Shown in pieces: positions 1-64,000 of a stretch of DNA of 64,000 bases (position 1 is the stretch's first letter; each line of letters begins with the position of its first letter). Origin of the DNA: Jiella avicenniae (lineage in GTDB: Bacteria > Pseudomonadota > Alphaproteobacteria > Rhizobiales > Rhizobiaceae). A program made the translations under genes and the position numbers. The notes beneath the pieces are model-generated. The model was not told the DNA's origin and made no database searches. It worked only from the letters and a program-made list of their open reading frames with translations. Where the stretch lies: assembly GCF_021390325.1 (NCBI RefSeq), contig NZ_JAJUWU010000008.1, positions 186,001 to 250,000 on the forward strand, read 5' to 3'.

Positions 1-1
1 G

Positions 2-1354
2 GCGCTCGGCGTCAATCAGAAATGGCTGTTCACCGGCGTCTTCACCCTCGGCATCTTCCTCGCGGCCTTCGGCGGCGCGCTGCAGATCCCCCGCACGGCC
101 GTCACCCACCAGATGGATCTGACGATCATCGCCGAGGTCTTCGTCGTCGTCGTCATCGGCGGCCTCGGCTCGATCACCGGCGCCTTCCTCGCCGCCGTGC
201 TGATTTCCGAACTCAACGCCTTCGGCATTCTCGTCCTGCCCGGCATCTCGCTCGTCCTGATGTTCCTGGTCATGGCCGTCGTCCTCGTCATCCGGCCCTG
301 GGGCTTCCTCGGCAAGCCGATCCAGACCGGCGTGACGACCATCGGCGAGGCGACGCGGCCCTGGCGGCCCTGGTCGAACGCCACCGCCGCCGCGGTCGCC
401 GCCGCCGTCCTCGTCGCGGCGCTGCTGCCGCTCGTCCTCGGCTCCTACGGCCTCAGCGTCGGTGCGCAGATCCTCATCGCCGTCGTCTTCGCCATGAGCC
501 TGCAGTTCCAGATGTCGACCGGCGGCCTCGATTCCTTCGGCCATGCCGCCTATTTCGGCCTCGGCGCCTATGGCGCGGCGCTCACCGTCGAATGGTTCGA
601 CCTGCCGATGGAACTGGCGCTCCTCGTCGGCCCGCTGACCGGCCTCGTCGGCGCCCTGGTCTTCGGCTGGTTCTGCGTCCGGCTCTCCGGCGTCTATTTC
701 GCCATGCTCACCCTAGCCTTCGCCCAGATCACCTGGTCGATCGCCTTCCAGTGGGTCGAGGTGACCGGCGGCGACAACGGCATTCTCGGGGTCTGGCCGG
801 CCGACTGGGCGTCGAGCCCCGCCACCTTCTACTGGCTGACGCTTGCCGTGGCCGTCGTCGCGGTCCTCGCCCTGCGCCATCTCGTCTTCTCGTCCTTCGG
901 CTACCGGCTGCGGGCAGTGCGGGATTCGGCGGTCCGGGCCGAGGCGGTCGGCATCTCCCGCCAGCGCACGCAATACGTCGCCTTCGCCATCTCAGGCACG
1001 GCGGCAGGCCTCGCCGGCGCGCTCTTCGCGTTCCTGAAGGGCAGCATCTTTCCCGACGTCCTCGCCATCCCGACCTCGATCGACGCGCTCGTCATGGTGC
1101 TGCTCGGCGGCGTCGCCACGGTCTCGGGCTCGGTGGTCGGCGCGATCGTCTACACCATGGCCTCGATCTGGCTGATGAGCGCCACCGATCTGTCGCGGCT
1201 CGTCCTCGGCGGCTTCATCGTCTTCCTCGTCGTGGCCTTCCCGCAGGGCATCGTCGGCTCGCTCTCGGCCTTCGTGGCCGGCCCGGTCGAGCGCTGGCGC
1301 AGCGGCGGCCGGACCGAGCGAACCATCGCCCTGCCGGCGGAGGGCTCCCGATGA
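2..1354 (+). CDS. livM: Fused LivH-LivM-type ABC permease (5' end cut by window)
   Basis: This is an inner-membrane permease of a branched-chain amino acid type (HAAT family) importer. The frame is open from base 2. About the first 130 visible residues match the C-terminal half of a LivH permease (VVVVIGGLGSITGAFLAAVL). After a linker near GKPIQTGV they run without a stop into a complete LivM-like permease (STGGLDSFGHAAYFGLGAYG, then SGVYFAMLTLAFAQITWS). It is therefore a LivH-LivM fusion, whereas the two are normally separate genes. The stop overlaps the ATG of livG (ATGA), so the genes are probably translationally coupled. The substrate is not determined by sequence; related importers move amino acids, urea, amides or aromatic acids. 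The adjacent hydroxylase genes make an N-heterocyclic or aromatic acid possible, which is inference. Confidence 0.9.
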   Translation, partial: ALGVNQKWLFTGVFTLGIFLAAFGGALQIPRTAVTHQMDLTIIAEVFVVVVIGGLGSITGAFLAAVLISELNAFGILVLPGISLVLMFLVMAVVLVIRPWGFLGKPIQTGVTTIGEATRPWRPWSNATAAAVAAAVLVAALLPLVLGSYGLSVGAQILIAVVFAMSLQFQMSTGGLDSFGHAAYFGLGAYGAALTVEWFDLPMELALLVGPLTGLVGALVFGWFCVRLSGVYFAMLTLAFAQITWSIAFQWVEVTGGDNGILGVWPADWASSPATFYWLTLAVAVVAVLALRHLVFSSFGYRLRAVRDSAVRAEAVGISRQRTQYVAFAISGTAAGLAGALFAFLKGSIFPDVLAIPTSIDALVMVLLGGVATVSGSVVGAIVYTMASIWLMSATDLSRLVLGGFIVFLVVAFPQGIVGSLSAFVAGPVERWRSGGRTERTIALPAEGSR

Positions 1355-2139
1355 GCGCCGCGCCGCTGCTCCAGGTCGAGCATCTGTCGAAGTCCTATGG
1401 CGGCGTCCATGCCGTTCAGGACGTCTCCTTCGAACTCCACCCCGGCGAGATGCTGGCGCTGATCGGGCCGAACGGCGCCGGCAAGAGCACCTGCTTCAAC
1501 ATGGTCGGCGGCCAGATCCCCGCCGGCTCCGGCCGCGTCAGGATCGACGGCCGCGACGTCTCGGGCCTGTCGCCCCGCCAGATCTGGCATCTCGGCGTCG
1601 GTCGGACGTTTCAGGTGGCACAGGTGTTCAAGTCCATGACCGTGCGCGAGAACGTCCAGACCGTGTTCGCCTCGCGCGAAAGCGGCTGGGGTTTTCTCGC
1701 CCGGGCCGGCCAGGCCCATCGCGCCGAAGCCGAGGCTGTCCTCGACCTCATCGGCATGGCCGATTTCGCCGATCGTCCCTGTGCCGACATGGCCTATGGC
1801 GACGTCAAGCGGCTGGAACTCGCCATGGCCCTCGCCAACGATCCGAAGCTGCTCCTGATGGACGAGCCGGCCGCCGGCATGGCGCCGCTGGAGCGGGTCG
1901 AACTGATGGGGCTGACGGCGCGGATCGCCAAGGAGAGGCAGATCGGCGTCCTCTTCACCGAGCACGACATGGACGTCGTCTTCGCCCATGCCGACCGGAT
2001 GATGGTTCTGAACCGTGGCCGGCTGATCGCCGAGGGCCGGCCGGAGGACGTGCGCCAGGACCCGCAGGTTCGGGCCGTCTATCTCGGAGAAGGCCTCGTC
2101 TACGACCAGGCGGCCGCGGCGAGGAGGGCGAGCGCATGA
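1351..2139 (+). CDS. livG: Branched-chain-type ABC transporter ATPase LivG
   Basis: Cytoplasmic ATPase of the LivFGHM-type importer, 262 aa. Walker A is GPNGAGKST at residues 39-47. The degenerate signature typical of LivG (AYGDVKR, about 148-154) stands in place of LSGGQ, and Walker B is LLLMDEP at about 167-173. The ATG lies inside the stop of the upstream permease and its own stop overlaps the livF start (ATGA), so permease, LivG and LivF form one tight operon. The start at 1351 is chosen because the much longer open frame upstream of it is an out-of-frame reading of the permease gene. The family call is firm; the transported compound is unknown. Confidence 0.93.
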
Positions 2140-2855
2140 CGCATGCAGCGGCAAAGCTCGACGTCGCCCGGCTGAACAGCTTCTACGGGCCGATCCAGAT
2201 CCTCTTCGACGTCGGCCTTTCGGTCGGCCGTGGCGAGGTCGTCGCCCTTCTCGGCCGCAACGGCGCCGGCAAGTCGACCACCTTCAAGTCGCTGATGGGC
2301 CTCGTCGACCGGCGCGAGGGCGAGATCCGCTTCGAGGATGCCGAGATTTCCAGGCAGCCGACATACGAGATCGCAAGGCGCGGCCTCGGCTACGTGCCGG
2401 AGGACCGGCGGGTGTTCGGCGAACTCACCGTCGAGGAAAACCTCGAGGTCGGCCGCCAGCCGGCCCGCGACGGCGTCACCACCTGGACCCCGGAGCGGCT
2501 CTACGACCTCTTCCCCAACCTCGCCGAAATGCGGCGGCGCCCCGGCGGCCAGATGAGCGGCGGCGAGCAGCAGATGCTGACGATCTCGCGGACGCTCATG
2601 GGGAACCCGTCGCTGGTCCTTCTCGACGAGCCGTCGGAAGGCCTCGCCCCCAAGATCATCGAGCAGATGGCCGAGGCGATCCTCGCCATGAAGCGCGAGG
2701 GGCTCAGCATCCTTCTGTCGGAGCAGAACCTCCACTTCGCCCGGCTGATCTCCGACCGCGCCTATATCCTCGAAAAGGGTCGCATCCGCTTTTCCGGAAC
2801 GATCGCCGAACTCGAGGCGAATACGGCGGTGCGCGACCAGTATCTCGCCGTCTGA
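2136..2855 (+). CDS. livF: Branched-chain-type ABC transporter ATPase LivF
   Basis: Second ATPase of the importer, 239 aa. Walker A GRNGAGKST at residues 40-48, signature MSGGEQQ at about 140-146 and Walker B LVLLDEP at about 161-167 are all intact, and the GLGYVPEDRRVF stretch is typical of LivF. It overlaps livG by 4 nt. Nine bases after its stop comes the iron-sulfur subunit gene of a molybdenum hydroxylase. The importer and the enzyme are therefore probably co-transcribed, suggesting that the importer feeds the enzyme (inference). No periplasmic binding protein lies in the visible part; it may be upstream of the window. Confidence 0.93.
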   Translation: MTHAAAKLDVARLNSFYGPIQILFDVGLSVGRGEVVALLGRNGAGKSTTFKSLMGLVDRREGEIRFEDAEISRQPTYEIARRGLGYVPEDRRVFGELTVEENLEVGRQPARDGVTTWTPERLYDLFPNLAEMRRRPGGQMSGGEQQMLTISRTLMGNPSLVLLDEPSEGLAPKIIEQMAEAILAMKREGLSILLSEQNLHFARLISDRAYILEKGRIRFSGTIAELEANTAVRDQYLAV

Positions 2856-2864
2856 CGCAGCGCC

Positions 2865-3431
2865 ATGTCCCCCTCACCGGATGCCGAGATCACCCTCACC
2901 GTCAACGGCACGAGCCACCGCCTCGCCGTGCCCGCCACCGCGCCGCTTCTCACCGTCCTGCGCAATGATCTCGAACTGAACGGTCCGAAATTCGGCTGCG
3001 GCCTCGGCCAGTGCGGCGCCTGCACGGTGCTGATCGACGACATGGCGGCCCGCGCCTGCACGATTCCCGTAGGCTCCCTCGCCGGCCGCAGCATCGTCAC
3101 CCTGGAGGGCCTCGCGAAAGACGGCCGTCTCGACCCGGTGCAGGAGGCCTTCGTCACCGAGCAGGCCGCCCAGTGCGGCTATTGCCTCAACGGCATGATC
3201 ATGGCGCTGAAGGCGCTGACCCTTCGCGAAACCGCACCCGACGAACGGCAGATCCGCGAGGCGCTCCGCTACAACCTCTGTCGCTGCGGGACGCATCTGG
3301 AGATCCTCGCCGCCGCGCGGCGAGCCTGTGGGTTGGCCCCAGCGGAACGGCTGCAAAAGATGCACAATGGCGAGGAAACGACACCTAGACAACATCCTCC
3401 GACAAAGCTTCAAAATAACGCGGGGGCATGA
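2865..3431 (+). CDS. [2Fe-2S] subunit of a NicA/IorA-type molybdenum hydroxylase
   Basis: Small electron-transfer subunit of the xanthine dehydrogenase family, 188 aa. The N-terminal plant-ferredoxin-type cluster uses C45, C50, C53 and C65. The C-terminal four-helix domain binds the second cluster with C104, C107, C139 and C141 (QCGYC and LCRCG). Homologous subunits (nicotinate dehydrogenase NicA, isoquinoline oxidoreductase IorA) are about 150-160 aa. The last ~25 residues here, from about QKMHNGEE, are a polar tail in locally lower-GC DNA and look like an added extension. The partner subunit begins 357 bp downstream, beyond an inverted-repeat element; such partners are usually adjacent. Substrate assignment rests on the partner's architecture and stays tentative. 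Confidence 0.85.
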   Translation: MSPSPDAEITLTVNGTSHRLAVPATAPLLTVLRNDLELNGPKFGCGLGQCGACTVLIDDMAARACTIPVGSLAGRSIVTLEGLAKDGRLDPVQEAFVTEQAAQCGYCLNGMIMALKALTLRETAPDERQIREALRYNLCRCGTHLEILAAARRACGLAPAERLQKMHNGEETTPRQHPPTKLQNNAGA

Positions 3432-3541
3432 ATTGGGGGCGCAAACGTCGACGCTTCGTCGCAAGCCGATCTCTGCAGGGCCAACACACCTCAAAGCGGC
3501 TTCAGCGGCAAACCCAACGGTGTCTGCATTGACCGGCGATG

Positions 3542-3698
3542 CCGAAACCCCGCCGCTTCGTCATTCTCGGGCCCCGTCCCGAGAATCCAGGGGCGGCTGC
3601 CGCGACGCCTGCCGCTTGCGCCTCTCGGAGCTGAAGCCGATCGCGCCTTTCGATCTCTGGATTCTCGGGACGGTGCCCGAGAATGACGAGGTTTCGGA
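3542..3698. repeat. Inverted-repeat (REP/BIME-like) element between hydroxylase subunit genes
   Basis: Two arms face each other. The left arm (about 3542-3590) contains TCGTCATTCTCGGGCC. The right arm (about 3656-3698) is its reverse complement, matching over about 34 nt with one mismatch apart from a short extra block in the left arm. Each arm is itself a hairpin (ATTCTCGGG/CCCGAGAAT). It fills most of the 357-bp gap 3432-3788, in which I see no gene. Related elements lie at 7459-7603 and 63183-63320. It may act as an mRNA hairpin within the operon. Confidence 0.85.
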
Positions 3699-3788
3699 GG
3701 CCGCGCCCAACCGTCAGCATGGCCGCGGCCACGAATGCCTCGAAGGGACACGCACATCCGGCAGGGTTCAGTCCGAAAGCTCCGTCCA

Positions 3789-6700
3789 ATGACGGACGAG
3801 CGCGCCCCTGCCGCGACCGCCGCCACCCTCGTCGTCGAGCGCATCTCCGCCGGCGGCGGCACCACCGAAACCTTCCTCGTCGTCCATGCCGACGGCCACG
3901 TCACCGGCTACAACGGCCACGTCGATCTCGGTACCGGCATCGCCACCGCCCTCGCCCAGATCGTCGCCGAGGAGCTGGACGTCTCCGCCGACACCGTCGC
4001 CATGGTGCTCGGCGACACGGCGCGCACCCCCGACCAGGGCCCGACCATCGCCAGCGAGACGATCCAGGTCGCCGCCGTGCCGCTGCGCCGGGCCGCGGCA
4101 ACGGCCCGGCAGGTCCTCCTTTCAAGGGCGGCGGCGATCCTCGACGTCTCGCCCGAAGAGCTCCGGATCGAGGACGGTCTCGTCTTCGCGCCCGCCAGCA
4201 ACCGCCGCCTCGGCTTCGGCGAACTCCTCGGCGGCGAGACGACCCGCGTGGCGCTCGACGACGCCGCACCGGTCAAGGCACCCGAAAGCTACCGTCTCGT
4301 CGGCACGTCCCAGCCCCGCGTCGACATCCCGGACAAGGCGAGCGGCCAAGCGATCTACGTCCACGACGTCCGTGTTCCCGGCATGCTGCACGGCCGCGTC
4401 GTCCGCCCGCCCTATGCCGGGCGCGACAGCGGCGACTTCATCGGCAGAAGCCTGATCGCCGTCGACCGCGGCTCCGTCGCCGCGCTGCCGGGCTTCGTCG
4501 ACCTCGTCGTCATCGGCGATTTCGTCGGCGTCGTCGCCGAGCGCGAGGAACAGGCGGCGGAAGCCGCCCGACGCCTCAAGATCGAGTGGGCCGTCCCGCC
4601 GCCGCTGCCGGACATGGACGACGTCGCGGAAACGCTGAAGACCCATCCCGGCAAGCCCCGAACCCTTTCGGAGCGAGGCGACGTCGACGCCGCCCTCGAA
4701 GGCGCGGCCCACAGGCTGACAAGGCGCTACGTCTGGCCCTATCAGATGCACGCCTCGATCGGTCCCTCCTGCGCGGTGGCCGATTTTCGCGGCGGCTTCC
4801 TGACGCTGTGGTCCGGCACCCAGAACCCGCACATGCTGCGCGGCGATCTTGCGACGCTTCTCCAGATGCGGCCGGAATCGATCGACATCCGCCGGCACGA
4901 GGCCGCCGGCTGCTACGGCCGCAACTGTGCCGACGACGTCAGCGCCGATGCGTGTCTTCTGTCCCGCGCGGTCGGGCGTCCCGTCCGGGTACAGCTCACC
5001 CGCGAGCAGGAACATGCCTGGGAGCCGAAGGGCGCGGCGCAGCTCATCGAAATCGACGGCGCCCTTAGCGCAGACGGCGCCCTCGCCGCCTACGATTTCG
5101 AGACCCGCTACCCTTCCAATCGCGGCCCGAACCTCGCGCTGCTTCTCACCGGCGCCATCACGCCGGACCCGCAGCCCTCCGACATGGGCGACCGCACGGC
5201 GATCCCGCCCTATCGCTACGAGACCGAGCGCATCCGCGTTCAGGACATGGCGCCGATCGTCCGCGCCTCGTGGATGCGCGGCGTCTCGGCCATGCCGAAC
5301 TCCTTCGCTCACGAAAGCTACGTCGACGAACTCGCCGCCGAAGCCGGCACCGACCCCGTCGACTTCCGGCTGAAGCATCTGAAGGACCCGCGCGCCGCCG
5401 AGCTCGTCCGCGCGACGGCTGAGCGCGGCAACTGGGTCGAGCGCACCGCGCCCCGGCGCACGAGCGACGGCGAGACGCTCTACGGCCAGGGGTTCGCCTA
5501 TGCCGTCTACGTCCACGGCGCCTTCCCGGGCACGGCCGCTGCCCATGCCGCCTGGATCGCCGAGGTCGCGGTCGACAGGCGCACCGGCGAGGTTGCGCTG
5601 GAGCGGGTCACCGTCGGCCACGACGCCGGAATGATGATCAACCCCGCCGGCGTCCAGCATCAGATTCACGGAAACGTCGTCCAGTCCGCCAGCCGGGTGC
5701 TGAAGGAAGAGGTGACGTTCGAGAATTCGACCGTCGAGAGCCGCGACTGGGGCAGCTATCCGATCGCCAACTTCCCCGAGGTGCCGGACGTCGACGTCCT
5801 GATGCTGCCGCGCCCGGCCGAGCCGCCCCTCGGCGTCGGCGAATCCGCCTCGGTGCCGAGCGCTGCCGCCATCGCCAACGCGATCTTCGACGCCACCGGC
5901 GTGAGGTTCCGCGAGCTGCCCTTTACGCCGGAACGGATCAAGGCCGGTCTCGACGCCGCGGCCGGCGCGAAGCCCGAAGCTGCAAAGCTCGGCGGCTCTC
6001 CGTCAGATTGGCCGGCGGCTTCGGCTCCTCCCGCCCGCCCGAAACTCTGGCGCCGCCTTGCCGCGCCGCTCGCCGCCGGCCTTGCGGCGACGCTCGGCAC
6101 CGCCGCTGTCGGCCTGACCCTGCGCGCGCCGATCGCTCCGGTCGCCCCGCCGGACCCCACGGTCTATTCCGCCGAAACGCTGGCGCGCGGCCGCCAGCTC
6201 GCCGCTCTCGGCGACTGCGCCGTCTGTCACACCAGCCCGGGCGGCGCGACGAATGCCGGCGGACGGGCGATCGAGACGCCGTTCGGCACCGTCTATTCGA
6301 CCAACATCACGCCCGACCCCGAGACCGGCATCGGCGCCTGGTCCTACCCGGCCTTCGCCCGCGCAATGCGCGAGGGCATCTCCCGCGACGGCCGGCATCT
6401 CTACCCGGCCTTTCCCTATACGTCCTTCGCCCGGACCTCCGAGGCCGACCTCCAGGCGCTCTACGCCCATCTGATGGCCGCGCCGCCGGTGCGCGCGAAA
6501 GCGCCGGAGACCACCCTTGCCTTTCCCTTCGGCGTCCGTGCCCTGATGGCCGGCTGGAACGCGCTGTTCCACAAGGCGGCACCCTATGTCTCCGATCCGG
6601 CCCGAGGCACGGAATGGAATCGCGGCGCCTATCTCGTCGAAGGCCTCGGCCATTGCAGCGCCTGCCATTCGCCGCGCAATGCGCTGGGCGCGGAAAAGCG

Positions 6701-7367
6701 TGGCTCGGCGCATCTTGCCGGCGGCTTCGTCGACGGCTGGCAGGCGCCGGCGCTGGGCAGAGCGAGCGACGCCCCTGTGCCGTGGACCGAGGATGCGCTC
6801 TACGCCTATCTCAGGACCGGCCGCTCTGCCGAACATGGCGCCGCCGCCGGGCCGATGGCGCCGGTCGTCGCCTCCCTCGCCGAACTGCCGGACGCCGACA
6901 TCCGGGCGATGGCCGTCTATCTGGCATCCCGTGACGAGCCCGCGCCGACGAGCGATGGCAGGGCCTCGGCGGCACGACTGGTGGCGGACAGCGAGGCGGA
7001 CATCCGCCCCGCCCGAAGCTCGGGCGCCCGCCTCTATGACGGCGCCTGCGCCGTCTGCCACCGCAGCGAGGCGCAAGGAACGCTGTTCAATGCCGGCACG
7101 CCGCTCGCCCTGACGAGCGCGGTCGGCGCCGAACGCCCGGACAATCTGATCCAGGTGATTCTCTCCGGCGTCGAGCCGGCGAAGAGCGGCGCGCACAGCG
7201 CCATGCCCGGCTTCGCCGAGACCTTCACGGACCGGCAGATCGCAGACCTCGTTCGCTACGTCCGCAGCCAGTTTGCCCGGGGACGCCTCCCCTGGCAGGA
7301 CGTCGAGGCGACCGTGGCGAGCGTCCGCCATTCGACGACCCGGCTCGCGGAGGGTGGCGGACCGTAG
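3789..7367 (+). CDS. NicB-type molybdopterin hydroxylase fused to tri-haem cytochrome c
   Basis: Large subunit, 1192 aa, close to the roughly 1190 aa of nicotinate dehydrogenase NicB. Residues 1 to ~740 are the molybdopterin-binding xanthine dehydrogenase-family module (HVDLGTGIATALAQ near the N-terminus, PLGVGESASVPSAAAIANAI near the module end). A hydrophobic, likely membrane-anchoring segment follows at about 755-780. Then comes a cytochrome c module with three CXXCH sites at residues 810 (CAVCH), 956 (CSACH) and 1087 (CAVCH). In the NicAB family this enzyme hydroxylates an N-heteroaromatic acid (nicotinate to 6-hydroxynicotinate) and passes electrons through the haems to the respiratory chain. 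The start at 3789 is preferred to an upstream in-frame start at 3735 because homology begins there. Other IorB-like substrates are possible. Confidence 0.85.
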   Translation: MTDERAPAATAATLVVERISAGGGTTETFLVVHADGHVTGYNGHVDLGTGIATALAQIVAEELDVSADTVAMVLGDTARTPDQGPTIASETIQVAAVPLRRAAATARQVLLSRAAAILDVSPEELRIEDGLVFAPASNRRLGFGELLGGETTRVALDDAAPVKAPESYRLVGTSQPRVDIPDKASGQAIYVHDVRVPGMLHGRVVRPPYAGRDSGDFIGRSLIAVDRGSVAALPGFVDLVVIGDFVGVVAEREEQAAEAARRLKIEWAVPPPLPDMDDVAETLKTHPGKPRTLSERGDVDAALEGAAHRLTRRYVWPYQMHASIGPSCAVADFRGGFLTLWSGTQNPHMLRGDLATLLQMRPESIDIRRHEAAGCYGRNCADDVSADACLLSRAVGRPVRVQLTREQEHAWEPKGAAQLIEIDGALSADGALAAYDFETRYPSNRGPNLALLLTGAITPDPQPSDMGDRTAIPPYRYETERIRVQDMAPIVRASWMRGVSAMPNSFAHESYVDELAAEAGTDPVDFRLKHLKDPRAAELVRATAERGNWVERTAPRRTSDGETLYGQGFAYAVYVHGAFPGTAAAHAAWIAEVAVDRRTGEVALERVTVGHDAGMMINPAGVQHQIHGNVVQSASRVLKEEVTFENSTVESRDWGSYPIANFPEVPDVDVLMLPRPAEPPLGVGESASVPSAAAIANAIFDATGVRFRELPFTPERIKAGLDAAAGAKPEAAKLGGSPSDWPAASAPPARPKLWRRLAAPLAAGLAATLGTAAVGLTLRAPIAPVAPPDPTVYSAETLARGRQLAALGDCAVCHTSPGGATNAGGRAIETPFGTVYSTNITPDPETGIGAWSYPAFARAMREGISRDGRHLYPAFPYTSFARTSEADLQALYAHLMAAPPVRAKAPETTLAFPFGVRALMAGWNALFHKAAPYVSDPARGTEWNRGAYLVEGLGHCSACHSPRNALGAEKRGSAHLAGGFVDGWQAPALGRASDAPVPWTEDALYAYLRTGRSAEHGAAAGPMAPVVASLAELPDADIRAMAVYLASRDEPAPTSDGRASAARLVADSEADIRPARSSGARLYDGACAVCHRSEAQGTLFNAGTPLALTSAVGAERPDNLIQVILSGVEPAKSGAHSAMPGFAETFTDRQIADLVRYVRSQFARGRLPWQDVEATVASVRHSTTRLAEGGGP

Positions 7368-7458
7368 GAAGACGCCGGAGCGCATCCGGGCAGATGCAAC
7401 TGGGATCAGCCAGGAAGGGCGATGGCATGCGCTTCTAACAATCGGCGCAAGGCCCAAA

Positions 7459-7603
7459 GCTTCGTCATCCCGGCCCCCGAGCCGGGATCATTCCTCGGTC
7501 TCGAAGCGCCTATTCGTTGCAAGAAACAATGCGTTGGGAACGGCAGGCGAAACGGCGTCACCGATTTGGAATGGGTCCCGGGTCAAGCCCGGGATGACGA
7601 AGC
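7459..7603. repeat. Inverted-repeat element downstream of the NicB-like gene
   Basis: The left arm GCTTCGTCATCCCGG (from about 7459) and the reverse complement of the right arm (GGGATGACGAAGC ending near 7603) face each other across about 80 bp. The core motif GTCATCCCGG/CCGGGATGA resembles the elements at 3542-3698 and 63183-63320. It occupies the 374-bp gap 7368-7741 between convergent genes, in which I see no coding sequence. It may serve as a bidirectional transcription boundary, although no T-run follows. Confidence 0.8.
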
Positions 7604-7741
7604 GGTGATGCTTCGGCCCACTCTGCGACGTCGAAGCGCTGCGCCAACCGCTGAAGGGCGAGATGAGACGTGTGAATGCTGTAGGTCCCCGACCCCGCCC
7701 CCGACGACGCAAGCCCAACGAGCGCCGTACGCCTCTGCCGT

Positions 7742-8335
7742 TCAGATCAGCCCGAGGGTCCAGGTGACGATTTCGCCCGAGATCTGGTCGAAGGCACGGT
7801 TGAGCGCTGCCACATAGGCGGAATTGCCGGCGCCGGAGACGGGCGACGAGGCGGAGAAGATCTTCGTCTGCCGGACGGTGCCGTTGCGGTCGTTGAGCGC
7901 CTTCACCGAAATGTCGATCCGCGCCGTCGCGGCGCCCGCCGTGTCGATCTCGAAGCGGCGGATTTCCATGATCAGCTGATAGTCGATCGCCAGCCCCTGG
8001 CCCGGCACGCCGACGGCGCCGATCCGGCCGGTATTCTCGAAGGCCTGCAGCAGCCGCAGCTGCACCATGCGCGGCAGCCTGTCGCTCCACTGGCTCTGGC
8101 CGAGATATTCGATCGCGTAAGGCGACGTCTTGACGACGATCTTGTCGCTGTCGAGCGTCTTGATCGCGGTCGGCTCGGGGATGAGCAGTTGCGCGCGGCT
8201 GCCGCTGCGCACGGCGACGTTGGTCGGCGAAGCGATCTCGAACGTGTCCGGCGGCACCGAGCTGCAGCCGGCGAGAAGAGCCGCCACGAGTGCGGCCATC
8301 ATTGGTAGCTTCACGCCGGTCATCGTCGCGGTCAT
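7742..8335 (-). CDS. ABC-type transport auxiliary lipoprotein (Mla/PqiC-like)
   Basis: Predicted outer-membrane or periplasmic lipoprotein, 197 aa. A signal sequence (VKLPMMAALVAALLAGC) ends in a lipobox with C24. The rest matches the auxiliary-component family (COG3218 type) that accompanies MCE lipid transporters. The start at 8335 is chosen because GGAAG lies just upstream and it places the lipobox correctly; the longer open frame lacks a signal sequence. It is the last gene after mlaE, mlaF and mlaD on the minus strand, 232 bp beyond mlaD. It probably contacts the MCE assembly on the outer-membrane side (inference from family). Confidence 0.85.
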   Translation of the reverse strand: MTATMTGVKLPMMAALVAALLAGCSSVPPDTFEIASPTNVAVRSGSRAQLLIPEPTAIKTLDSDKIVVKTSPYAIEYLGQSQWSDRLPRMVQLRLLQAFENTGRIGAVGVPGQGLAIDYQLIMEIRRFEIDTAGAATARIDISVKALNDRNGTVRQTKIFSASSPVSGAGNSAYVAALNRAFDQISGEIVTWTLGLI

Positions 8336-8567
8336 CCCCTCTTCCAACGGCGCGGCGGCATGGCTTTCCGCAAGACGCCCGGAAGCCCGCCGGTTCGGCA
8401 GGCCACCCCGTTGCTTGCATCCGCAACCGGGCCTGTCAATCGCACCAAAGGCCGCGCCCAGGCGGCTTGCGCACAAACTTCCACGGCGGGACGAGATTGC
8501 CACAAACCGCAGCCGGAGATGGCGTTCGACGCCGTCTTCAGGTGTGTGGGCCGGCCGGGCGGCTCGG

Positions 8568-11093
8568 CTAGCGCCGCGTCCGCCCGTCGTACTGCTTCAC
8601 GTTGTCACCGCCATAGAGGATACGGCTCGGATTGTCGGAGAACTCTGAGACCGCATCGTCGATGCGGTTCACAGTCCTGTCGACCGAGCGGACCAGCGAC
8701 TGGAACTGCTGCAGCCCTTGAGTGGAGAAACGCTGCAGATTGGCCGAGATCGGCGTCACCTGCTCCTGGATCGATTGCGCCGCCCCCCGCACCGACTGGA
8801 GCGCTCCCGCAAGGTCGGAGCCGAGCTGCGTGCCGTTGCCGGCGCCGGCGAAGACCCCGTCGATCGACGTCAACACGCCGTCGATCTTCGCCGAGGCGGC
8901 CTTCAGGCTCTCGCTGGTCGTCTGGACGTTCTCGATGATGCTGTCGATCTGCGGCCGCTTCTCGCCGATGTCGTTGGCAACGCCGGCGATCGAATCGGCG
9001 GCCTTGGCGACGTTGTCGGTGGCCGCCGAGACGTTCTCAACCGCCTGGTTGACCTTGCCGGGATCGATGCTGGCGAGGAGCGTGTCGAGCTGCGCCCGCG
9101 TCTCGGAGAAGCCTTTGACGGCGGTGTCGATGGTCAGGACGGCGGAGTTCACCCGCTCGACGATCGACTGGATCTCCGGCGTCTTCTCGCGCACCGCATC
9201 GGTGATCGCGCCGACGTTGTCGAGCGACTTGTTGATCATCGCCGTGTCGACCGAATCGACCACGCCCTTGGCGCTGTCGAGGGTCGAATTGAGCTTCGTC
9301 GAGGCTTCGGTGACGTTGGCGCTGATCGGGCCGAGGCTGGTGAGAAGCTGGTCGATGGCGTCCATCCGCTGGGCGACGGTGGTGGTGATCCGGTTGACGT
9401 TCTGCGCCGAGTTGGCGAAGCCGCTGATCGCCGAGGAGATCGCCTCCCTCTGCTGATCCACCGTCCGGGTGATCGAGGCGACGTCGGTCGCCGCGCTGGA
9501 AACCTGGTCCAGCGTCGCCGAGACCTTTTCGGGATCGACCGCCGCCACCACCCGGTTGGCCGAGTCGAGCGTCTGGTTCAAAGTCGTCGCGGCCTGGCCG
9601 ACCTGATCGGATACCGGCCCGAGATTGGCGAGCAGCGCGTCGATGTCGTCCGAGCGCTGGGCGACGGTGGTGGTGATCCGGTCGACGTTCTGGGCCGAGT
9701 TCGACAGCCCGCTGATCGCCGAGGAGATCGCCTCCTTCTGCTGGTTCACCGTGTCGGTGATCGATGCGGCGTTGCTGGCGACGGCGGAGAAGGAATCGAC
9801 GGCCGAGGCGACCTTGTCCGGATCGATCGATGCGACCACCCGGTCGGCGTTCTGCAGCGTTACGTCGAGACGGTTGGCGACCCGGTTCGCGGTGTCGGAG
9901 AGCGGTGCCAGATTGGCGAGCGTCCGGTCGAGATCCTCGCGACGGTCGGCGACGGTTCGGGTCACGGCTTCGACGTTGGTGACGGCGTTCGACGCGCCCT
10001 GCACGATCGTGTCGATCGCGCCCGACTGGTCGCTCAGCTTCTGGCTCAGCGCCGCGACGTTGGTCGCCGTGGTCGAGACGCCGTCGAGAGTGGTCGAGAC
10101 CTTCTCCGGGTCGACCGCGGCGATCACCCGATCGGCGCTCTGGAGCGTCGTGTCGAGCTGGTTCGCGACACCCGTCGCCGTGACGGCGAAGGGACCCAGC
10201 GCGCTGACGAAATTGTCGATGCCGTCGGCGTTCCGGTTGATCACGTCGCCGATCTTGCCGACACCGTTCGCCGCCGACTGGACCGAATCCATGACGCTGC
10301 CGATCCGTTCCGAGCCTTCGCGGATGTTCGCCGTCACCTGCGTCACGTTGTCGACGATCTGGCCGACCTCGTCGGTGTCGACGGAGGCGAGAATGTCCTG
10401 CGCCCGCTCGATCGCGCCGGGCAAGGCATCTGCGACGTTGCGTGCGCTGACGGTCAGGGCGGACAGGCTGTCGACGAAGGAATCGATGTTGTCGGTGTTG
10501 CGGGCGAGTGCGGCGGTGAAGGTCTCGACGTTCTCCGACGTCTTGGCGACGTTGGCGACCGTGGTCTGGACGCCCGGCCCCGCCCCTTTCACGATGCTCT
10601 CGAATTCGCCGAGGATGGTGTTCGCCCGGTCGGCGATGTCGCGCGCCGTCGCCAGGATGTCCGTCACGTCCGAGGGATTGGCGCGGATGACGGGGGTGAC
10701 GCCCTGTTGCCTGGCTTCGTCGATGAGATTGTCACCCGCGGGATTGCCGCCCTTCAGTTCGATGAAGGCGTAGCCGGTCAGTCCCTGAAAGCCGATATTG
10801 GCCTGGGTGTTCTCCTTGATCGGGATCGACGGGTCGACCATCGTCGTGGCGATGACGACGCCGGGATTGTTGTTGTCGATCCGCAGCGACGTCACCTGGC
10901 CGACCGGCAGGCCGTTGAACAGCACCTGACTGCCCTGCTGGAGCCCGGTCACGGAGCCTTCGATCCTGACCAGCAGCGGCACGCGGTTGTCGCCGCTGGA
11001 GGCAAAGACGCTCCAATAGGTGAAGCCGACGGCGAGCGCGAGGACGACGAGCGTGAAGATGCCGACGCGGACGTAGTTGGCTTTGGTTTCCAT
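8568..11093 (-). CDS. mlaD: MlaD/MCE-domain protein with long repeated tail
   Basis: Substrate-binding component of an Mla-type phospholipid transporter, 841 aa. It has an N-terminal transmembrane anchor (about 9-30), one MCE domain (about 38-118, including GSQVLFNGLPVGQVTSLRI), and then some 700 residues of predicted helical, Ala/Ser/Thr/Val/Asp-rich sequence. This tail repeats with a ~95-residue period marked by (I/V)DPxKV motifs at about 238, 328, 423, 519, 615 and 676. Canonical MlaD is under 200 aa, so this is a strongly elongated form. Such tails in other MCE proteins form periplasm-spanning helical structures, and a similar bridge is likely here (inference). Its start overlaps the mlaF stop by one base (TGATG). 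Confidence 0.9.
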   Translation of the reverse strand: METKANYVRVGIFTLVVLALAVGFTYWSVFASSGDNRVPLLVRIEGSVTGLQQGSQVLFNGLPVGQVTSLRIDNNNPGVVIATTMVDPSIPIKENTQANIGFQGLTGYAFIELKGGNPAGDNLIDEARQQGVTPVIRANPSDVTDILATARDIADRANTILGEFESIVKGAGPGVQTTVANVAKTSENVETFTAALARNTDNIDSFVDSLSALTVSARNVADALPGAIERAQDILASVDTDEVGQIVDNVTQVTANIREGSERIGSVMDSVQSAANGVGKIGDVINRNADGIDNFVSALGPFAVTATGVANQLDTTLQSADRVIAAVDPEKVSTTLDGVSTTATNVAALSQKLSDQSGAIDTIVQGASNAVTNVEAVTRTVADRREDLDRTLANLAPLSDTANRVANRLDVTLQNADRVVASIDPDKVASAVDSFSAVASNAASITDTVNQQKEAISSAISGLSNSAQNVDRITTTVAQRSDDIDALLANLGPVSDQVGQAATTLNQTLDSANRVVAAVDPEKVSATLDQVSSAATDVASITRTVDQQREAISSAISGFANSAQNVNRITTTVAQRMDAIDQLLTSLGPISANVTEASTKLNSTLDSAKGVVDSVDTAMINKSLDNVGAITDAVREKTPEIQSIVERVNSAVLTIDTAVKGFSETRAQLDTLLASIDPGKVNQAVENVSAATDNVAKAADSIAGVANDIGEKRPQIDSIIENVQTTSESLKAASAKIDGVLTSIDGVFAGAGNGTQLGSDLAGALQSVRGAAQSIQEQVTPISANLQRFSTQGLQQFQSLVRSVDRTVNRIDDAVSEFSDNPSRILYGGDNVKQYDGRTRR
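8993..10382 (-). repeat. Intragenic tandem repeats of ~285 bp in the mlaD tail
   Basis: Degenerate in-frame repeats encode about residues 238-700 of the MCE protein. The units around residues 400-490 and 500-585 are the most alike. Both carry QQ(K/R)EAISSAISG, NSAQNV(D/N)RITTTVAQR and ANRVVAAVDPEKV-type blocks at the same spacing. Spacings between successive DPxKV marks are about 90, 95, 96, 96 and 61 residues. Confidence 0.8.
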
Positions 11094-11965
11094 CAGGCGG
11101 CTCCATCGGAGGGCATCGGCCGCGCCGCCTCGGCATCGTCGGTGACGATGGTGCGGGCGCGCTTGCCGTGGAAGTAGGATTTCACCCAGGGGTGATCGTA
11201 GGCCAGCATCTTCGACAGCGGTCCCTCGACCAGCACCTTGCGGTCGCCGAGGACGGCGATGCGGTCGCAGGCCTGGAACAGGCTGTCGAGATCGTGGGTC
11301 ACCATGTAGACGCTGAGACCCAGCGTGTCGCGTAACGTCATGATCAATTGGTCGAAATCGGCCGCGCCGATCGGATCGAGGCCGGAGGTCGGCTCGTCGA
11401 GGAAGACGATCTCCGGATCGAGGGCGAGCGCTCTCGCGAGCCCCGCGCGCTTGATCATGCCCCCGGACAGCTCGGACGGATATTTGTCCGCCGCATCCTG
11501 GGCGAGGCCGACGAGATCGATCTTCAGCCGGGTCAGTTCGCGCATCAGCTTGGGCGACAGGTCGAGATATTCGCGCATCGGCACTTCGATGTTCTCGGCG
11601 ACCGTCAGGGCCGAAAACAGCGCGCCCTGCTGGAACAGGACGCCCCAGCGGCGCTCGACCGAGAGCTTTTCGCGCTCGCTCGCCTGGTGATAGTCGATGC
11701 CGAAGACCTCGATCGTGCCGCCCTGCTTCGGATTGAGGCCGAGAATGGTGCGCAGGAGCACCGACTTGCCGGCGCCGGACGGGCCGACGAAGCCGAGGAT
11801 TTCGCCGCGCCTGACGTCGAGCGAGAGGTTTTCGAGGATTTTCTTGGAGCCGAAGGAGACGTTCACGCCGCGGGCGCGGATCAGCACGTCGTCCGCCGCA
11901 TCCGGTGCCGCCGAGGCGGCCGGATCCGCAGTTTCTTCGTTCTGAACCGCAGGGTCGAGTGTCAC
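11093..11965 (-). CDS. mlaF: Mla-type ABC transporter ATPase
   Basis: Cytoplasmic ATPase that drives lipid movement by the MlaE permease, 290 aa. Walker A GPSGAGKS at about 61-68, signature LSGGMIKRAGLARAL and Walker B IVFLDEPTSGLDP are intact. The start chosen is GTG at 11965, four bases after the mlaE stop; the longer open frame overlaps mlaE out of frame. A ~25-residue acidic/Ala-rich N-terminal stretch precedes the ABC core. The gene overlaps mlaD by one base, giving an mlaE-mlaF-mlaD operon. Confidence 0.9.
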   Translation of the reverse strand: MTLDPAVQNEETADPAASAAPDAADDVLIRARGVNVSFGSKKILENLSLDVRRGEILGFVGPSGAGKSVLLRTILGLNPKQGGTIEVFGIDYHQASEREKLSVERRWGVLFQQGALFSALTVAENIEVPMREYLDLSPKLMRELTRLKIDLVGLAQDAADKYPSELSGGMIKRAGLARALALDPEIVFLDEPTSGLDPIGAADFDQLIMTLRDTLGLSVYMVTHDLDSLFQACDRIAVLGDRKVLVEGPLSKMLAYDHPWVKSYFHGKRARTIVTDDAEAARPMPSDGAA

Positions 11966-11969
11966 CGGG

Positions 11970-13193
11970 TCACAGTCCCATCGAGGCGTAGAAGATCGCA
12001 AACAGGCCATCCATGACGATGACGAGGAAGATCGACTTGACCACGGAGGAGGTGACGTGGAGGCCGAGGCTTTCGGCACTGCCACCCACCTTCATTCCCT
12101 CCAGGGCGCCGACGATGCCGATGACGATCGCCATGAAGGGTGCCTTGATCAGGCCGGCAAAGACAGTGAACAAATCGACGCTGTTCTGGATGCCCTGCAG
12201 GTAGTTGGCGAAGGAGATGTCGGAATAGAGCTTCAGCGTCAGCATGCCGCCGAGCAGCGCCGCCAGATTGGCGAGGATGGTCAGGAGCGGCAGCGCGATG
12301 GTCAGGGCGACGAGACGCGGAAACACCAGGACGCCGATCGGGTTCAGCCCGATGACGTGCAGGGCGTCGATTTCCTCGCGCATCTTCATCGAGCCGATCT
12401 CGGCGGTGATGGCGCTGCCCGAGCGTCCGGCGATCATGATCGCGGCGAGCAGCACGCCGATTTCCCTGAGGACCAGGATGCCGACGAGATTGACCGCATA
12501 GACCTCGCCGCCGAAGCGGCGCAACTGGAACGCGCCCTGCTGGGCGATGATGCCGCCGATCAGGAAGGTGATGAGGACGATGATCGGAATCGCCTTCACC
12601 CCCATCTGGTCGAGCTGGTTGAACACGGCGGCCGGGCGCGAGCGGGTGCGGCCCGTCAGGCGGTAGCCGGCGCCGTAGATCGCACCGCCGATGATGTTCA
12701 GCCACGCGACGGCCTCGTCCCGGGCGCCGTAGACGCCGCCGCCGATCGCCCCGAAAAAGCCGGTCAGCGGCGAGACTTGCGCCGGCTTGCCGGGCGGCAC
12801 CTTCCGGTCCATCGTCCCGCGGACGGCCGCGAAGAGCGCCGCGTCCCGCTTCGAGACGCCGGCGAGTTCGACATCGCGCCCCTCGCCCGAAAGTTCGCGC
12901 GACAGCCTTTCGATGACGAAGGCGCCGGCGGTGTCGATCCGGCCGACCTTCGAGCAGTCGACGGTGATCCGCTTGCCGAGATCGGAGCCGGCGGTTTCGG
13001 CGAGGAGGGATTCCATCGCTCCGACGGTGCGGGCCAGCCAGTCGCCGCTGGCGACGAGCCGCACGCCGCCGTCCTGCTTCTCGCCTTCGAGAGCAGGCTT
13101 GACGGCAGACAGGCGGCCGCGCTTGGCGGTCTCCTCGGGCTTCACGGCCTCCAGCATCGTTCCTCGATCCGCATTCATTCCGGCCGTCGGCAT
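11970..13193 (-). CDS. mlaE: MlaE-family permease with N-terminal STAS domain
   Basis: Inner-membrane permease of the lipid transporter, 407 aa. Residues ~40-125 form a STAS-like domain (RITVDCSKVGRIDTAGAFVI), which in canonical E. coli Mla is the separate protein MlaB. Residues ~150-407 are the MlaE permease (VLREIGVLLAAIMIAGRSGS, then EEIDALHVIGLNPIGVLV). The N-terminal domain probably replaces MlaB in cis, and no mlaB gene is seen nearby. The start at 13193 has GGGGAG at suitable spacing. It is the first gene of the minus-strand operon. Confidence 0.92.
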   Translation of the reverse strand: MPTAGMNADRGTMLEAVKPEETAKRGRLSAVKPALEGEKQDGGVRLVASGDWLARTVGAMESLLAETAGSDLGKRITVDCSKVGRIDTAGAFVIERLSRELSGEGRDVELAGVSKRDAALFAAVRGTMDRKVPPGKPAQVSPLTGFFGAIGGGVYGARDEAVAWLNIIGGAIYGAGYRLTGRTRSRPAAVFNQLDQMGVKAIPIIVLITFLIGGIIAQQGAFQLRRFGGEVYAVNLVGILVLREIGVLLAAIMIAGRSGSAITAEIGSMKMREEIDALHVIGLNPIGVLVFPRLVALTIALPLLTILANLAALLGGMLTLKLYSDISFANYLQGIQNSVDLFTVFAGLIKAPFMAIVIGIVGALEGMKVGGSAESLGLHVTSSVVKSIFLVIVMDGLFAIFYASMGL

Positions 13194-13319
13194 CGGCCGT
13201 CTCCCCGAGGTCCGCCGAAGATCCGCGGCGATCCGTCCGGCGAAGTCGCGGCACCCCCCTTCACTGGCACAGGGCTTCGTGGGAATAAACCAAAGCCGCC
13301 GTGAAGGAGATCATTTACC

Positions 13320-14300
13320 ATGCCGCGTCGTCTTTCGGTCACAGTGGAGCATTTTCCGCTGCTCCAGCCGTTTCGGATCGCGCGGGGGGTCAAGACCGAA
13401 GCCGCCGTGGTGAGCTGCGAGATCGCCGACGAATACGGCAGGGGCCGGGCGGAATGCGTTCCCTATCCGCGCTATGGCGAAAGCATCGAGAGCGTCTGCG
13501 ATCAGATCGAGGGGGTCCGGGATCTGATCGAACGGGGCGGTTCGCGCGACAGTCTCGCAGAGGCGGTCGCCGCCGGCGCGGCCCGCAACGCCCTCGACTG
13601 CGCCCTCTGGGATCTCGAGGCGAAGTCCACCGGCGGCCACGTCTCGGCCATCGTCTGCGGCGAGACGCCGCGGCCGGTCGAGACCGCCTATACGATCAGC
13701 CTCGACAGCGCCGACGCGATGGCCAGCGCCGCCAGAGCTTCCGGCCGCGACCTTCTGAAGATCAAGCTCGGCACCGAGGACGATCGCGAGCGCATCCGCG
13801 CGGTGCGGGCCGCGGCCCGGGGCGCGAGGCTCATTCTCGACGCCAACGAGGGCTGGACGGACGCCAATCTGCGTGACCATCTCCTCGCCGCCGCGGCCGC
13901 CGGCGCCGTCCTCGTCGAGCAGCCGCTCCCGGCCGGCAAGGACGCGATCCTTGCGGAGATTCCCCATCCGGTGCCGGTCTGCGCCGACGAATCGCTGCAT
14001 GTCGGCAAGGATCTCGACCACCTCCTCGGCCGCTACGACTTCGTCAACGTCAAGCTCGACAAGACCGGCGGGCTGACCGAGGCGGTGCGGCTGACGCGCG
14101 AAGCGCGGCGACACGGTTTCGGCGTCATGGTCGGCTGCATGGTGGGCACTTCGCTCGCCATGGCCCCGGCCATCCTCCTCGCCCAGACCGCCGACATCGT
14201 CGATCTGGACGGCCCGCTGCTCCTGGCGAAGGACCGCCCGCATCCCCTCACCTATGCCGGTTCGATGGTCTCCCCGCCCGACCCGCGGCTGTGGGGGTGA
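13320..14300 (+). CDS. dgcA: Enolase-superfamily epimerase (dipeptide epimerase / N-acetyl-D-Glu racemase DgcA-type)
   Basis: Cytosolic muconate-lactonizing/mandelate-racemase family enzyme, 326 aa. The KxK catalytic pair is K147/K149 (LLKIKLG). Metal ligands are D174 (LDANEGW), E200 (VEQPLP) and D223 (CADES), and the second-face lysine is K245 (VNVKLDKTGG). This set fits the Ala-Glu dipeptide epimerase group, to which rhizobial N-acetyl-D-glutamate racemase DgcA also belongs. I cannot separate the two from sequence alone, and no DgcN-like partner is adjacent. It is divergent from the mla operon with 126 bp between them. Confidence 0.8.
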   Translation: MPRRLSVTVEHFPLLQPFRIARGVKTEAAVVSCEIADEYGRGRAECVPYPRYGESIESVCDQIEGVRDLIERGGSRDSLAEAVAAGAARNALDCALWDLEAKSTGGHVSAIVCGETPRPVETAYTISLDSADAMASAARASGRDLLKIKLGTEDDRERIRAVRAAARGARLILDANEGWTDANLRDHLLAAAAAGAVLVEQPLPAGKDAILAEIPHPVPVCADESLHVGKDLDHLLGRYDFVNVKLDKTGGLTEAVRLTREARRHGFGVMVGCMVGTSLAMAPAILLAQTADIVDLDGPLLLAKDRPHPLTYAGSMVSPPDPRLWG

Positions 14301-14367
14301 GGTGCGTTGGCTTTTCGACGCGCTAAAGAAAGTCCGCGGCGTCTACAGCGAACGGAAGCGCTCTACG

Positions 14368-14551
14368 GCGCCCCCCCTCTGGGCGGCCGCCCATCTCCCA
14401 TCGAGGGGGGAGATCAGGCAGCGGCAGCGGCCGAGCGCTGTTTTGCGGCGTCGATTCCGACCCGACCGTCGACTGGCTTGCGGGCTCGTCCGAACGAGAT
14501 CGATCTCCCCCCTCGAGGGGGAGATGTCCGGCAGGACAGAGGGGGGCGCGA
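14368..14551. repeat. Rhizobial-type paired inverted repeat (CTCCCCC...GGGGGGAG)
   Basis: The left arm (about 14368-14414, starting GCGCCCCCCCTCTG and ending CGAGGGGGGAGATC) is the approximate reverse complement of the right arm (about 14500-14551). It includes internal hairpins of the CTCCCCCCTCGAGGGGGGAG type and the block TGTCCGGCAGGACAGAG. I recognise this as a repeat type common between rhizobial genes. It fills the 297-bp gap 14301-14597 between convergent genes; no coding sequence is seen there. Confidence 0.82.
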
Positions 14552-14597
14552 AGGGCGCCGACCCTCTGCGACAGCTGCGCTCTCGCCCCTCGGCCCC

Positions 14598-16664
14598 TCA
14601 GATTGCCCCGATCTTCTCCCGCAGCCGCGCCTCGACTTCCTCGCGCTGGCTCTTCAGCGTCGCGATCTCCCGGTCGATGGCTTTCAGCTGATCTTCCTGA
14701 TCGCGCATCGTGTCGAGATAGCGGTCGCGCAGATCGCCGGGACCCACCGCCTTGACGTTCTCGCGGATGCGGTCCTGGGCGGCATAGATGTCCTGTTTCT
14801 GGCCGCTGAGGGTGTCGATCCGGCGGTCGAGATCGGTCTTCTCGCCCTGGATCCCGGCGATCGCCTTCAGATCGGCCGAAAGCGCCGGATCCTGCGACTG
14901 GCTGGAGAAACGCAGAAGTTCTGACTGGCTGGCGTCGACCAGCGCGAAGCCCTCGTCGCGCACGAATCGATAGGTGGCCGCGATGTCGCGGGTCCCGCCT
15001 GCGGGGATCACCGCTTCGAGGCGATAGGAGTCTTCCGTCTCGCCGACCCTGCCGTCGGCGACGAGCTGCCAGCCGGACAGCTTCGGATGGTTGATGACGA
15101 GCTTGCGCTCGTCCTCGGCCGCATTCTGCGCCGTATAGACCGTGTGGCGCTCCTGGATCGACTTGTAGCGCAACACGCCGTCGACGACGCGCAGCTCGCT
15201 GACGAGCTCCTGCGGCTTTTCGGTGGTGTTCACCGTCAGCTTCCGGTCGAGCGCGAACTGGACCTGCCGCTCTTCGCCCGCCGGCACCGGCAGAAGCGTC
15301 GAATCGCCGACATAGCCCGAGGGATCGTAGACCGTGACGATCCCGGCCGGCAGCGCCGAACCGGTCTCGTTGTCGAGCTGGACCGCCGCGGTCGGATGGA
15401 TCTCGCCCCGATCCGGCGTGAACACGGCGATGCGCTCGGCCGGCACATCCGAATCGACCACCGGGACCGACAGCGTCGAGCCGGCGTCGAGCGTCACCGG
15501 CTGGGGCAGCGGATAGGTGACGGAGACGTCGCCCTCGACCGCCTCGCCGACCTCGCTCGCCTCGCCGATCGAGAACTCGGCCGATTCCGGCATCGGCGCG
15601 GCGGCCATCAGATTGTCGGCAAAGGCAGCGGCGCCGCCCACCGACCGGCCGGCCTTGGCGCTCATCGCAGGGCTCGGCACCGTCCCGCGATCGGCATCCG
15701 GAATCGACTGCCTATCAACGAAGACGGGCACTTCCGGCCGCTCCTTGAAAAACGGATCGAAGAGGTTCTGGCGCAGCGTCACGGGCGAACCCGAGGACAG
15801 CGCGACCGTGACGTCGCTCCAGTTCTCGCCGGTGGCGTTCTCGATCACCGCCCAGCTCTGCAGCCGGCCCTTGCCGTCCTTGCCGAGCACCAGCCGATGG
15901 GACGACTTCCACACCGGCGCGGCGACGACATAGTCGAACTCGATGGTCCGCGCGCCCGTCCCGTCGACCTTGACGGAGACGAGGCGGCTGTCGTCGGAGA
16001 GGCTGCGCGACAGCGACTGGACGGCCTTCTTCAGCTCTTCGGCCGTGTCTTCGTCGAGGATCTCCACCGAAGTGTCGGCAAAGACCGGCAGCGAGCGGAC
16101 GGAGCCGGTCTCGTCCAGCACCGCCACGATGGCGAGCGGCCTCTGCGACTTTTCCGCGCTTTCGCCTGCCGGCGGCTGCGAGGTGCCGAGCACGGTGCCG
16201 GTTACCGAGCGGTCGCCCTCGATGCGCACCCTGGCGCCCTTCAGCTTGTTCAGGAGCAGCGGCAGCGAATCGAGATCGGCGGGGGTGAACAGGGCGGCGC
16301 GCGAAAGCTCCTGGGCATTGACCGAGCCTTCCAGCGACACCTGACCGACCCCGCCGCCGGGATTGCGCACGACGAGGCTCTTCAGGACGTCGTTGACCTG
16401 GTCGAGAAGAACTTCCATGCCGATCGTGGCATCGCCGGAGACTTCGGCCGAGCGAACGATCTCGGCGACGCCGCCCGAATAGAGCACGATCCTACGGATG
16501 TCGCCGGTGCGGGTCGGCTCGGCCGACGCCGAAAGCGCCGCGCCGCCGGCCCGGCTCGCCGCCGGCGCCGGAGCGTTCGGCTGGGAAGACTGGGCGCCGG
16601 CGAGCGCCGTCGTCGCCAGAAGCGCCGCGAGCGTGGCCGTGGTGATCATGTGGAATTTGCGCAT
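14598..16664 (-). CDS. Exported DUF4139-domain protein
   Basis: Predicted secreted protein, 688 aa, with a signal peptide of about 23 residues (MRKFHMITTATLAALLATTA, cut near AGA). The body matches the DUF4139 / mucoidy-inhibitor-A-like family, whose biochemical role is unknown. The last ~70 residues are strongly charged and helical, probably a coiled coil (LKAIDREIATLKSQREEVEA). The start at 16664 is preferred because it has GGAG five bases upstream and puts the signal peptide at the N-terminus; a longer frame to 17144 lacks both. No operon partner is evident. Confidence 0.85.
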   Translation of the reverse strand: MRKFHMITTATLAALLATTALAGAQSSQPNAPAPAASRAGGAALSASAEPTRTGDIRRIVLYSGGVAEIVRSAEVSGDATIGMEVLLDQVNDVLKSLVVRNPGGGVGQVSLEGSVNAQELSRAALFTPADLDSLPLLLNKLKGARVRIEGDRSVTGTVLGTSQPPAGESAEKSQRPLAIVAVLDETGSVRSLPVFADTSVEILDEDTAEELKKAVQSLSRSLSDDSRLVSVKVDGTGARTIEFDYVVAAPVWKSSHRLVLGKDGKGRLQSWAVIENATGENWSDVTVALSSGSPVTLRQNLFDPFFKERPEVPVFVDRQSIPDADRGTVPSPAMSAKAGRSVGGAAAFADNLMAAAPMPESAEFSIGEASEVGEAVEGDVSVTYPLPQPVTLDAGSTLSVPVVDSDVPAERIAVFTPDRGEIHPTAAVQLDNETGSALPAGIVTVYDPSGYVGDSTLLPVPAGEERQVQFALDRKLTVNTTEKPQELVSELRVVDGVLRYKSIQERHTVYTAQNAAEDERKLVINHPKLSGWQLVADGRVGETEDSYRLEAVIPAGGTRDIAATYRFVRDEGFALVDASQSELLRFSSQSQDPALSADLKAIAGIQGEKTDLDRRIDTLSGQKQDIYAAQDRIRENVKAVGPGDLRDRYLDTMRDQEDQLKAIDREIATLKSQREEVEARLREKIGAI

Positions 16665-16883
16665 GAGATCTCCGATGTCATGACCCGAGACGCCGGCGAG
16701 CGTCGGCGGCGCAAACCGCCGAGCAGCGTCGAGGACGACGTCTGAAGCCCCGTAGGCCTCTTGCCTATGATTCGTGGCGAGTTGAAGAAGAGGGCGGCCT
16801 CGAAGTGGGAATACACGCCCGGCGAATGGACCATCCGCCCGGACGCGCTTGCCTTCCCGGCGCGCTTGCTCGAATGTGCGGGC

Positions 16884-17141
16884 ATGGACACCACCGACAA
16901 AACGCCCGGCGCTCCCGCCGGCACCGCAGACATCCTCGCCCGGGCGAAAGCCGCGGCGGAGACGCTGAACGACGCCCTGCGCGAGGCGGCGCGCCGGGAC
17001 GTGGCCCTGTCGATCGCCATCGTCAGCGAGCCGCTGACACCCGATGGTCCCGGTCCCGAGGTGAACGTCGTCGAACTCGGCCATCGCGCCCATCAGGAAG
17101 GCCTGCGGCCCGAAGACCTTTCCTCCGCCAACGACGACTGA
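16884..17141 (+). CDS. Small conserved-looking hypothetical protein
   Basis: Predicted soluble protein of 85 aa starting at MDTTDKTPG. The middle (AAETLNDALREAARRDVALS) is helical and the end is acidic (PEDLSSANDD). It lies divergent from the DUF4139 gene across 219 bp. An in-frame upstream start at 16761 exists, but the added residues look like non-coding composition. I do not recognise a domain. The codon third-position GC bias supports coding; function is unknown. Confidence 0.6.
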   Translation: MDTTDKTPGAPAGTADILARAKAAAETLNDALREAARRDVALSIAIVSEPLTPDGPGPEVNVVELGHRAHQEGLRPEDLSSANDD

Positions 17142-17286
17142 CATCCCGATCCCGCGCGATCGGCGTGATCGGGAGGCGTGACGGCGTCGGCAGATATCCG
17201 GTCATCACGGGCAATTGACCGCGGGGGCGGTGTCCGTGGCGGCGACATGGGCGAATCTTCCGCATCGAGACCACGGAGGACCGCCG

Positions 17287-17703
17287 ATGACATCCGCGCC
17301 GACCCTGCTGCTTTGCGCCGCCCTCGCCTTCGCGGCGCCGGTTTCCGCCCGCGCCGACGATGCCGGCGAGATCCGCGCGGCGATCTCCGCCCAGCTCGAG
17401 GCCTTCAACGCCGGCAACGGCGCCGAAGCCTATTCCTACGCCGCGCCGAACATTCAGGCCATCTTCCCGAGCCCCGGCCAGTTCATGGGCATGGTGCAGT
17501 CCGCCTACGATCCGGTCTATCATTCCCGAAGTGCCGTCTTCGGCGCGCTGAAGCCGGAGGGCGACGGCTTCCGTCAGGAGGTCTACCTCACCGACCGCAA
17601 GGGCAAGAGCTGGATCGCCAGCTACACGCTGCAGCGCCAGCCGGACGGGTCGATGAAGATCACCGGCTGCTCGCTGCGCAAGGGCAACGACGTCGCGGTC
17701 TGA
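17287..17703 (+). CDS. Exported DUF4864-domain protein
   Basis: Small predicted periplasmic protein, 138 aa. It has a signal peptide (MTSAPTLLLCAALAFAAPVS, cut near ARA) and a DUF4864 domain recognised by PNIQAIFPSPGQFMGMV followed by AYDPVYHSR. The fold resembles NTF2-like proteins; no reaction is known for the family. The start at 17287 has GGAGG seven bases upstream. It is convergent with tgt, 51 bp away. Confidence 0.85.
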   Translation: MTSAPTLLLCAALAFAAPVSARADDAGEIRAAISAQLEAFNAGNGAEAYSYAAPNIQAIFPSPGQFMGMVQSAYDPVYHSRSAVFGALKPEGDGFRQEVYLTDRKGKSWIASYTLQRQPDGSMKITGCSLRKGNDVAV

Positions 17704-17708
17704 GCAAT

Positions 17709-17726
17709 CTTTCGCTGCAGCGAAAG
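17709..17726. other. Perfect 18-bp palindrome between convergent genes
   Basis: CTTTCGCTGCAGCGAAAG is a perfect palindrome six bases after the DUF4864 stop and 28 bases before the tgt stop. It could form a loopless cruciform or a small hairpin at both transcript ends, but no T-run follows on either strand. It may be a weak transcription boundary or a binding site. Confidence 0.5.
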
Positions 17727-17754
17727 GCGGTGACGGGCGAAGGAACGGCCGATG

Positions 17755-18888
17755 TCAGCCGAGCGGCGGCAGATCGCCCCTCGCCCAGGCTTCTTTCGTC
17801 TCGCCCATGAAATTCCCATACCGCCGGGCCTCGATCGCGCCGCGGATGCCGGCCATCAGGTCCTGGTAATAGGCGAGGTTGTTCCAGGTGAGCAGCATGC
17901 CGCCGAGGGATTCGTCCGAGCGCACGAGGTGATGGAGATAGGCGCGCGAATAGTCGCGGGCGGCCGGGCAATCGGATTCCTCGTCGAGCGGACGATGATC
18001 CTCGGCATGGCGGGCGTTCTTCAGGTTGATCTTGCCGCGGCGGGTGTAGGCGAGGCCGTGGCGCCCCGCCCGCGTCGGCATCACGCAGTCGAACATGTCG
18101 ATGCCGCGCGCCACCGACTGGATGATGTCGTCGGGCGTTCCGACGCCCATCAGATAGCGCGGCTTCTCTTGCGGCAGGACGGGCAGCGTCTCGTCGAGGG
18201 TCGCCAGCATGACGTCCTGCGGCTCGCCGACCGCCAGCCCGCCGACGGCATAGCCCTTCAGATCCATCGCCGACAGGCCCGCCGCCGAGCGCTGGCGCAG
18301 GTCGATTTCGGTACCGCCCTGGACGATGCCGAACATCGCCTTGCCCGGCTGATCGCCGAAGGCGGTCTTGCAGCGCTCCGCCCAGCGCAGGGACATCTCC
18401 ATCGCCCGCTCGATCTCCTTGCGCTCCGCCGGCAGGCGGATGCATTCGTCGAGCTGCATCTGGATGTCGCTGTCGAGCAGACCCTGGATTTCGATCGAGC
18501 GTTCCGGCGTCAGCGAATGGACCGAGCCGTCGACATGCGAGCGGAAGGTCACGCCCTTTTCGTCGAGCTTCCGCAGATCGGCGAGCGACATCACTTGGAA
18601 GCCGCCCGAATCGGTGAGGATCGGATACGGCCAGCGGGCAAATTCGTGCAGTCCGCCGAGCCGCGCCACCCGCTCGGCGCCCGGCCGCAGCATCAGATGG
18701 TAGACGTTGCCGAGGATGATGTCGGCGCCGAGCTCGCGGACCTGGGACAGATACATCGCCTTGACCGTGCCGGCGGTGCCGACGGGCATGAAGGCGGGCG
18801 TGCGCACCATCCCGCGGGGCATGGTGATCTCGCCGCGGCGGGCTTTGCCGTCGGTGGCGGTAAGGCGGAAGGAAAAGCGTTCTGTCAT
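17755..18888 (-). CDS. tgt: tRNA-guanine transglycosylase (queuosine pathway), zinc site degenerate
   Basis: Exchanges guanine-34 for preQ1 in GUN-anticodon tRNAs, 377 aa. The catalytic region is intact: D93 in [11 protein letters not shown] and D264 in [12 protein letters not shown]. The structural zinc site is not. Where E. coli Tgt has CxCxxC and a His about 26 residues on, this protein reads S305-D-C307-P-A-A310, then N336 in TWNNL. Three of four ligands are thus replaced, while the flanking sequence ([10 protein letters not shown]) is well kept. The start at 18888 gives the usual MTERF N-terminus. It is co-directional with queA but separated from it by the DUF1236 gene on the other strand, so it has its own promoter or a long read-through. 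Confidence 0.95.
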
Positions 18889-19034
18889 GGCCGGCATCCG
18901 GTAGCGCGACCGGCGCCCGCTGGCAACGCGCCTCACGCCCCGCATCGCGTGGAGCCGACTATCCCGCCCCTGACGACTTGTCTTCCGCCCATCGAGAATT
19001 GTTGCAGAGCGATACGATACGCGACCGGGTCGCG

Positions 19035-19059
19035 GGAACGGGAATGCGCGAACGGAGTT
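19035..19059 (+). promoter_or_regulatory. Candidate EcfG/RpoE2-type general stress promoter
   Basis: GGAAC (19035-19039), a 17-nt spacer, then GTT (19057-19059). This fits the alphaproteobacterial general-stress sigma consensus (GGAAC, 18-19 nt, TT). The predicted transcript start lies about 30 nt before the DUF1236 start at 19096. It is a pattern match only. Confidence 0.5.
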
Positions 19060-19095
19060 TTCGAGGCGGGACGAAATCCGAAAGGAACTTGTACG

Positions 19096-19413
19096 ATGAA
19101 ACACCTGCTCCTCGCCGCAGCGATCGCCGCCGGCGCACCGGCGGCCGCGCTCGCCCAGACCACCACCACGACGACCACCACCGTCCAGACCACGGAACCG
19201 GACTACGGCACGATCCGTACCTACGTCACCAAGGAGCGTCATGAATCCGTGGCTGCGCCCACCGGCTACACGGTGACCGTCGGCACGCCGCTGCCCGAGC
19301 CGGTGCCGCTCTACCGGCTTCCGGACGACGTCGGCCCCTACGAATACGGCGTCGTCGACGGCCGTACGGTCGTGGTCGACGAGAACCGCAACGTCATCCA
19401 GATCCTCGACTGA
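19096..19413 (+). CDS. Small exported DUF1236-family protein
   Basis: Predicted periplasmic protein, 105 aa. The signal peptide ([20 protein letters not shown]) is followed by a Thr run and a DUF1236-like domain ([20 protein letters not shown], then [14 protein letters not shown]). The family is common in Rhizobiales and of unknown function. AAAGGAAC provides a ribosome site. A candidate stress-sigma promoter precedes it and a strong terminator follows, so it is probably monocistronic. It sits on the plus strand between minus-strand queA and tgt. Confidence 0.85.
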
Positions 19414-19443
19414 CCGTCGGTCCGAGGACCCGCAGCAATGATG

Positions 19444-19474
19444 GACGGGGCACGAACTGCCCCGTCTTTTTTTT
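19444..19474 (+). terminator. Rho-independent terminator of the DUF1236 gene
   Basis: The stem GACGGGG/CCCCGTC (19444-19450 with 19460-19466) is followed by eight T residues, 30 bp after the DUF1236 stop. It also lies just beyond the convergent queA stop, but the T-run serves the plus strand only. Confidence 0.9.
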
Positions 19475-19488
19475 GCGTAGGGGAACTG

Positions 19489-20583
19489 TCAGCGCCCGGC
19501 GGGATCGAGCAGGCAGGCGTCGCCGTAGGAATAGAACCGGTAGCCCGTCTCGATCGCATGGGCGTAGGCGCCCCGCATCGCCTCAAGGCCGGCGAAGGCC
19601 GAGACCAGCATGAACAGCGTCGAGCGCGGCAGGTGGAAGTTGGTCAACAGCCGGTCGACCGCGCGGAACCGGTAGCCCGGGGTGATGAAGATGTCGGTCG
19701 GCCCGGAAAACGGGCGAATCACGCCGTCTTCGCCGGCGGCGCTTTCGAGGAGCCGCAGCGAGGTCGTGCCGACGGAGACGATCCGCCCGCCGCTTCTTCG
19801 AACTTCGTTCAGCCGCTCGGCCGTCGGCTCGTCCACATGGCCGATCTCGGCATGCATCCGGTGGTCGCCGGTATCCTCCGCCTTGACCGGCAGGAACGTC
19901 CCTGCCCCGACATGCAGCGTCAGGAAGGCCGTGCCGACGCCGCGCGCGGCGAACTCCTCCATCAGCTCCGGCGTGAAATGCAGCCCCGCCGTCGGAGCCG
20001 CGACGGCGCCGCTCTCTTTGGCGAAGATCGTCTGATAATCGCGACGATCGGCCGCGTCCTCGGCCCGCTTGGAGGCGATGTAGGGCGGCAGCGGAATGGC
20101 GCCGACCGCCGCGATCGCCTCGTCGAGAGCCGGCCCCGAGAACTCGAAGCAGAGCGTCGCCTCGCCGCCCTCGCCCCGCTCCTCGACGACGCCGACGAGG
20201 CTCGACATCGCACAGGCCCCGTCCCGTTCGGCGCCGAAGACGATCCGGTCGCCGACCTTCACCCGCTTGGCCGGCCTGACGAAGGCCTTCCAGCGCTCGG
20301 GCGACAGCCGCATGTGCAGCGTCGCCTCGATCCGCGCCACACCCTCGCCGTCGGCTCTGCCGTCGCGGCGACGGATGCCGGTCAGCCGCGCGGGAATGAC
20401 CCTGGTGTCGTTGAAGACCAGAACGTCGCCCGGCTCGAGCAGCCCAGGCAGGTCGCGGACGTGACGATTCGCCAGCCTGCCGCCCGCGCCGACATGCAGA
20501 AGCCGCGCCGCTTCGCGCGGCACGGCTGGCCGGAGCGCGATCCGCTCCTCCGGCAGTTCGAAATCGAAAAGATCGACGCGCAT
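19489..20583 (-). CDS. queA: tRNA preQ1(34) S-adenosylmethionine ribosyltransferase-isomerase
   Basis: Converts tRNA-bound preQ1 to epoxyqueuosine using the ribosyl part of SAM, 364 aa. Family motifs are clear: [16 protein letters not shown] at the N-terminus, [31 protein letters not shown], and [18 protein letters not shown] near the C-terminus. The start at 20583 matches the family N-terminus; 19 upstream residues in the longer frame are dropped. It is in the minus-strand block coaD-ppi-ppi-queA and works one step after Tgt. Confidence 0.96.
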
Positions 20584-20668
20584 GGTTCGGCGCCCGTTCC
20601 CTCGCTCACCGTGTTGCCGTGCGCCGCCGTGTGGCGTCACTCGCCGGTGGCAGTGCGCGACGACGGCC

Positions 20669-21139
20669 TCAGAGGTCTGCGGCGACTCGCATGGTGGTGA
20701 TCTGGTCGGGATCGCGCACCGGCTCGCCGCGCTTGATCGTGTCGACGACGTCCATGCCCTCGATCACCTCGCCCCAGACCGAATACTGCTTGTTCAGCCA
20801 GGGGGCGTCCTCGAAGCAGATGAAGAACTGCGAATTGGCCGAGTTCGGATTGGCCGTGCGCGCCGCCGAGACGGTGCCGCGCTTGTGCGGCTCGTCGGAG
20901 AATTCCGCCTTGAGGTCGGGCTTGTCCGAACCGCCGCTGCCGGTCCCCGTCGGATCGCCCGTCTGGGCCATGAAGCCGTCGATCACCCGGTGGAACACCA
21001 CGCCGTCGTAGAAGCCCTCGCGGGCGAGTTCCTTGACCCGCGCCACATGGTTCGGAGCGATGTCCGGCCGCAGCTTGATCACCACCTTGCCCTTGGTGGT
21101 CTCCAGAACGAGCGTGTCTTCGGGGTTTTCGTAAGCCAA
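20669..21139 (-). CDS. ppiB: Cytoplasmic cyclophilin-type peptidyl-prolyl isomerase
   Basis: Cis-trans prolyl isomerase, 156 aa, without a signal peptide and so cytosolic. The cyclophilin core is complete: [20 protein letters not shown] with the catalytic Arg, [17 protein letters not shown], and [17 protein letters not shown]. It follows a paralogue with a signal peptide; the pair covers cytoplasm and periplasm. It is 85 bp upstream of queA and probably in the same transcript. Confidence 0.93.
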
Positions 21140-21299
21140 TGGGACGTCCTCTTTGCCGTTTGCGTTGCGGGGCGTCGATGCGCCCCGGCTGTCTATCGCG
21201 GCTGTTTGGGCGTTTTTGGCCGGACACGCAAGAGGAGGGCCGGATCGGACCCGCCGCGGCCCGCGCGAAGCGAAGAGCGGCGGGCCGTCGGAGCTCGGC

Positions 21300-21890
21300 C
21301 TATTTTTCGTCAGCCGCGACGCGGACGCTCAGCATTTCGTCGGGATCGTCGACCGCGCCGTTCGCCTGGGAGTCGCCCTTCTTGATCTTGTCGACGACGT
21401 CCATGCCGGAGATCACGTCGCCGACGACGGTGTACTGGCCGTCGAGGAAATCGCCGTCCGCCAGCATGATGAAGAACTGCGAATTGGCGGAATTCGGGTC
21501 TTGCGCCCGCGCCATGCCGACGGTGCCGCGATCGAAGGTCTCCTGCGAGAACTCGGCCTTCAGATCGGGCAATTTGGAGCCGCCCATGCCGGCCCGGCTC
21601 GCATCGAAACTCGCGGCCCCTTCCTTGCCGAACTCGACGTCGCCGGTCTGCGCCATGAAGCCGTCGATCACCCGGTGAAAGACGACCTTGTCATAGGCCT
21701 TCTGGCGGGCGAGTTCCTTGATCCGCGCGACGTGCTGAGGCGCCAGATCCGGGCGCAGCTGGATGTCGATCTCGCCGTCCTTGGTCGTGATCACCAGCGT
21801 GTTCTCGGGCTCGGCCTTCGACTGTGCGAAAGCCGGTGCGGCCGCGAGCGAGAGCACGGCTGCCAAGCCGAGCGTTGCAATGAATTTCAT
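21300..21890 (-). CDS. Periplasmic cyclophilin-type peptidyl-prolyl isomerase
   Basis: Cyclophilin, 196 aa, with a signal peptide (MKFIATLGLAAVLSLAAAPA, cut near AFA). The core contains [40 protein letters not shown] and YTVVGDVISGMDVVDKI. Relative to its cytosolic neighbour it has an insert of about 15 residues (KEGAASFDASRAGMGG). The start at 21890 is set by the signal peptide. It lies 28 bp after coaD and likely helps fold exported proteins. Confidence 0.93.
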   Translation of the reverse strand: MKFIATLGLAAVLSLAAAPAFAQSKAEPENTLVITTKDGEIDIQLRPDLAPQHVARIKELARQKAYDKVVFHRVIDGFMAQTGDVEFGKEGAASFDASRAGMGGSKLPDLKAEFSQETFDRGTVGMARAQDPNSANSQFFIMLADGDFLDGQYTVVGDVISGMDVVDKIKKGDSQANGAVDDPDEMLSVRVAADEK

Positions 21891-21918
21891 CCTGTCACCC
21901 CAATCGATGTCCGGCCCG

Positions 21919-22413
21919 CTATTGCGAGCTGCGTTTCCCCCTGATCGCCGTCGCGACATGGGCCGGAACGAAACGCGAAACATCCCCGCCCATGGCCGCG
22001 ATCTGGCGAACCAATGTGGCGGTAATAGGCCTCGTCTGCGGAGTCGCCGGGAAAAACAGCGTCACGATCTCCGGCTGCATGGCGCCGTTCATGCCGGCCA
22101 TCTGCATCTCGTAGTCGAGGTCCGTTCCGTCGCGCACTCCGCGGATCAGCGCCACCGCCCCCGCCTCGCGCGCGGCCTCCACGACCAGCCCTTCGAAGGC
22201 GACGACGGAGACCACCGCGGCACTTTCCATCCCTGCGGTCGCCTCGCGGATCAGGGCCGCCCGCTCTTCGAAGGAAAACAGCGGTTTCTTGCCGGGATGG
22301 ACGCCGATGGCGACGACGATTTCGTCGAACAGTCGCATCGCCTGTTCGAGAACCGCCAGGTGGCCGTTGGTCATCGGGTCGAAGGAGCCCGGGTAGAATG
22401 CTCGTCTCGTCAT
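21919..22413 (-). CDS. coaD: Phosphopantetheine adenylyltransferase
   Basis: Penultimate enzyme of coenzyme A synthesis, 164 aa, the usual length. The nucleotide-binding motifs GSFDP and TNGH (residues ~9-18) and the [15 protein letters not shown] block near the C-terminus are present. GAGGAACGGGAC precedes the ATG. It is first in the coaD-ppi-ppi-queA run and 722 bp downstream of gyrA on the same strand. Confidence 0.96.
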
Positions 22414-22570
22414 GTCCCGTTCCTCATCACGCTCATTTGCGCGCCGCGGACGAAAGTTTATTGGCCTCGGACCGCGCGCATATACACTTTCGTCACGTCG
22501 ACACCCGGAGGATGAGACGTCTACGCGCCGACATACCGCACCCCGTCACGACGCGCAGTCGCTAAAAATT

Positions 22571-22596
22571 GGAACGAATTGCATTCTTCGGCAGTT
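22571..22596 (+). promoter_or_regulatory. Candidate EcfG/RpoE2-type promoter before a small membrane protein
   Basis: GGAAC (22571-22575), an 18-nt spacer, then GTT (22594-22596), matching the GGAAC-N18/19-TT pattern. The predicted start of transcription is about 20 nt before the ATG at 22622, and a GGAG lies between. This is the main support for the short gene that follows. Confidence 0.45.
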
Positions 22597-22621
22597 TGAG
22601 GGTGAAAATGGAGATGCGCAC

Positions 22622-22762
22622 ATGCTGATGATCGCCCTGTCGATGACCATGGTCGTGACCCTCGTGACGGCGACCGCCATCGCGATGAACGAAGAACGCC
22701 AGGATGCCCGGGTCAAGGTGCTGGCGAAAAAGCAGAGCGGTTTCGGCCTCGGCCCCCGCTGA
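22622..22762 (+). CDS. Short predicted membrane protein (46 aa)
   Basis: One predicted transmembrane segment (MLMIALSMTMVVTLVTATAI) is followed by a charged tail (NEERQDARVKVLAKKQ). GGAG lies eight bases upstream of the ATG, and a candidate stress-sigma promoter lies 20-50 bases upstream. I do not recognise a family, and short size limits certainty. The longer in-frame extension back to 22412 overlaps the coaD start region and looks non-coding. If real, it is a single-pass inner-membrane protein, perhaps stress-induced. Confidence 0.45.
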   Translation: MLMIALSMTMVVTLVTATAIAMNEERQDARVKVLAKKQSGFGLGPR

Positions 22763-23079
22763 CATTCGGGCCCTGATCGTCACTCGGTCACTCGGCGATC
22801 GTCTTGCCGATTTCGCATATCTCAGGCGGGCTCGCGCGAGCGGCCGTCATGCGGCGGCAACGCTGGATGACCAGGGTCTCCGCCGCTGAGGGGCACCCGT
22901 TCAGTCAGCCCCGCATGGGAAAGTTGCGCCTGTGCTGCAGCCGACCTCAACATCCGGCTACTTGTGCGACTTTTCGGCACCCGCAAGGGTCGGCGGCGAA
23001 ACGCAATTCCGGCTTGAAACGAATTTTATTCCGACCGTCTTGTTCTGACGCGACCCAAGCTGCGATAGTCCATCGTGCA

Positions 23080-23111
23080 AACGGCCATTCCGCCTCCGCG
23101 GAATGGCCGTT
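23080..23111 (-). terminator. Strong hairpin downstream of gyrA; only structure in gap 22763-23135
   Basis: A perfect 14-bp stem (AACGGCCATTCCGC / GCGGAATGGCCGTT) with a 4-nt loop begins 24 bases after the gyrA stop. In the gyrA direction it is followed only by GTTTGCAC-type sequence, so the U-tract is weak. It is a probable transcript 3' end or stabiliser. I see nothing else in the 373-bp gap 22763-23135. Confidence 0.65.
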
Positions 23112-23135
23112 CGTCTTTGGATCTCGGTTTGCAGC

Positions 23136-26012
23136 TCAGTCCTGCGGATCGTCGGTCCCGTCGTCCGGGGTCGCATCGGGACCTTCGTCCGGCGCCGAGT
23201 CGTCCCCGCCGCTGTCCACACCGCCACCTTCGCCTTCGGCGCTCGGACCGGTCAGATCCTCTTCCGCCTCGCCGGCCTCGTCCGCACCCTGATCCGGAAT
23301 CCGCTCGACCGAGACGACGCGTTCGCCGTCTGCGGTGCGGAAGATGGTGACGCCGCCGGTGGCCCGGCCCTTCATGCCGATGCCCTCGATCGGCACCCGG
23401 ATCACCTGCCCGCGATCGGTCACAAGCAGAAGCTGATCCTCGCTCTCCACCGGGAAGCCGGCGACCAGCTGGCCGAGCTTGTCGAGGCGGTTTGTGTCGG
23501 TGGCGCGAATGCCCTTGCCGCCGCGCCCGGAGGTACGGAACTCGTAGGACGACGAGCGCTTGCCGTAGCCATATTCGGAGATGGTGAGGATGAACTCCTC
23601 CTTCGCGCCGAGTTCCCCGTAGCGCTCCGGATCGATCGCGACGTCCTCGACGCCTTCCTCGTCGACGCTCGGCGCATCGCCGCCCGGATCGCCGCCGAGA
23701 TCGCCTTCGACGGCGCGGCGCATCTTCAGATAGGAGGCGCGCTCGGCCGGCGTGGCATCGACGTGCCTAAGGATCGCCATCGAGACGACCGTCTCGCCCT
23801 TGCCCAGCGAGATGCCCCTGACGCCGACCGAATTGCGCCCCGCAAAGACGCGCACATCCGTCGTCGGGAAGCGGATGCACTGGCCGGAACTCGCGGTGAG
23901 GAGAACGTCGTCGTCCTCGGTGCAGGTCGCCACCGCCAGGATCTCGTCGCCCTCCTCGTCGAGCTTCATGGCGATCTTGCCGTTGCGGTTCACCTGGACG
24001 AAATCCGACAGCTTGTTGCGCCGGACCGTGCCGCGGGTGGTCGCGAACATGACGTTCAGCCGCTCCGCCGCGTCCATGTCGCTCGGCAGCGGCAGGATCG
24101 AGGTGATCCGCTCGCCCTTTTCCAGCGGCAGGAGATTGATCAGCGCCTTGCCGCGCGACTGCGGCGTCGCCAGCGGCAGGCGCCAGACCTTCTCCTTGTA
24201 GACGATGCCGCGCGAGGAGAAGAACAGGACCGCGGTATGGGTATTGGCGACGAACAGCCGCGTCACCGAATCCTCGTCGTTCTTCAAGGACATGCCGGAG
24301 CGGCCCTTGCCGCCGCGGCGCTGCGCGCGGTAGGTGCCGAGCGGCACGCGCTTGATGTAGCCGCCGTGGGAGACGGTCACCACCATGTCCTCGCGCGGGA
24401 TGAGGTCCTCGTCCTCCATGTCCGCCGCGCCCTCGGTGAGCTGGGTGCGGCGCGGCGTCGCGAACTCGTCGCGGATGGCGGCGAGTTCGGCCTTGATGAT
24501 CTCGCGCACCCGGGTCCGCGAGGAGAGGATTTCGAGATATTCGCGGATCTCGGCGCCGATCTTGTTCAGCTCGTCGCCGATCTCGTCGCGGCCGAGCGCC
24601 GTCAGCCGCTGCAGGCGAAGGTCGAGGATCGCCCGCGCCTGGGCTTCCGACAGGCGGTATGTGCCGTCCTCGGAGATGCGGTGGCGCGGATCGTCGATCA
24701 GCCGGATGAGCGGCGCGACGTCCTTGGCGTCCCATTCGCGCGTCATCAGCTGCTCGCGCGCCGTTGCCGGATCCGGCGCCTGGCGGATCAGCTTGATCAC
24801 CTCGTCGATATTGGCGACGGCGATGGCGAGGCCGACCAGCACGTGGGCGCGCTCGCGCGCCTTGCGCAGAAGGTACTTCGTGCGCCGGTTCACCACCTCT
24901 TCGCGGAAGGCGATGAAGGCCGACAGCATGTCGGACAGCGTCATCTGCTCCGGCTTGCCGCCGTTCAGCGCCACCATGTTGGCGCCGAAGGACGTCTGCA
25001 GCGGCGTGAAGCGGTAGAGCTGGTTGAGGATGACGTCGGACGAGGCGTCGCGCTTCAGTTCGACGACGACGCGGTAGCCCTCGCGGTCGGATTCGTCGCG
25101 GATGTCCGAGATGCCCTCGATGCGCTTGTCGCGCACGAGCTCGGCCATCTTCTCGATCATCGAGGCCTTGTTCACCTGGAACGGGACCTCGGTGATGACG
25201 ATCGCTTCGCGCTCGCCGCGGATCGTCTCGACATGCACCTTGCCGCGCATCAGGATCGAGCCGCGGCCGGTCGAATAGGCCGAATGGATGCCCGCCCGGC
25301 CGAGGACCAGCGCCCCGGTCGGGAAGTCCGGCCCCGGAATGTGCTCCATCAACTCGTCCAGCGTGATCGCCGGATTGTCGATCATCGCGATGGTGCCGTC
25401 GATCACCTCGCCGAGATTGTGGGGCGGGATGTTCGTCGCCATGCCGACGGCGATGCCACCGGAGCCGTTGGCGAGAAGATTGGGGAAGCGCGCCGGCAGG
25501 ACGACCGGCTCCATTTCGCGGCCGTCGTAATTCTCCTGGAAATCGACCGTTTCCTTGTCGATGTCCTCGAGCATCGGATCGGCGATCTTCTGCAGCCGGC
25601 ACTCGGTGTAGCGCATGGCCGCCGGCGGATCGCCGTCGATCGAGCCGAAATTGCCCTGTCCGTCGATCAGCGGCGCACGCAGCGACCAGTCCTGCGCCAT
25701 GCGCACGAGGGAATCGTAGATCGCCGAGTCGCCGTGCGGATGGAACTTACCCATCACCTCGCCGACGACGCCGGCGGACTTGCGGTAGGACTTGGTGGAG
25801 TTCAGCCCCATCTCGTGCATCGCATAGAGGATGCGCCGATGCACCGGCTTCAGGCCGTCGCGCACGTCGGGCAACGCGCGCGAGACGATCACGCTCATGG
25901 CGTAATCGAGATAGCTGCGCTGCATCTCGTCGATGATGGAGATGGTATCGATTCCGCTGCCCGGGCCGGAAGGCGGAGCGGGCGGCGTCGTGTCGTCGTT
26001 TTCGTCTGCCAA
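23136..26012 (-). CDS. gyrA: DNA gyrase subunit A
   Basis: Breakage-reunion subunit of gyrase, which introduces negative supercoils; 958 aa with a TTG start at 26012 (AGGA seven bases upstream). The longer frame adds 29 residues of non-family sequence. The catalytic Tyr135 lies in AAMRYTE. The quinolone region reads [10 protein letters not shown], with Ser96 and Asp100 equivalent to E. coli S83 and D87, so no resistance change is present there. The GyrA box QRRGGKG in the C-terminal domain marks it as GyrA, not ParC. A long acidic tail (about 35 residues rich in D, E, G, P) ends the protein. The [14 protein letters not shown] insert lies between the C-terminal blades. Confidence 0.97.
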
Positions 26013-26290
26013 GAAGATGTCCTGATCAGCGGGAATTTCAGCCTTCGCTATAGCCCGGCAAGGCCGCGAGCGCAAATTTCGGCGTCCTGCGGCGACCATA
26101 AATTCTTCATGACTTTCAGAGCTTTGCGAGATCGAGCAAAGAATTCTCCCGCGCCTGGTGCGACATTCCCGTGTCGAAGGCGCCCAAGACGCGAATCGTC
26201 GCCGGAAATACCGGAAAGGCCGCTGCCCGGCTTGTTCCGGCGGTCGAACCTGTTACCCATCGTCAGTCCCTCGCGCTTCGGGCCGGAACG

Positions 26291-26941
26291 ATGTTCGACG
26301 TCCTCCTCAACGGCTTCACCACCCTCTTCGTGATTCTCGATCCGCTCGGGCTGGTCCCGCTGTTCCTGGCGCTGACGCCGGGCGCCGGCGCCACCGAGCG
26401 CCGCAAGATCGCGCTTCGGGCGTCGGCGATCACTTTCGCCATCCTAGCGCTCTTCGCCCTCACCGGCCTCGCCGTCCTGGAAGCGCTGGGCATCACGCTC
26501 GGCGCCTTCCGTCTCGCCGGCGGCCTGTTCCTGTTCTGGATCGGTTTCGAGCTGGTCTTCGAGCGCCGGCGCGAACGCAAGGAACAGAGCGCCAGTCGCG
26601 TCCTCGACGACGACGAGACCGCCGACGTCGCGGCGTTTCCCCTCGCCATCCCGCTGATGGCCGGTCCCGGCGCGATCTCGGCGGTGATCCTGCTTGCCGG
26701 CAATCTCCCCGGGATCACCGGCAAGGCCGCCCTCCTCGCGGTCATTTTCGCGGCGGTTCTCGTCACCTTCGCCTTCCTCGCGGTGGCCCACCGCCTGGAC
26801 CGTTTTCTGGGCGTCACCAGCCGGGCGGTGATTTCGCGGCTTCTCGGCGTGCTGCTCGCAGCGCTAGCCGTCCAGTTCGTCGCCGACGGCGTCGCGGCGC
26901 TGCTCCATTCGACCACCTACGTCGCCCCGGCCGCCATCTGA
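26291..26941 (+). CDS. MarC-family integral membrane protein
   Basis: Predicted six-helix inner-membrane protein, 216 aa, of the MarC/UPF0056 family; its function is unknown and the antibiotic-resistance role once proposed is not supported. Family features are FTTLFVILDPLGLVPLFLAL near the N-terminus and AIPLMAGPGAISAVILL in the middle. The start at 26291 matches the family; the longer frame from 26171 adds 40 unrelated residues. It is divergent from gyrA across 278 bp. Confidence 0.9.
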   Translation: MFDVLLNGFTTLFVILDPLGLVPLFLALTPGAGATERRKIALRASAITFAILALFALTGLAVLEALGITLGAFRLAGGLFLFWIGFELVFERRRERKEQSASRVLDDDETADVAAFPLAIPLMAGPGAISAVILLAGNLPGITGKAALLAVIFAAVLVTFAFLAVAHRLDRFLGVTSRAVISRLLGVLLAALAVQFVADGVAALLHSTTYVAPAAI

Positions 26942-27104
26942 CCCTCTCCCGCCCTTGCTTTCGCCCTGCCGGCAGGCCCGCCTCGATTCAGCCGTCCGAC
27001 CCGCGCCGGGCCCCGCGATCACGCAATGATCACGCGGCGCGTGAACCAAAAGCGGCCGGGCGAATTACGCCATCATCGCGGCAGACGAACCGGAAGGACG
27101 AACC

Positions 27105-28097
27105 ATGGCGAAATCCAGCCGCAAGGCGCAGAATTCGGGCGGCTCCGAGGGGAGCAAGGGAGCGATCATCGCGGCCGCCGGAGCCAATCTCGCCATCGCG
27201 GTCACGAAATTCGGCGCTGCGCTGTTCACCGGCTCGTCCTCGATGCTGGCGGAAGGATTTCACTCGGTGATCGACACGGCGAACCAGGGATTTCTCCTGA
27301 TCGGTCTTGCCAAGTCGAAGAAGCCCCCGGATGCCCAACACCCCTTCGGCTACGGCGCCGAGATCTATTTCTGGTCGTTTCTCGTCGCGATCTTCCTGTT
27401 CGCCCTCGGTGCCGGCTTCTCGACCTATGAAGGCGTGATGGGCCTCCTGTCGGGCGAGAGCGAACTGACCTCGCCTCTCGTCGCCCTCGGCGTCCTGTTC
27501 CTCGCCTTCTGCTTCGAGGGCTATTCCTGGTCGGTCGCCTTCCGGGAATTCCAGCAGCGTCGCAACGGCAAGAGCCTGCTGCGCGACTTCCGCGACATGA
27601 AGGACCCGTCGATCTTCGTCGTCCTGTTCGAGGACAGCGCCGCCTGCATCGGCATCGTCATCGCCGCGATCGGCGTCGGCCTGTCCTGGTCGACCGGCAT
27701 CCACGAGTTCGACGCCATCGGCTCGATCGTCATCGGCATCCTCCTCGGCGTGACCGCCGTTCTCCTCGCCATCGAGGTGAAGGGCCTGCTCATCGGCGAA
27801 CCGGCCGGCCCGGAGATCGAGAACCTGATCCGCGAAAGGCTCGGCGACCGGCCGGAGATCGTCGCGGTCAACGAACTGCGCACGCTGCATCTCGGCCCCG
27901 AAGACGTCCTCCTGACGATGAGCGTAGACTTCCGCGACGACGTCGTGTCGCAGCGGATCGAGGCGATGGTCAGCGAGACGGAGCGACGGATTCGCGAGCG
28001 CTTCCCGATCATCCGTAAGGTCTACATCGAGGTCCAGTCGCAATCGGGCCATCGCGACCTGGCGGCGCAGGATGCGGAAGAAAATCCGGCGACGTGA
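27105..28097 (+). CDS. Cation diffusion facilitator transporter (SLC30A9/ZnT9-like motif)
   Basis: Inner-membrane divalent-cation exporter of the CDF family, 330 aa. Transmembrane helix 2 carries H53-x3-D57 (EGFHSVIDTAN). The matching site in helix 5 is EDSAACIG rather than HxxxD, which is characteristic of the ZnT9-like subgroup. The C-terminal cytoplasmic domain (~200-320) follows. Metal specificity cannot be read from these motifs. It stands alone between marC and a convergent nucleosidase gene; I see no metal-responsive site upstream. Confidence 0.9.
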   Translation: MAKSSRKAQNSGGSEGSKGAIIAAAGANLAIAVTKFGAALFTGSSSMLAEGFHSVIDTANQGFLLIGLAKSKKPPDAQHPFGYGAEIYFWSFLVAIFLFALGAGFSTYEGVMGLLSGESELTSPLVALGVLFLAFCFEGYSWSVAFREFQQRRNGKSLLRDFRDMKDPSIFVVLFEDSAACIGIVIAAIGVGLSWSTGIHEFDAIGSIVIGILLGVTAVLLAIEVKGLLIGEPAGPEIENLIRERLGDRPEIVAVNELRTLHLGPEDVLLTMSVDFRDDVVSQRIEAMVSETERRIRERFPIIRKVYIEVQSQSGHRDLAAQDAEENPAT

Positions 28098-28220
28098 GGG
28101 GCCCGCCGTCTGATCTGCCCATCTGCCGTCCGGCTCCCGCCGCGACGGCGAGGCGGTATCCGCCGCGGCCGGCTCGTTCGGGCAACCGGAATTCGGCGCA
28201 TGCAACGGACAAAAGTCGGG

Positions 28221-29255
28221 TCAGTTTGCCTCCGCGGGCATCGCCTTCACGAACGCCTTCACCAGGCGGGCCGAATTTTCCGACGCCAGGGCGAAGAACG
28301 TCGCCATCTCGTTCGCGCCTTCGCCGCCGCCGGCAAGGTCCGACAGGCTTCGGAAGGCGATGAAGGGCACGTCGTTGGCATAGGCGACATGGGCGACGGC
28401 GGCGCTTTCCATGTCGAGGACGGAGGCACCGAACGTCGCCGCCACGTATTTGCGGAAATCGGCATTGTCGACGAAGGCCATGCCGGAGACGCCCGACCCG
28501 CCGACGACGATCTTCGGCGAACGCGACAGGCAGGTGTCGGCCTCGGCGCAGCGCTCCAGCGAAACCTTCTCGGACACCGCGCGGGCGACGTCGAGCAGCT
28601 CCTCGTCGGCCCCGAACCAGAACCGCTTTTCGGGCTCATCCGCCCGGTCGGACCGAACTTCGACGTCCTGCGGGAAGATCATGCCGTAATTGGCGAAGGA
28701 CTTCGCCGCGTGGGGCGGCAGCGTCCAACCCTCGCCCTCCTTGCGGGCGAACACCGCCTCCAGATACTCGCCCCACCGCTCGGCCACCACGACGTCGCCG
28801 ATGTCGAGCGCCGGATCGACGCCGCCGGCAATCCCCGAAAAGACGATCGCCTCGACGTCGAAACGGTCGAGAGCGAGTTGCGTCGTCATCGCGGCATTGA
28901 CCATGCTGACGCCGCTGAGGAACAGGACGACGTCCTTGCCGGCGAGTTCGCCCGTGACGAAATCGGTGCCGTTGATCCTTACCGTCTCGGGGTCGAGAAG
29001 GTCCGCCCGAAGGCTTTGCCATTCCGGCTCGAAAGCGGAAACCACCGCGATCCGCGGCACGGTGTTCGTCGCGGCGTCGGATTGCGCCGCGGGAGCGGCG
29101 GCCGCTGCCGCCGGCGACGTGGCTGCGCCCTCGGCCGTCGCAGCGCCCGCGAACGAGGCCAGGACGAGACCCGCCGGCAGAACCAGCACGGCGGCCCTGC
29201 GCGTGAAGCCGCCGACGGCCGCGGCAAGTCGTCCGGCAATCGCTGTCGACGGCAT
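28221..29255 (-). CDS. Exported MTA/SAH nucleosidase-like phosphorylase-superfamily protein
   Basis: Purine nucleoside phosphorylase/MTAN superfamily protein, 344 aa, against about 230 for the cytosolic enzyme. An N-terminal hydrophobic segment (TRRAAVLVLPAGLVLASFAG) followed by AGAATAEGA looks like a signal peptide, so it is probably periplasmic. Catalytic motifs are present: VVSAFEPEW (Glu), SGIAGGVDPAL, LDMESAAVAHVAY (Glu) and FRSLSDLAGG (Asp). Insertions with a Cys pair (ERCAEADTC) lie in the middle, perhaps a disulfide. The start at 29255 is chosen over 29504 because the extra residues overlap ssb out of frame. Substrate is unknown. Confidence 0.82.
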   Translation of the reverse strand: MPSTAIAGRLAAAVGGFTRRAAVLVLPAGLVLASFAGAATAEGAATSPAAAAAAPAAQSDAATNTVPRIAVVSAFEPEWQSLRADLLDPETVRINGTDFVTGELAGKDVVLFLSGVSMVNAAMTTQLALDRFDVEAIVFSGIAGGVDPALDIGDVVVAERWGEYLEAVFARKEGEGWTLPPHAAKSFANYGMIFPQDVEVRSDRADEPEKRFWFGADEELLDVARAVSEKVSLERCAEADTCLSRSPKIVVGGSGVSGMAFVDNADFRKYVAATFGASVLDMESAAVAHVAYANDVPFIAFRSLSDLAGGGEGANEMATFFALASENSARLVKAFVKAMPAEAN

Positions 29256-29325
29256 CGCGTCTCGTCTCCGCTCGTTCAGCCGCACCTCGTTCAGGCGCAG
29301 CGCGCCGAATGATCCACGAACGCCC

Positions 29326-29829
29326 TCAGAACGGGATCTCGTCGTCGAGGTCGTTCGACCGTCCGCCGCCATAGTCGCGATCGCCGCCGCCGCGATCCGG
29401 CCCGCCCCGGTCGTATCCGCCGCCGCCGCCACCACGATCGTATCCGCCGCCGCGACTGCCGCCTTCGCCGCCCTCGCCCCGACCGCCGAGCATCTGCATC
29501 TCACCGCGAAAGCGCTGCAGAACCACCTCGGTGGTGTATTTCTTCTGCCCGGACTGATCCTCCCAGGAGCGGGTCTGGAGCTGGCCCTCGACGTAAACGG
29601 TCGAGCCCTTCTTCAGATACTGCTCGGCGACCTTCACGAGGTTCTCGTTGAAGATCACCACATTGTGCCACTCGGTTCGCTCGCGGCGCTCGCCGGAGGA
29701 TTTGTCGCGCCACGTCTCGGACGTCGCGATCCTCAGATTGGCGACGGCATCGCCGGAATTCAGCCGCCGGATTTCCGGGTCGGCGCCGAGATTGCCCACC
29801 AGAATGACCTTGTTGACGCTTCCCGCCAT
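29326..29829 (-). CDS. ssb: Single-stranded DNA-binding protein
   Basis: Binds single-stranded DNA in replication, recombination and repair, 167 aa. The OB fold covers residues 1 to ~105 ([20 protein letters not shown], then WHNVVIFNE and [16 protein letters not shown]). A Gly/Arg/Tyr-rich linker (~112-155) leads to the acidic tip DDEIPF that recruits partners. The start at 29829 matches the family; the longer frame is non-coding. It is divergent from uvrA, with a SOS box in the shared 313-bp intergenic region. Confidence 0.97.
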
Positions 29830-30006
29830 GATCGCACTCCAAATTTCCGAAAATCGCCCCGACCCTAGACGAGCCGCACCCTCGGCGAAAGGCGCGCCGC
29901 GCCGCCGTCCCCATCTTCCGGACGGCGTCCCGTGTCCACCACGATCCGCCGGCTTCTCGCAACTGACGTGCCCGGCAAGACGCCTCCGGACTGGAAATAC
30001 GCTACA

Positions 30007-30021
30007 GAACAAAGTATGAAC
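30007..30021. promoter_or_regulatory. LexA (SOS) box in the ssb-uvrA intergenic region
   Basis: GAAC-AAAGTAT-GAAC is an exact match to the alphaproteobacterial LexA box (GTTC-N7-GTTC read on the other strand). It lies 121 bp before the uvrA start and 177 bp before the ssb start, and probably represses one or both. The rest of the 313-bp gap 29830-30142 holds no gene that I can support. Confidence 0.85.
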
Positions 30022-30142
30022 ACGCAAGAGGCGAGTCGCGAATTCGATCCCCGGCTCCTCCCTGCCTTGGAGTCGACGGGCGGGAGTCTTAAGTAGTCGC
30101 CTTGCCTCTCAGACACGGACGACGGACGGACCGGCGGATCTC

Positions 30143-33064
30143 ATGGCCGAATTGAAGACGATTTCCATACGCGGCGCGCGCGAGCACAATCTGAAGGGCG
30201 TCGATCTCGATCTGCCGCGCGACAGGTTAATCGTGATGACCGGTCTGTCCGGCTCGGGCAAATCGTCGCTCGCCTTCGACACGATCTATGCCGAGGGCCA
30301 GCGCCGCTACGTCGAGAGCCTCTCGGCCTATGCCCGGCAGTTCCTCGAGATGATGCAGAAGCCGGACGTCGACCAGATCGACGGCCTGTCGCCGGCGATC
30401 TCGATCGAGCAGAAGACCACTTCGAAGAACCCGCGCTCGACGGTCGGGACCGTCACCGAGATCTACGACTATCTGCGGCTGCTCTTCGCCCGCGTCGGCG
30501 TGCCCTATTCGCCGGCGACCGGGCTCCCGATCGAGAGCCAGACGGTCAGCCAGATGGTCGACCGGGTGCTGGCGCTGGAGGAAGGAACGCGGCTCTATCT
30601 CCTCGCCCCGATGATCCGCGGCCGCAAGGGCGAGTACAGGAAGGAACTCGCCGAGCTGCAGCGCAAGGGCTTCCAGCGCGTCAAGATCGACGGCGAGTAT
30701 CACGAGATCGCCGACGCCCCGGCGCTCGACAAGAAGTACAAGCACGACATCGACGTGGTGGTCGACCGCATCGTCGTGCGCGAGGACATGAAGGCGCGCC
30801 TCGCCGATTCCATCGAGACGGCGCTGGGGCTCGCCGATGGCTTGGCGGTGGCCGAATTCGCCGACAAGCCCCTGCCCAAGGAGCGGCTCGCGGATGCGGG
30901 CGCCAATCGCAGCAAGAACGAGACCCACGAGCGTCTCCTGTTTTCCGAAAAGTTCGCCTGCCCCGTATCCGGCTTCACCATTTCCGAGATCGAGCCGCGC
31001 CTCTTCTCCTTCAACAATCCCTTCGGCGCCTGCCCCACCTGCGACGGCCTCGGCTCGCAGCAGGCGGTCGATCCGAAGCTCATCGTCCCGAACGACGCCC
31101 TGACGCTGAAAGCCGGCGCCATCGCGCCCTGGGCGAAATCGACCTCGCCCTATTACGGCCAGACCCTCGACGGGCTCGGCAGGGTCTACGGCTTCAAGCA
31201 GACCGACCGCTGGGTCGAACTTTCGGACGCGGCGAAGACCGCCATTCTCTACGGCACGGGGCGCGACAAGATCGAGTTTCGCTACAAGGACGGGATCCGC
31301 TCCTACACCACGACCAAGACCTTCGAGGGCGTCGTCAACAATCTCGCCCGCCGCTGGAAGGAGACCGACTCCGCCTTCATGCGCGAGGAGATCGAGCGCT
31401 TCATGTCGGCGACGCCCTGCCCCGCCTGCAGCGGCTACCGACTGAAGCCCGAGGCGCTGGCGGTGAAGATCGCCGGCCGGCACATCGGCGAGGTCACGCA
31501 GCTGTCGATCCGCGATGCGGCCGGCTGGTTCGAGGCGCTGCCCGCCGCGATGAACGACAAGCAGAACGAGATCGCCGTCCGCATCCTCAAGGAGATCCGC
31601 GAGCGGCTGAATTTTCTCAACGACGTCGGCCTCGACTATCTGACCCTGTCGCGCGCCTCGGGCACCCTGTCCGGCGGGGAAAGCCAGCGCATCCGCCTCG
31701 CCTCGCAGATCGGTTCCGGCCTCACCGGCGTGCTCTACGTGCTCGACGAGCCGTCGATCGGCCTCCACCAGCGCGACAACGCCCGCCTGCTCGACACGCT
31801 GAAGCATCTGCGCGACATCGGCAACACCGTCATCGTCGTCGAACACGACGAGGACGCGATCCTTGCCGCCGACTACGTGGTCGACATCGGCCCGGCCGCC
31901 GGCATCCATGGCGGCGAGGTCATCGCCTCGGGCACACCCGGCGAGATCATGGCCCATCCGAAGTCGCTGACCGGCCGGTATCTCTCGGGCGATCTCGGCG
32001 TGCCGGTGCCGGAGAAGCGCCGCAAGGCGCCGAAGGGCAAGCGCCTGAAGGTCGTCGGCGCACGCGGCAACAATCTGAAGAACGTCACGGCCGAACTGCC
32101 GCTCGGGGTGTTTTCCTGCGTCACCGGCGTGTCGGGCGGCGGCAAGTCGACCTTCCTGATCGAGACCCTGTTCAAGGCCGCCTCGCGCCGTATCGCCAAC
32201 GGTCGCGACATCCCGGCCGAGCACGACCGGATCGAAGGGCTGGAACTGCTCGACAAGGTGATCGACATCGACCAGTCGCCGATCGGCCGCACGCCGCGCT
32301 CGAACCCCGCCACCTATACCGGCGCCTTCACCCCGATCCGCGACTGGTTCGCGGCGCTGCCCGAAGCCAAGGCGCGCGGCTACCAGCCCGGCCGCTTCTC
32401 CTTCAACGTCAAGGGCGGGCGCTGCGAGGCCTGCCAGGGCGACGGCGTCATCAAGATCGAGATGCACTTTCTGCCCGACGTCTACGTCACCTGCGACGTC
32501 TGCAAGGGCAAGCGGTACAATCGCGAGACGTTGGAGGTCACCTTCAAGGAAAAGTCGATCGCCGACGTCCTCGACATGACGGTGGAGGAAGGCGTGAACT
32601 TCTTCGCCGCCGTCCCCGCCGTGCGCGACAAGCTGGTGACGCTGAACGAGGTCGGGCTCGGCTACATCAAGATCGGCCAGCAGGCGACGACGCTGTCCGG
32701 CGGCGAGGCCCAGCGCGTGAAGCTCGCCAAGGAGCTGTCGCGCAAGGCCACCGGCAAGACCCTCTACATTCTCGACGAGCCGACGACGGGCCTGCATTTC
32801 CACGACGTCGCGAAACTCCTCGAAGTGCTGCACGACCTCGTCGACCGCGGCAATTCGGTGGTGGTGATCGAGCACAATCTCGAGGTGATCAAGACTGCCG
32901 ACTGGCTGATCGACATCGGCCCTGAAGGCGGCGACGGCGGCGGCGAGATCGTCGCGACCGGCACGCCGGAGGACGTCATCACGGTCGAGCGGTCCTATAC
33001 GGGACAGTTCTTGAAGGAGCTTCTGGAGCGGCGGCCGCGGGTGAAGAAGGAGGCCGCGGAGTAG
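30143..33064 (+). CDS. uvrA: Excinuclease ABC subunit A
   Basis: Damage-recognition ATPase of nucleotide excision repair, 973 aa. Two ABC modules are present: Walker [10 protein letters not shown] at about 33-41 and GVSGGGKST in the second half. Both signatures ([13 protein letters not shown] and [13 protein letters not shown]) are intact. Zinc-binding Cys pairs occur at CPTCDGLG and CPACSGYR, and at CEACQGDG with CDVCKG. The start at 30143 gives the family N-terminus ([20 protein letters not shown]). A SOS box upstream indicates LexA control. Confidence 0.97.
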
Positions 33065-33103
33065 GGTTCGCGAGCTCCAAGGCCGTTGCGCAGGCATTCT
33101 CGG

Positions 33104-33490
33104 TTACCAAAGCCGTGTAATGCCAAACTGATCGAAGGCCTGGTCGACCGTGATCAATGCCAGTTCTTCGATCTTCGCCTGAGCGGCAAGTAGACGATCG
33201 AACGGGTCCTTGTGGGTTCCGAGCATCTGGCCAGCCATGAGCGCATGGGAATGGGTGACGTGCAGTTTGGAGAAGCGGCCTTGCCTAATGAAATCATCGA
33301 ACGTTTCGATGATCTCCCGCGCGACCTCCAGTTTACCAATTCTGACTTTATTCGCGAGTTCGAAGGCCGTGACCGCGCTCACGTAGCGATCCGTTTCGAT
33401 GTCCTCGATCGTCGATTTGGCCGCATCGCTGAGATGCGGATCGGCGGTGAGCCACTAGAGAAATGCGTGAGTATCGAGAAGTACTCTCAC
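33104..33490 (-). pseudogene. VapC-like PIN-domain toxin interrupted by an amber codon
   Basis: The GTG at 33490 overlaps the antitoxin stop by four bases and reads VRVLLDTHAFL, then TAG (33457-33455), then WLTADPHLSDAAKS. It continues without further stops to 33104, for 128 codons in all. PIN toxins of this group carry LLDTHAxLWWL, so TGG has become TAG at codon 12. The first catalytic Asp (LLDTH) is upstream of the stop, while VTAFELANK and AKIEELALITVDQ lie downstream. An internal GTG at 33382 could give only a 92-residue protein lacking the first Asp. The toxin is therefore probably inactive unless the stop is suppressed or is a sequencing error. Confidence 0.82.
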
Positions 33491-33759
33491 TCGCCATTAT
33501 CGCCGAGAAACGAGTATTTGCCTTCCCAAGCCGCCAAGTCGTCCTCGGACATCGGCTGGAGAAAGAGGTCGGACGGGATCTTGTCGCGCAAATGGGCAAG
33601 GGCACCATATCCGCGAACCTTGGGCTTGTCGGGGTCCACCCGCACCAGCTTCGCCACCGGCTCGTCGCCCCGCGCGATGACGATTTCTTCGCCCGCTTCC
33701 ACCCGGTCCAGAAGCTCCGCAAGGCCGGTTTCCGCCTTCTGTATGGTGACGACAGCCAT
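33487..33759 (-). CDS. Phd/YefM-type antitoxin
   Basis: Type II antitoxin of the prevent-host-death family, 90 aa. The N-terminal DNA-binding module is MAVVTIQKAETGLAELLDRV followed by AGEEIVIARGDEPVAKLV. The C-terminal acidic region (SEDDLAAWEGKY) would bind the toxin. AAGGAG lies six bases before the ATG. Its stop overlaps the GTG of the mutated PIN gene, the usual coupled arrangement. It remains intact although its toxin carries a stop codon, and probably autoregulates the pair. Confidence 0.88.
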   Translation of the reverse strand: MAVVTIQKAETGLAELLDRVEAGEEIVIARGDEPVAKLVRVDPDKPKVRGYGALAHLRDKIPSDLFLQPMSEDDLAAWEGKYSFLGDNGE

Positions 33760-33825
33760 CCTCTTCTCCTTCGGCACGTCATCAATGTAGCGAGCGCCTT
33801 CGCCAACCACAATCGGGAGACGATC

Positions 33826-34635
33826 ATGAGCGGCACGATCCGCACCGGCATCGGCGGCTGGACCTTCGAGCCCTGGGACGAGACCTTCTATCCCTCCGAC
33901 CTGCCGAAGAAGCGGCAACTCGAATATGCAGCCTCGAAGCTGACGACGATCGAGGTCAACGGCACCTTCTATCGCAGCCAGAAGCCCGAGACCTACGCCA
34001 AATGGGCGAGCGAGGTGCCGGAGGGATTCGTCTTTTCGCTGAAGGCACCGCGCTTCGCGGTGAATCGCAAGATTCTCTCGGAAGGTGGCGAGTCGATCGA
34101 GCGCTTCGTCAATTCCGGCATCGCCGAACTCGGGGAGCATCTCGGCCCGATCCTCTGGCAATTCGCGGCAACCAAGCAGTTCGACCCGGACGACTTCGCC
34201 GGCTTTCTGAAGCTGCTGCCGAAATCGGCCGGCGGCATTGCGCTCCGCCACGTGGTCGAGCCGCGGCATGAAAGCTTCGTCACGCCCGATTTCGCCGGCC
34301 TCTGCCGCAAGGCCGGCGTCGCCATCGTCTGCGCCGACAGCGACGATCATCCGCAGATCGCCGACGTCACCGCCGATTTCGTCTATCTGCGCCTGCAGCG
34401 CGGCGACGCCGCGGTCGAGACCTGCTACCCGCCCGACGCGCTGGACGAATGGTCCGAGCGGCTCGCAACCTTTGCAGCAGGCGGCGAGCCCGGCGACCTC
34501 TGCAAGGCCGCGCCGGATGCGCCCATCGAGAAGGCGCCGCGCGACGTCTTCGCCTATTTCATCCGGTCGGGAAAACCCCGTGCGCCGCACGGCGCCATGG
34601 CGCTGATGCAGCGTCTCGGCCGGCAGGCCGGCTGA
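33826..34635 (+). CDS. DUF72-domain protein (YecE-like)
   Basis: Predicted cytosolic protein with a TIM-barrel-like fold, 269 aa; family function unknown. Recognised by IGGWTFEPWDETFYP at the N-terminus, KLTTIEVNGTFYRSQKPETY, PILWQFAATKQFD and FVYLRLQRGD. The start at 33826 has GGGAG six bases upstream; the longer frame overlaps the antitoxin gene antisense. It is divergent from the toxin-antitoxin pair, with 66 bp between the starts. Confidence 0.9.
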   Translation: MSGTIRTGIGGWTFEPWDETFYPSDLPKKRQLEYAASKLTTIEVNGTFYRSQKPETYAKWASEVPEGFVFSLKAPRFAVNRKILSEGGESIERFVNSGIAELGEHLGPILWQFAATKQFDPDDFAGFLKLLPKSAGGIALRHVVEPRHESFVTPDFAGLCRKAGVAIVCADSDDHPQIADVTADFVYLRLQRGDAAVETCYPPDALDEWSERLATFAAGGEPGDLCKAAPDAPIEKAPRDVFAYFIRSGKPRAPHGAMALMQRLGRQAG

Positions 34636-34822
34636 CGGCCAGCCCGAGACCTTCCGGGTCGGCGCGGCGGTGCCTTCGGCGATCCTCGATCAGAGGCTCA
34701 TCGGCGGGCTCGCGAGGCGATGTCCCCGGTTGGCACTGCGATATCGCCGCACCTTCGGCCTCGCGCCGAAATCGCGCTGCGACATGTCGGGCGGGCGGGA
34801 CGTCGCCCCCCTTCCCATCGGT

Positions 34823-36961
34823 TCACGTCTTCGCCTGCCAGGCCTTCAGCGCGTCCTTGAAGACGCGCTCGCCCGGAATCCCCTTCTCGATCGAGATCAG
34901 CGCTCGGCGGCCGGACTGATAGGCGATCGGGATGTCGATCCATTTCTGGTTCTCGAGCAGCGCCAGATTGTTCTGGACCGCCTGGTCGAGATTGTTGAGG
35001 GCGATGATGAAGTAGTTGTCGGAGATCTTGCCGGCGACGCCGATCAGGGGCTCGCCCCGCGCCTGTTCGGTCTCCTTCAGCGCCAGCCGCTGGACGTTGG
35101 CGACGCTGCGGCCGGAAAAGTCCTGAGGCACGTCGAATTCCAGTTCGATGACGTGGCTCGCCGGCAGCGTCGAATCGGCGTTGCGCTTGATCGTCATGGT
35201 CATCTTCAGCTTCTCTTCCGGCACGTCGACGACGGCCCGGACGGCCGGCTCCGCCGAGGCACCGTCCGCTCCGGGCTCGTCCACCAGCGACCAGACCACC
35301 GTGCCGGTCTCCTGCGTGCCCGGAAGATCCTCGGTCTTTTCCTGATAGAAGACCGCCTTCTGGGCGACGGCCAGCCCGTTCTCGCCCGGGGCCGCGTCCG
35401 GCGCGGCCGATGGCGTTGAGGCGGACGAATCCGTCGCGACGCCGGCCGGGGACTCTGCATCGGCGCCCGCCTCGGGCGCCGCGACGCCGGGCGCCTCGGT
35501 CTCGCCGCCGACGATCGCCGGGTCCTCGCCGATCTCGCTCGAGATCGTCGGGGTCGCGCCCGCCGGCGGAGCATTGGTGTCGACATTCGTCGCGGCCGCG
35601 ACGTTGGTGCCTTCGTCGAAGGCATTGGGCGTCTTCTGCGCCGGTCCCTCGTCGACCTCGGTTCCATCCGGCAGGAGCCGCTGGGTGAACCGCCGGGTCG
35701 ATGCCGGCGGCTCCTCGGCAGAGGCGGTCTGGCTTTCCGTCTCGCCCGGGGCCGGCGCGCTTTCGTTCGTCGTGGGCGGAGCTTCCGTGCCCGACCGCTC
35801 GGCGATCGTGCCGATGTCCGCAGGGGTGACGAGAAGGGCCTCGATGTCGTCGCGGTAGATCCACCCCGCGGTGCCCGCGGCACCGAGCAGCAGGACGACG
35901 GCGGCGGCTGCCGCGACCTTGCCGGCGCGGCCGGAAGAGCGCCCGGAGCGGCGGGCGGAATAGCGCGGCGCGCTGACGTCCGCCTCCGGGATGTCGTTGT
36001 CGTCGACACGGATGTCGTGGGGGACGCGCAGGTCGCCGTCGAAGTCGTCGTCGCGCGGCGTCTCATGCGCTGCCGGGCCGGGCGCCGCGCCGCCGGAGGG
36101 ACGGGCATCCCGCTCCTCCGGCACCAGGAACGGCGCCCCGATCGCCGGCGGTTGGTCGCCGGCGTCGGGTTCCGCGGTTTCCGGGGGAAAGAACGCCCCC
36201 TCGTCCCGCACACCGTCAGGGGTTCGTGCCGCCGCCTGCCCCGGCATGGTCGCAGCCGGAAGCGACGGCCGGGCCTGCGCGGGCTGCTGCTGCGGCCGCG
36301 GACTTTCCCCGGCCTCGACGGATCGTTGCTGCGGCGCAGCGGGCGCCGGAGCGTCGGATCTCGGCTGGGGCGCCGGCTTCGGCGCCGAGGGGGCGGGAGC
36401 CTCTGCCTTGGGCGGCCCCTGGTCCGGGCGCGCCTGCAGCGGCTGGGCCGGAGCGGCTTTTGCCGGTTCGGGCGCCGGTCGTTGCGGCGGCGGAGACTGA
36501 GGCGCCGGACCGGCGGCAGGGCCGGGTTGCGGGGCGGGCGCAGGACGATTTTCCGCGGGCTGCGCCGCCGCCGGCGGCTGTGGGCGCGGCGGTTGAGCCG
36601 GCTGGACGGGTGCCGGTTGGGTGGGGGCCGGTTGGGCGGGTTGTGCCGGCGGCGGCACGGGGCCGGCCGGTTTCGGCGCGGCGGGCTCGGCTGCGGCGGC
36701 AGGCGCCGGCGATGCCGGAGCCCCCGCCTGCTCCGCAGCGGCAGCCTCCTGCGCGACGTAGTGCTCTTCGGTGCGGGTGATCGCATCTTCGAGCGCGGCG
36801 AGCCGCGCCGCCACGACGTTGTCGGCGAGCGGCGGGCTGGCCGCGCCGATCTGCCGCTGGATCGCGGCCCGGGCCTTTTCGTAGACCTTTTCCCGCATTT
36901 GCGGCGTTGCGCGCGGCAGGCCGTCGATGGTCTTGCGAAGAACGCCGCTCAGATCCGCCAT
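34823..36961 (-). CDS. Large Pro/Ala-rich single-pass membrane protein, unknown function
   Basis: 712 aa. Residues 1-75 are helical and charged (RKTIDGLPRATPQMREKVYE). About 76-240 is an extreme Pro/Ala/Gln-rich low-complexity region and 250-335 is acidic. A transmembrane segment lies at about 349-369 (VAAAAAVVLLLGAAGTAGWI), followed by another disordered stretch. The C-terminal ~170 residues look folded and conserved (FYQEKTEDLPGTQETGTVVW, then LPASHVIELEFDVPQDFSGR). The C-terminal domain is probably periplasmic. I know similar proteins upstream or downstream of purA in Rhizobiales but no function. It is 52 bp beyond purA, on the same strand. Confidence 0.85.
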   Translation of the reverse strand: MADLSGVLRKTIDGLPRATPQMREKVYEKARAAIQRQIGAASPPLADNVVAARLAALEDAITRTEEHYVAQEAAAAEQAGAPASPAPAAAAEPAAPKPAGPVPPPAQPAQPAPTQPAPVQPAQPPRPQPPAAAQPAENRPAPAPQPGPAAGPAPQSPPPQRPAPEPAKAAPAQPLQARPDQGPPKAEAPAPSAPKPAPQPRSDAPAPAAPQQRSVEAGESPRPQQQPAQARPSLPAATMPGQAAARTPDGVRDEGAFFPPETAEPDAGDQPPAIGAPFLVPEERDARPSGGAAPGPAAHETPRDDDFDGDLRVPHDIRVDDNDIPEADVSAPRYSARRSGRSSGRAGKVAAAAAVVLLLGAAGTAGWIYRDDIEALLVTPADIGTIAERSGTEAPPTTNESAPAPGETESQTASAEEPPASTRRFTQRLLPDGTEVDEGPAQKTPNAFDEGTNVAAATNVDTNAPPAGATPTISSEIGEDPAIVGGETEAPGVAAPEAGADAESPAGVATDSSASTPSAAPDAAPGENGLAVAQKAVFYQEKTEDLPGTQETGTVVWSLVDEPGADGASAEPAVRAVVDVPEEKLKMTMTIKRNADSTLPASHVIELEFDVPQDFSGRSVANVQRLALKETEQARGEPLIGVAGKISDNYFIIALNNLDQAVQNNLALLENQKWIDIPIAYQSGRRALISIEKGIPGERVFKDALKAWQAKT

Positions 36962-37013
36962 GGAATGCAGTCACTCGCTTGTCGTGGTGGATTAAGTCCC
37001 TGCGATCCCGACT

Positions 37014-38306
37014 CTAGTCCTGAAACGGATCGCGAACAAGTATTGTGTCCTCGCGCTCGGGCGAGGTCGAAAGAAGCGTCACGGGCGCAGCGACCAGCTC
37101 CTCTATGTGTCTGACATATTTGATCGCCTGGGCCGGCAGGTCGCTCCAGCTGCGGGCGCCGGCCGTCGTCGCCTGCCAGCCTTCGAAGCTTTCGTAGATC
37201 GGTTCGACCCGCTTCTGCTCGGATAGACTTGCCGGAAGATAGTCTATCCGCTTCCCATCCAATTCATAGCCGGTGACGACCCTGATTTCCTCCAGACCGT
37301 CGAGCACGTCCAGCTTGGTCAGGGCGAGGCCGTCGATGCCGTTGATGGCCACCGCCTGTCGCACCAGCACGGCGTCGAACCAGCCGCAGCGGCGCTTGCG
37401 CCCCGTCACCGTGCCGAACTCGCGGCCCTTCTCGCCGAGGAACTGGCCGATCTCGTTGTCCTGTTCGCTGGGGAACGGCCCCTCTCCGACCCGCGTCGTG
37501 TAGGCCTTGGTGATGCCGAGGACGAAGCCGAGGCTGCCGGGTCCGAGCCCGGATCCCGCTGCCGCCTGCCCGGCCACGGTGTTCGACGAGGTGACGAAGG
37601 GGTAGGTGCCGTGGTCGATGTCGAGCAGCGTTCCCTGTGCGCCCTCGAAGAGGATGCGCGCACCGGCCTTGCGCCGCTCGTCGAGCAGCCGCCAGACGCG
37701 GTCCATGAACGGCACGATCTCGCCGGCGACCGAGGTGAGCTCCTCGAGGATCGCCGCGGCGTCGACCTCGTCCTGGCCGAGCCCCCGGCGCAGCGCATTG
37801 TGATGGGCGAGCAGCCGCTCGATCCGCTCGGGCAGGGATTCGGGATGGGCGAGATCCATGACCCGGATGGCGCGGCGGCCGACCTTGTCCTCGTAGGCCG
37901 GGCCGATGCCGCGGCCCGTGGTGCCGATCTTGGTCCCAGAATTGGCGTTCTCGCGGGTGGCGTCGAGTTCGCGGTGGAGCGACAGGATCAGGGCGGCGTT
38001 GTCGGCGATGCGAAGGCTCGACGGGTCAATGGCGACGCCCTGTTCGGCCAGCCGCTTGCGCTCGGCGACGAAGGCATGCGGATCGAAGACGACGCCGTTG
38101 CCGATGACCGACAGCTTGCCCTGGCGCACGACGCCGGAAGGCAGCAGCGACAGCTTGTAGGAGACGCCGTCGACGACGAGGGTATGACCCGCATTATGGC
38201 CGCCCTGAAAACGCACGACGACGTCGGCTCGCTCGGAAAGCCAGTCGACGATCTTGCCTTTTCCTTCGTCACCCCATTGCGACCCGATGACGACGACGTT
38301 TGCCAT
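37014..38306 (-). CDS. purA: Adenylosuccinate synthetase
   Basis: First committed step from IMP to AMP (GTP-dependent), 430 aa. [16 protein letters not shown] with the catalytic Asp, [21 protein letters not shown], and the GTP-binding [12 protein letters not shown] are intact. The start at 38306 has GAGGAA upstream and gives the family N-terminus; a start four codons earlier is rejected. With purE and purK at 55.6-57.1 kb it shows that purine genes are scattered rather than in one operon. Confidence 0.97.
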
Positions 38307-38637
38307 GTACTTCCTCACGAAAACCGACCGGTCGCGCCCGTGGCGCGCCGGCCGAGCGACGGCGACGACATGCCGCCGAAGTTGCGATGCGAGACCTTCG
38401 TCAAGCTGGACGGCGAGAATTCCCGTTGGCCTGTAACGCGTCGGAGCCCCGCCTGTCCATGAACACGGACACGCGACTGCGTAAACTCACAGAACTTGCC
38501 GATAATGCGTCGGCCGCTCCGGATTTGCGAAAAACATAAGGGGCTCTGGCCAGTTCCGGCAATCCCGACTAGACGGGGCCCTGCCGCTACCGCCTCCGGC
38601 CGCACGAGAGGACCGGCGTCGGCGATTGGGAAGAGAA
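38307..38637. other. 331-bp intergenic region, no gene seen
   Basis: It separates divergent purA and the DMT transporter gene. A lower-GC patch (about 38500-38545, with AAAAACATAAGG) probably contains promoter sequence, but I cannot define -35/-10 boxes with confidence. No RNA gene or repeat is seen. Confidence 0.5.
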
Positions 38638-39537
38638 ATGCCGAAGAGCCTCGTCCACCCCTATCTCGTCCTCACCACCGTCGCCCTGCTGTGGGCCGGC
38701 AACGCGGTCGCCGGCAAGCTCGCCGCCGGCCACATCTCGCCGATGCTGCTGACGCTGACGCGCTGGTTCTTCGCGACGCTTCTGGTCGCGCCCTTCGCGC
38801 TGCCGCACGTGCGCGCCGACTGGCCGGTGATCCGCCGGCACCTCGTCTATCTGTCGATCCTCGGCATGGTCGGATTCGCCTCGTTCAATGCGATCTTCTA
38901 CCTCGCCGCCAATTTCACCACCGCGATCAACATCACCATCGAGCAGTCGGCGATGCCGCTGGTGGTCTTTCTGGCCAATTTCGTCCTGTTCCGGATGCGC
39001 GTCGCCTGGCTGCAGGTCGTCGGCTTCGCCCTGACGCTGGTCGGCGTCGCGGTGACGACCGCGAACGGCGATCTGTCGACGCTCCTCTCCCTCGACCTCA
39101 ATCGCGGCGACGCCTTGATGATTCTCGCCGTTCTGTTCTACGGCGGCTACACGGTGGCGCTCCGATTCAAGCCGCCCATCCACTGGCTGTCGACGATCTT
39201 CGTCCTGTCCTGCGCCTCGCTGGCGATTTCGGTCGTCTATGCGGGCATCGAGTTCGCCCTCGGCATGACCCGGCTGCCGGATTTCCAGGGAACGGCGGTG
39301 GCGCTCTATACGGTCGTCTTCCCGTCGCTGATCGCCCAGACGCTCTATATCCGCGGCGTCGAGATGATCGGACCCAATCGGGCAAATCTGTTCATCAATC
39401 TGGTGCCGGTGTTCGGTGCGCTGCTGGCGGTGGCGATCATCGGCGAGGCGCTGCATCTCTACCACGTGGTCGCACTCGCCTGCGTCCTCGGCGGCATCAC
39501 CCTCGCCGAGCGCGGCGCCCAGCGCCGTCGCGGCTGA
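38638..39537 (+). CDS. DMT-superfamily (EamA) transporter
   Basis: Inner-membrane protein with about ten helices in two EamA halves, 299 aa. The first half begins LVLTTVALLWAGNAVAGKLA; the second contains NRANLFINLVPVFGALLAV, the usual late-helix motif. The start at 38638 (ATG, with GGGAAGAGAA before it) is preferred to an in-frame TTG at 38626. Substrate is unknown; the family exports amino acids, nucleosides and other metabolites. Confidence 0.9.
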   Translation: MPKSLVHPYLVLTTVALLWAGNAVAGKLAAGHISPMLLTLTRWFFATLLVAPFALPHVRADWPVIRRHLVYLSILGMVGFASFNAIFYLAANFTTAINITIEQSAMPLVVFLANFVLFRMRVAWLQVVGFALTLVGVAVTTANGDLSTLLSLDLNRGDALMILAVLFYGGYTVALRFKPPIHWLSTIFVLSCASLAISVVYAGIEFALGMTRLPDFQGTAVALYTVVFPSLIAQTLYIRGVEMIGPNRANLFINLVPVFGALLAVAIIGEALHLYHVVALACVLGGITLAERGAQRRRG

Positions 39538-39579
39538 GAACCAGCAGCCGTCGAGTCGCCGGCGATCCGTTCCGCCACG

Positions 39580-39613
39580 AAAAAGGGCCGGATGCGTCGC
39601 CCGCATCCGGCCC
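39580..39613 (-). terminator. Rho-independent terminator of rpmE
   Basis: The stem GGGCCGGATGCG/CGCATCCGGCCC (39585-39596 with 39602-39613) has a 5-nt loop. On the minus strand it is followed by a run of five T, 38 bp after the rpmE stop. It may also stop the convergent transporter transcript. Confidence 0.85.
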
Positions 39614-39650
39614 CTCTCGAAATGTCCTTCGCCGTGTCGGCGAAGCGAAA

Positions 39651-39872
39651 TCAGATACCGAGACCCTCGTAGCGCTTCTTGAAGCGCGAGACGCGGCCGC
39701 CGCGATCCATCAGCTGCTGGTTGCCGCCGGTCCAGGCCGGGTGGCTCGTCGGGTCGATGTCGAGGTTCAGCTTGTCGCCTTCGGAGCCCCAGGTCGAGCG
39801 GGTCTGGTACTCGGTGCCGTTGGTCATGACCACGGTGATGGCGTGGTACTTCGGATGGATGTCTTTCTTCAT
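39651..39872 (-). CDS. rpmE: 50S ribosomal protein L31
   Basis: 73 aa, starting [20 protein letters not shown] and containing [20 protein letters not shown]. It has no cysteines, so this is the zinc-independent form of L31. The start at 39872 matches the family; 39 upstream codons in the longer frame are rejected. A good terminator follows. Confidence 0.96.
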
Positions 39873-40083
39873 CGCACGTGGTCCTTGAACTCTGTTCGCA
39901 AAAACATCCCCGGCGCAGCCGAAGGCCCGGTCCGTCGCCGGAGAGCCTGCCGGATGTCGAGGGGATCGTCGAGCTTTGATCGCTTCCAAAATCGGGTTCG
40001 AGCCTATACATCAGAGCCGGGGTCGGCACAAGGTCCGGGCGGCCAGACGCTCGGGTCCCCGAGAATGGACGACGGAGTTTGTT

Positions 40084-41889
<1,806 letters not shown>

Positions 41890-41928
41890 CTCCCTGGCGG
41901 TCCGGCCGAGGCCACACAGGAGGCGCGG

Positions 41929-42819
41929 ATGGCTCAGCCGGACGGACATGCAGTCAGGCTCACGGCCGACGGCAAGGCCGTCCATTCCGGCCGGACCGAC
42001 GCGACATTTCCCTGGTGGAGCTTCACCAAGACGATCCTCGCCATCGCCGCTCTGCAGCTGAGCGAACGGGGCGCCCTCGACCTGGACGCGCCGTATCGGG
42101 GCCGTCCCTACACGCTGCGCCAACTCCTTCAGCATCGGGCGGGCGTGCCCGACTACGGCAAGCTCGCCGCGTATCATGCCGCCGTGGCACGCGGTGATCC
42201 GGCTTGGCCGCGCGAACGGCTCCTAGCCGCGGTAGATGTCGATACGCCGGACTTTGCGCCCGGCACCGGCTGGGCCTACAGCAATGTCGGTTATCTCTTC
42301 GTCCGCGAGGCCATCGAGGCGGCGACGGCGTCGGATCTCGACACGGCGCTCCGCGAACTCGTCTTCGCGCCGCTCCGTCTCGAAAGCGCCCGGGTCGCCA
42401 TGCAGCCCGCCGACCTTGCCGGCGTCTTCTGGCCGGCATTGCGCGGCTACGATCCGCGCTGGGTCTATCACGGCCTCGTCGTCGGCACCCCCGGCGACGC
42501 CGCCGCGATCCTTTCGGCGCTGATGACGCCCGGCCGGCTGCTGGCACCGGGCACGCTGGCGGCGATGCGCGACCGCCACGCCGTCGGCGGCGCCATCCCC
42601 GGTCGGCCGTGGACGACCCACGGCTACGGTCTCGGCCTGATGATCGGCACCGTGAAGGGCGCCGGCCGGGCGATCGGCCACTCGGGCGGCGGACCGTTCG
42701 GCGTCAACGCCGTCTATCATTTTCCGGATCTCGACGCGTCGGTGACCGTCGCAGCCTTTACCGGCGGGACGGACGAGGGTGCCGCGGAGTGGGCCGCCAC
42801 GGCGCTCGCGACGGCTTGA
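41929..42819 (+). CDS. Serine hydrolase of the class C beta-lactamase fold
   Basis: 296 aa. The catalytic Ser-x-x-Lys is S31-F-T-K34, Tyr-Ser-Asn is Y117-S118-N119, and the third element is HSGGG near GHSGGGPFGV. Family members include esterases, D-aminopeptidases and penicillin-recognising proteins. No signal peptide is seen, so it is probably cytosolic and not a secreted beta-lactamase. It begins 39 bp after the ABC exporter in the same direction and may be co-transcribed. Confidence 0.88.
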   Translation: MAQPDGHAVRLTADGKAVHSGRTDATFPWWSFTKTILAIAALQLSERGALDLDAPYRGRPYTLRQLLQHRAGVPDYGKLAAYHAAVARGDPAWPRERLLAAVDVDTPDFAPGTGWAYSNVGYLFVREAIEAATASDLDTALRELVFAPLRLESARVAMQPADLAGVFWPALRGYDPRWVYHGLVVGTPGDAAAILSALMTPGRLLAPGTLAAMRDRHAVGGAIPGRPWTTHGYGLGLMIGTVKGAGRAIGHSGGGPFGVNAVYHFPDLDASVTVAAFTGGTDEGAAEWAATALATA

Positions 42820-43115
42820 GCGACATCCGTTCCAGCGGCCCCGTCGTCGCCTTCGGACCCTCGTCCGGTCTGGTGACTCGAATGGCGTTGGATCGCCCGG
42901 GCGAACCGCTGCACCGGCAGCGCGCCCGAGAGTCCCCTGAGCCAAGTCGAAAAAATGGTATTGTCAACGTATCGACGAGATAAGAACGCCGGTCTGACAC
43001 CATTGTCATCGAGCACGTGAAGCATCTGACAGCGTCGTGACGATGCGATCCATACAAGATGCGAATCGTATCTTTTGACGGACGCAACGTTCGTCACCGA
43101 AGAAAGGGTTTCTCC

Positions 43116-43526
43116 ATGAAACGCATCGTCATCGCCCTCCTCGCCACCGCCGGCATGGCCGGCGCCGCCGTCGCACAGGCCATGACGCCGGGCGTCACCG
43201 CCTCCGATCAGGACGTGTCCGGCGGTTCGGTCATGGCCGAATCCGTCACCGCGCCCGAAAAGGGCTGGCTCGTCGTCCACCGCACCGATGCGGAGATGAA
43301 GCCCGGCCCGGTGGTCGGCCACGCGCCGCTGAACGAAGGCATGAACGAGAACGTTTCCGCCGAACTCACCGAGGACGTCGCCAGCGGCGACATGCTGATG
43401 CTGATGGTCCACTCCGAGGCCGGCGGCAACGAGATGGGCGTCTTCGAATACACGCTCGGTGCCAAGGAAGACGGCCCGATCCGCGTCGGCGGCGAACTCG
43501 TCACCGCGACGATCACGGCCGACTGA
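43116..43526 (+). CDS. Small exported DUF7282-like protein
   Basis: 136 aa with a signal peptide (MKRIVIALLATAGMAGAAVA, cut near AQA) and one compact domain (ASDQDVSGGSVMAESVTAPE, then GWLVVHRTDAEMKPGPVVGH) that I recognise as DUF7282-like. It is Met-rich in DMLMLMVHSEAGGNEMG. Function is unknown and it is probably periplasmic. The start at 43116 is set by the signal peptide. A 296-bp, lower-GC region precedes it and a terminator follows, so it is monocistronic. Confidence 0.82.
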   Translation: MKRIVIALLATAGMAGAAVAQAMTPGVTASDQDVSGGSVMAESVTAPEKGWLVVHRTDAEMKPGPVVGHAPLNEGMNENVSAELTEDVASGDMLMLMVHSEAGGNEMGVFEYTLGAKEDGPIRVGGELVTATITAD

Positions 43527-43560
43527 GCCGGCGGCCGTCCGCTTCATCGGCCAAAGCGAA

Positions 43561-43590
43561 AGGAGCCGGCGCGACGAGCCGGCTCCTTTT
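43561..43590 (+). terminator. Rho-independent terminator after the DUF7282-like gene
   Basis: The stem AGGAGCCGGC/GCCGGCTCCT (43561-43570 with 43578-43587) is followed by TTTTCGTTT, 35 bp after the stop. The convergent metallo-hydrolase gene ends 42 bp further on. Confidence 0.88.
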
Positions 43591-43631
43591 CGTTTGCGTC
43601 GAAGTTGTCTCCCTTTCGCCGGGGCGGGCGA

Positions 43632-44621
43632 TCAGCACCCCTCGGTGCAGGCGCCGCTTTCGTCGAAGGTCATGGTCCTGCCGCTGAGCGGCAGATAGGC
43701 GTCCGCCTTCACCGCCTGCATGAAAGCCTCGGTCTTCGAGCCGGCGACGACCTTGCCGCCCTCGGTCGCCTGCTCGTTGGCATGGGAGGGGATCACCGAG
43801 GCGGGCCTGATGATCTCGTCGACGACGAAGGCGGCTTCGCTCGGGCCGGTGGTATAGACGTCGCCGATGTTCATCACGACGAGCTTGGCGCCGTATTGCT
43901 TGGTGACGACGGTCTCCTGCTCGGCGGTGACGCCGGTGTCGCCCGAGAGATAAGCGACGAGGCCGTTGGAGAAGGTCAGCACGTAGCCGGTCGGCGGGCC
44001 GACATAGGCGTTGAGGCCGGCGGTCTTCAGATTCTCGCCGAGCGGCCCGTCGATGAAGTCCCCCGACAGGCCGTTGGAATGGACCGCCGGCACGGTGGTG
44101 ATGGAAACGCCGCCGATCTTGCGCGAGGCGCCGAAACGCACGAGCTGGGCGTCGTCGGCGCTCGAGCCGAGGGCCGCGAGCTTGGTGCCGAGGAAGCTCG
44201 CCATCTCGCTGCCGACGACGATCTTGGCGTTCTTGCCGGCGGCGATCTCGGCGCTGTTGGAATTCGGCACCGTCGAGACGCCCGTCTCGGGCGAGGCGCA
44301 GGTGCCGGCGTTGACCCGTTCGATGCGCTGGTCGCCGAGGTGGTCGCCATGGACGTGGCTGACGAGCACGGCGTCGATGTCGCCGAGCCGCGGGTCGTCC
44401 GCACCGGCGACCGTGCGTCCCGCGTCGTAGAGGATGCGCGTCCCGTCCGGGTCCTCGAACACCATCGCCCGATCCCGCGAACAGAACTCGCCGTCATGGC
44501 TTCCGAGCGGCGTAACCTTCACGCCCTGGCCGGCTTCTCCGCCGGTCGTCGGCTTTGCGTCCTGTGCGAGCGCCGGGCCGGTGGCGGCGACCATGAGCAT
44601 GGCGGCGATTGTCTTCTGCAT
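43632..44621 (-). CDS. Exported metallo-beta-lactamase-fold hydrolase
   Basis: 329 aa with a signal peptide (MQKTIAAMLMVAATGPALAQ), so probably periplasmic. The metal motif HxHxDH is H89-V-H91-G-D93-H94 in LVSHVHGDHLG, and further ligands probably lie in VPAVHSN and YLSGDTGVT. It resembles UlaG-like/MBL-fold hydrolases of unknown substrate. Cysteines near both ends (GEFCSRD, SGACTEGC) could form a disulfide. The start at 44621 has AAGGGAG upstream; the longer frame is dropped. Confidence 0.87.
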   Translation of the reverse strand: MQKTIAAMLMVAATGPALAQDAKPTTGGEAGQGVKVTPLGSHDGEFCSRDRAMVFEDPDGTRILYDAGRTVAGADDPRLGDIDAVLVSHVHGDHLGDQRIERVNAGTCASPETGVSTVPNSNSAEIAAGKNAKIVVGSEMASFLGTKLAALGSSADDAQLVRFGASRKIGGVSITTVPAVHSNGLSGDFIDGPLGENLKTAGLNAYVGPPTGYVLTFSNGLVAYLSGDTGVTAEQETVVTKQYGAKLVVMNIGDVYTTGPSEAAFVVDEIIRPASVIPSHANEQATEGGKVVAGSKTEAFMQAVKADAYLPLSGRTMTFDESGACTEGC

Positions 44622-44797
44622 GAAAGGCTCCCTTGAACGTCGTCGCCAACCCTTGGGTGGCATACCGAAGCGGCAACTAGCGTCCCGGGCGATCAGGCAA
44701 GCCGGATCGCCGCAAACCTCCCGCTTGCGGCGATCACGGACGATCACGTTCGCGAAAGGCGGGAGCGCGACCGTCGGCCGGTCCCCTCCTCGGTCCG

Positions 44798-45187
44798 TCA
44801 TGCGGAGGCTTGCGACCGGGCGAACATCCGGATGCGGTTCCCGTCGTCGAGGGCCGCAACGAAGGTGTAGCCGAAATCCATCTCCGTCGGCTCCTGCAGG
44901 ATCGTCATCTGCGCGTCGAAGGCGCGCGCCGCCGCCGCGTCGACCGCCGCCGGCCCGCCGTCCAGGGAAAGCGCGAATTCGCACGCCCCCGGCCGCACCT
45001 TCACCCGCGGCTCGACCGCGTCGAGCTTCCAGAGCCCCAGCCTGCCTTCGCCGAAGAAGAACAGGGCGAAGCCCGGCGTGTATTCGACGGGCGCAAAGCC
45101 GAAGAAGCGCTCGAGCTTCGCCGCATTGCGGCTGACGTCGTCGGTGTAGAGCAGCGTGTAGGGCGCGCCGGTGAGTGCTTGGGTCAT
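44798..45187 (-). CDS. VOC (glyoxalase-fold) protein
   Basis: 129 aa, of the glyoxalase/bleomycin-resistance/dioxygenase superfamily. The N-terminal half (PYTLLYTDDVSRNAAKLERF) and the C-terminal half (TFVAALDDGNRIRMFA) form the paired beta-alpha-beta-beta-beta units. The metal and substrate are not identifiable. It is 87 bp downstream of a WYL-domain regulator on the same strand, which may control it. Confidence 0.85.
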   Translation of the reverse strand: MTQALTGAPYTLLYTDDVSRNAAKLERFFGFAPVEYTPGFALFFFGEGRLGLWKLDAVEPRVKVRPGACEFALSLDGGPAAVDAAAARAFDAQMTILQEPTEMDFGYTFVAALDDGNRIRMFARSQASA

Positions 45188-45274
45188 GGGTCCGTTTCCT
45201 TCGGTGTTCGAAACGGCGACAGACCTAACCCTCGCGACTGTCAGTTTCCGACAGCAGCCTTCTCGTCGCGGGTC

Positions 45275-45940
45275 TCAGCCGGCGTCGCGACTGTCCCGAA
45301 AGAGCCGCCAGTCCGCCAGCAGCACGCGGTGACGCCGCTCCATGGGGCGACCGGCGAGCGCGATCCGTTCGATCCGATCGAGGCGAAAATGGCGAAAGTC
45401 GCCGCGCATCTCGCACCAGGCCGCGACCATCTCCGCGGCGTCGAAGAAGCCGCCGACGATCGGCCAGACGGTTCGCTCGCTCGCATCGCCCTTCTTGTCG
45501 CGATAGGCGATCTTGAGCGCGTCCTCCTTGCGGATCGCCTCGCGGATCTGGTCGAGCACGGCGGCCGACCCCGCCGCCGGGGCGCCGACGAGGAGATGGA
45601 CGTCGGCAGCCGAGCGTCCCTTCGGCAGCACGGCCTCGATCTTGGCGAGCGCTCGGCGCGCGTCGTCGCCGAGCCCCTCCGGCAGGCGCTTTTCCACGAA
45701 TCGCAACCCGAGCACCACGGCGTCGAAATTGAGCGGCGGCAGGGTGAGGCCCGGCCCGAGCACGTAGCCGACGCCGGCCTCGCCGGAGATCGGCACGCCC
45801 TCGCCCTGCAGCGTCGCGATGTCCCGGTAGAGGCTGCGCAGGCTGATGCCGAGTTCGCGCGCCAGGGTCGCGCCCGCCACCGGCCTCCGGTGGGCACGCA
45901 GACACTCGATCAACCTGAGGAGACGCGCGGAACGGGACAT
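45275..45940 (-). CDS. YafY-like transcriptional regulator (HTH + WYL domain)
   Basis: 221 aa. The N-terminal winged helix-turn-helix (RLLRLIECLRAHRRPVAGAT, then LGISLRSLYRDIATLQ) is of the DeoR/HTH_11 type. The C-terminal WYL-type ligand-sensing domain covers ~130-210 (ALKIAYRDKKGDASERTVWP). It probably regulates the VOC gene immediately downstream. The ligand is unknown. Confidence 0.9.
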   Translation of the reverse strand: MSRSARLLRLIECLRAHRRPVAGATLARELGISLRSLYRDIATLQGEGVPISGEAGVGYVLGPGLTLPPLNFDAVVLGLRFVEKRLPEGLGDDARRALAKIEAVLPKGRSAADVHLLVGAPAAGSAAVLDQIREAIRKEDALKIAYRDKKGDASERTVWPIVGGFFDAAEMVAAWCEMRGDFRHFRLDRIERIALAGRPMERRHRVLLADWRLFRDSRDAG

Positions 45941-46013
45941 GGGCGGTAGACTGCCGTCGAAAGCGCCGCGTTCGGAGGCAGGCGCGGCCGAATCCTTTGC
46001 CGATCCTCGCCCG

Positions 46014-46268
46014 TCACTTCACCGTCGGCAAGGTCGCCTTCAACTCGATCGCCGAGAACCACGCCACCAGGTCGGCGATGTCTTCGTCCGACAGGCCCTT
46101 GGCGATGATCGACATCTGCTCGTGCTTGCGCTCGCCGGAGCGAAAGGCCTTCAGCTGGGCCGTCAGGTAATAGGCGCTGTCGCCGGCGAGGTTCGGCGCA
46201 TCCGGCGCGACGGCGAGCCCGTTCGGGCCGTGACAGGGCGTACACTCGCCGGCCTTTTCACCGCTCCG
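46014..46268 (-). pseudogene. Start-less cytochrome c fragment abutting the OmpA-like gene
   Basis: A frame open from 46268 reads SGEKAGECTPCHGPNG and then PNLAGDSAYYLTAQLKAFRS and LSDEDIADLVAWFSAIELKA, ending at a TGA (46016-46014). This is a class I cytochrome c (c4/c553-like) domain with haem motif CTPCH. The frame is closed by a TGA immediately upstream (46271-46269), and no ATG, GTG or TTG precedes the haem site. The signal peptide and first ~15 residues of a normal cytochrome are missing; the sequence begins within the end of the ompA-like gene. It is best read as a truncated remnant. Confidence 0.78.
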
Positions 46269-47286
46269 TCAGCTTGAACTCGATGCGGCGGTTGCGGGCC
46301 CGCGCCTCGGGGCTGTCGCCCTCCTCCAGCGGCTGGAACTCGCCGAAGCCGGTGGCGGCGAGCCGCGTCGGCGGCACGCCCTGCTCGATCAGGAAACGCA
46401 CCACGGCGTCGGCGCGGGCGCTCGCAAGCTCCCAGTTGTCCTCGAAGCGGTTGCTGGAGACGGGCACGCTGTCGGTATGGCCGTCGACGCGGATGATCCA
46501 GTTGATGTCGGAGGGGATTTCCCGGACCAGTTCCTTGATCGCGTCGGCGAGCTTGGCCATCTCCTCGGTCCCCGCCGGCTGCAGCACGTCCGAGCCGGAG
46601 GGAAACAGCACCTCCGACTGGAAGACGAAGCGGTCGCCGACGACGCGGATGTTGTCGCGGTCGGAGAGGATTTCCCGCAGCCGGCCGAAGAAGTCCGAGC
46701 GATAGCGCGACAGCTCCTGCACCCGCTGGGCGAGCGCGACGTTCAGACGCCGGCCGAGATCGGCGATCCGGGTCTGGCTCTGCTTGTCGCGGGTCTCGGA
46801 GGCCTCCAGCGCATCCTCCAGTGCCGCGATCTGCTGGCGCAGTGCCGTGAGCTGCTGGTTGAGGAGTTCGATCTGCGAGCGCGCCCGCTGGGAGACCGCC
46901 TGCTCGTCTTCCAGCGCGCCTTCGAGTTCGGCGACCTGAGCGTTGGCGGTGGCCGCCGAGCCGCTGCCGGAGTCCAGCGCCTGCTGCAGCCTGGACCGCG
47001 CCTCCTCGGCGGAGGAGAGCGAAGCCTGCAGCGTCGCGATCTGGTCCTGGTAGTCCTGGCTCGTCGAGCGCTCCAGCGAGAGAAGCTGCGTCAGCTCGTT
47101 GATCTGGCTGTTCAGCCGGTCGAGCACCGCGTCCTTGCCGCTGATCTCGCGGCTGAGCAGGAACTGCGCGAGAACGAAGACCGAGAGGAGGAACATGATG
47201 GCGAGGAGCAGCGTCGACAAGGCGTCGACGAAGCCCGGCCAGTAATCGATGCTGCGCTCGCTGCGGCGGTTCCTCGACAGGGCCAT
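46258..47286 (-). CDS. MotB-like OmpA-family peptidoglycan-binding protein
   Basis: 342 aa. One transmembrane helix near the N-terminus (DALSTLLLAIMFLLSVFVLA), a coiled coil at ~50-200 (QQLTALRQQIAALEDALEAS), and a C-terminal OmpA domain (~215-340) with IIRVDGHTDSVPV and RADAVVRFLIEQGV. With the MotA/ExbB-like protein encoded four bases upstream it probably forms an inner-membrane, ion-driven complex attached to peptidoglycan. The pair occurs widely in Rhizobiales with unknown purpose and is separate from flagellar motAB. The 3' end overlaps a cytochrome fragment. Confidence 0.9.
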   Translation of the reverse strand: MALSRNRRSERSIDYWPGFVDALSTLLLAIMFLLSVFVLAQFLLSREISGKDAVLDRLNSQINELTQLLSLERSTSQDYQDQIATLQASLSSAEEARSRLQQALDSGSGSAATANAQVAELEGALEDEQAVSQRARSQIELLNQQLTALRQQIAALEDALEASETRDKQSQTRIADLGRRLNVALAQRVQELSRYRSDFFGRLREILSDRDNIRVVGDRFVFQSEVLFPSGSDVLQPAGTEEMAKLADAIKELVREIPSDINWIIRVDGHTDSVPVSSNRFEDNWELASARADAVVRFLIEQGVPPTRLAATGFGEFQPLEEGDSPEARARNRRIEFKLTER

Positions 47287-47290
47287 GGCG

Positions 47291-48394
47291 TCAGCTCTCC
47301 TGGTCGGACCGCGGCTTTCTGTCCGCCCCGGCCCCTCCGCTCAGCGACGGCCGGTCGTGGCCGATGTGGCCGGCGAGCCTGTCGAGCACGATCCGCAGCT
47401 CCCGCTGCTCTTCCGCCTGCCCCTCGACGAAGTCGCGCAAGAGCTGCTGCTCGGAGCGCATGTGCTGGACGAGGCCCTGGATGCTCTCGGCGAGATTGGC
47501 CATCGCCGCGCTGGTGCGGGGGCTGGCGCTCTGGTCGCTGATCATCTTGTTCAGCCGGTCGGACAGCATCCGCAGTTCTTCGGTTCCATCGCCGCCATCC
47601 TTCACCGGCGAAGCCGGCAGAAGCATGTCGGAGCCGACGTCGGTGATCGAGGAGAGCCAGTTCTCGAGTTCGGTGTAGAAGCGGTTCTGCGCCCGGCCGA
47701 TCTGCAGGTCGAGAAAGCCGAGGACGAGCGAGCCCGACAGGCCGAACAGCGAGGAGGAGAACGCCGTGCCCATGCCGGAGAGCGGCGCCGAAAGGCCGGC
47801 CTTCAGCGAATTCAGGACCGCGTTGGTGTCGCCGCCGCCCGGATCGAGCCCCTGGATCGTCGTGCCGATCGAACCGATGGTGCGCAACAGGCCCCAGAAC
47901 GTGCCGAGAAGGCCGAGGAAGACCAGCAGCCCGATGAGATAGCGGGCGATGTCGCGCGTCTCGTCGAGCCGCGTCGCGATCGAATCGAGGATCGAGCGCA
48001 TCGACATGGTCGACAGCGAGACCGAACGCCGCCGTCCGATCAGCGCCCGCATCGGCGCGAGCAGCACCGGATCGCGCAGCTTTTCGAAATCCGCCGAGCC
48101 GTCGCGATAGGCGTTGACCCATCGGACTTCCCGCGACAGCCGGATCACCTGGACGAGCGCCAGCAGGATGCCGACGCCGAGCACGCCGAGGATCAGGCCG
48201 TTGAGGCCGGGATTGGTGACGAAGGCGGAGGAGATCTGCCGACCGAGGATCGCCGCGACGAAGCCGGCCAGCGCCAGGAAGACGAGCATCGACCAGAGAA
48301 AGACGAGCGGGCTCGACAGCCGGTTCGGATCGAAGTCGACCGGTCTTCCCGTCTTTTCAGTCGGCGCGTCGAAGACCTGCATCGGATCTTTCAC
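47291..48394 (-). CDS. MotA/TolQ/ExbB-type membrane protein
   Basis: 367 aa. Two N-terminal helices (~30-90), a cytoplasmic loop, then two helices of the MotA/ExbB domain (YLIGLLVFLGLLGTFWGLLR, and LSAPLSGMGTAFSSSLFGLS). A long charged C-terminal tail (~260-367) follows. The start shown is GTG (VKDPMQ); an ATG four codons later (48382) is equally possible because neither has a strong ribosome site. It is followed after four bases by the MotB/OmpA-like gene. Both probably form a proton-driven pair acting on the envelope. Confidence 0.88.
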   Translation of the reverse strand: MKDPMQVFDAPTEKTGRPVDFDPNRLSSPLVFLWSMLVFLALAGFVAAILGRQISSAFVTNPGLNGLILGVLGVGILLALVQVIRLSREVRWVNAYRDGSADFEKLRDPVLLAPMRALIGRRRSVSLSTMSMRSILDSIATRLDETRDIARYLIGLLVFLGLLGTFWGLLRTIGSIGTTIQGLDPGGGDTNAVLNSLKAGLSAPLSGMGTAFSSSLFGLSGSLVLGFLDLQIGRAQNRFYTELENWLSSITDVGSDMLLPASPVKDGGDGTEELRMLSDRLNKMISDQSASPRTSAAMANLAESIQGLVQHMRSEQQLLRDFVEGQAEEQRELRIVLDRLAGHIGHDRPSLSGGAGADRKPRSDQES

Positions 48395-48621
48395 TCAACT
48401 CTTTGGCCCGCCAAAGGAAATCCATCGTCACGCCGGCTGCGCCCCGATCGGGCGCGGCCGCGCCACGACTGGAACCGATTCTGACGGGCGATCACGGATC
48501 CAGCACGGAAAACCATAGTGAAGATCGTCCGGAATGGAAACGTCAGCGGCCGAAATGATCCGTGAAGCAGCGCCATGGGGCGACCCTTGCCGCGCCGGTC
48601 AGCGGCCGGTTCCCGCCCCGC

Positions 48622-49464
48622 TCATTTTTCGCCGGCGGCTGCCGTGTCGCCGGCCCGTGCGGCGGCCCGCTTCCTGGTCGCCTCGCCGAGCAGCCCGACG
48701 AGCGCCTTGTGGATCTGCTCGTTGCCGCAGGCGACGTCGCCGGTGACGTGATCGAACTTGCCGCCGTCGACGTCGGTGACGAAGCCGCCGGCCTCGCGAA
48801 CCAGGATCGCGCCGGCAGCGACGTCCCACGGCTTCAGGGCGCGTTCCCAGAAACCGTCGAACCGGCCGGCCGCGACATAGGCGAGGTCGAGCGAGGCAGC
48901 ACCCATCCGGCGAATGCCCGCCGACTCCGCCATGACCTGGCGCAGCTCGTAGAGATAGCCGGCATGGTCGCCGCGGCCGAGGAAGGGTGCTCCGGCGCCG
49001 AACAGCGCCTCCGGCAGCCGGCTTCGAGCCGAGACGCGGATGCGGCGATCGTTGACGAAGGCGCCGCCGCCCTTTTCGGCGACGAAGAGCTCGTCCTGCG
49101 CCGGGTTGAACACCACGCCGGCGACGATCTGCCCGTCGCGCTCGAGGGCGATCGAGACGGCGAAGTTCGGGATGCCGTGGAGGAAGTTGGTGGTGCCGTC
49201 CAGAGGATCGACGATCCAGCGGTGCTGCGGGTCCTTGCCCTCGACCGTGCCGCGCTCCTCCATCAGGAAGCCCCAGTCGGGCCGGGCGCGCGACAGTTCA
49301 CGGAAGACCACCTCTTCGGCCCGGTGGTCGGCGTTCGAGACGAAATCGGCGGGTCCCTTCACCGAGACCTGCAGGTTCTGCACCTCGCCGAAGTCGCGGA
49401 TCAGCGAGCGGCCGGCCATCATGGCGGCCTGCGTCATGACGTTGAGCAGCGCGGAACGGGCCAT
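48622..49464 (-). CDS. suhB: Inositol monophosphatase family protein
   Basis: 280 aa, Mg-dependent phosphatase family. Metal-binding motifs are E69-E70 (FLMEERGT), DPLDGTTN (residues 86-93) and KPWDVAAGAILVREAGG in the C-terminal half. It is a SuhB-like member; the family acts on inositol-1-phosphate and other sugar phosphates, and some members affect transcription antitermination. It ends in an Ala-rich charged tail. It lies 70 bp downstream of efp on the same strand. Confidence 0.92.
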   Translation of the reverse strand: MARSALLNVMTQAAMMAGRSLIRDFGEVQNLQVSVKGPADFVSNADHRAEEVVFRELSRARPDWGFLMEERGTVEGKDPQHRWIVDPLDGTTNFLHGIPNFAVSIALERDGQIVAGVVFNPAQDELFVAEKGGGAFVNDRRIRVSARSRLPEALFGAGAPFLGRGDHAGYLYELRQVMAESAGIRRMGAASLDLAYVAAGRFDGFWERALKPWDVAAGAILVREAGGFVTDVDGGKFDHVTGDVACGNEQIHKALVGLLGEATRKRAAARAGDTAAAGEK

Positions 49465-49534
49465 CTTGACCTTTCAGGATATGTGCCAATGCGGCCGGGG
49501 GCATAGGGCCCGCCGGCCCCCTCGGGGCCGGCCC

Positions 49535-50098
49535 TCAGTCGGCGCGGCGCAGATAGGTGATTTCGTTGGTGTCGACGAGGATCTTCTCGCCCGCCTCGAT
49601 GAAGGGCGGCACCATGACGCGCACGCCGTTTTCCATCACCGCCGGCTTGTAGGAGGAGGTCGCCGTCTGGCCCTTCACCACCGGGTCGGCCTCGACGATG
49701 GTGAGAACCACCTGATCTGGCAGCTTGATGCCGATCGGCCGCTCCTCGTGGCTTTCCACCGTCACCGTCATGCCGTCCTGCAGGAAGGCCGAGCGCTCGC
49801 CGACGAAGTCCTGCTGCAGTTCGAGTTGCTCGAAGGTCTCCGAATCCATGAAAACCAGCATCTCGCCCTCGGCATAGAGGAACTGATAGTCCTTCTGCTC
49901 GAGCCGGATCCGCTCGACGGTCTCGGCGGCGCGGAAGCGCTCGTTCAGCTTGGTGCCGTCGATCAGGTTCTTCAGTTCGACCTGGGCGAAGGCGCCGCCC
50001 TTGCCGGGCTTCACATGCGCCGTCTTGACCGCCACCCAGAGGCCGCCATTGTGCTCGATGACGTTGCCGGGCCGGATTTCGTTGCCGTTGATCTTCAT
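49535..50098 (-). CDS. efp: Translation elongation factor P
   Basis: 187 aa, promotes peptide-bond formation at polyproline stretches. The N-terminal KOW-like domain carries the modifiable lysine K33 in HVKPGKGGA. The two OB domains follow and end in [20 protein letters not shown]. The start at 50098 matches the family; the longer frame is rejected. EF-P is pertinent here because the 712-residue neighbour at 34.8-37.0 kb has long Pro-rich runs. Confidence 0.97.
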
Positions 50099-50305
50099 GG
50101 GATCTCTCGAATTCGTCTGGTTCGCGTTCGGCCGCGACGTCGTCGCCGGCCGCAAATCTTCACAAGGCTTCTGGGGCGCGGTGGCGCTTCGTCGCCATGC
50201 ACCGTCGCTGGTGCCGGCGTTCGCCGCTCGCTGCTCCCGCCTCCGGTCGGCGCTCAAGACCATAAATCCCGGTCCCGTTCAAGCCGTGGTGGCAGGCGCG
50301 GCCTT

Positions 50306-51433
50306 TCAACCGGTCCGAAAGCGGTTGGCCGCCTCCAGCGCCGCCTTCTGCGCGTCGGCGTCGAGGCCGCGGAAGAAATCGTCGAGGACGGCGTCGCTGT
50401 TCTTCATCCGCTTGGCGAGAACCGCCCATTTCGCCGCCGCCGCAAGGTCCGGTTCGGTGCCGATCCCGTCCTTGTAGAGATGGGCGACGCGGTTGATGGC
50501 GATCGCGTTGCCGAGGTCGGCGGCGTACCTGAGGAAGCGGAAGCCTTCCTCGGGCTTGGCCGGCCCGCCCTTGCCGTTGATCAGCCAGATCCCGTATTCG
50601 ATCTGGGCGATCGTGAAGCCGTTCAGCGCCGCGGCGTGCAGGAAGGCCCGCGCCCTGGCGGGGTCGGCGGTGACGCCCCGGCCGTTCGCATAGAGCTGCG
50701 ACATTGCATATTGCGCCTCGGCCACGCCGGCGCTGGCGGCCTTTTGGAAATAGCGGGCCGCCTCGGCGAAGCCGCCGGCCGGCGAGGTCTCGATCAGCAT
50801 CTGGGCGAAGTTGTATTCGGCGAGCGGCAGCCCCGCCTCGGCCGCCGCCTTCATCAGGTCGCGCGCCTGCGCCTCGTCCTGTTTGACCGCCGAGCCCTCG
50901 ATCAGCATCATCGCATAGCGGAACTGCGCCTCGGAATTGCCGGCGCTCGCCGCCGCCTTGTACCAGCGCGCCGCCTCCTTGGGGTTGCGCTTGACGCCGA
51001 GCCCGCGCGAATAGATCTCGCCGAGCAGGGTCTGCGCCGCCGGGTCGCCGAGATTGGCGAGCGGCTCGGCGAGCTCGACGGCGGTCAGGTAGTAGCCGCG
51101 CTGGAAGGCACCGTAGGCGAGATCGGTCTTCGTCGGCCCCGGTGCGGCCTTCGCCGCGTCGCCGGCCGGAGCCTCGACGGGATCCTTCGAACCTCCCGCG
51201 GCATCGCTCGCCTCGCCGGTCTGTGCGGTGCGCCTGCCACTGCCCTCGGCCTCTCCCCGCTCGGGCCGTTCTAAGGGCGTCGCAACGGCATCACCGGCCG
51301 CATGGGCCACCGGCAGCCCTGCCCCGCCGCCGGCAAGGACCACCGCGAGAAGGCCGGCCGCGGCGAGCCCGACAGAGCGACGCTTCGGTCCCTCCTCGCG
51401 GCCTGCCGGGCTTGTCCTCGCCGCGCTCATCAT
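50306..51433 (-). CDS. Exported Sel1/TPR-repeat protein
   Basis: 375 aa. A basic N-terminus and hydrophobic segment (VGLAAAGLLAVVLAGGGAGL, then PVAHAAG) indicate export. A low-complexity linker (~50-100) precedes Sel1-like repeats from ~110 to 350, each with the pattern A-x-x-x-L-(G/Y)-x-x-Y-x-x-G (for example AQTLLGEIYSRGLGVKRNPK). Such repeats mediate protein contacts. The first of two tandem ATGs lies in the stop of the upstream gene (ATGA), so the two are coupled. Confidence 0.88.
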   Translation of the reverse strand: MMSAARTSPAGREEGPKRRSVGLAAAGLLAVVLAGGGAGLPVAHAAGDAVATPLERPERGEAEGSGRRTAQTGEASDAAGGSKDPVEAPAGDAAKAAPGPTKTDLAYGAFQRGYYLTAVELAEPLANLGDPAAQTLLGEIYSRGLGVKRNPKEAARWYKAAASAGNSEAQFRYAMMLIEGSAVKQDEAQARDLMKAAAEAGLPLAEYNFAQMLIETSPAGGFAEAARYFQKAASAGVAEAQYAMSQLYANGRGVTADPARARAFLHAAALNGFTIAQIEYGIWLINGKGGPAKPEEGFRFLRYAADLGNAIAINRVAHLYKDGIGTEPDLAAAAKWAVLAKRMKNSDAVLDDFFRGLDADAQKAALEAANRFRTG

Positions 51434-52083
51434 TGCGAGATCCGTTCGAAGAAGGCGTCGAACGTCGCGTTGGCGGTCCGGACGGCAGCCTCGGGATCGG
51501 CCTCGGCGCCGAACACGGCGCGCGACAGGGCGACGAACTCGGCCCCCGTTTCCGCCGCCGCATCGAGCGTCGCGAGGTCGCTGCCGCCGAGGAGGATGCA
51601 CGGGATCTCGACGATCTCCGCCCACCATTCGGCCAGCGCCAGGCTCTTCGGATGGGGGGCTGCCTCCGCATCGCCGCCGAAGCGGCCGAACATCAGGTAG
51701 TCGGGCATGCGCTCGCCGGCCTCCAGCGCCTCGTGCCGGGTCTCGAAGCCCGACGCGCCGACGATCAGGCGCGGCTGGTGCCGCGAGACGGCTTCGCCGA
51801 GGGCCTCGAGGTCGCCGTCCGAAAGGTGCAGGCCGTCGGCCTTCGCCCGCCCGGCAGCGCGCGTGTCGTCGACGACGATCGCCGCGGCGCCGGCCGCCTG
51901 GATCAGCGGCACGAGCCTTTCGGCGAAGGCCTGGAACGCGGCAGCGTCGCGGCCGGCCGGATCGATCAGCACGGAGGCGACGTCGCCGCCAGCGAGCGCG
52001 GCGCGCGTCTTCGTTTCGGCGTCGGCGTCGGTGAGCGGTGTCGTGACGAGCACGAGCCGGGGGCGGATGGGATCGGAAATCAT
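51430..52083 (-). CDS. Thiamine-phosphate synthase (ThiE/TenI)-like protein
   Basis: 217 aa TIM-barrel protein. The substrate-phosphate region is recognisable: ADGLHLSDGDLEAL, LIVGASGFETRHEALEAGE, and the C-terminal CILLGGSDLATLDAAAETGA with FVALSRAVF. The fold matches ThiE/TenI, but the DDxxLA-type pyrophosphate motif is only partly kept (IVVDDTRAAGRA), so catalytic identity is uncertain. No other thi gene or TPP riboswitch is near. It overlaps the Sel1 gene by four bases. The start at 52083 is preferred to 52212. Confidence 0.78.
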   Translation of the reverse strand: MISDPIRPRLVLVTTPLTDADAETKTRAALAGGDVASVLIDPAGRDAAAFQAFAERLVPLIQAAGAAAIVVDDTRAAGRAKADGLHLSDGDLEALGEAVSRHQPRLIVGASGFETRHEALEAGERMPDYLMFGRFGGDAEAAPHPKSLALAEWWAEIVEIPCILLGGSDLATLDAAAETGAEFVALSRAVFGAEADPEAAVRTANATFDAFFERISQ

Positions 52084-52386
52084 GGTGTCTCGTCGATACT
52101 CCAGTCGGACGGGAGTGTGAAGGCCGCCCGCGACGGCCTTGCCCGCCGCGAGCGGACGCCGCGGCGCACTCTCGACGTTCGACCGCCGGCCGCGCCGCCG
52201 AATAAAGTTCATGCAAAGAATGAAATAACAACGGCAGTGAACCGATAACGTTTGCTTTTATTGGCTTCGACATGCGTGGCCGACGCGCCGCGGGAAAGGC
52301 AGGCTTCGCATCCGGGTTGCGGACCGCTCTTGCGCAGAAATGGCCGCGAGCCTAAGGCGGTCGCAGGAGAAGGACCTCGCGTTTCC
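52084..52386. other. 303-bp divergent promoter region, no gene seen
   Basis: It separates the divergent ThiE-like and TauE/SafE genes. A distinctly AT-rich patch at about 52200-52265 (AAAGTTCATGCAAAGAATGA and TTTGCTTTTATTGG) probably contains promoters for one or both. No repeat or RNA gene is recognised. Confidence 0.5.
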
Positions 52387-53142
52387 GTGATCACCGACCC
52401 GTTGTTCTATGTCGTCGCCATTCCGGCGGTGGTCCTGATCGGCCTGTCGAAGGGCGGCTTCGGCGGCACCGGGGCGCTGGTCGGCGTCCCTCTGATGGCG
52501 ATCGCCGTCGATCCGGTCACGGCCGCCGGCGTGCTCCTGCCGATCCTCGTGGTGATGGACGTGATCGGCCTCTACGCCTGGCGCGGCCGCTTCGATCGCG
52601 GCGTCGTCCTGACCATGCTGCCGGCGGCGGCGCTCGGCGTCCTCGCCGGCTATCTCACCGCCAGTTCGGTTTCCGAGGACGCCATCCGGGCGATGATCGG
52701 CCTTCTGGCACTGTGGTTCCTCGCCAACTGGCTCCTCGGCCAGCGGCAGGCCCGCGCCGCTCGGCCCCAGCAGCCGCTGAAGGGCGCCTTCTGGGGAGCG
52801 GCCGCCGGCTTCGCCAGCTTCGTCAGCCATGCCGGCGGACCGCCCTTCCAGGTGTACGTTGTCCCCTTGCGGATCGCGCCGCAGGTCTTCGCCGGCACGT
52901 CGGTGATCTTCTTCGCCGCCGTCAACGCCATGAAGCTGATACCCTATTTCCTGCTCGGCCAGTTCTCCCACGAAAACCTCGCCACCTCCGCCGCGCTGCT
53001 GCCGATCGCCCCCGTCGCGACGCTGGCCGGCGTCTGGCTGGTCAGGAGAACGGACACCGGCCTGTTTTATCGCATCATCTACTGGCTGCTGCTGCCGATC
53101 GGGCTGAAACTCGTCTATGACGGTGTGACGGCGCTGCTCTGA
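52387..53142 (+). CDS. TauE/SafE-family sulfite exporter-like permease
   Basis: 251 aa, about eight transmembrane helices, of the TauE/SafE family (export of sulfite, sulfoacetate or related anions). Typical features are IGLSKGGFGGTGALVGVPLM near the N-terminus, PILVVMDVIGLYAWRGRFDR, and FASFVSHAGGPPFQVYVVPL at the start of the second half. The start is GTG at 52387 (VITDPLFY); the longer upstream frame is not membrane-like. It is 59 bp upstream of an acyl-CoA ligase gene, a weak link. Confidence 0.9.
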   Translation: MITDPLFYVVAIPAVVLIGLSKGGFGGTGALVGVPLMAIAVDPVTAAGVLLPILVVMDVIGLYAWRGRFDRGVVLTMLPAAALGVLAGYLTASSVSEDAIRAMIGLLALWFLANWLLGQRQARAARPQQPLKGAFWGAAAGFASFVSHAGGPPFQVYVVPLRIAPQVFAGTSVIFFAAVNAMKLIPYFLLGQFSHENLATSAALLPIAPVATLAGVWLVRRTDTGLFYRIIYWLLLPIGLKLVYDGVTALL

Positions 53143-53201
53143 GGGTGCGCCATGGGAGCGAAGTCGGCAGAGACCGACGGACGGGACGACGGGAGGACCT
53201 G

Positions 53202-54836
53202 ATGGGCATCTATGACGAACATCTCGATCGCAACGCTGCGAACTACCAACCGCTGACGCCTCTCAGCCATCTGTCCCGGGCCGCGCAGATCCATCCCGAG
53301 CGCATCGCCATCGTCCACGGCTCGCTGCGCCGCAGCTATCGGGAGTTCTACGCCCGCTCCCGCCGGCTCGCCTCGGCGCTGTCGCGGCGGGGAATCGGCC
53401 GCGGCGACACGGTCGCGGTGATGCTCTCCAACACGCCGGCGATGCTCGAGGCCCATCACGGCGTGCCGATGGCCGGCGCCGTCCTCCTGTCGATCAACAC
53501 CCGCCTCGACGCCGAGATCATCGCCTTCCAGCTCGACCATTCCGAAGCGAAGGTCGTCGTCGTCGATCGCGAGTTCTCCGCCGTCATGGCCGCGGCGCTG
53601 GAGAAGGCGCGCGTTTCGCCCCTCGTCGTCGACTACGACGATCCGGACTTTCCCGAAGACGCGCCGGCGAAGAAGGGCGACGCGATCGGCAGCCTGGAGT
53701 GGGAGGCTCTGCTGGCCGAGGGCGATCCGGAGTTCGACTGGCAGATGCCGGGCGAGGAGTGGGACGCGATCTCGCTGAACTACACCTCCGGCACCACCGG
53801 CAATCCGAAGGGCGTCGTCTACCACCATCGCGGCGCCGCGCTGATGGGCTATGCCAACATCGTCGCGGCGGGCATGACCGGCCATCCGGTCTATCTCTGG
53901 ACCCTGCCGATGTTCCACTGCAACGGCTGGTGCTTTCCCTGGACGCTGGCTCTGCAGGCCGGCACCCATGTGTGCCTCAGATGGGTTCGGCCGAAGGCGA
54001 TGTACGACGCCATCGCCGACCATGGCGTGACGCATCTGTGCGGCGCGCCGATCGTCATGGCGACGCTGGTGAACGCCGAGGAGAGCGACAAGCGCGACTT
54101 CAGCCACATCGTCACCTTCAACACGGCCGCGGCTCCGCCGCCCCAGTCGGTGCTGGCCGGGATGCGCGAGGCCGGTTTCGCGGTCAATCATCTCTACGGC
54201 CTGACCGAGACCTACGGCCCGGCAGTGGTCAACGCCTGGAAGGCGGAATGGGACGAACTCGACGGGCCGGCCCAGGCGGCGAGGAAGGCCCGCCAGGGGG
54301 TGCGCTATCCGGCGCTCGAGGATCTCGCGGTGATGGACGCCGAGACGATGCAGAGGGTGCCGGCCGACGGCGAGACCATCGGCGAGGTGATGTTCCGCGG
54401 CAATATCGTCATGCGCGGCTATCTGAAGAACCCCGAGGCCTCGGCCGAGGCGTTTCGCGGCGGCTGGTTCCATTCCGGCGATCTCGGCGTCTGCCACGAG
54501 GACGGCTACATCGAGCTGAAGGACCGGGCGAAGGACATCATCATCTCCGGCGGTGAGAACATCTCCTCGATCGAGGTGGAGAACGCCCTCTACCAGCATC
54601 CGGCGGTGCAGACGGCGGCGGTGGTGGCCAGGCACGACGAGAAATGGGGCGAAGTTCCCCTCGCCTTCGTCGAACTGAAGCCCGGCCGCAAGGCCACCGA
54701 GGAAGAGCTGATCGCCCACTGCCGGGAAAAGCTCGCCCGCTTCAAATGCCCGAAGGAGATCCGCTTTGCCGAGGTGCCGAAGACCTCGACCGGCAAGATC
54801 CAGAAATATGTCTTGCGGAAGATGACCGGCGAGTGA
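53202..54836 (+). CDS. Acyl-CoA synthetase / AMP-dependent ligase
   Basis: 544 aa, ANL superfamily, activates a carboxylic acid to its CoA thioester. The AMP-binding motif YTSGTTGNPKG is at about 194-204. GLTETYGP, FHSGDLGVCHEDGYIELKDR and the C-terminal lysine in STGKIQKYVLR are intact. The chain-length preference is not clear; similar proteins act on short- to medium-chain or aromatic acids. The start at 53202 has GGGAGG upstream. A terminator on the opposite strand lies just downstream. Confidence 0.94.
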   Translation: MGIYDEHLDRNAANYQPLTPLSHLSRAAQIHPERIAIVHGSLRRSYREFYARSRRLASALSRRGIGRGDTVAVMLSNTPAMLEAHHGVPMAGAVLLSINTRLDAEIIAFQLDHSEAKVVVVDREFSAVMAAALEKARVSPLVVDYDDPDFPEDAPAKKGDAIGSLEWEALLAEGDPEFDWQMPGEEWDAISLNYTSGTTGNPKGVVYHHRGAALMGYANIVAAGMTGHPVYLWTLPMFHCNGWCFPWTLALQAGTHVCLRWVRPKAMYDAIADHGVTHLCGAPIVMATLVNAEESDKRDFSHIVTFNTAAAPPPQSVLAGMREAGFAVNHLYGLTETYGPAVVNAWKAEWDELDGPAQAARKARQGVRYPALEDLAVMDAETMQRVPADGETIGEVMFRGNIVMRGYLKNPEASAEAFRGGWFHSGDLGVCHEDGYIELKDRAKDIIISGGENISSIEVENALYQHPAVQTAAVVARHDEKWGEVPLAFVELKPGRKATEEELIAHCREKLARFKCPKEIRFAEVPKTSTGKIQKYVLRKMTGE

Positions 54837-54856
54837 TCCGGCCGCGAGCCGGGGGC

Positions 54857-54881
54857 AAAAAAAATGGGCCCCGAAGGACCC
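54857..54881 (-). terminator. UUCG-tetraloop terminator of the minus-strand ydcH gene
   Basis: On the minus strand GGGTCC-TTCG-GGGCCC is followed by A and eight T residues. This is a compact stable stem with a UUCG loop and full U-tract, 86 bp after the ydcH stop at 54967. On the plus strand it follows the acyl-CoA ligase stop by 20 bp but lacks a T-run. Confidence 0.85.
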
Positions 54882-54888
54882 CCGCGAT

Positions 54889-54914
54889 CCGAACGTGGCT
54901 GGCGCCACGTTCGG
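54889..54914. other. 11-bp perfect hairpin next to the terminator
   Basis: CCGAACGTGGC/GCCACGTTCGG pairs across a TGGC loop, between the ligase and ydcH genes. No T-run follows on either strand. It may help end the plus-strand ligase transcript. Confidence 0.55.
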
Positions 54915-54966
54915 CAGTACGGTCGCCGGGCCGCCGTTCGCGCGTCCCCTCGACCGTTTTTCCCGA

Positions 54967-55143
54967 CTAGTGCTCTTCGCGCCTCAGCCGCTCGATCTCC
55001 TCCTTGAGCTTCAGCTTCTTGCGCTTCATCTCCCCGAGTTCCGCATCGCTCATGGCTGGCTTCGAGACCATCGCTGCCGTAATCTCCTGATCGAGGGCAG
55101 AATGGCGCTGCTCCAGCGTCGTGATGTGGGTGTTCAAGGACAT
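54967..55143 (-). CDS. YdcH-family (DUF465) small protein, copy 1
   Basis: 58 aa, a predicted helical hairpin rich in Lys and Glu (ELGEMKRKKLKLKEEIERLR). The MxxKKLxLKEEI motif identifies the DUF465/YdcH family, which is of unknown function. The start at 55143 has GGGAG seven bases upstream; an ATG two codons earlier sits too close to that site. A strong terminator follows. A paralogue lies divergently 214 bp away. Confidence 0.85.
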   Translation of the reverse strand: MSLNTHITTLEQRHSALDQEITAAMVSKPAMSDAELGEMKRKKLKLKEEIERLRREEH

Positions 55144-55357
55144 GGGCATCTCCCTTCGAGGGTTGGGGTCCGGCACGCCAAACTTCAGCCGTGACTGAAA
55201 CCCGGCGAGCGTGTCATAGAACTTTGGTACTGTCGAACGAGGAAGCAAGATTCCGCCGGGTCACGCACTTGGTCGGTTTACAAATCGTGACGGTGTGGCA
55301 AGAGCTTCCTCGCGGGAGCCGTTCGGCCCCGCGACGAAGTGTCTCGAAAGGAAACAG

Positions 55358-55561
55358 ATGGGGGAACAGGAGCAGGCGGGCCTCAGGCTCGAAGTGGCGA
55401 GGCTGCGCCAGGAACATGCGGATTTCGATGCGGCGGTCAACGCGATGGAAGCGATGGGTTGCGACCGCCTGCGCGTGCAGCGCATGAAGAAGAAGAAGCT
55501 CGCCATCAAGGACCGGCTGCAGGACCTCGAGGATCAGATCATTCCGGACATCATCGCGTGA
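55358..55561 (+). CDS. YdcH-family (DUF465) small protein, copy 2
   Basis: 67 aa, helical ([20 protein letters not shown], then [20 protein letters not shown]), with the same family motif as the divergent copy at 54967. AAGGA lies upstream of the ATG at 55358. Its TGA overlaps an in-frame GTG of purE, and purE's ATG follows after two bases, so it heads a ydcH-purE-purK operon. Function is unknown. Confidence 0.87.
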
Positions 55562-55563
55562 GC

Positions 55564-56058
55564 ATGGCTTCCACCACCCCCGTCGCGATCATCATGGGCA
55601 GCCAGTCGGACTGGCCGGTGATGAAGAATGCCGCCGAGACGCTGGAACGGCTCGGCATCGGCCATCAGGCCCGCATCGTCTCGGCCCACCGGACGCCCGA
55701 GCGGCTCTATCGCTTCGCCGCGGGCGCGCGCGCGGAAGGCTTCAGGGTGATCATCGCCGGGGCCGGCGGCGCGGCTCACCTGCCCGGCATGACCGCGGCG
55801 ATGACGCCGCTGCCGGTGTTCGGCGTGCCGGTGGAAAGCCGGGCTCTCTCCGGCAAGGACAGCCTCCTCTCGATCGTCCAGATGCCGGCCGGCATCCCGG
55901 TCGGAACGCTGGCCATCGGCCGGGCCGGCGCGGTCAACGCGGCGCTGCTCGCGGCCTCGGTCCTGGCGCTGTCGGACGAAGCGCTGGCCGAAAGACTCGA
56001 TGCCTATCGCGCCGCCCAGACCGCTGCGGTCGAAGAGACGCCGAGGGACGAGCCGTGA
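55564..56058 (+). CDS. purE: N5-carboxyaminoimidazole ribonucleotide mutase
   Basis: Converts N5-CAIR to CAIR in purine synthesis, 164 aa. GSQSDWPVM (residues ~12-20), [10 protein letters not shown] with the catalytic His, and [15 protein letters not shown] are intact. The start is ATG at 55564, although GTG at 55558 is in frame. Its stop overlaps the GTG start of purK, which supplies its substrate. Confidence 0.96.
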
Positions 56059-57143
56059 GCCCATTGCCGCTGAAGCCGGGCTCCACCATCGGCATCGTCG
56101 GCGGAGGCCAGCTCGGCCGCATGCTGGCGATGGCCGCCGCACGGTTCGGCTACAAGATCGCCGTACTCGATCCCGATTCGGCCTGCCCGGCGAGTCAGGT
56201 CGCGAACACCACCGTCGTCGGCCCCTATGACGACGAGGCCTGCCTGAAACGCCTCGCCTCGCTGTCGGACGTCGTCACCTACGAATTCGAGAACGTCGCC
56301 GTCGAGCCGCTGCGGCAGGCCCTCGGGCAGACGCCGCTCTTCCCTTCCGCCGAGGCGCTCGAAGTCTCCCAGGACCGGGTGGTCGAGAAGGCGTTTCTCA
56401 ACGGCATCGGCGTCGCCACCGCCGAGTGGCGGGCGATCGACAGGGCCGACGAGCTCGGTCACGCCCTCCTCGACCTCGGCGGAGACTGCATCCTGAAGAC
56501 CCGGCGCTTCGGCTACGACGGCAAGGGCCAGGCCCGGATCAGCGCAGAGACCACCTTCACGGACGCCTTCGAAGCGATCGGCAGCGTTCCAGCCATCCTC
56601 GAAAAGAAGGTGCCCTTCAGCTTCGAGATGTCGGTCGTCGCCGCCCGCGGCCGCAGCGGCGAGATCGCCGCCTTCGATCCGGCCGAGAACGTCCACAGCC
56701 TCGGCATCCTGAAGACGTCGACGGTGCCGGGGAAGGTCACGCCGGCGCTCGCCGAGGCCGCCGGCGAGATCGCCGCGACGATCCTGGCGAAGCTCGACTA
56801 TGTCGGCGTCATCGGCGTCGAGTTCTTCGTCTCCCGGGACGGCGCGCTGCTCGTCAACGAGATCGCGCCCCGGGTCCACAATTCCGGGCACTGGACCGAG
56901 GCCGCCTGCCTCGCCTCGCAGTTCGAGCAGCATGTGCGCGCCGTCGCCGGCCTGCCGCTGGCAAGCCCCGAGCGCCACTTCGACTGCGTGATGGAAAACC
57001 TCATCGGCGACGACGTCGGCCGCTTCGCCGGCCTCGTCGCCGAACCGCGCAGCCTGCTCCACCTCTACGGCAAGGCGGAGGCACGCCGCGGCCGCAAGAT
57101 GGGCCACGTCACCCGCGTCACGCCCCGCGCCGACCGGGCGTGA
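56055..57143 (+). CDS. purK: N5-carboxyaminoimidazole ribonucleotide synthase
   Basis: ATP-grasp enzyme that makes N5-CAIR from AIR, ATP and bicarbonate, 362 aa, GTG start overlapping purE by four bases. [20 protein letters not shown] at the N-terminus, [13 protein letters not shown] in the ATP-grasp domain and [14 protein letters not shown] near the metal site are all present. It works directly with PurE. Confidence 0.96.
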
Positions 57144-57289
57144 CGGCGCGAAATGCGGTCGGTCGAGATTGACAACCCGCCGTCTTCTGGCTATCTCGCA
57201 TCCATCCTGGCGCACCCCGAACGGTGCGCCTTTCATCATGCGGCGGAGCGGAAGGACCCGATCGTCGCGACGATCGATCCGGTGAAGTC

Positions 57290-57415
57290 ATGAAGATCAA
57301 GAATTCCCTGAAGGCCCTCAAGTCCCGCCATCGCGCCAACCGCATGGTTCGCCGCAAGGGGCGCATCTACATCATCAACAAGGAAGCGCCGCGCTTCAAG
57401 GCCCGCCAGGGCTGA
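57290..57415 (+). CDS. ykgO: 50S ribosomal protein L36 (cysteine-free type)
   Basis: 41 aa: [20 protein letters not shown], then a basic [20 protein letters not shown]. It has no cysteines, so it is the zinc-independent form (also called rpmJ type B). It is monocistronic, with a terminator 50 bp downstream. With the cysteine-free L31 above, both small zinc-ribbon-type ribosomal proteins in this window lack zinc ligands. Confidence 0.95.
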
Positions 57416-57465
57416 AGCCGCAGCCCCGGCTCGTCGCCGGGCGCGCGAGACTTGCCAGATCTCAG

Positions 57466-57497
57466 ACCCGCCCGCGGATCCGTCCCGGGCGGGTTTT
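57466..57497 (+). terminator. Rho-independent terminator of the L36 gene
   Basis: The stem ACCCGCCC/GGGCGGGT (57466-57473 with 57487-57494) is followed by TTTTCGTATTTT, 50 bp after the L36 stop. Confidence 0.85.
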
Positions 57498-57543
57498 CGT
57501 ATTTTAGACCTCACGACATCGTCGAATTGACAGCGGCAAGACG

Positions 57544-58344
57544 ATGAACGAACCTCGCCAGATGCGGATCACCTCGTCTTTCGCCGTCGCCCTGACCCTC
57601 GTCCTCGCACCGGCCGTGCCGGCCACGGCGCAGGAGAGCGCCCCGCCGATGCTGACGCCCCCGGGGGAAGGACCGGGAGACGATGGGGCGCCCAACGTCC
57701 TTCCCCCGCCGGGTGACGAGAATTCCCCGATGATCGTCCCGCCGCCGGACGAATCGCCCGACGAGACGCCGGACGCTTTCGGCAGCGCGCCGAGCGCCGA
57801 GGACGAGCCCGATGCGGCCCCGGTCGATCAGGCCGAGGATGCGGTCAGGCCCGACGAGAGCCGCGAGGAGAAGATCGACCGGCTGTTCTCGGAACTGCGC
57901 AAGCAGCCCGACGGCGCCAAGGCCGGCCGGATCGCCGGGCGGATCGAGCGGGAATGGCGCCGGTCGGGCAGCGCCACCATCGACCTCCTGATGCAGCGCG
58001 CGGCCACGGCGATGGGCAAGAAGGACAACGCCGCCGCGATGGACGTCCTCGACCAGACGCTGGTGCTCGATCCCGCTTATGCCGAGGCCTGGAACCGCCG
58101 CGCGACGCTGAACTTCGCGATGGACCGCTGGGGCAAATCGCTCGCCGACATCGAGCAGACCCTGGCGCGCGAGCCGCGTCACTGGGGTGCGCTCATGGGT
58201 CTGGCGATGATCCTGGAGCGCCTCGACGAGAAGGAAAAGGCGTTCGACACCTACATGCGGGTGCTCGCCGTCTATCCGGCGCTGAAGTCCGCACAGGACG
58301 CCGCGGGCCGTCTGGCCGACGAGATCACCGGCCCGGTCATCTGA
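57544..58344 (+). CDS. Exported TPR-repeat protein
   Basis: 266 aa with a signal peptide (ITSSFAVALTLVLAPAVPAT, cut near AQA), a Pro/Asp/Glu-rich acidic linker (~30-108), then TPR repeats (~150-255; AMDVLDQTLVLDPAYAEAWN and RATLNFAMDRWGKSLADIEQ). It is a periplasmic scaffold of unknown partner. A second in-frame ATG at 57562 is a possible start. It lies 47 bp after the L36 terminator and so has its own promoter. Confidence 0.88.
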   Translation: MNEPRQMRITSSFAVALTLVLAPAVPATAQESAPPMLTPPGEGPGDDGAPNVLPPPGDENSPMIVPPPDESPDETPDAFGSAPSAEDEPDAAPVDQAEDAVRPDESREEKIDRLFSELRKQPDGAKAGRIAGRIEREWRRSGSATIDLLMQRAATAMGKKDNAAAMDVLDQTLVLDPAYAEAWNRRATLNFAMDRWGKSLADIEQTLAREPRHWGALMGLAMILERLDEKEKAFDTYMRVLAVYPALKSAQDAAGRLADEITGPVI

Positions 58345-58589
58345 GACCCTCCCTGCGATGGGCCGGCCGCTGCCCTCGCGCCCTTTCCCCGGACTAGGGC
58401 CGCACCGCCTCGGCTTCGTGACGCGAGGCGTCTCTCCGCGGGGCGCGCAGCGCGGCTCGGCGCCAGCGCGCAAACGCCCTCAGCGCCCCTCACGAGCCGC
58501 GAGGCAGCCATCATCGGCAGCACGGTCATGGTGCCGGGAGCGGCGCTTCGGTGGCTAAGGGATGGTAATGTTTTCGTAACGTCCCGATC

Positions 58590-58614
58590 GGAACGATTGC
58601 CGAAAGTGCGGATT
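58590..58614 (+). promoter_or_regulatory. Weak candidate EcfG/RpoE2-type promoter (in gap 58345-58669)
   Basis: GGAAC (58590-58594), 18 nt, then TT (58613-58614). It fits GGAAC-N18/19-TT but lacks the G of the preferred GTT. It lies about 50 nt upstream of the secreted protein start. I see nothing else in the 325-bp gap, whose last ~110 bp are AT-richer. Confidence 0.35.
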
Positions 58615-58669
58615 GTCCTTCTCGAGTGACGCGCACAGACGTGTCGCAGCAACGATTGGAGGAAATATT

Positions 58670-59134
58670 ATGAAAAAGACGATTCTCGCCACGACGATTC
58701 TTGCATTCACCGCCGCGCCGGCGCTCGCACAGTCGAGCAATTCCGGCTCGAACGCTGGGACGAGCCAGCAGACCAAGACGATGAACAAGTCCGGGAACGC
58801 CGGCACCACCACTTCGGGTGCGAATGCGACGTCCGGCGCGAGCAACATGTCGGCCGAGGACATGGTGGCATCCCAGAAGAAGGTCCTGAGCGCGCTGAAG
58901 TCCGCCGGTTATGAGGACGCCGCGATCATGGACGCCGCCTATCTCGTGGGGGCGACCACGCCGGACGGCGAAAGGGTCGTGATGATGATCGATACCAGCG
59001 GTCGCGTCATGGGCTCCCAGCGTCAGACGTCCCAGAGCGGCCAGTCGGGTTCGACCGGCATGTCGTCAAACAGCGACGACACCACGAATACCGGCTCGAC
59101 CACGAACGACGGCAGCAACGCCTCGTCGAACTGA
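58670..59134 (+). CDS. Small exported Ser/Asn/Thr/Gly-rich protein
   Basis: 154 aa with a signal peptide (MKKTILATTILAFTAAPALA, cut before QSS). Two low-complexity arms rich in Ser, Asn, Gly and Thr (about 22-60 and 120-154) flank a short folded core (EDMVASQKKVLSALKSAGYE, then VVMMIDTSGRVMGS). A good GGAGGAAA site precedes the ATG. I do not recognise the family. The arms have lower GC than neighbouring genes. It may be surface or periplasmic and perhaps stress-induced. Confidence 0.8.
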   Translation: MKKTILATTILAFTAAPALAQSSNSGSNAGTSQQTKTMNKSGNAGTTTSGANATSGASNMSAEDMVASQKKVLSALKSAGYEDAAIMDAAYLVGATTPDGERVVMMIDTSGRVMGSQRQTSQSGQSGSTGMSSNSDDTTNTGSTTNDGSNASSN

Positions 59135-59375
59135 GCATGCCCCTATCCGCTCCGGTCTTTTTCGGAGCCGGACGAACCAAGGCTCGGCGCCCTCGCGCCG
59201 GGCCTTTCTGCGCGGAGGCCCCGCGCTCGCGCGCCGACACCACCCTCCACGAAGGTAATCTGCCGCGGGGCGCGAGACTCGACAGCACCGCCATAATTTC
59301 ATAGACAACGACCATGATCATCCCGTTCCGTAGAGATTTCCGCCGCATCCCATCGTCGAGATCGAGGCCGTCGAT

Positions 59376-60581
59376 TTGAGTGAAACGAACGCGCTCACTG
59401 TTCGCAACCTCTTCAAAGTTTTTGGCGATCGCCCACAGGACGCGATCGAACTCTATCGCTCCGGTAAGGACAAGAACCAGATATTCGCCGAAACCGGCAT
59501 GATGCTTGGCGTTTCCGACGCCAGTTTCGACGTCAGGGAAGGCGAAATCTTCGTCGTCATGGGCCTTTCGGGCTCCGGCAAGTCCACCCTCGTGCGCATG
59601 CTCAACCGGCTGATCGCGCCGTCGGCCGGTGAAATCATCGTCAAGGACGCGGACATCGCCAAGATGTCCGATAAGGAACTGATGGAGTTCCGGCGCAAGC
59701 ACGTGGCGATGGTGTTCCAGTCCTTCGCGCTGCTGCCGCATCTGACGGTGCTCCAGAACGCCGCCTTCGGCCTCGAGCTTTCCGGCGTCGACGTGCCGAC
59801 CCGCGAGAAGCGGGCCAGGGCGGCGCTCGATCAGGTCGGCCTCGGCCCCTATGGCAGTTCCTATCCGAACGAGCTGTCCGGCGGCATGCAGCAGCGCGTC
59901 GGCCTCGCCCGGGCGCTCGCCAACGATCCGTCCATCCTGTTGATGGACGAGGCCTTCAGTGCCCTCGATCCGCTGATCCGCTCGGAAATGCAGGACGAGC
60001 TCCTCGAACTCCAGGCCGAGCAGCGGCGGACCATCGTCTTCATCTCCCACGATCTCGACGAGGCCATGCGCATCGGCGACCGCATCGCCATCATGGAGGG
60101 TGGCCGCGTCGTCCAGGTCGGAACGCCCGACGAGATCCTGAACAATCCCGCCGACGACTACGTCCGCTCCTTCTTCCGCGGCGTCGACGTCTCCAACATC
60201 ATCACCGCCGGCGACATCGCCGCCAGGAAACAGGTCACCGTCTACGAACGCGACGACAATCTGCGGGGCGCGCTGAAGCGCATCAACGAAGCGGATCGCG
60301 AATTCGCCTATGTCCTCGACGCCCGCCAGCAGTTTCACGGCGTCGTCTCGATCGCCTCGCTGGAGGCGGCGCTGCGGCGCGAGAATGCCAGCATGCAGAC
60401 GGCCTTTCTGCCCGGTGTCGAGCCGCTGAAGGCCGACGCCACGGTCGGCGAGATCATCGGACCGGTCGCCCAGGCGCCCTGCGGGCTGCCGGTCGTCGAC
60501 GCCGACGGCCGCTATCTCGGCGTCGTATCGCGCAGCCGGCTGCTGCAGGCGCTCGACCGCGGGGAGGCCGCCCATGACTGA
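59376..60581 (+). CDS. proV: Glycine betaine/proline ABC transporter ATPase
   Basis: 401 aa ATPase of an osmoprotectant importer (OpuA/ProU type). Typical N-terminus ([20 protein letters not shown]), Walker [10 protein letters not shown], signature [16 protein letters not shown] and Walker [14 protein letters not shown], then a C-terminal CBS-like regulatory region (~280-400). TTG start at 59376 with GAGG upstream; no in-frame ATG is near. It overlaps proW by eight bases. Such systems respond to high osmolarity. Confidence 0.95.
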
Positions 60582-61869
60582 TCTTCTGACGGATGCAATG
60601 ACCAGGACGGCGATCGAAACGGCCGATCACGGCGAGCCGATGCTGCTCGCCCAAGCTTCCAATCCATGGGCCACGGGCGGCGGCTCCTCCTCGGACGCCG
60701 GCAATGCGGACGGAGCGGCCGGCGCAGGCGCGGCCGCCCCTGCCCCCGACGCTGCGGCCGGCAGCGGCGCCGCGGCGCCCAATCCATGGGGCGGCGGCGG
60801 TTCCGGCGCTGACGCGGCGGGCACCGCAGAAGCTCCCGCCGCCGACGGCGCCGATGCCGCGGCGACGCCGGACTGGCTGAGCAATGCCGCGCCCGCGCCG
60901 GTGCAGCATTTCGATCCGCTGCATCCCTTCGACCATTCGGTGATCCCGCTGCAGGTCTGGGTCGAACATTTCCTCGATTGGGTCGTGTCGCAGTTCCGGC
61001 CGGTCTTCCAGGCGATCCGCTGGCCGATCGACGGCGTCCTCTCCTGGGTCGACGCGCTCCTGCTCGGGACGCCGCAACTCCTCATGCTGGCCTTCATCGG
61101 CCTGCTCGCCTGGCAGCTCGCCGGTCCCCGGCTTGCCGTCGGCGCCGTCGTGGCGATGACCTTCGTCGGTCTCATCGGCGCCTGGAGCCAGGCGATGGTG
61201 ACGCTGTCGCTGGTCATCACGGCCGTCTTCTTCTGCGCCGTCGTCGGCCTGCCTCTCGGCATCTGGATCGCCCGCAACGACCGGGTCGCGGGCGTCGTGC
61301 GGCCCATTCTCGACGCCATGCAGACGACCCCGGCCTTCGTCTATCTCGTGCCGATCGTCATGCTGTTCGGCATCGGCAACGTGCCCGGTGTCGTCGTCAC
61401 CATCATCTTCGCCCTGCCGCCGCTCGTCCGTCTGACCAATCTCGGCATCCGCCAGGTGCCGGCGGACCTGATCGAGGCGGCGCGCGCCTTCGGCGCTTCG
61501 AAGAGCCAGCTGCTCTACAAGGTGCAGCTGCCCATCGCGATGCCGACCATCATGGCGGGCCTCAACCAGACGCTGATGCTGGCGCTGTCCATGGTCGTCA
61601 TCGCGTCGATGATCGCCGTCGGCGGCCTCGGCCAGATGGTGCTGCGCGGGATCGGCCGGCTCGACATGGGCCTCGCCACGGTCGGCGGCCTCGGCATCGT
61701 CATCCTGGCGATCATCATCGACCGGATGACCCAGTCGCTCGGCGTGTCACGCCGCGATCGCGGCAACGTCGCCTGGTATGCCACCGGACCGATCGGCTTC
61801 GCGACCCGGTTTCTCGGTCGCAACGGCCGGACGAGCAGGGCTGCCGCGACGAGGGCCGAAGAGGCCTGA
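60574..61869 (+). CDS. proW: Glycine betaine/proline ABC transporter permease
   Basis: 431 aa. An N-terminal low-complexity Ala/Gly region (~28-105) contains two NPW motifs and ends in [21 protein letters not shown]. coli ProW has a shorter version of the same (NPW...DWL). Transmembrane helices follow from ~145, and the permease loop is [20 protein letters not shown]. It is co-translated with proV. Confidence 0.95.
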
Positions 61870-61975
61870 CCCCCGCATGGCGGACGGGCGCCCCGCGCCT
61901 GTCCGCATCTTCCGGCGCACGGAATCCGTCCGGCGCCATTCCCAGTGAACCCAACCAACAGACAGGAGATCGAGC

Positions 61976-63019
61976 ATGACCAAACCGATCCGGAAAAGCG
62001 CACTTCGGGCGCTCGCAGCTTCGGCCGGCATCGCAGCGATTCTTGCCGCCGGCGCCGCCACCGCGCAGGAGATGCCGGGCAAGGGCGTCACCGTGACCCC
62101 GCTGAAGTCCTCGCTCGCCGGCGAAACCTTCCAGACCATGCTGGTGATGAAGGCGCTCGAGGAACTCGGCTACGAGGTCAACGACATCAAGGAGCTGGAA
62201 TACGCCACGGCCTATGTCGCCGTCGCCAACGGGGACGGGACCTTCCTCGCCGACAGCTGGGATCCGCTGCATGCGGACTTCTTCGCGGAAGCCGGCGGCG
62301 AGGACAAGCTCTTCCGGGAAGGCGTCTATTCCGACAACGCGCTCCAGGGCTACCTGATCGACAAGAAGACGGCCGAAGAGCACGACATCACCAACCTCGG
62401 CCAGCTCAAGGATCCCGAGATCGCCAAGCTGTTCGACACGGATGGCGACGGCAAGGCGGATCTCACCGGCTGCACGCCCGGCTGGGGCTGCGAGAAGGTG
62501 ATCGAGCATCAGCTCGATGCCTTCGAGCTGCGCGACACGGTGACCCACAACCAGGGCTCCTACTCGGCGATCATCGCCGACACCATCTCGCGCTACAAGG
62601 ACGGCCAGCCGATCCTGTACTACACCTGGACGCCCTACTGGGTTTCCGGCGTGCTGGTTCCGGGCAAGGACGTCACCTGGCTCAACGTGCCGAAATCCGC
62701 CCTCCCCGGCTCGCGCAGCGGCGTCGATACCGCGCTGCCGGACGGCTCGAACTACGGTTTCGAGGTCAATGTCCAGAAGATCGCCGCCAACAAGGAATTC
62801 ACCGACGCCAACCCGGCGGCGGCGAAGCTCTTCTCGATCATGAAGCTCCCGGCCAACGACATCAGCGCCGAGAATCTTCTCATCCAGAACGGCGAGGATT
62901 CCGAATCCGACATCGAGCGCCACACCGAGGCGTGGATCAAGGGTCATCAGGACACCTGGAACGGCTGGCTCGAAGAAGCCCGCGCGGCCGCCGAGAGCGA
63001 CACCACGTCCTCGAACTGA
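61976..63019 (+). CDS. proX: Glycine betaine/proline-binding periplasmic protein
   Basis: 347 aa with a signal peptide (about 31 residues, ending near ATAQE). The aromatic cage residues expected of ProX are in DSWDPLH, TPGWGC and YYTWTPYW. The Cys pair (TGCTPGWGC) and the [10 protein letters not shown] motif also occur in E. coli ProX. It lies 106 bp after proW with a GGAG ribosome site, and is followed by a strong terminator that ends the proVWX operon. Confidence 0.96.
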
Positions 63020-63047
63020 ACGCGGACCTCACGTCCCACACATCGAG

Positions 63048-63073
63048 CGGGCGGCCTTCGGGCCGCCCGTTTT
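63048..63073 (+). terminator. Rho-independent terminator of proVWX
   Basis: The stem CGGGCGGCC-TTCG-GGCCGCCCG is followed by TTTTCGTTTT, 28 bp after the proX stop. Confidence 0.93.
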
Positions 63074-63182
63074 CGTTTTGGGAGAGGCCTCGTTTCTCGC
63101 GTTGCAAGGAAACCCGCTCCGAGAGCCACTGATGCGACTCGAAGCCCCGCCTCGTCAAAAAAGTTTCGGAAACCGCTGAAAT

Positions 63183-63320
63183 TGCGTCATCCTCGGGCTT
63201 GTTCCGAGGATCTACTGCCGGTTCAACGACAGAATGTTCGCAGAATGTCTGCTTCAACCGCGAAGCGCCCGACATCGACCCGCAGTAGATCCTCGGGACA
63301 AGCCCGAGGATGACGACGCG
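63183..63320. repeat. Inverted-repeat element between proX and pyk
   Basis: The left arm (about 63183-63221, CGTCATCCTCGGGCTTGTTC...) and right arm (about 63281-63318) are reverse complements over about 37 nt with one or two mismatches, around a ~60-bp centre. Each arm contains the hairpin CCTCGGGC/GAGG-type core shared with the elements at 3542 and 7459. It fills most of the gap 63074-63394, where I see no gene. Confidence 0.85.
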
Positions 63321-63394
63321 GTGAGGTGAGCGACTGTAAAATCAGACGTCACAGATGCTTTGTCGAGCTGACACCGAACGCGATCAACCCGAGC

Positions 63395-64000
63395 CTACAC
63401 CGCCGAAAGCCCGTCCGAGCCGATATAGGCCATCCGCAACAGGTTCGTCGCACCCGGCGTCCGCAGCGGCACGCCGGCGGTGATGATGACGCGGTCGCCG
63501 GACTTGGCATATTTCTGCTCGACGGCGATCCGGCAAGCGCGGTTGACCATGTCGTCGAGGTCCTGGGCGTCCTCGGTGACGACGCAGTGCAGCCCCCAGA
63601 CCAGCGACAGGCGCCGTGCGGTGCCGAGCACCGGCGACAGCGCGACGATCGGGATCTGCGGCCGCTCGCGCGCCGTGCGAAGGCCCGTGGTGCCGGTGGC
63701 GGTGTAGGTGACGATCGCCGCGACGCCGAGCGTTTCGGCCATCTGCCGCGCGGCGAGCGAAACGGCGTCGGCTCCGGTCGCCTCCGGCTCGGGGCGCTGG
63801 GCGAAGATGATCCCCGGATAGAGCGGGTCCTTCTCCACCCATTGAGCGATGCGATCCATCGTCGCGACCGCATCGACCGGATAGTCGCCCGCCGCCGATT
63901 CGGCCGAAAGCATGATCGCGTCCGCGCCCTCGAAGACGGCGATGGAAACGTCCGAGACCTCGGCCCGCGTCGGCACCGGCGCGGCGATCATCGATTCCAG
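63395..64000 (-). CDS. pyk: Pyruvate kinase, C-terminal part (5' end beyond window)
   Basis: About 201 visible residues, open to the window edge. The end of the catalytic barrel ([20 protein letters not shown], then [20 protein letters not shown]) and the C-terminal allosteric domain ([40 protein letters not shown]) are clear. It catalyses phosphoenolpyruvate plus ADP to pyruvate plus ATP. The start lies outside the window. Confidence 0.96.

What the first reader, a model, noticed from the sequence alone, without database searches (positions are those of the whole stretch)
33104..33759. Antitoxin kept intact beside a PIN toxin with an in-frame amber codon
The PIN frame starts at a GTG overlapping the antitoxin stop and has TAG at codon 12, exactly where LLDTHAxLWWL toxins have Trp. 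No other stop occurs in the remaining 116 codons, so the mutation looks recent. The antitoxin may persist for immunity to related toxins, or the stop may be suppressed.
Basis: seen in the sequence. Interest (0 to 1): 0.55.

Follow-up and report, generated by a model that had tools for sequence, protein, structure and literature searches.

The report
Chromosomal VapC toxin gene with stop
A bacterial toxin gene beside a still-intact antitoxin gene is cut short by a stop at its twelfth codon, most likely ordinary decay of a toxin-antitoxin pair; a related species has a different stop at the very same codon, a coincidence that is worth a wider count.

Summary
On the minus strand an intact Phd/YefM antitoxin (33759-33487) is followed, start overlapping stop, by a PIN (VapC) frame with TAG at codon 12 (33457-33455) and 116 open codons after it. 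Homologues put the start before the stop: Asp6 is present in 47 of 47 aligned loci. The uvrA-DUF72 interval is a variable TA site: 7 of 10 genomes of the genus hold a phd-vapC-like pair, 3 of those 7 with a broken toxin. In Jiella pacifica the same codon is TGA; in two other relatives it is TGG. J. pacifica has also changed the conserved Glu44 and antitoxin-tail residues. No suppressor anticodon was seen in 43 detected tRNAs (an incomplete list), TAG is an ordinary stop here, T follows the stop, and no downstream RNA structure stands out. Best reading: separate, probably recent toxin knock-outs in decaying chromosomal VapBC modules, a known phenomenon. Unexplained: of six VapCs flagged with one internal stop in surveys, five have it at codon 12 (5 of 7 with G005; expected share about 0.11), a small post-hoc count.

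The parts
33487..33759 (-). Phd/YefM-type antitoxin gene, 90 aa, ATG start, TGA stop, intact
   Evidence: (PF02604, 37.3 bits)
33104..33490 (-). VapC (PIN domain) toxin frame, 128 codons plus stop, GTG start overlapping the antitoxin stop; interrupted at codon 12
   Evidence: (PF01850, 60.3 bits read through the stop)
33455..33457 (-). in-frame TAG at codon 12, aligned with a Trp codon in relatives
33107..33454 (-). 116 codons open after the stop, no further stop, no indel against three orthologues; E44, D95, D98 and D116 kept
30143..33064 (+). uvrA, left flank of the variable TA site; ends in TAG
   Evidence: NCBIfam UvrA, 1602.9 bits
33826..34635 (+). DUF72 protein gene, right flank of the variable TA site
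   Evidence: PF01904, 203.8 bits

Best explanation
This is a chromosomal type II toxin-antitoxin module (Phd/YefM antitoxin with a VapC-type PIN toxin), probably acquired horizontally into the uvrA-DUF72 interval, whose toxin has been knocked out by a single nonsense codon at the conserved Trp12. Translation started at the GTG stops after 11 residues, so no PIN nuclease is made; the antitoxin gene is left intact. The orthologous toxin was most likely knocked out separately in Jiella pacifica by a different stop at the same codon, and a related pair in a third genome (G005) is broken further. Shown: the sequence, the stops, the intact orthologues, the site variation. Inferred: absence of toxin, separate origin of the stops, horizontal arrival, relaxed need for the module.
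For: Intact orthologues at the same site in G007 (Aurantimonas sp. 22II-16-19i) and G001 (Jiella endophytica). TAG here against TGA in G004 (Jiella pacifica 40Bstr34): each is one step from TGG, two steps from each other. uvrA and the concatenated flanks put G004 with G005, G007 and G008 rather than with G000 (support 95 and 92). Neutral evolution of the frame on both the G000 and the G004 branch is rejected (lnL -1113.0 against -1093.3, on the one tree with these two as sisters; pairwise dN 0.079, dS 0.623), so an old shared dead gene is excluded. G004 also shows Asp at codon 44, where 45 of 47 aligned loci have Glu and the two with Asp are both G004's own, and antitoxin W78R and K81E. G005 has a stop at codon 3 and a frameshifted antitoxin. 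TA G+C is 57.6% against 67.6% for the window. TA decay by deletion and nonsense is described in PMC7167474 (passages read) and PMC7280312 (Discussion read).
Against: The TA gene tree itself mildly prefers G000 with G004 (bp-RELL 0.86; rivals not rejected, AU p about 0.10). Five of six VapCs flagged with one internal stop in the surveys (5 of 7 with G005) have it at codon 12, more than random nonsense predicts. The G000 frame keeps the conserved residues checked, which a functional leaky stop would also predict. No expression data.
Confidence: 0.8

Rival explanations
1. Leaky stop as attenuator: a stop at codon 12 is read through at low rate, so a little full-length VapC is made and the pair stays functional but mild; the identity of the stop drifts while the protein stays constrained.
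For: Stops at the same codon in two species with low dN/dS after it (0.079/0.623) and no indel in 348 nt; codon 12 again in G657, G864 and G981; conserved acidic residues kept in G000.
Against: No suppressor anticodon in 43 detected tRNAs, list incomplete; T follows the stop in 4 of 5 codon-12 cases, the base that aids termination (PMC6764699, passages); downstream RNA is no more folded than shuffles in G000 and G004 (z -0.04 and 0.10); G004 lost Glu44 and changed antitoxin-tail residues; G981 carries further stops and only an antitoxin remnant; of 20 loci fetched from G657's genus my script could read 7 PIN frames, G657's own with TGA and six with TGG.
Confidence: 0.09
2. Antitoxin selected as immunity (anti-addiction): the toxin is dispensable, but the antitoxin is kept because it neutralises related incoming toxins.
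For: Antitoxin intact and constrained (omega about 0.03 on this branch); anti-addiction has been shown for another pair (PMC2654758, passages).
Against: If the toxin stop is recent, the antitoxin has had no time to show separate constraint; nearest other antitoxin match in its own genome is weak (26.4 bits); in G004 conserved tail residues are changed; in G005 the antitoxin is frameshifted. No test of neutralisation exists.
Confidence: 0.2
3. Sequencing or assembly error at the codon.
For: Reads not available; one base decides it.
Against: A different stop at the same codon in a separately named and deposited genome and other VapCs with a flagged internal stop make a real nonsense allele unsurprising; no homopolymer at the site.
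Confidence: 0.05
4. One ancestral stop inherited by both species and changed from one stop to another later, in a dead gene.
For: TA gene tree mildly groups the two.
Against: Needs at least three changes at the codon against two; neutrality on both branches is rejected by about 20 lnL units.
Confidence: 0.03

Closest known systems
Chromosomal type II VapBC modules with Phd/YefM antitoxin and PIN toxin
   Same: Gene order, overlapping start and stop, PIN and Phd profiles, conserved acidic residues in the frame
   Different: Toxin frame carries a stop at codon 12
Decaying chromosomal TA systems such as ccdO157 of Escherichia coli and xre-res in Pseudomonads
   Same: Toxin broken in some lineages and intact in others (PMC7167474 and PMC2654758 passages, PMC7280312 Discussion; the original ccdO157 paper was not held)
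   Different: Different toxin family; here two relatives share the hit codon but not the stop
Programmed stop-codon readthrough genes
   Same: Open homologous frame after an in-frame stop
   Different: No supporting context, suppressor or structure found

Membership tests
VapBC type II toxin-antitoxin | PIN-domain toxin | tested here: met
   PF01850 60.3 bits over cut-off 23.6 when read through the stop; no NCBIfam hit; no PDB sequence match at E 0.001
VapBC type II toxin-antitoxin | Conserved acidic active-site residues | tested here: met
   D6, E44, D95, D98 and D116 present in the G000 frame; their catalytic role is recalled
VapBC type II toxin-antitoxin | Upstream antitoxin gene, overlapping or abutting | tested here: met
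   GTG overlaps antitoxin TGA by two bases; PF02604 37.3 bits
VapBC type II toxin-antitoxin | Intact, translatable toxin | tested here: not met
   TAG at codon 12; so a broken member, not a working pair, unless read through
VapBC type II toxin-antitoxin | RNase activity neutralised by the antitoxin | not testable with these tools
   no experiment
Decaying chromosomal TA module | Toxin lesions in some lineages, intact orthologues at the same site in others | tested here: met
   broken in G000, G004, G005; intact in G001, G002, G007, G008; no phd-vapC-like pair at the site in G003, G006, G009
Programmed readthrough or stop recoding | Suppressor tRNA or reassigned codon | tested here: inconclusive
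   43 tRNA matches, no CTA, TTA or TCA anticodon, but the list is incomplete (no Leu-TAA, Ile-GAT or Ala-TGC seen); uvrA ends in TAG
Programmed readthrough or stop recoding | Stimulating context or downstream structure | tested here: not met
   T after the stop; RNA fold z -0.04
Programmed readthrough or stop recoding | Protein made past the stop | not testable with these tools
   needs expression data

The most novel reading that the evidence does not exclude
Nonsense at the conserved Trp12 codon is a recurrent, selected state of VapC toxins in Alphaproteobacteria: early, slightly leaky stops (TAG or TGA) that tame the toxin while the antitoxin and the rest of the toxin frame are kept.
Probability: 0.08. 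Interest if true: 0.65.

Novelty: new member of a known kind. Interest (0 to 1): 0.28.

Why it matters
As a single case it is one more decaying chromosomal toxin-antitoxin pair, useful for studying toxin loss at a variable site. If the clustering of nonsense at codon 12 held in a large, unbiased count, it would point to a mutational hot spot or to selection for a particular way of silencing or attenuating VapC, testable with a simple reporter.

Tried and rejected
Downstream start: rejected, Asp6 lies before the stop in 47 of 47 aligned loci and the next in-frame GTG is not conserved. Suppressor tRNA: none seen in 43, but the list is incomplete. Stimulating RNA structure: none in G000 or G004. 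Antitoxin paralogue: only a weak N-terminal match. Viral contig pattern scans for TAG or TAA at codon 12 and at a second Trp, codon 43: 1 and 13 stretches matched; by eye none of the 14 shows a PIN frame. Control for codon 12: a genome pattern for TAG at Trp43 gave 1 match in 337 genomes, by eye not a PIN, against 3 of 337 for TAG at codon 12, all three already known; but the Trp43 pattern fits only 1 of 20 intact genes sampled from the class list against 12 of 20 for the codon-12 pattern, and neither fits any of 20 PINs sampled from the genus, so that control has no power. TGA at codon 12 was not scanned by pattern. Structure prediction was not run; it would not decide the question. Literature on nonsense or readthrough in VapC: searches (16 papers, 15 listed; 1 paper, not opened; 7 listed) were seen as listings only and no title treats nonsense at this codon; two searches returned no paper. 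Nothing wider is claimed.

Full report
Observation. The minus strand holds a Phd/YefM antitoxin (33759-33487, 90 aa) and, overlapping its stop by two bases, a PIN frame with TAG at codon 12 (33457-33455) and 116 codons open to a TAA at 33106-33104. Pfam: PIN 60.3 bits read through the stop, PhdYeFM_antitox 37.3 bits, both above cut-off; NCBIfam gave nothing for the toxin and a sub-threshold hit for the antitoxin. In the same genome 20 PIN matches were found and only this one has an internal stop.

The site. The module lies between uvrA and a DUF72 gene. In the 10 genomes held for the genus, 7 carry a phd-vapC-like pair in this interval: G000 (window), G001, G002, G004, G005, G007, G008; in G003 and G009 the interval is 78 and 17 bp between the matched ends, and G006 has 1358 bp of other content without a PIN or antitoxin match there. 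The module has 57.6% G+C against 67.6% for the window, which fits horizontal arrival (inference).

The codon in relatives. The aligned codon is TAG in G000, TGA in G004, TGG in G007 and G001; the 348 nt after it align without indels in these four. G005, with a related pair, has a stop at codon 3 and a frameshifted antitoxin. So 3 of 7 toxins at the site are broken. Of 127 PIN matches in the genus only those of G000 and G004 are flagged with an internal stop; G005's stop lies before its match.

Selection. After the stop, G000 and G004 differ with dN 0.079 and dS 0.623 (NG86). A branch codon model, run on the tree with G000 and G004 as sisters only, rejects neutrality on both branches together (lnL -1113.02 against -1093.27 with both free), but not on G000 alone (-1095.12 against -1094.94), and on G004 alone only weakly (-1096.51 against -1093.80). 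Parsimony counts of private site changes are 7 N and 13 S for G000, 12 and 12 for G004, 11 and 21 for intact G007. So a dead gene shared since the common ancestor is excluded, and recent separate stops fit; for G000 alone the age of the stop is open. G004 also has Asp at codon 44, where 45 of 47 aligned loci have Glu and the two with Asp are both G004's own (the 47 loci include repeats of the same gene), and antitoxin W78R and K81E, signs of further decay. G000 keeps D6, E44, D95, D98 and D116.

History. uvrA and the concatenated flanks place G004 with G005, G007 and G008, not with G000 (support 95 and 92); in the DUF72 tree G004 joins G005 (63) and G007 joins G008 (99). The TA genes mildly prefer G000 with G004 (bp-RELL 0.86, AU p about 0.10 for the rivals), so gene exchange at the site is possible. 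TAG and TGA are each one step from TGG and two from each other, so two separate hits need fewer changes than one inherited stop. For a gene like those of G007 or G001, two random nonsense hits fall in the same codon with probability 0.046-0.126.

Suppression. ARAGORN on the loci of the 43 tRNA matches shows no anticodon for a stop; Leu-TAA, Ile-GAT and Ala-TGC were not seen either, so the list is incomplete. prfA is present. uvrA beside it ends in TAG, and the orthologous toxins of G004, G007 and G001 end in TAG. The base after the stop is T, which aids termination (PMC6764699, passages read; PMC5373646, passages, notes that the fourth base matters). The 104 nt from the stop on fold no better than shuffles in G000 (z -0.04) and G004 (z 0.10); the intact G007 has z -2.22.

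Recurrence at codon 12. Surveys that flag internal stops gave: 2 of 150 listed matches in 394 family genomes (G000, G004, list cut); 2 of 75 in 397 order genomes (G000, G657); 4 of 100 in 385 class genomes (G000, G864, G1069, G981). The genome sets overlap. Distinct genes with a flagged stop: six. Codon 12 in five (G000 TAG, G004 TGA, G657 TGA, G864 TAG, G981 TAG) and codon 19 in G1069. G005 (codon 3) was not flagged; with it the count is 5 of 7. The mean share of codon 12 among one-step nonsense opportunities is 0.106 (range 0.088-0.133) in the 20 genes that could be scored of 40 fetched. Without the index gene, 4 of 5 has P 0.0006 (0.0045 if the share were 0.18), and 4 of 6 with G005 has P 0.0016 (0.012); without G000 and G004, 3 of 4 has P 0.004 (0.02), and 3 of 5 with G005 has P 0.01 (0.044). 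Limits: the count is post hoc and small, the search tool's handling of stops in mid-gene was not verified (its description says that stops are read through), frameshifts and deletions are not counted, and the Trp43 control had no power. G981 also has later stops and only an antitoxin remnant; G657 has an intact Phd/YefM antitoxin (35.2 bits) and G864 an open 92-codon frame that looks like one by eye. Of 20 loci fetched from G657's genus my script could read 7 PIN frames: G657's own with TGA and six with TGG. Two ordinary readings remain for the excess: a Trp codon offers two transitions to a stop, and early stops leave no toxin fragment that could occupy the antitoxin (inference, untested).

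Known background. Decay of chromosomal TA systems by deletion and nonsense is in print (PMC7167474, passages), with defective toxins up to about 50% for xre-res in Pseudomonads and 30% for ccdO157 in E. coli (PMC7280312, Discussion read); anti-addiction is described in PMC2654758 (passages). The original ccdO157 paper was not held.

Verdict. A real, ordinary lesion: an inactivated VapC in a decaying chromosomal pair, with an intriguing same-codon hit in a relative. The antitoxin's persistence needs no special role if the stop is recent. The leaky-stop reading is not excluded but lacks direct evidence.

Noticed in passing
window 33065-33825: The uvrA-DUF72 interval is a variable toxin-antitoxin site in the genus: seven of ten genomes hold a phd-vapC-like pair of differing similarity, two hold nothing and one other content.
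   Followed up: yes
L013:1144-1899: G005 has a related pair with toxin stop at codon 3 and a frameshifted antitoxin.
   Followed up: partly
L145:613-873: G613 has a VapC-like frame that joins the DTH motif directly to the Glu44 segment, as after an in-frame deletion of about codons 9-43.
   Followed up: partly
L143, L144: Two VapCs, G600 and G663, whose two halves match in different pieces, apparently split by frameshifts in mid-gene.
   Followed up: no
G000:C44:68007-68375 and G000:C49:126497-126865: Two PIN genes with identical score and frame length in the window's genome, perhaps a duplicated segment.
   Followed up: no
G000 tRNA set: Leu-TAA, Ile-GAT and Ala-TGC tRNAs were not found among the 43 matches, probably assembly gaps or search loss.
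   Followed up: no
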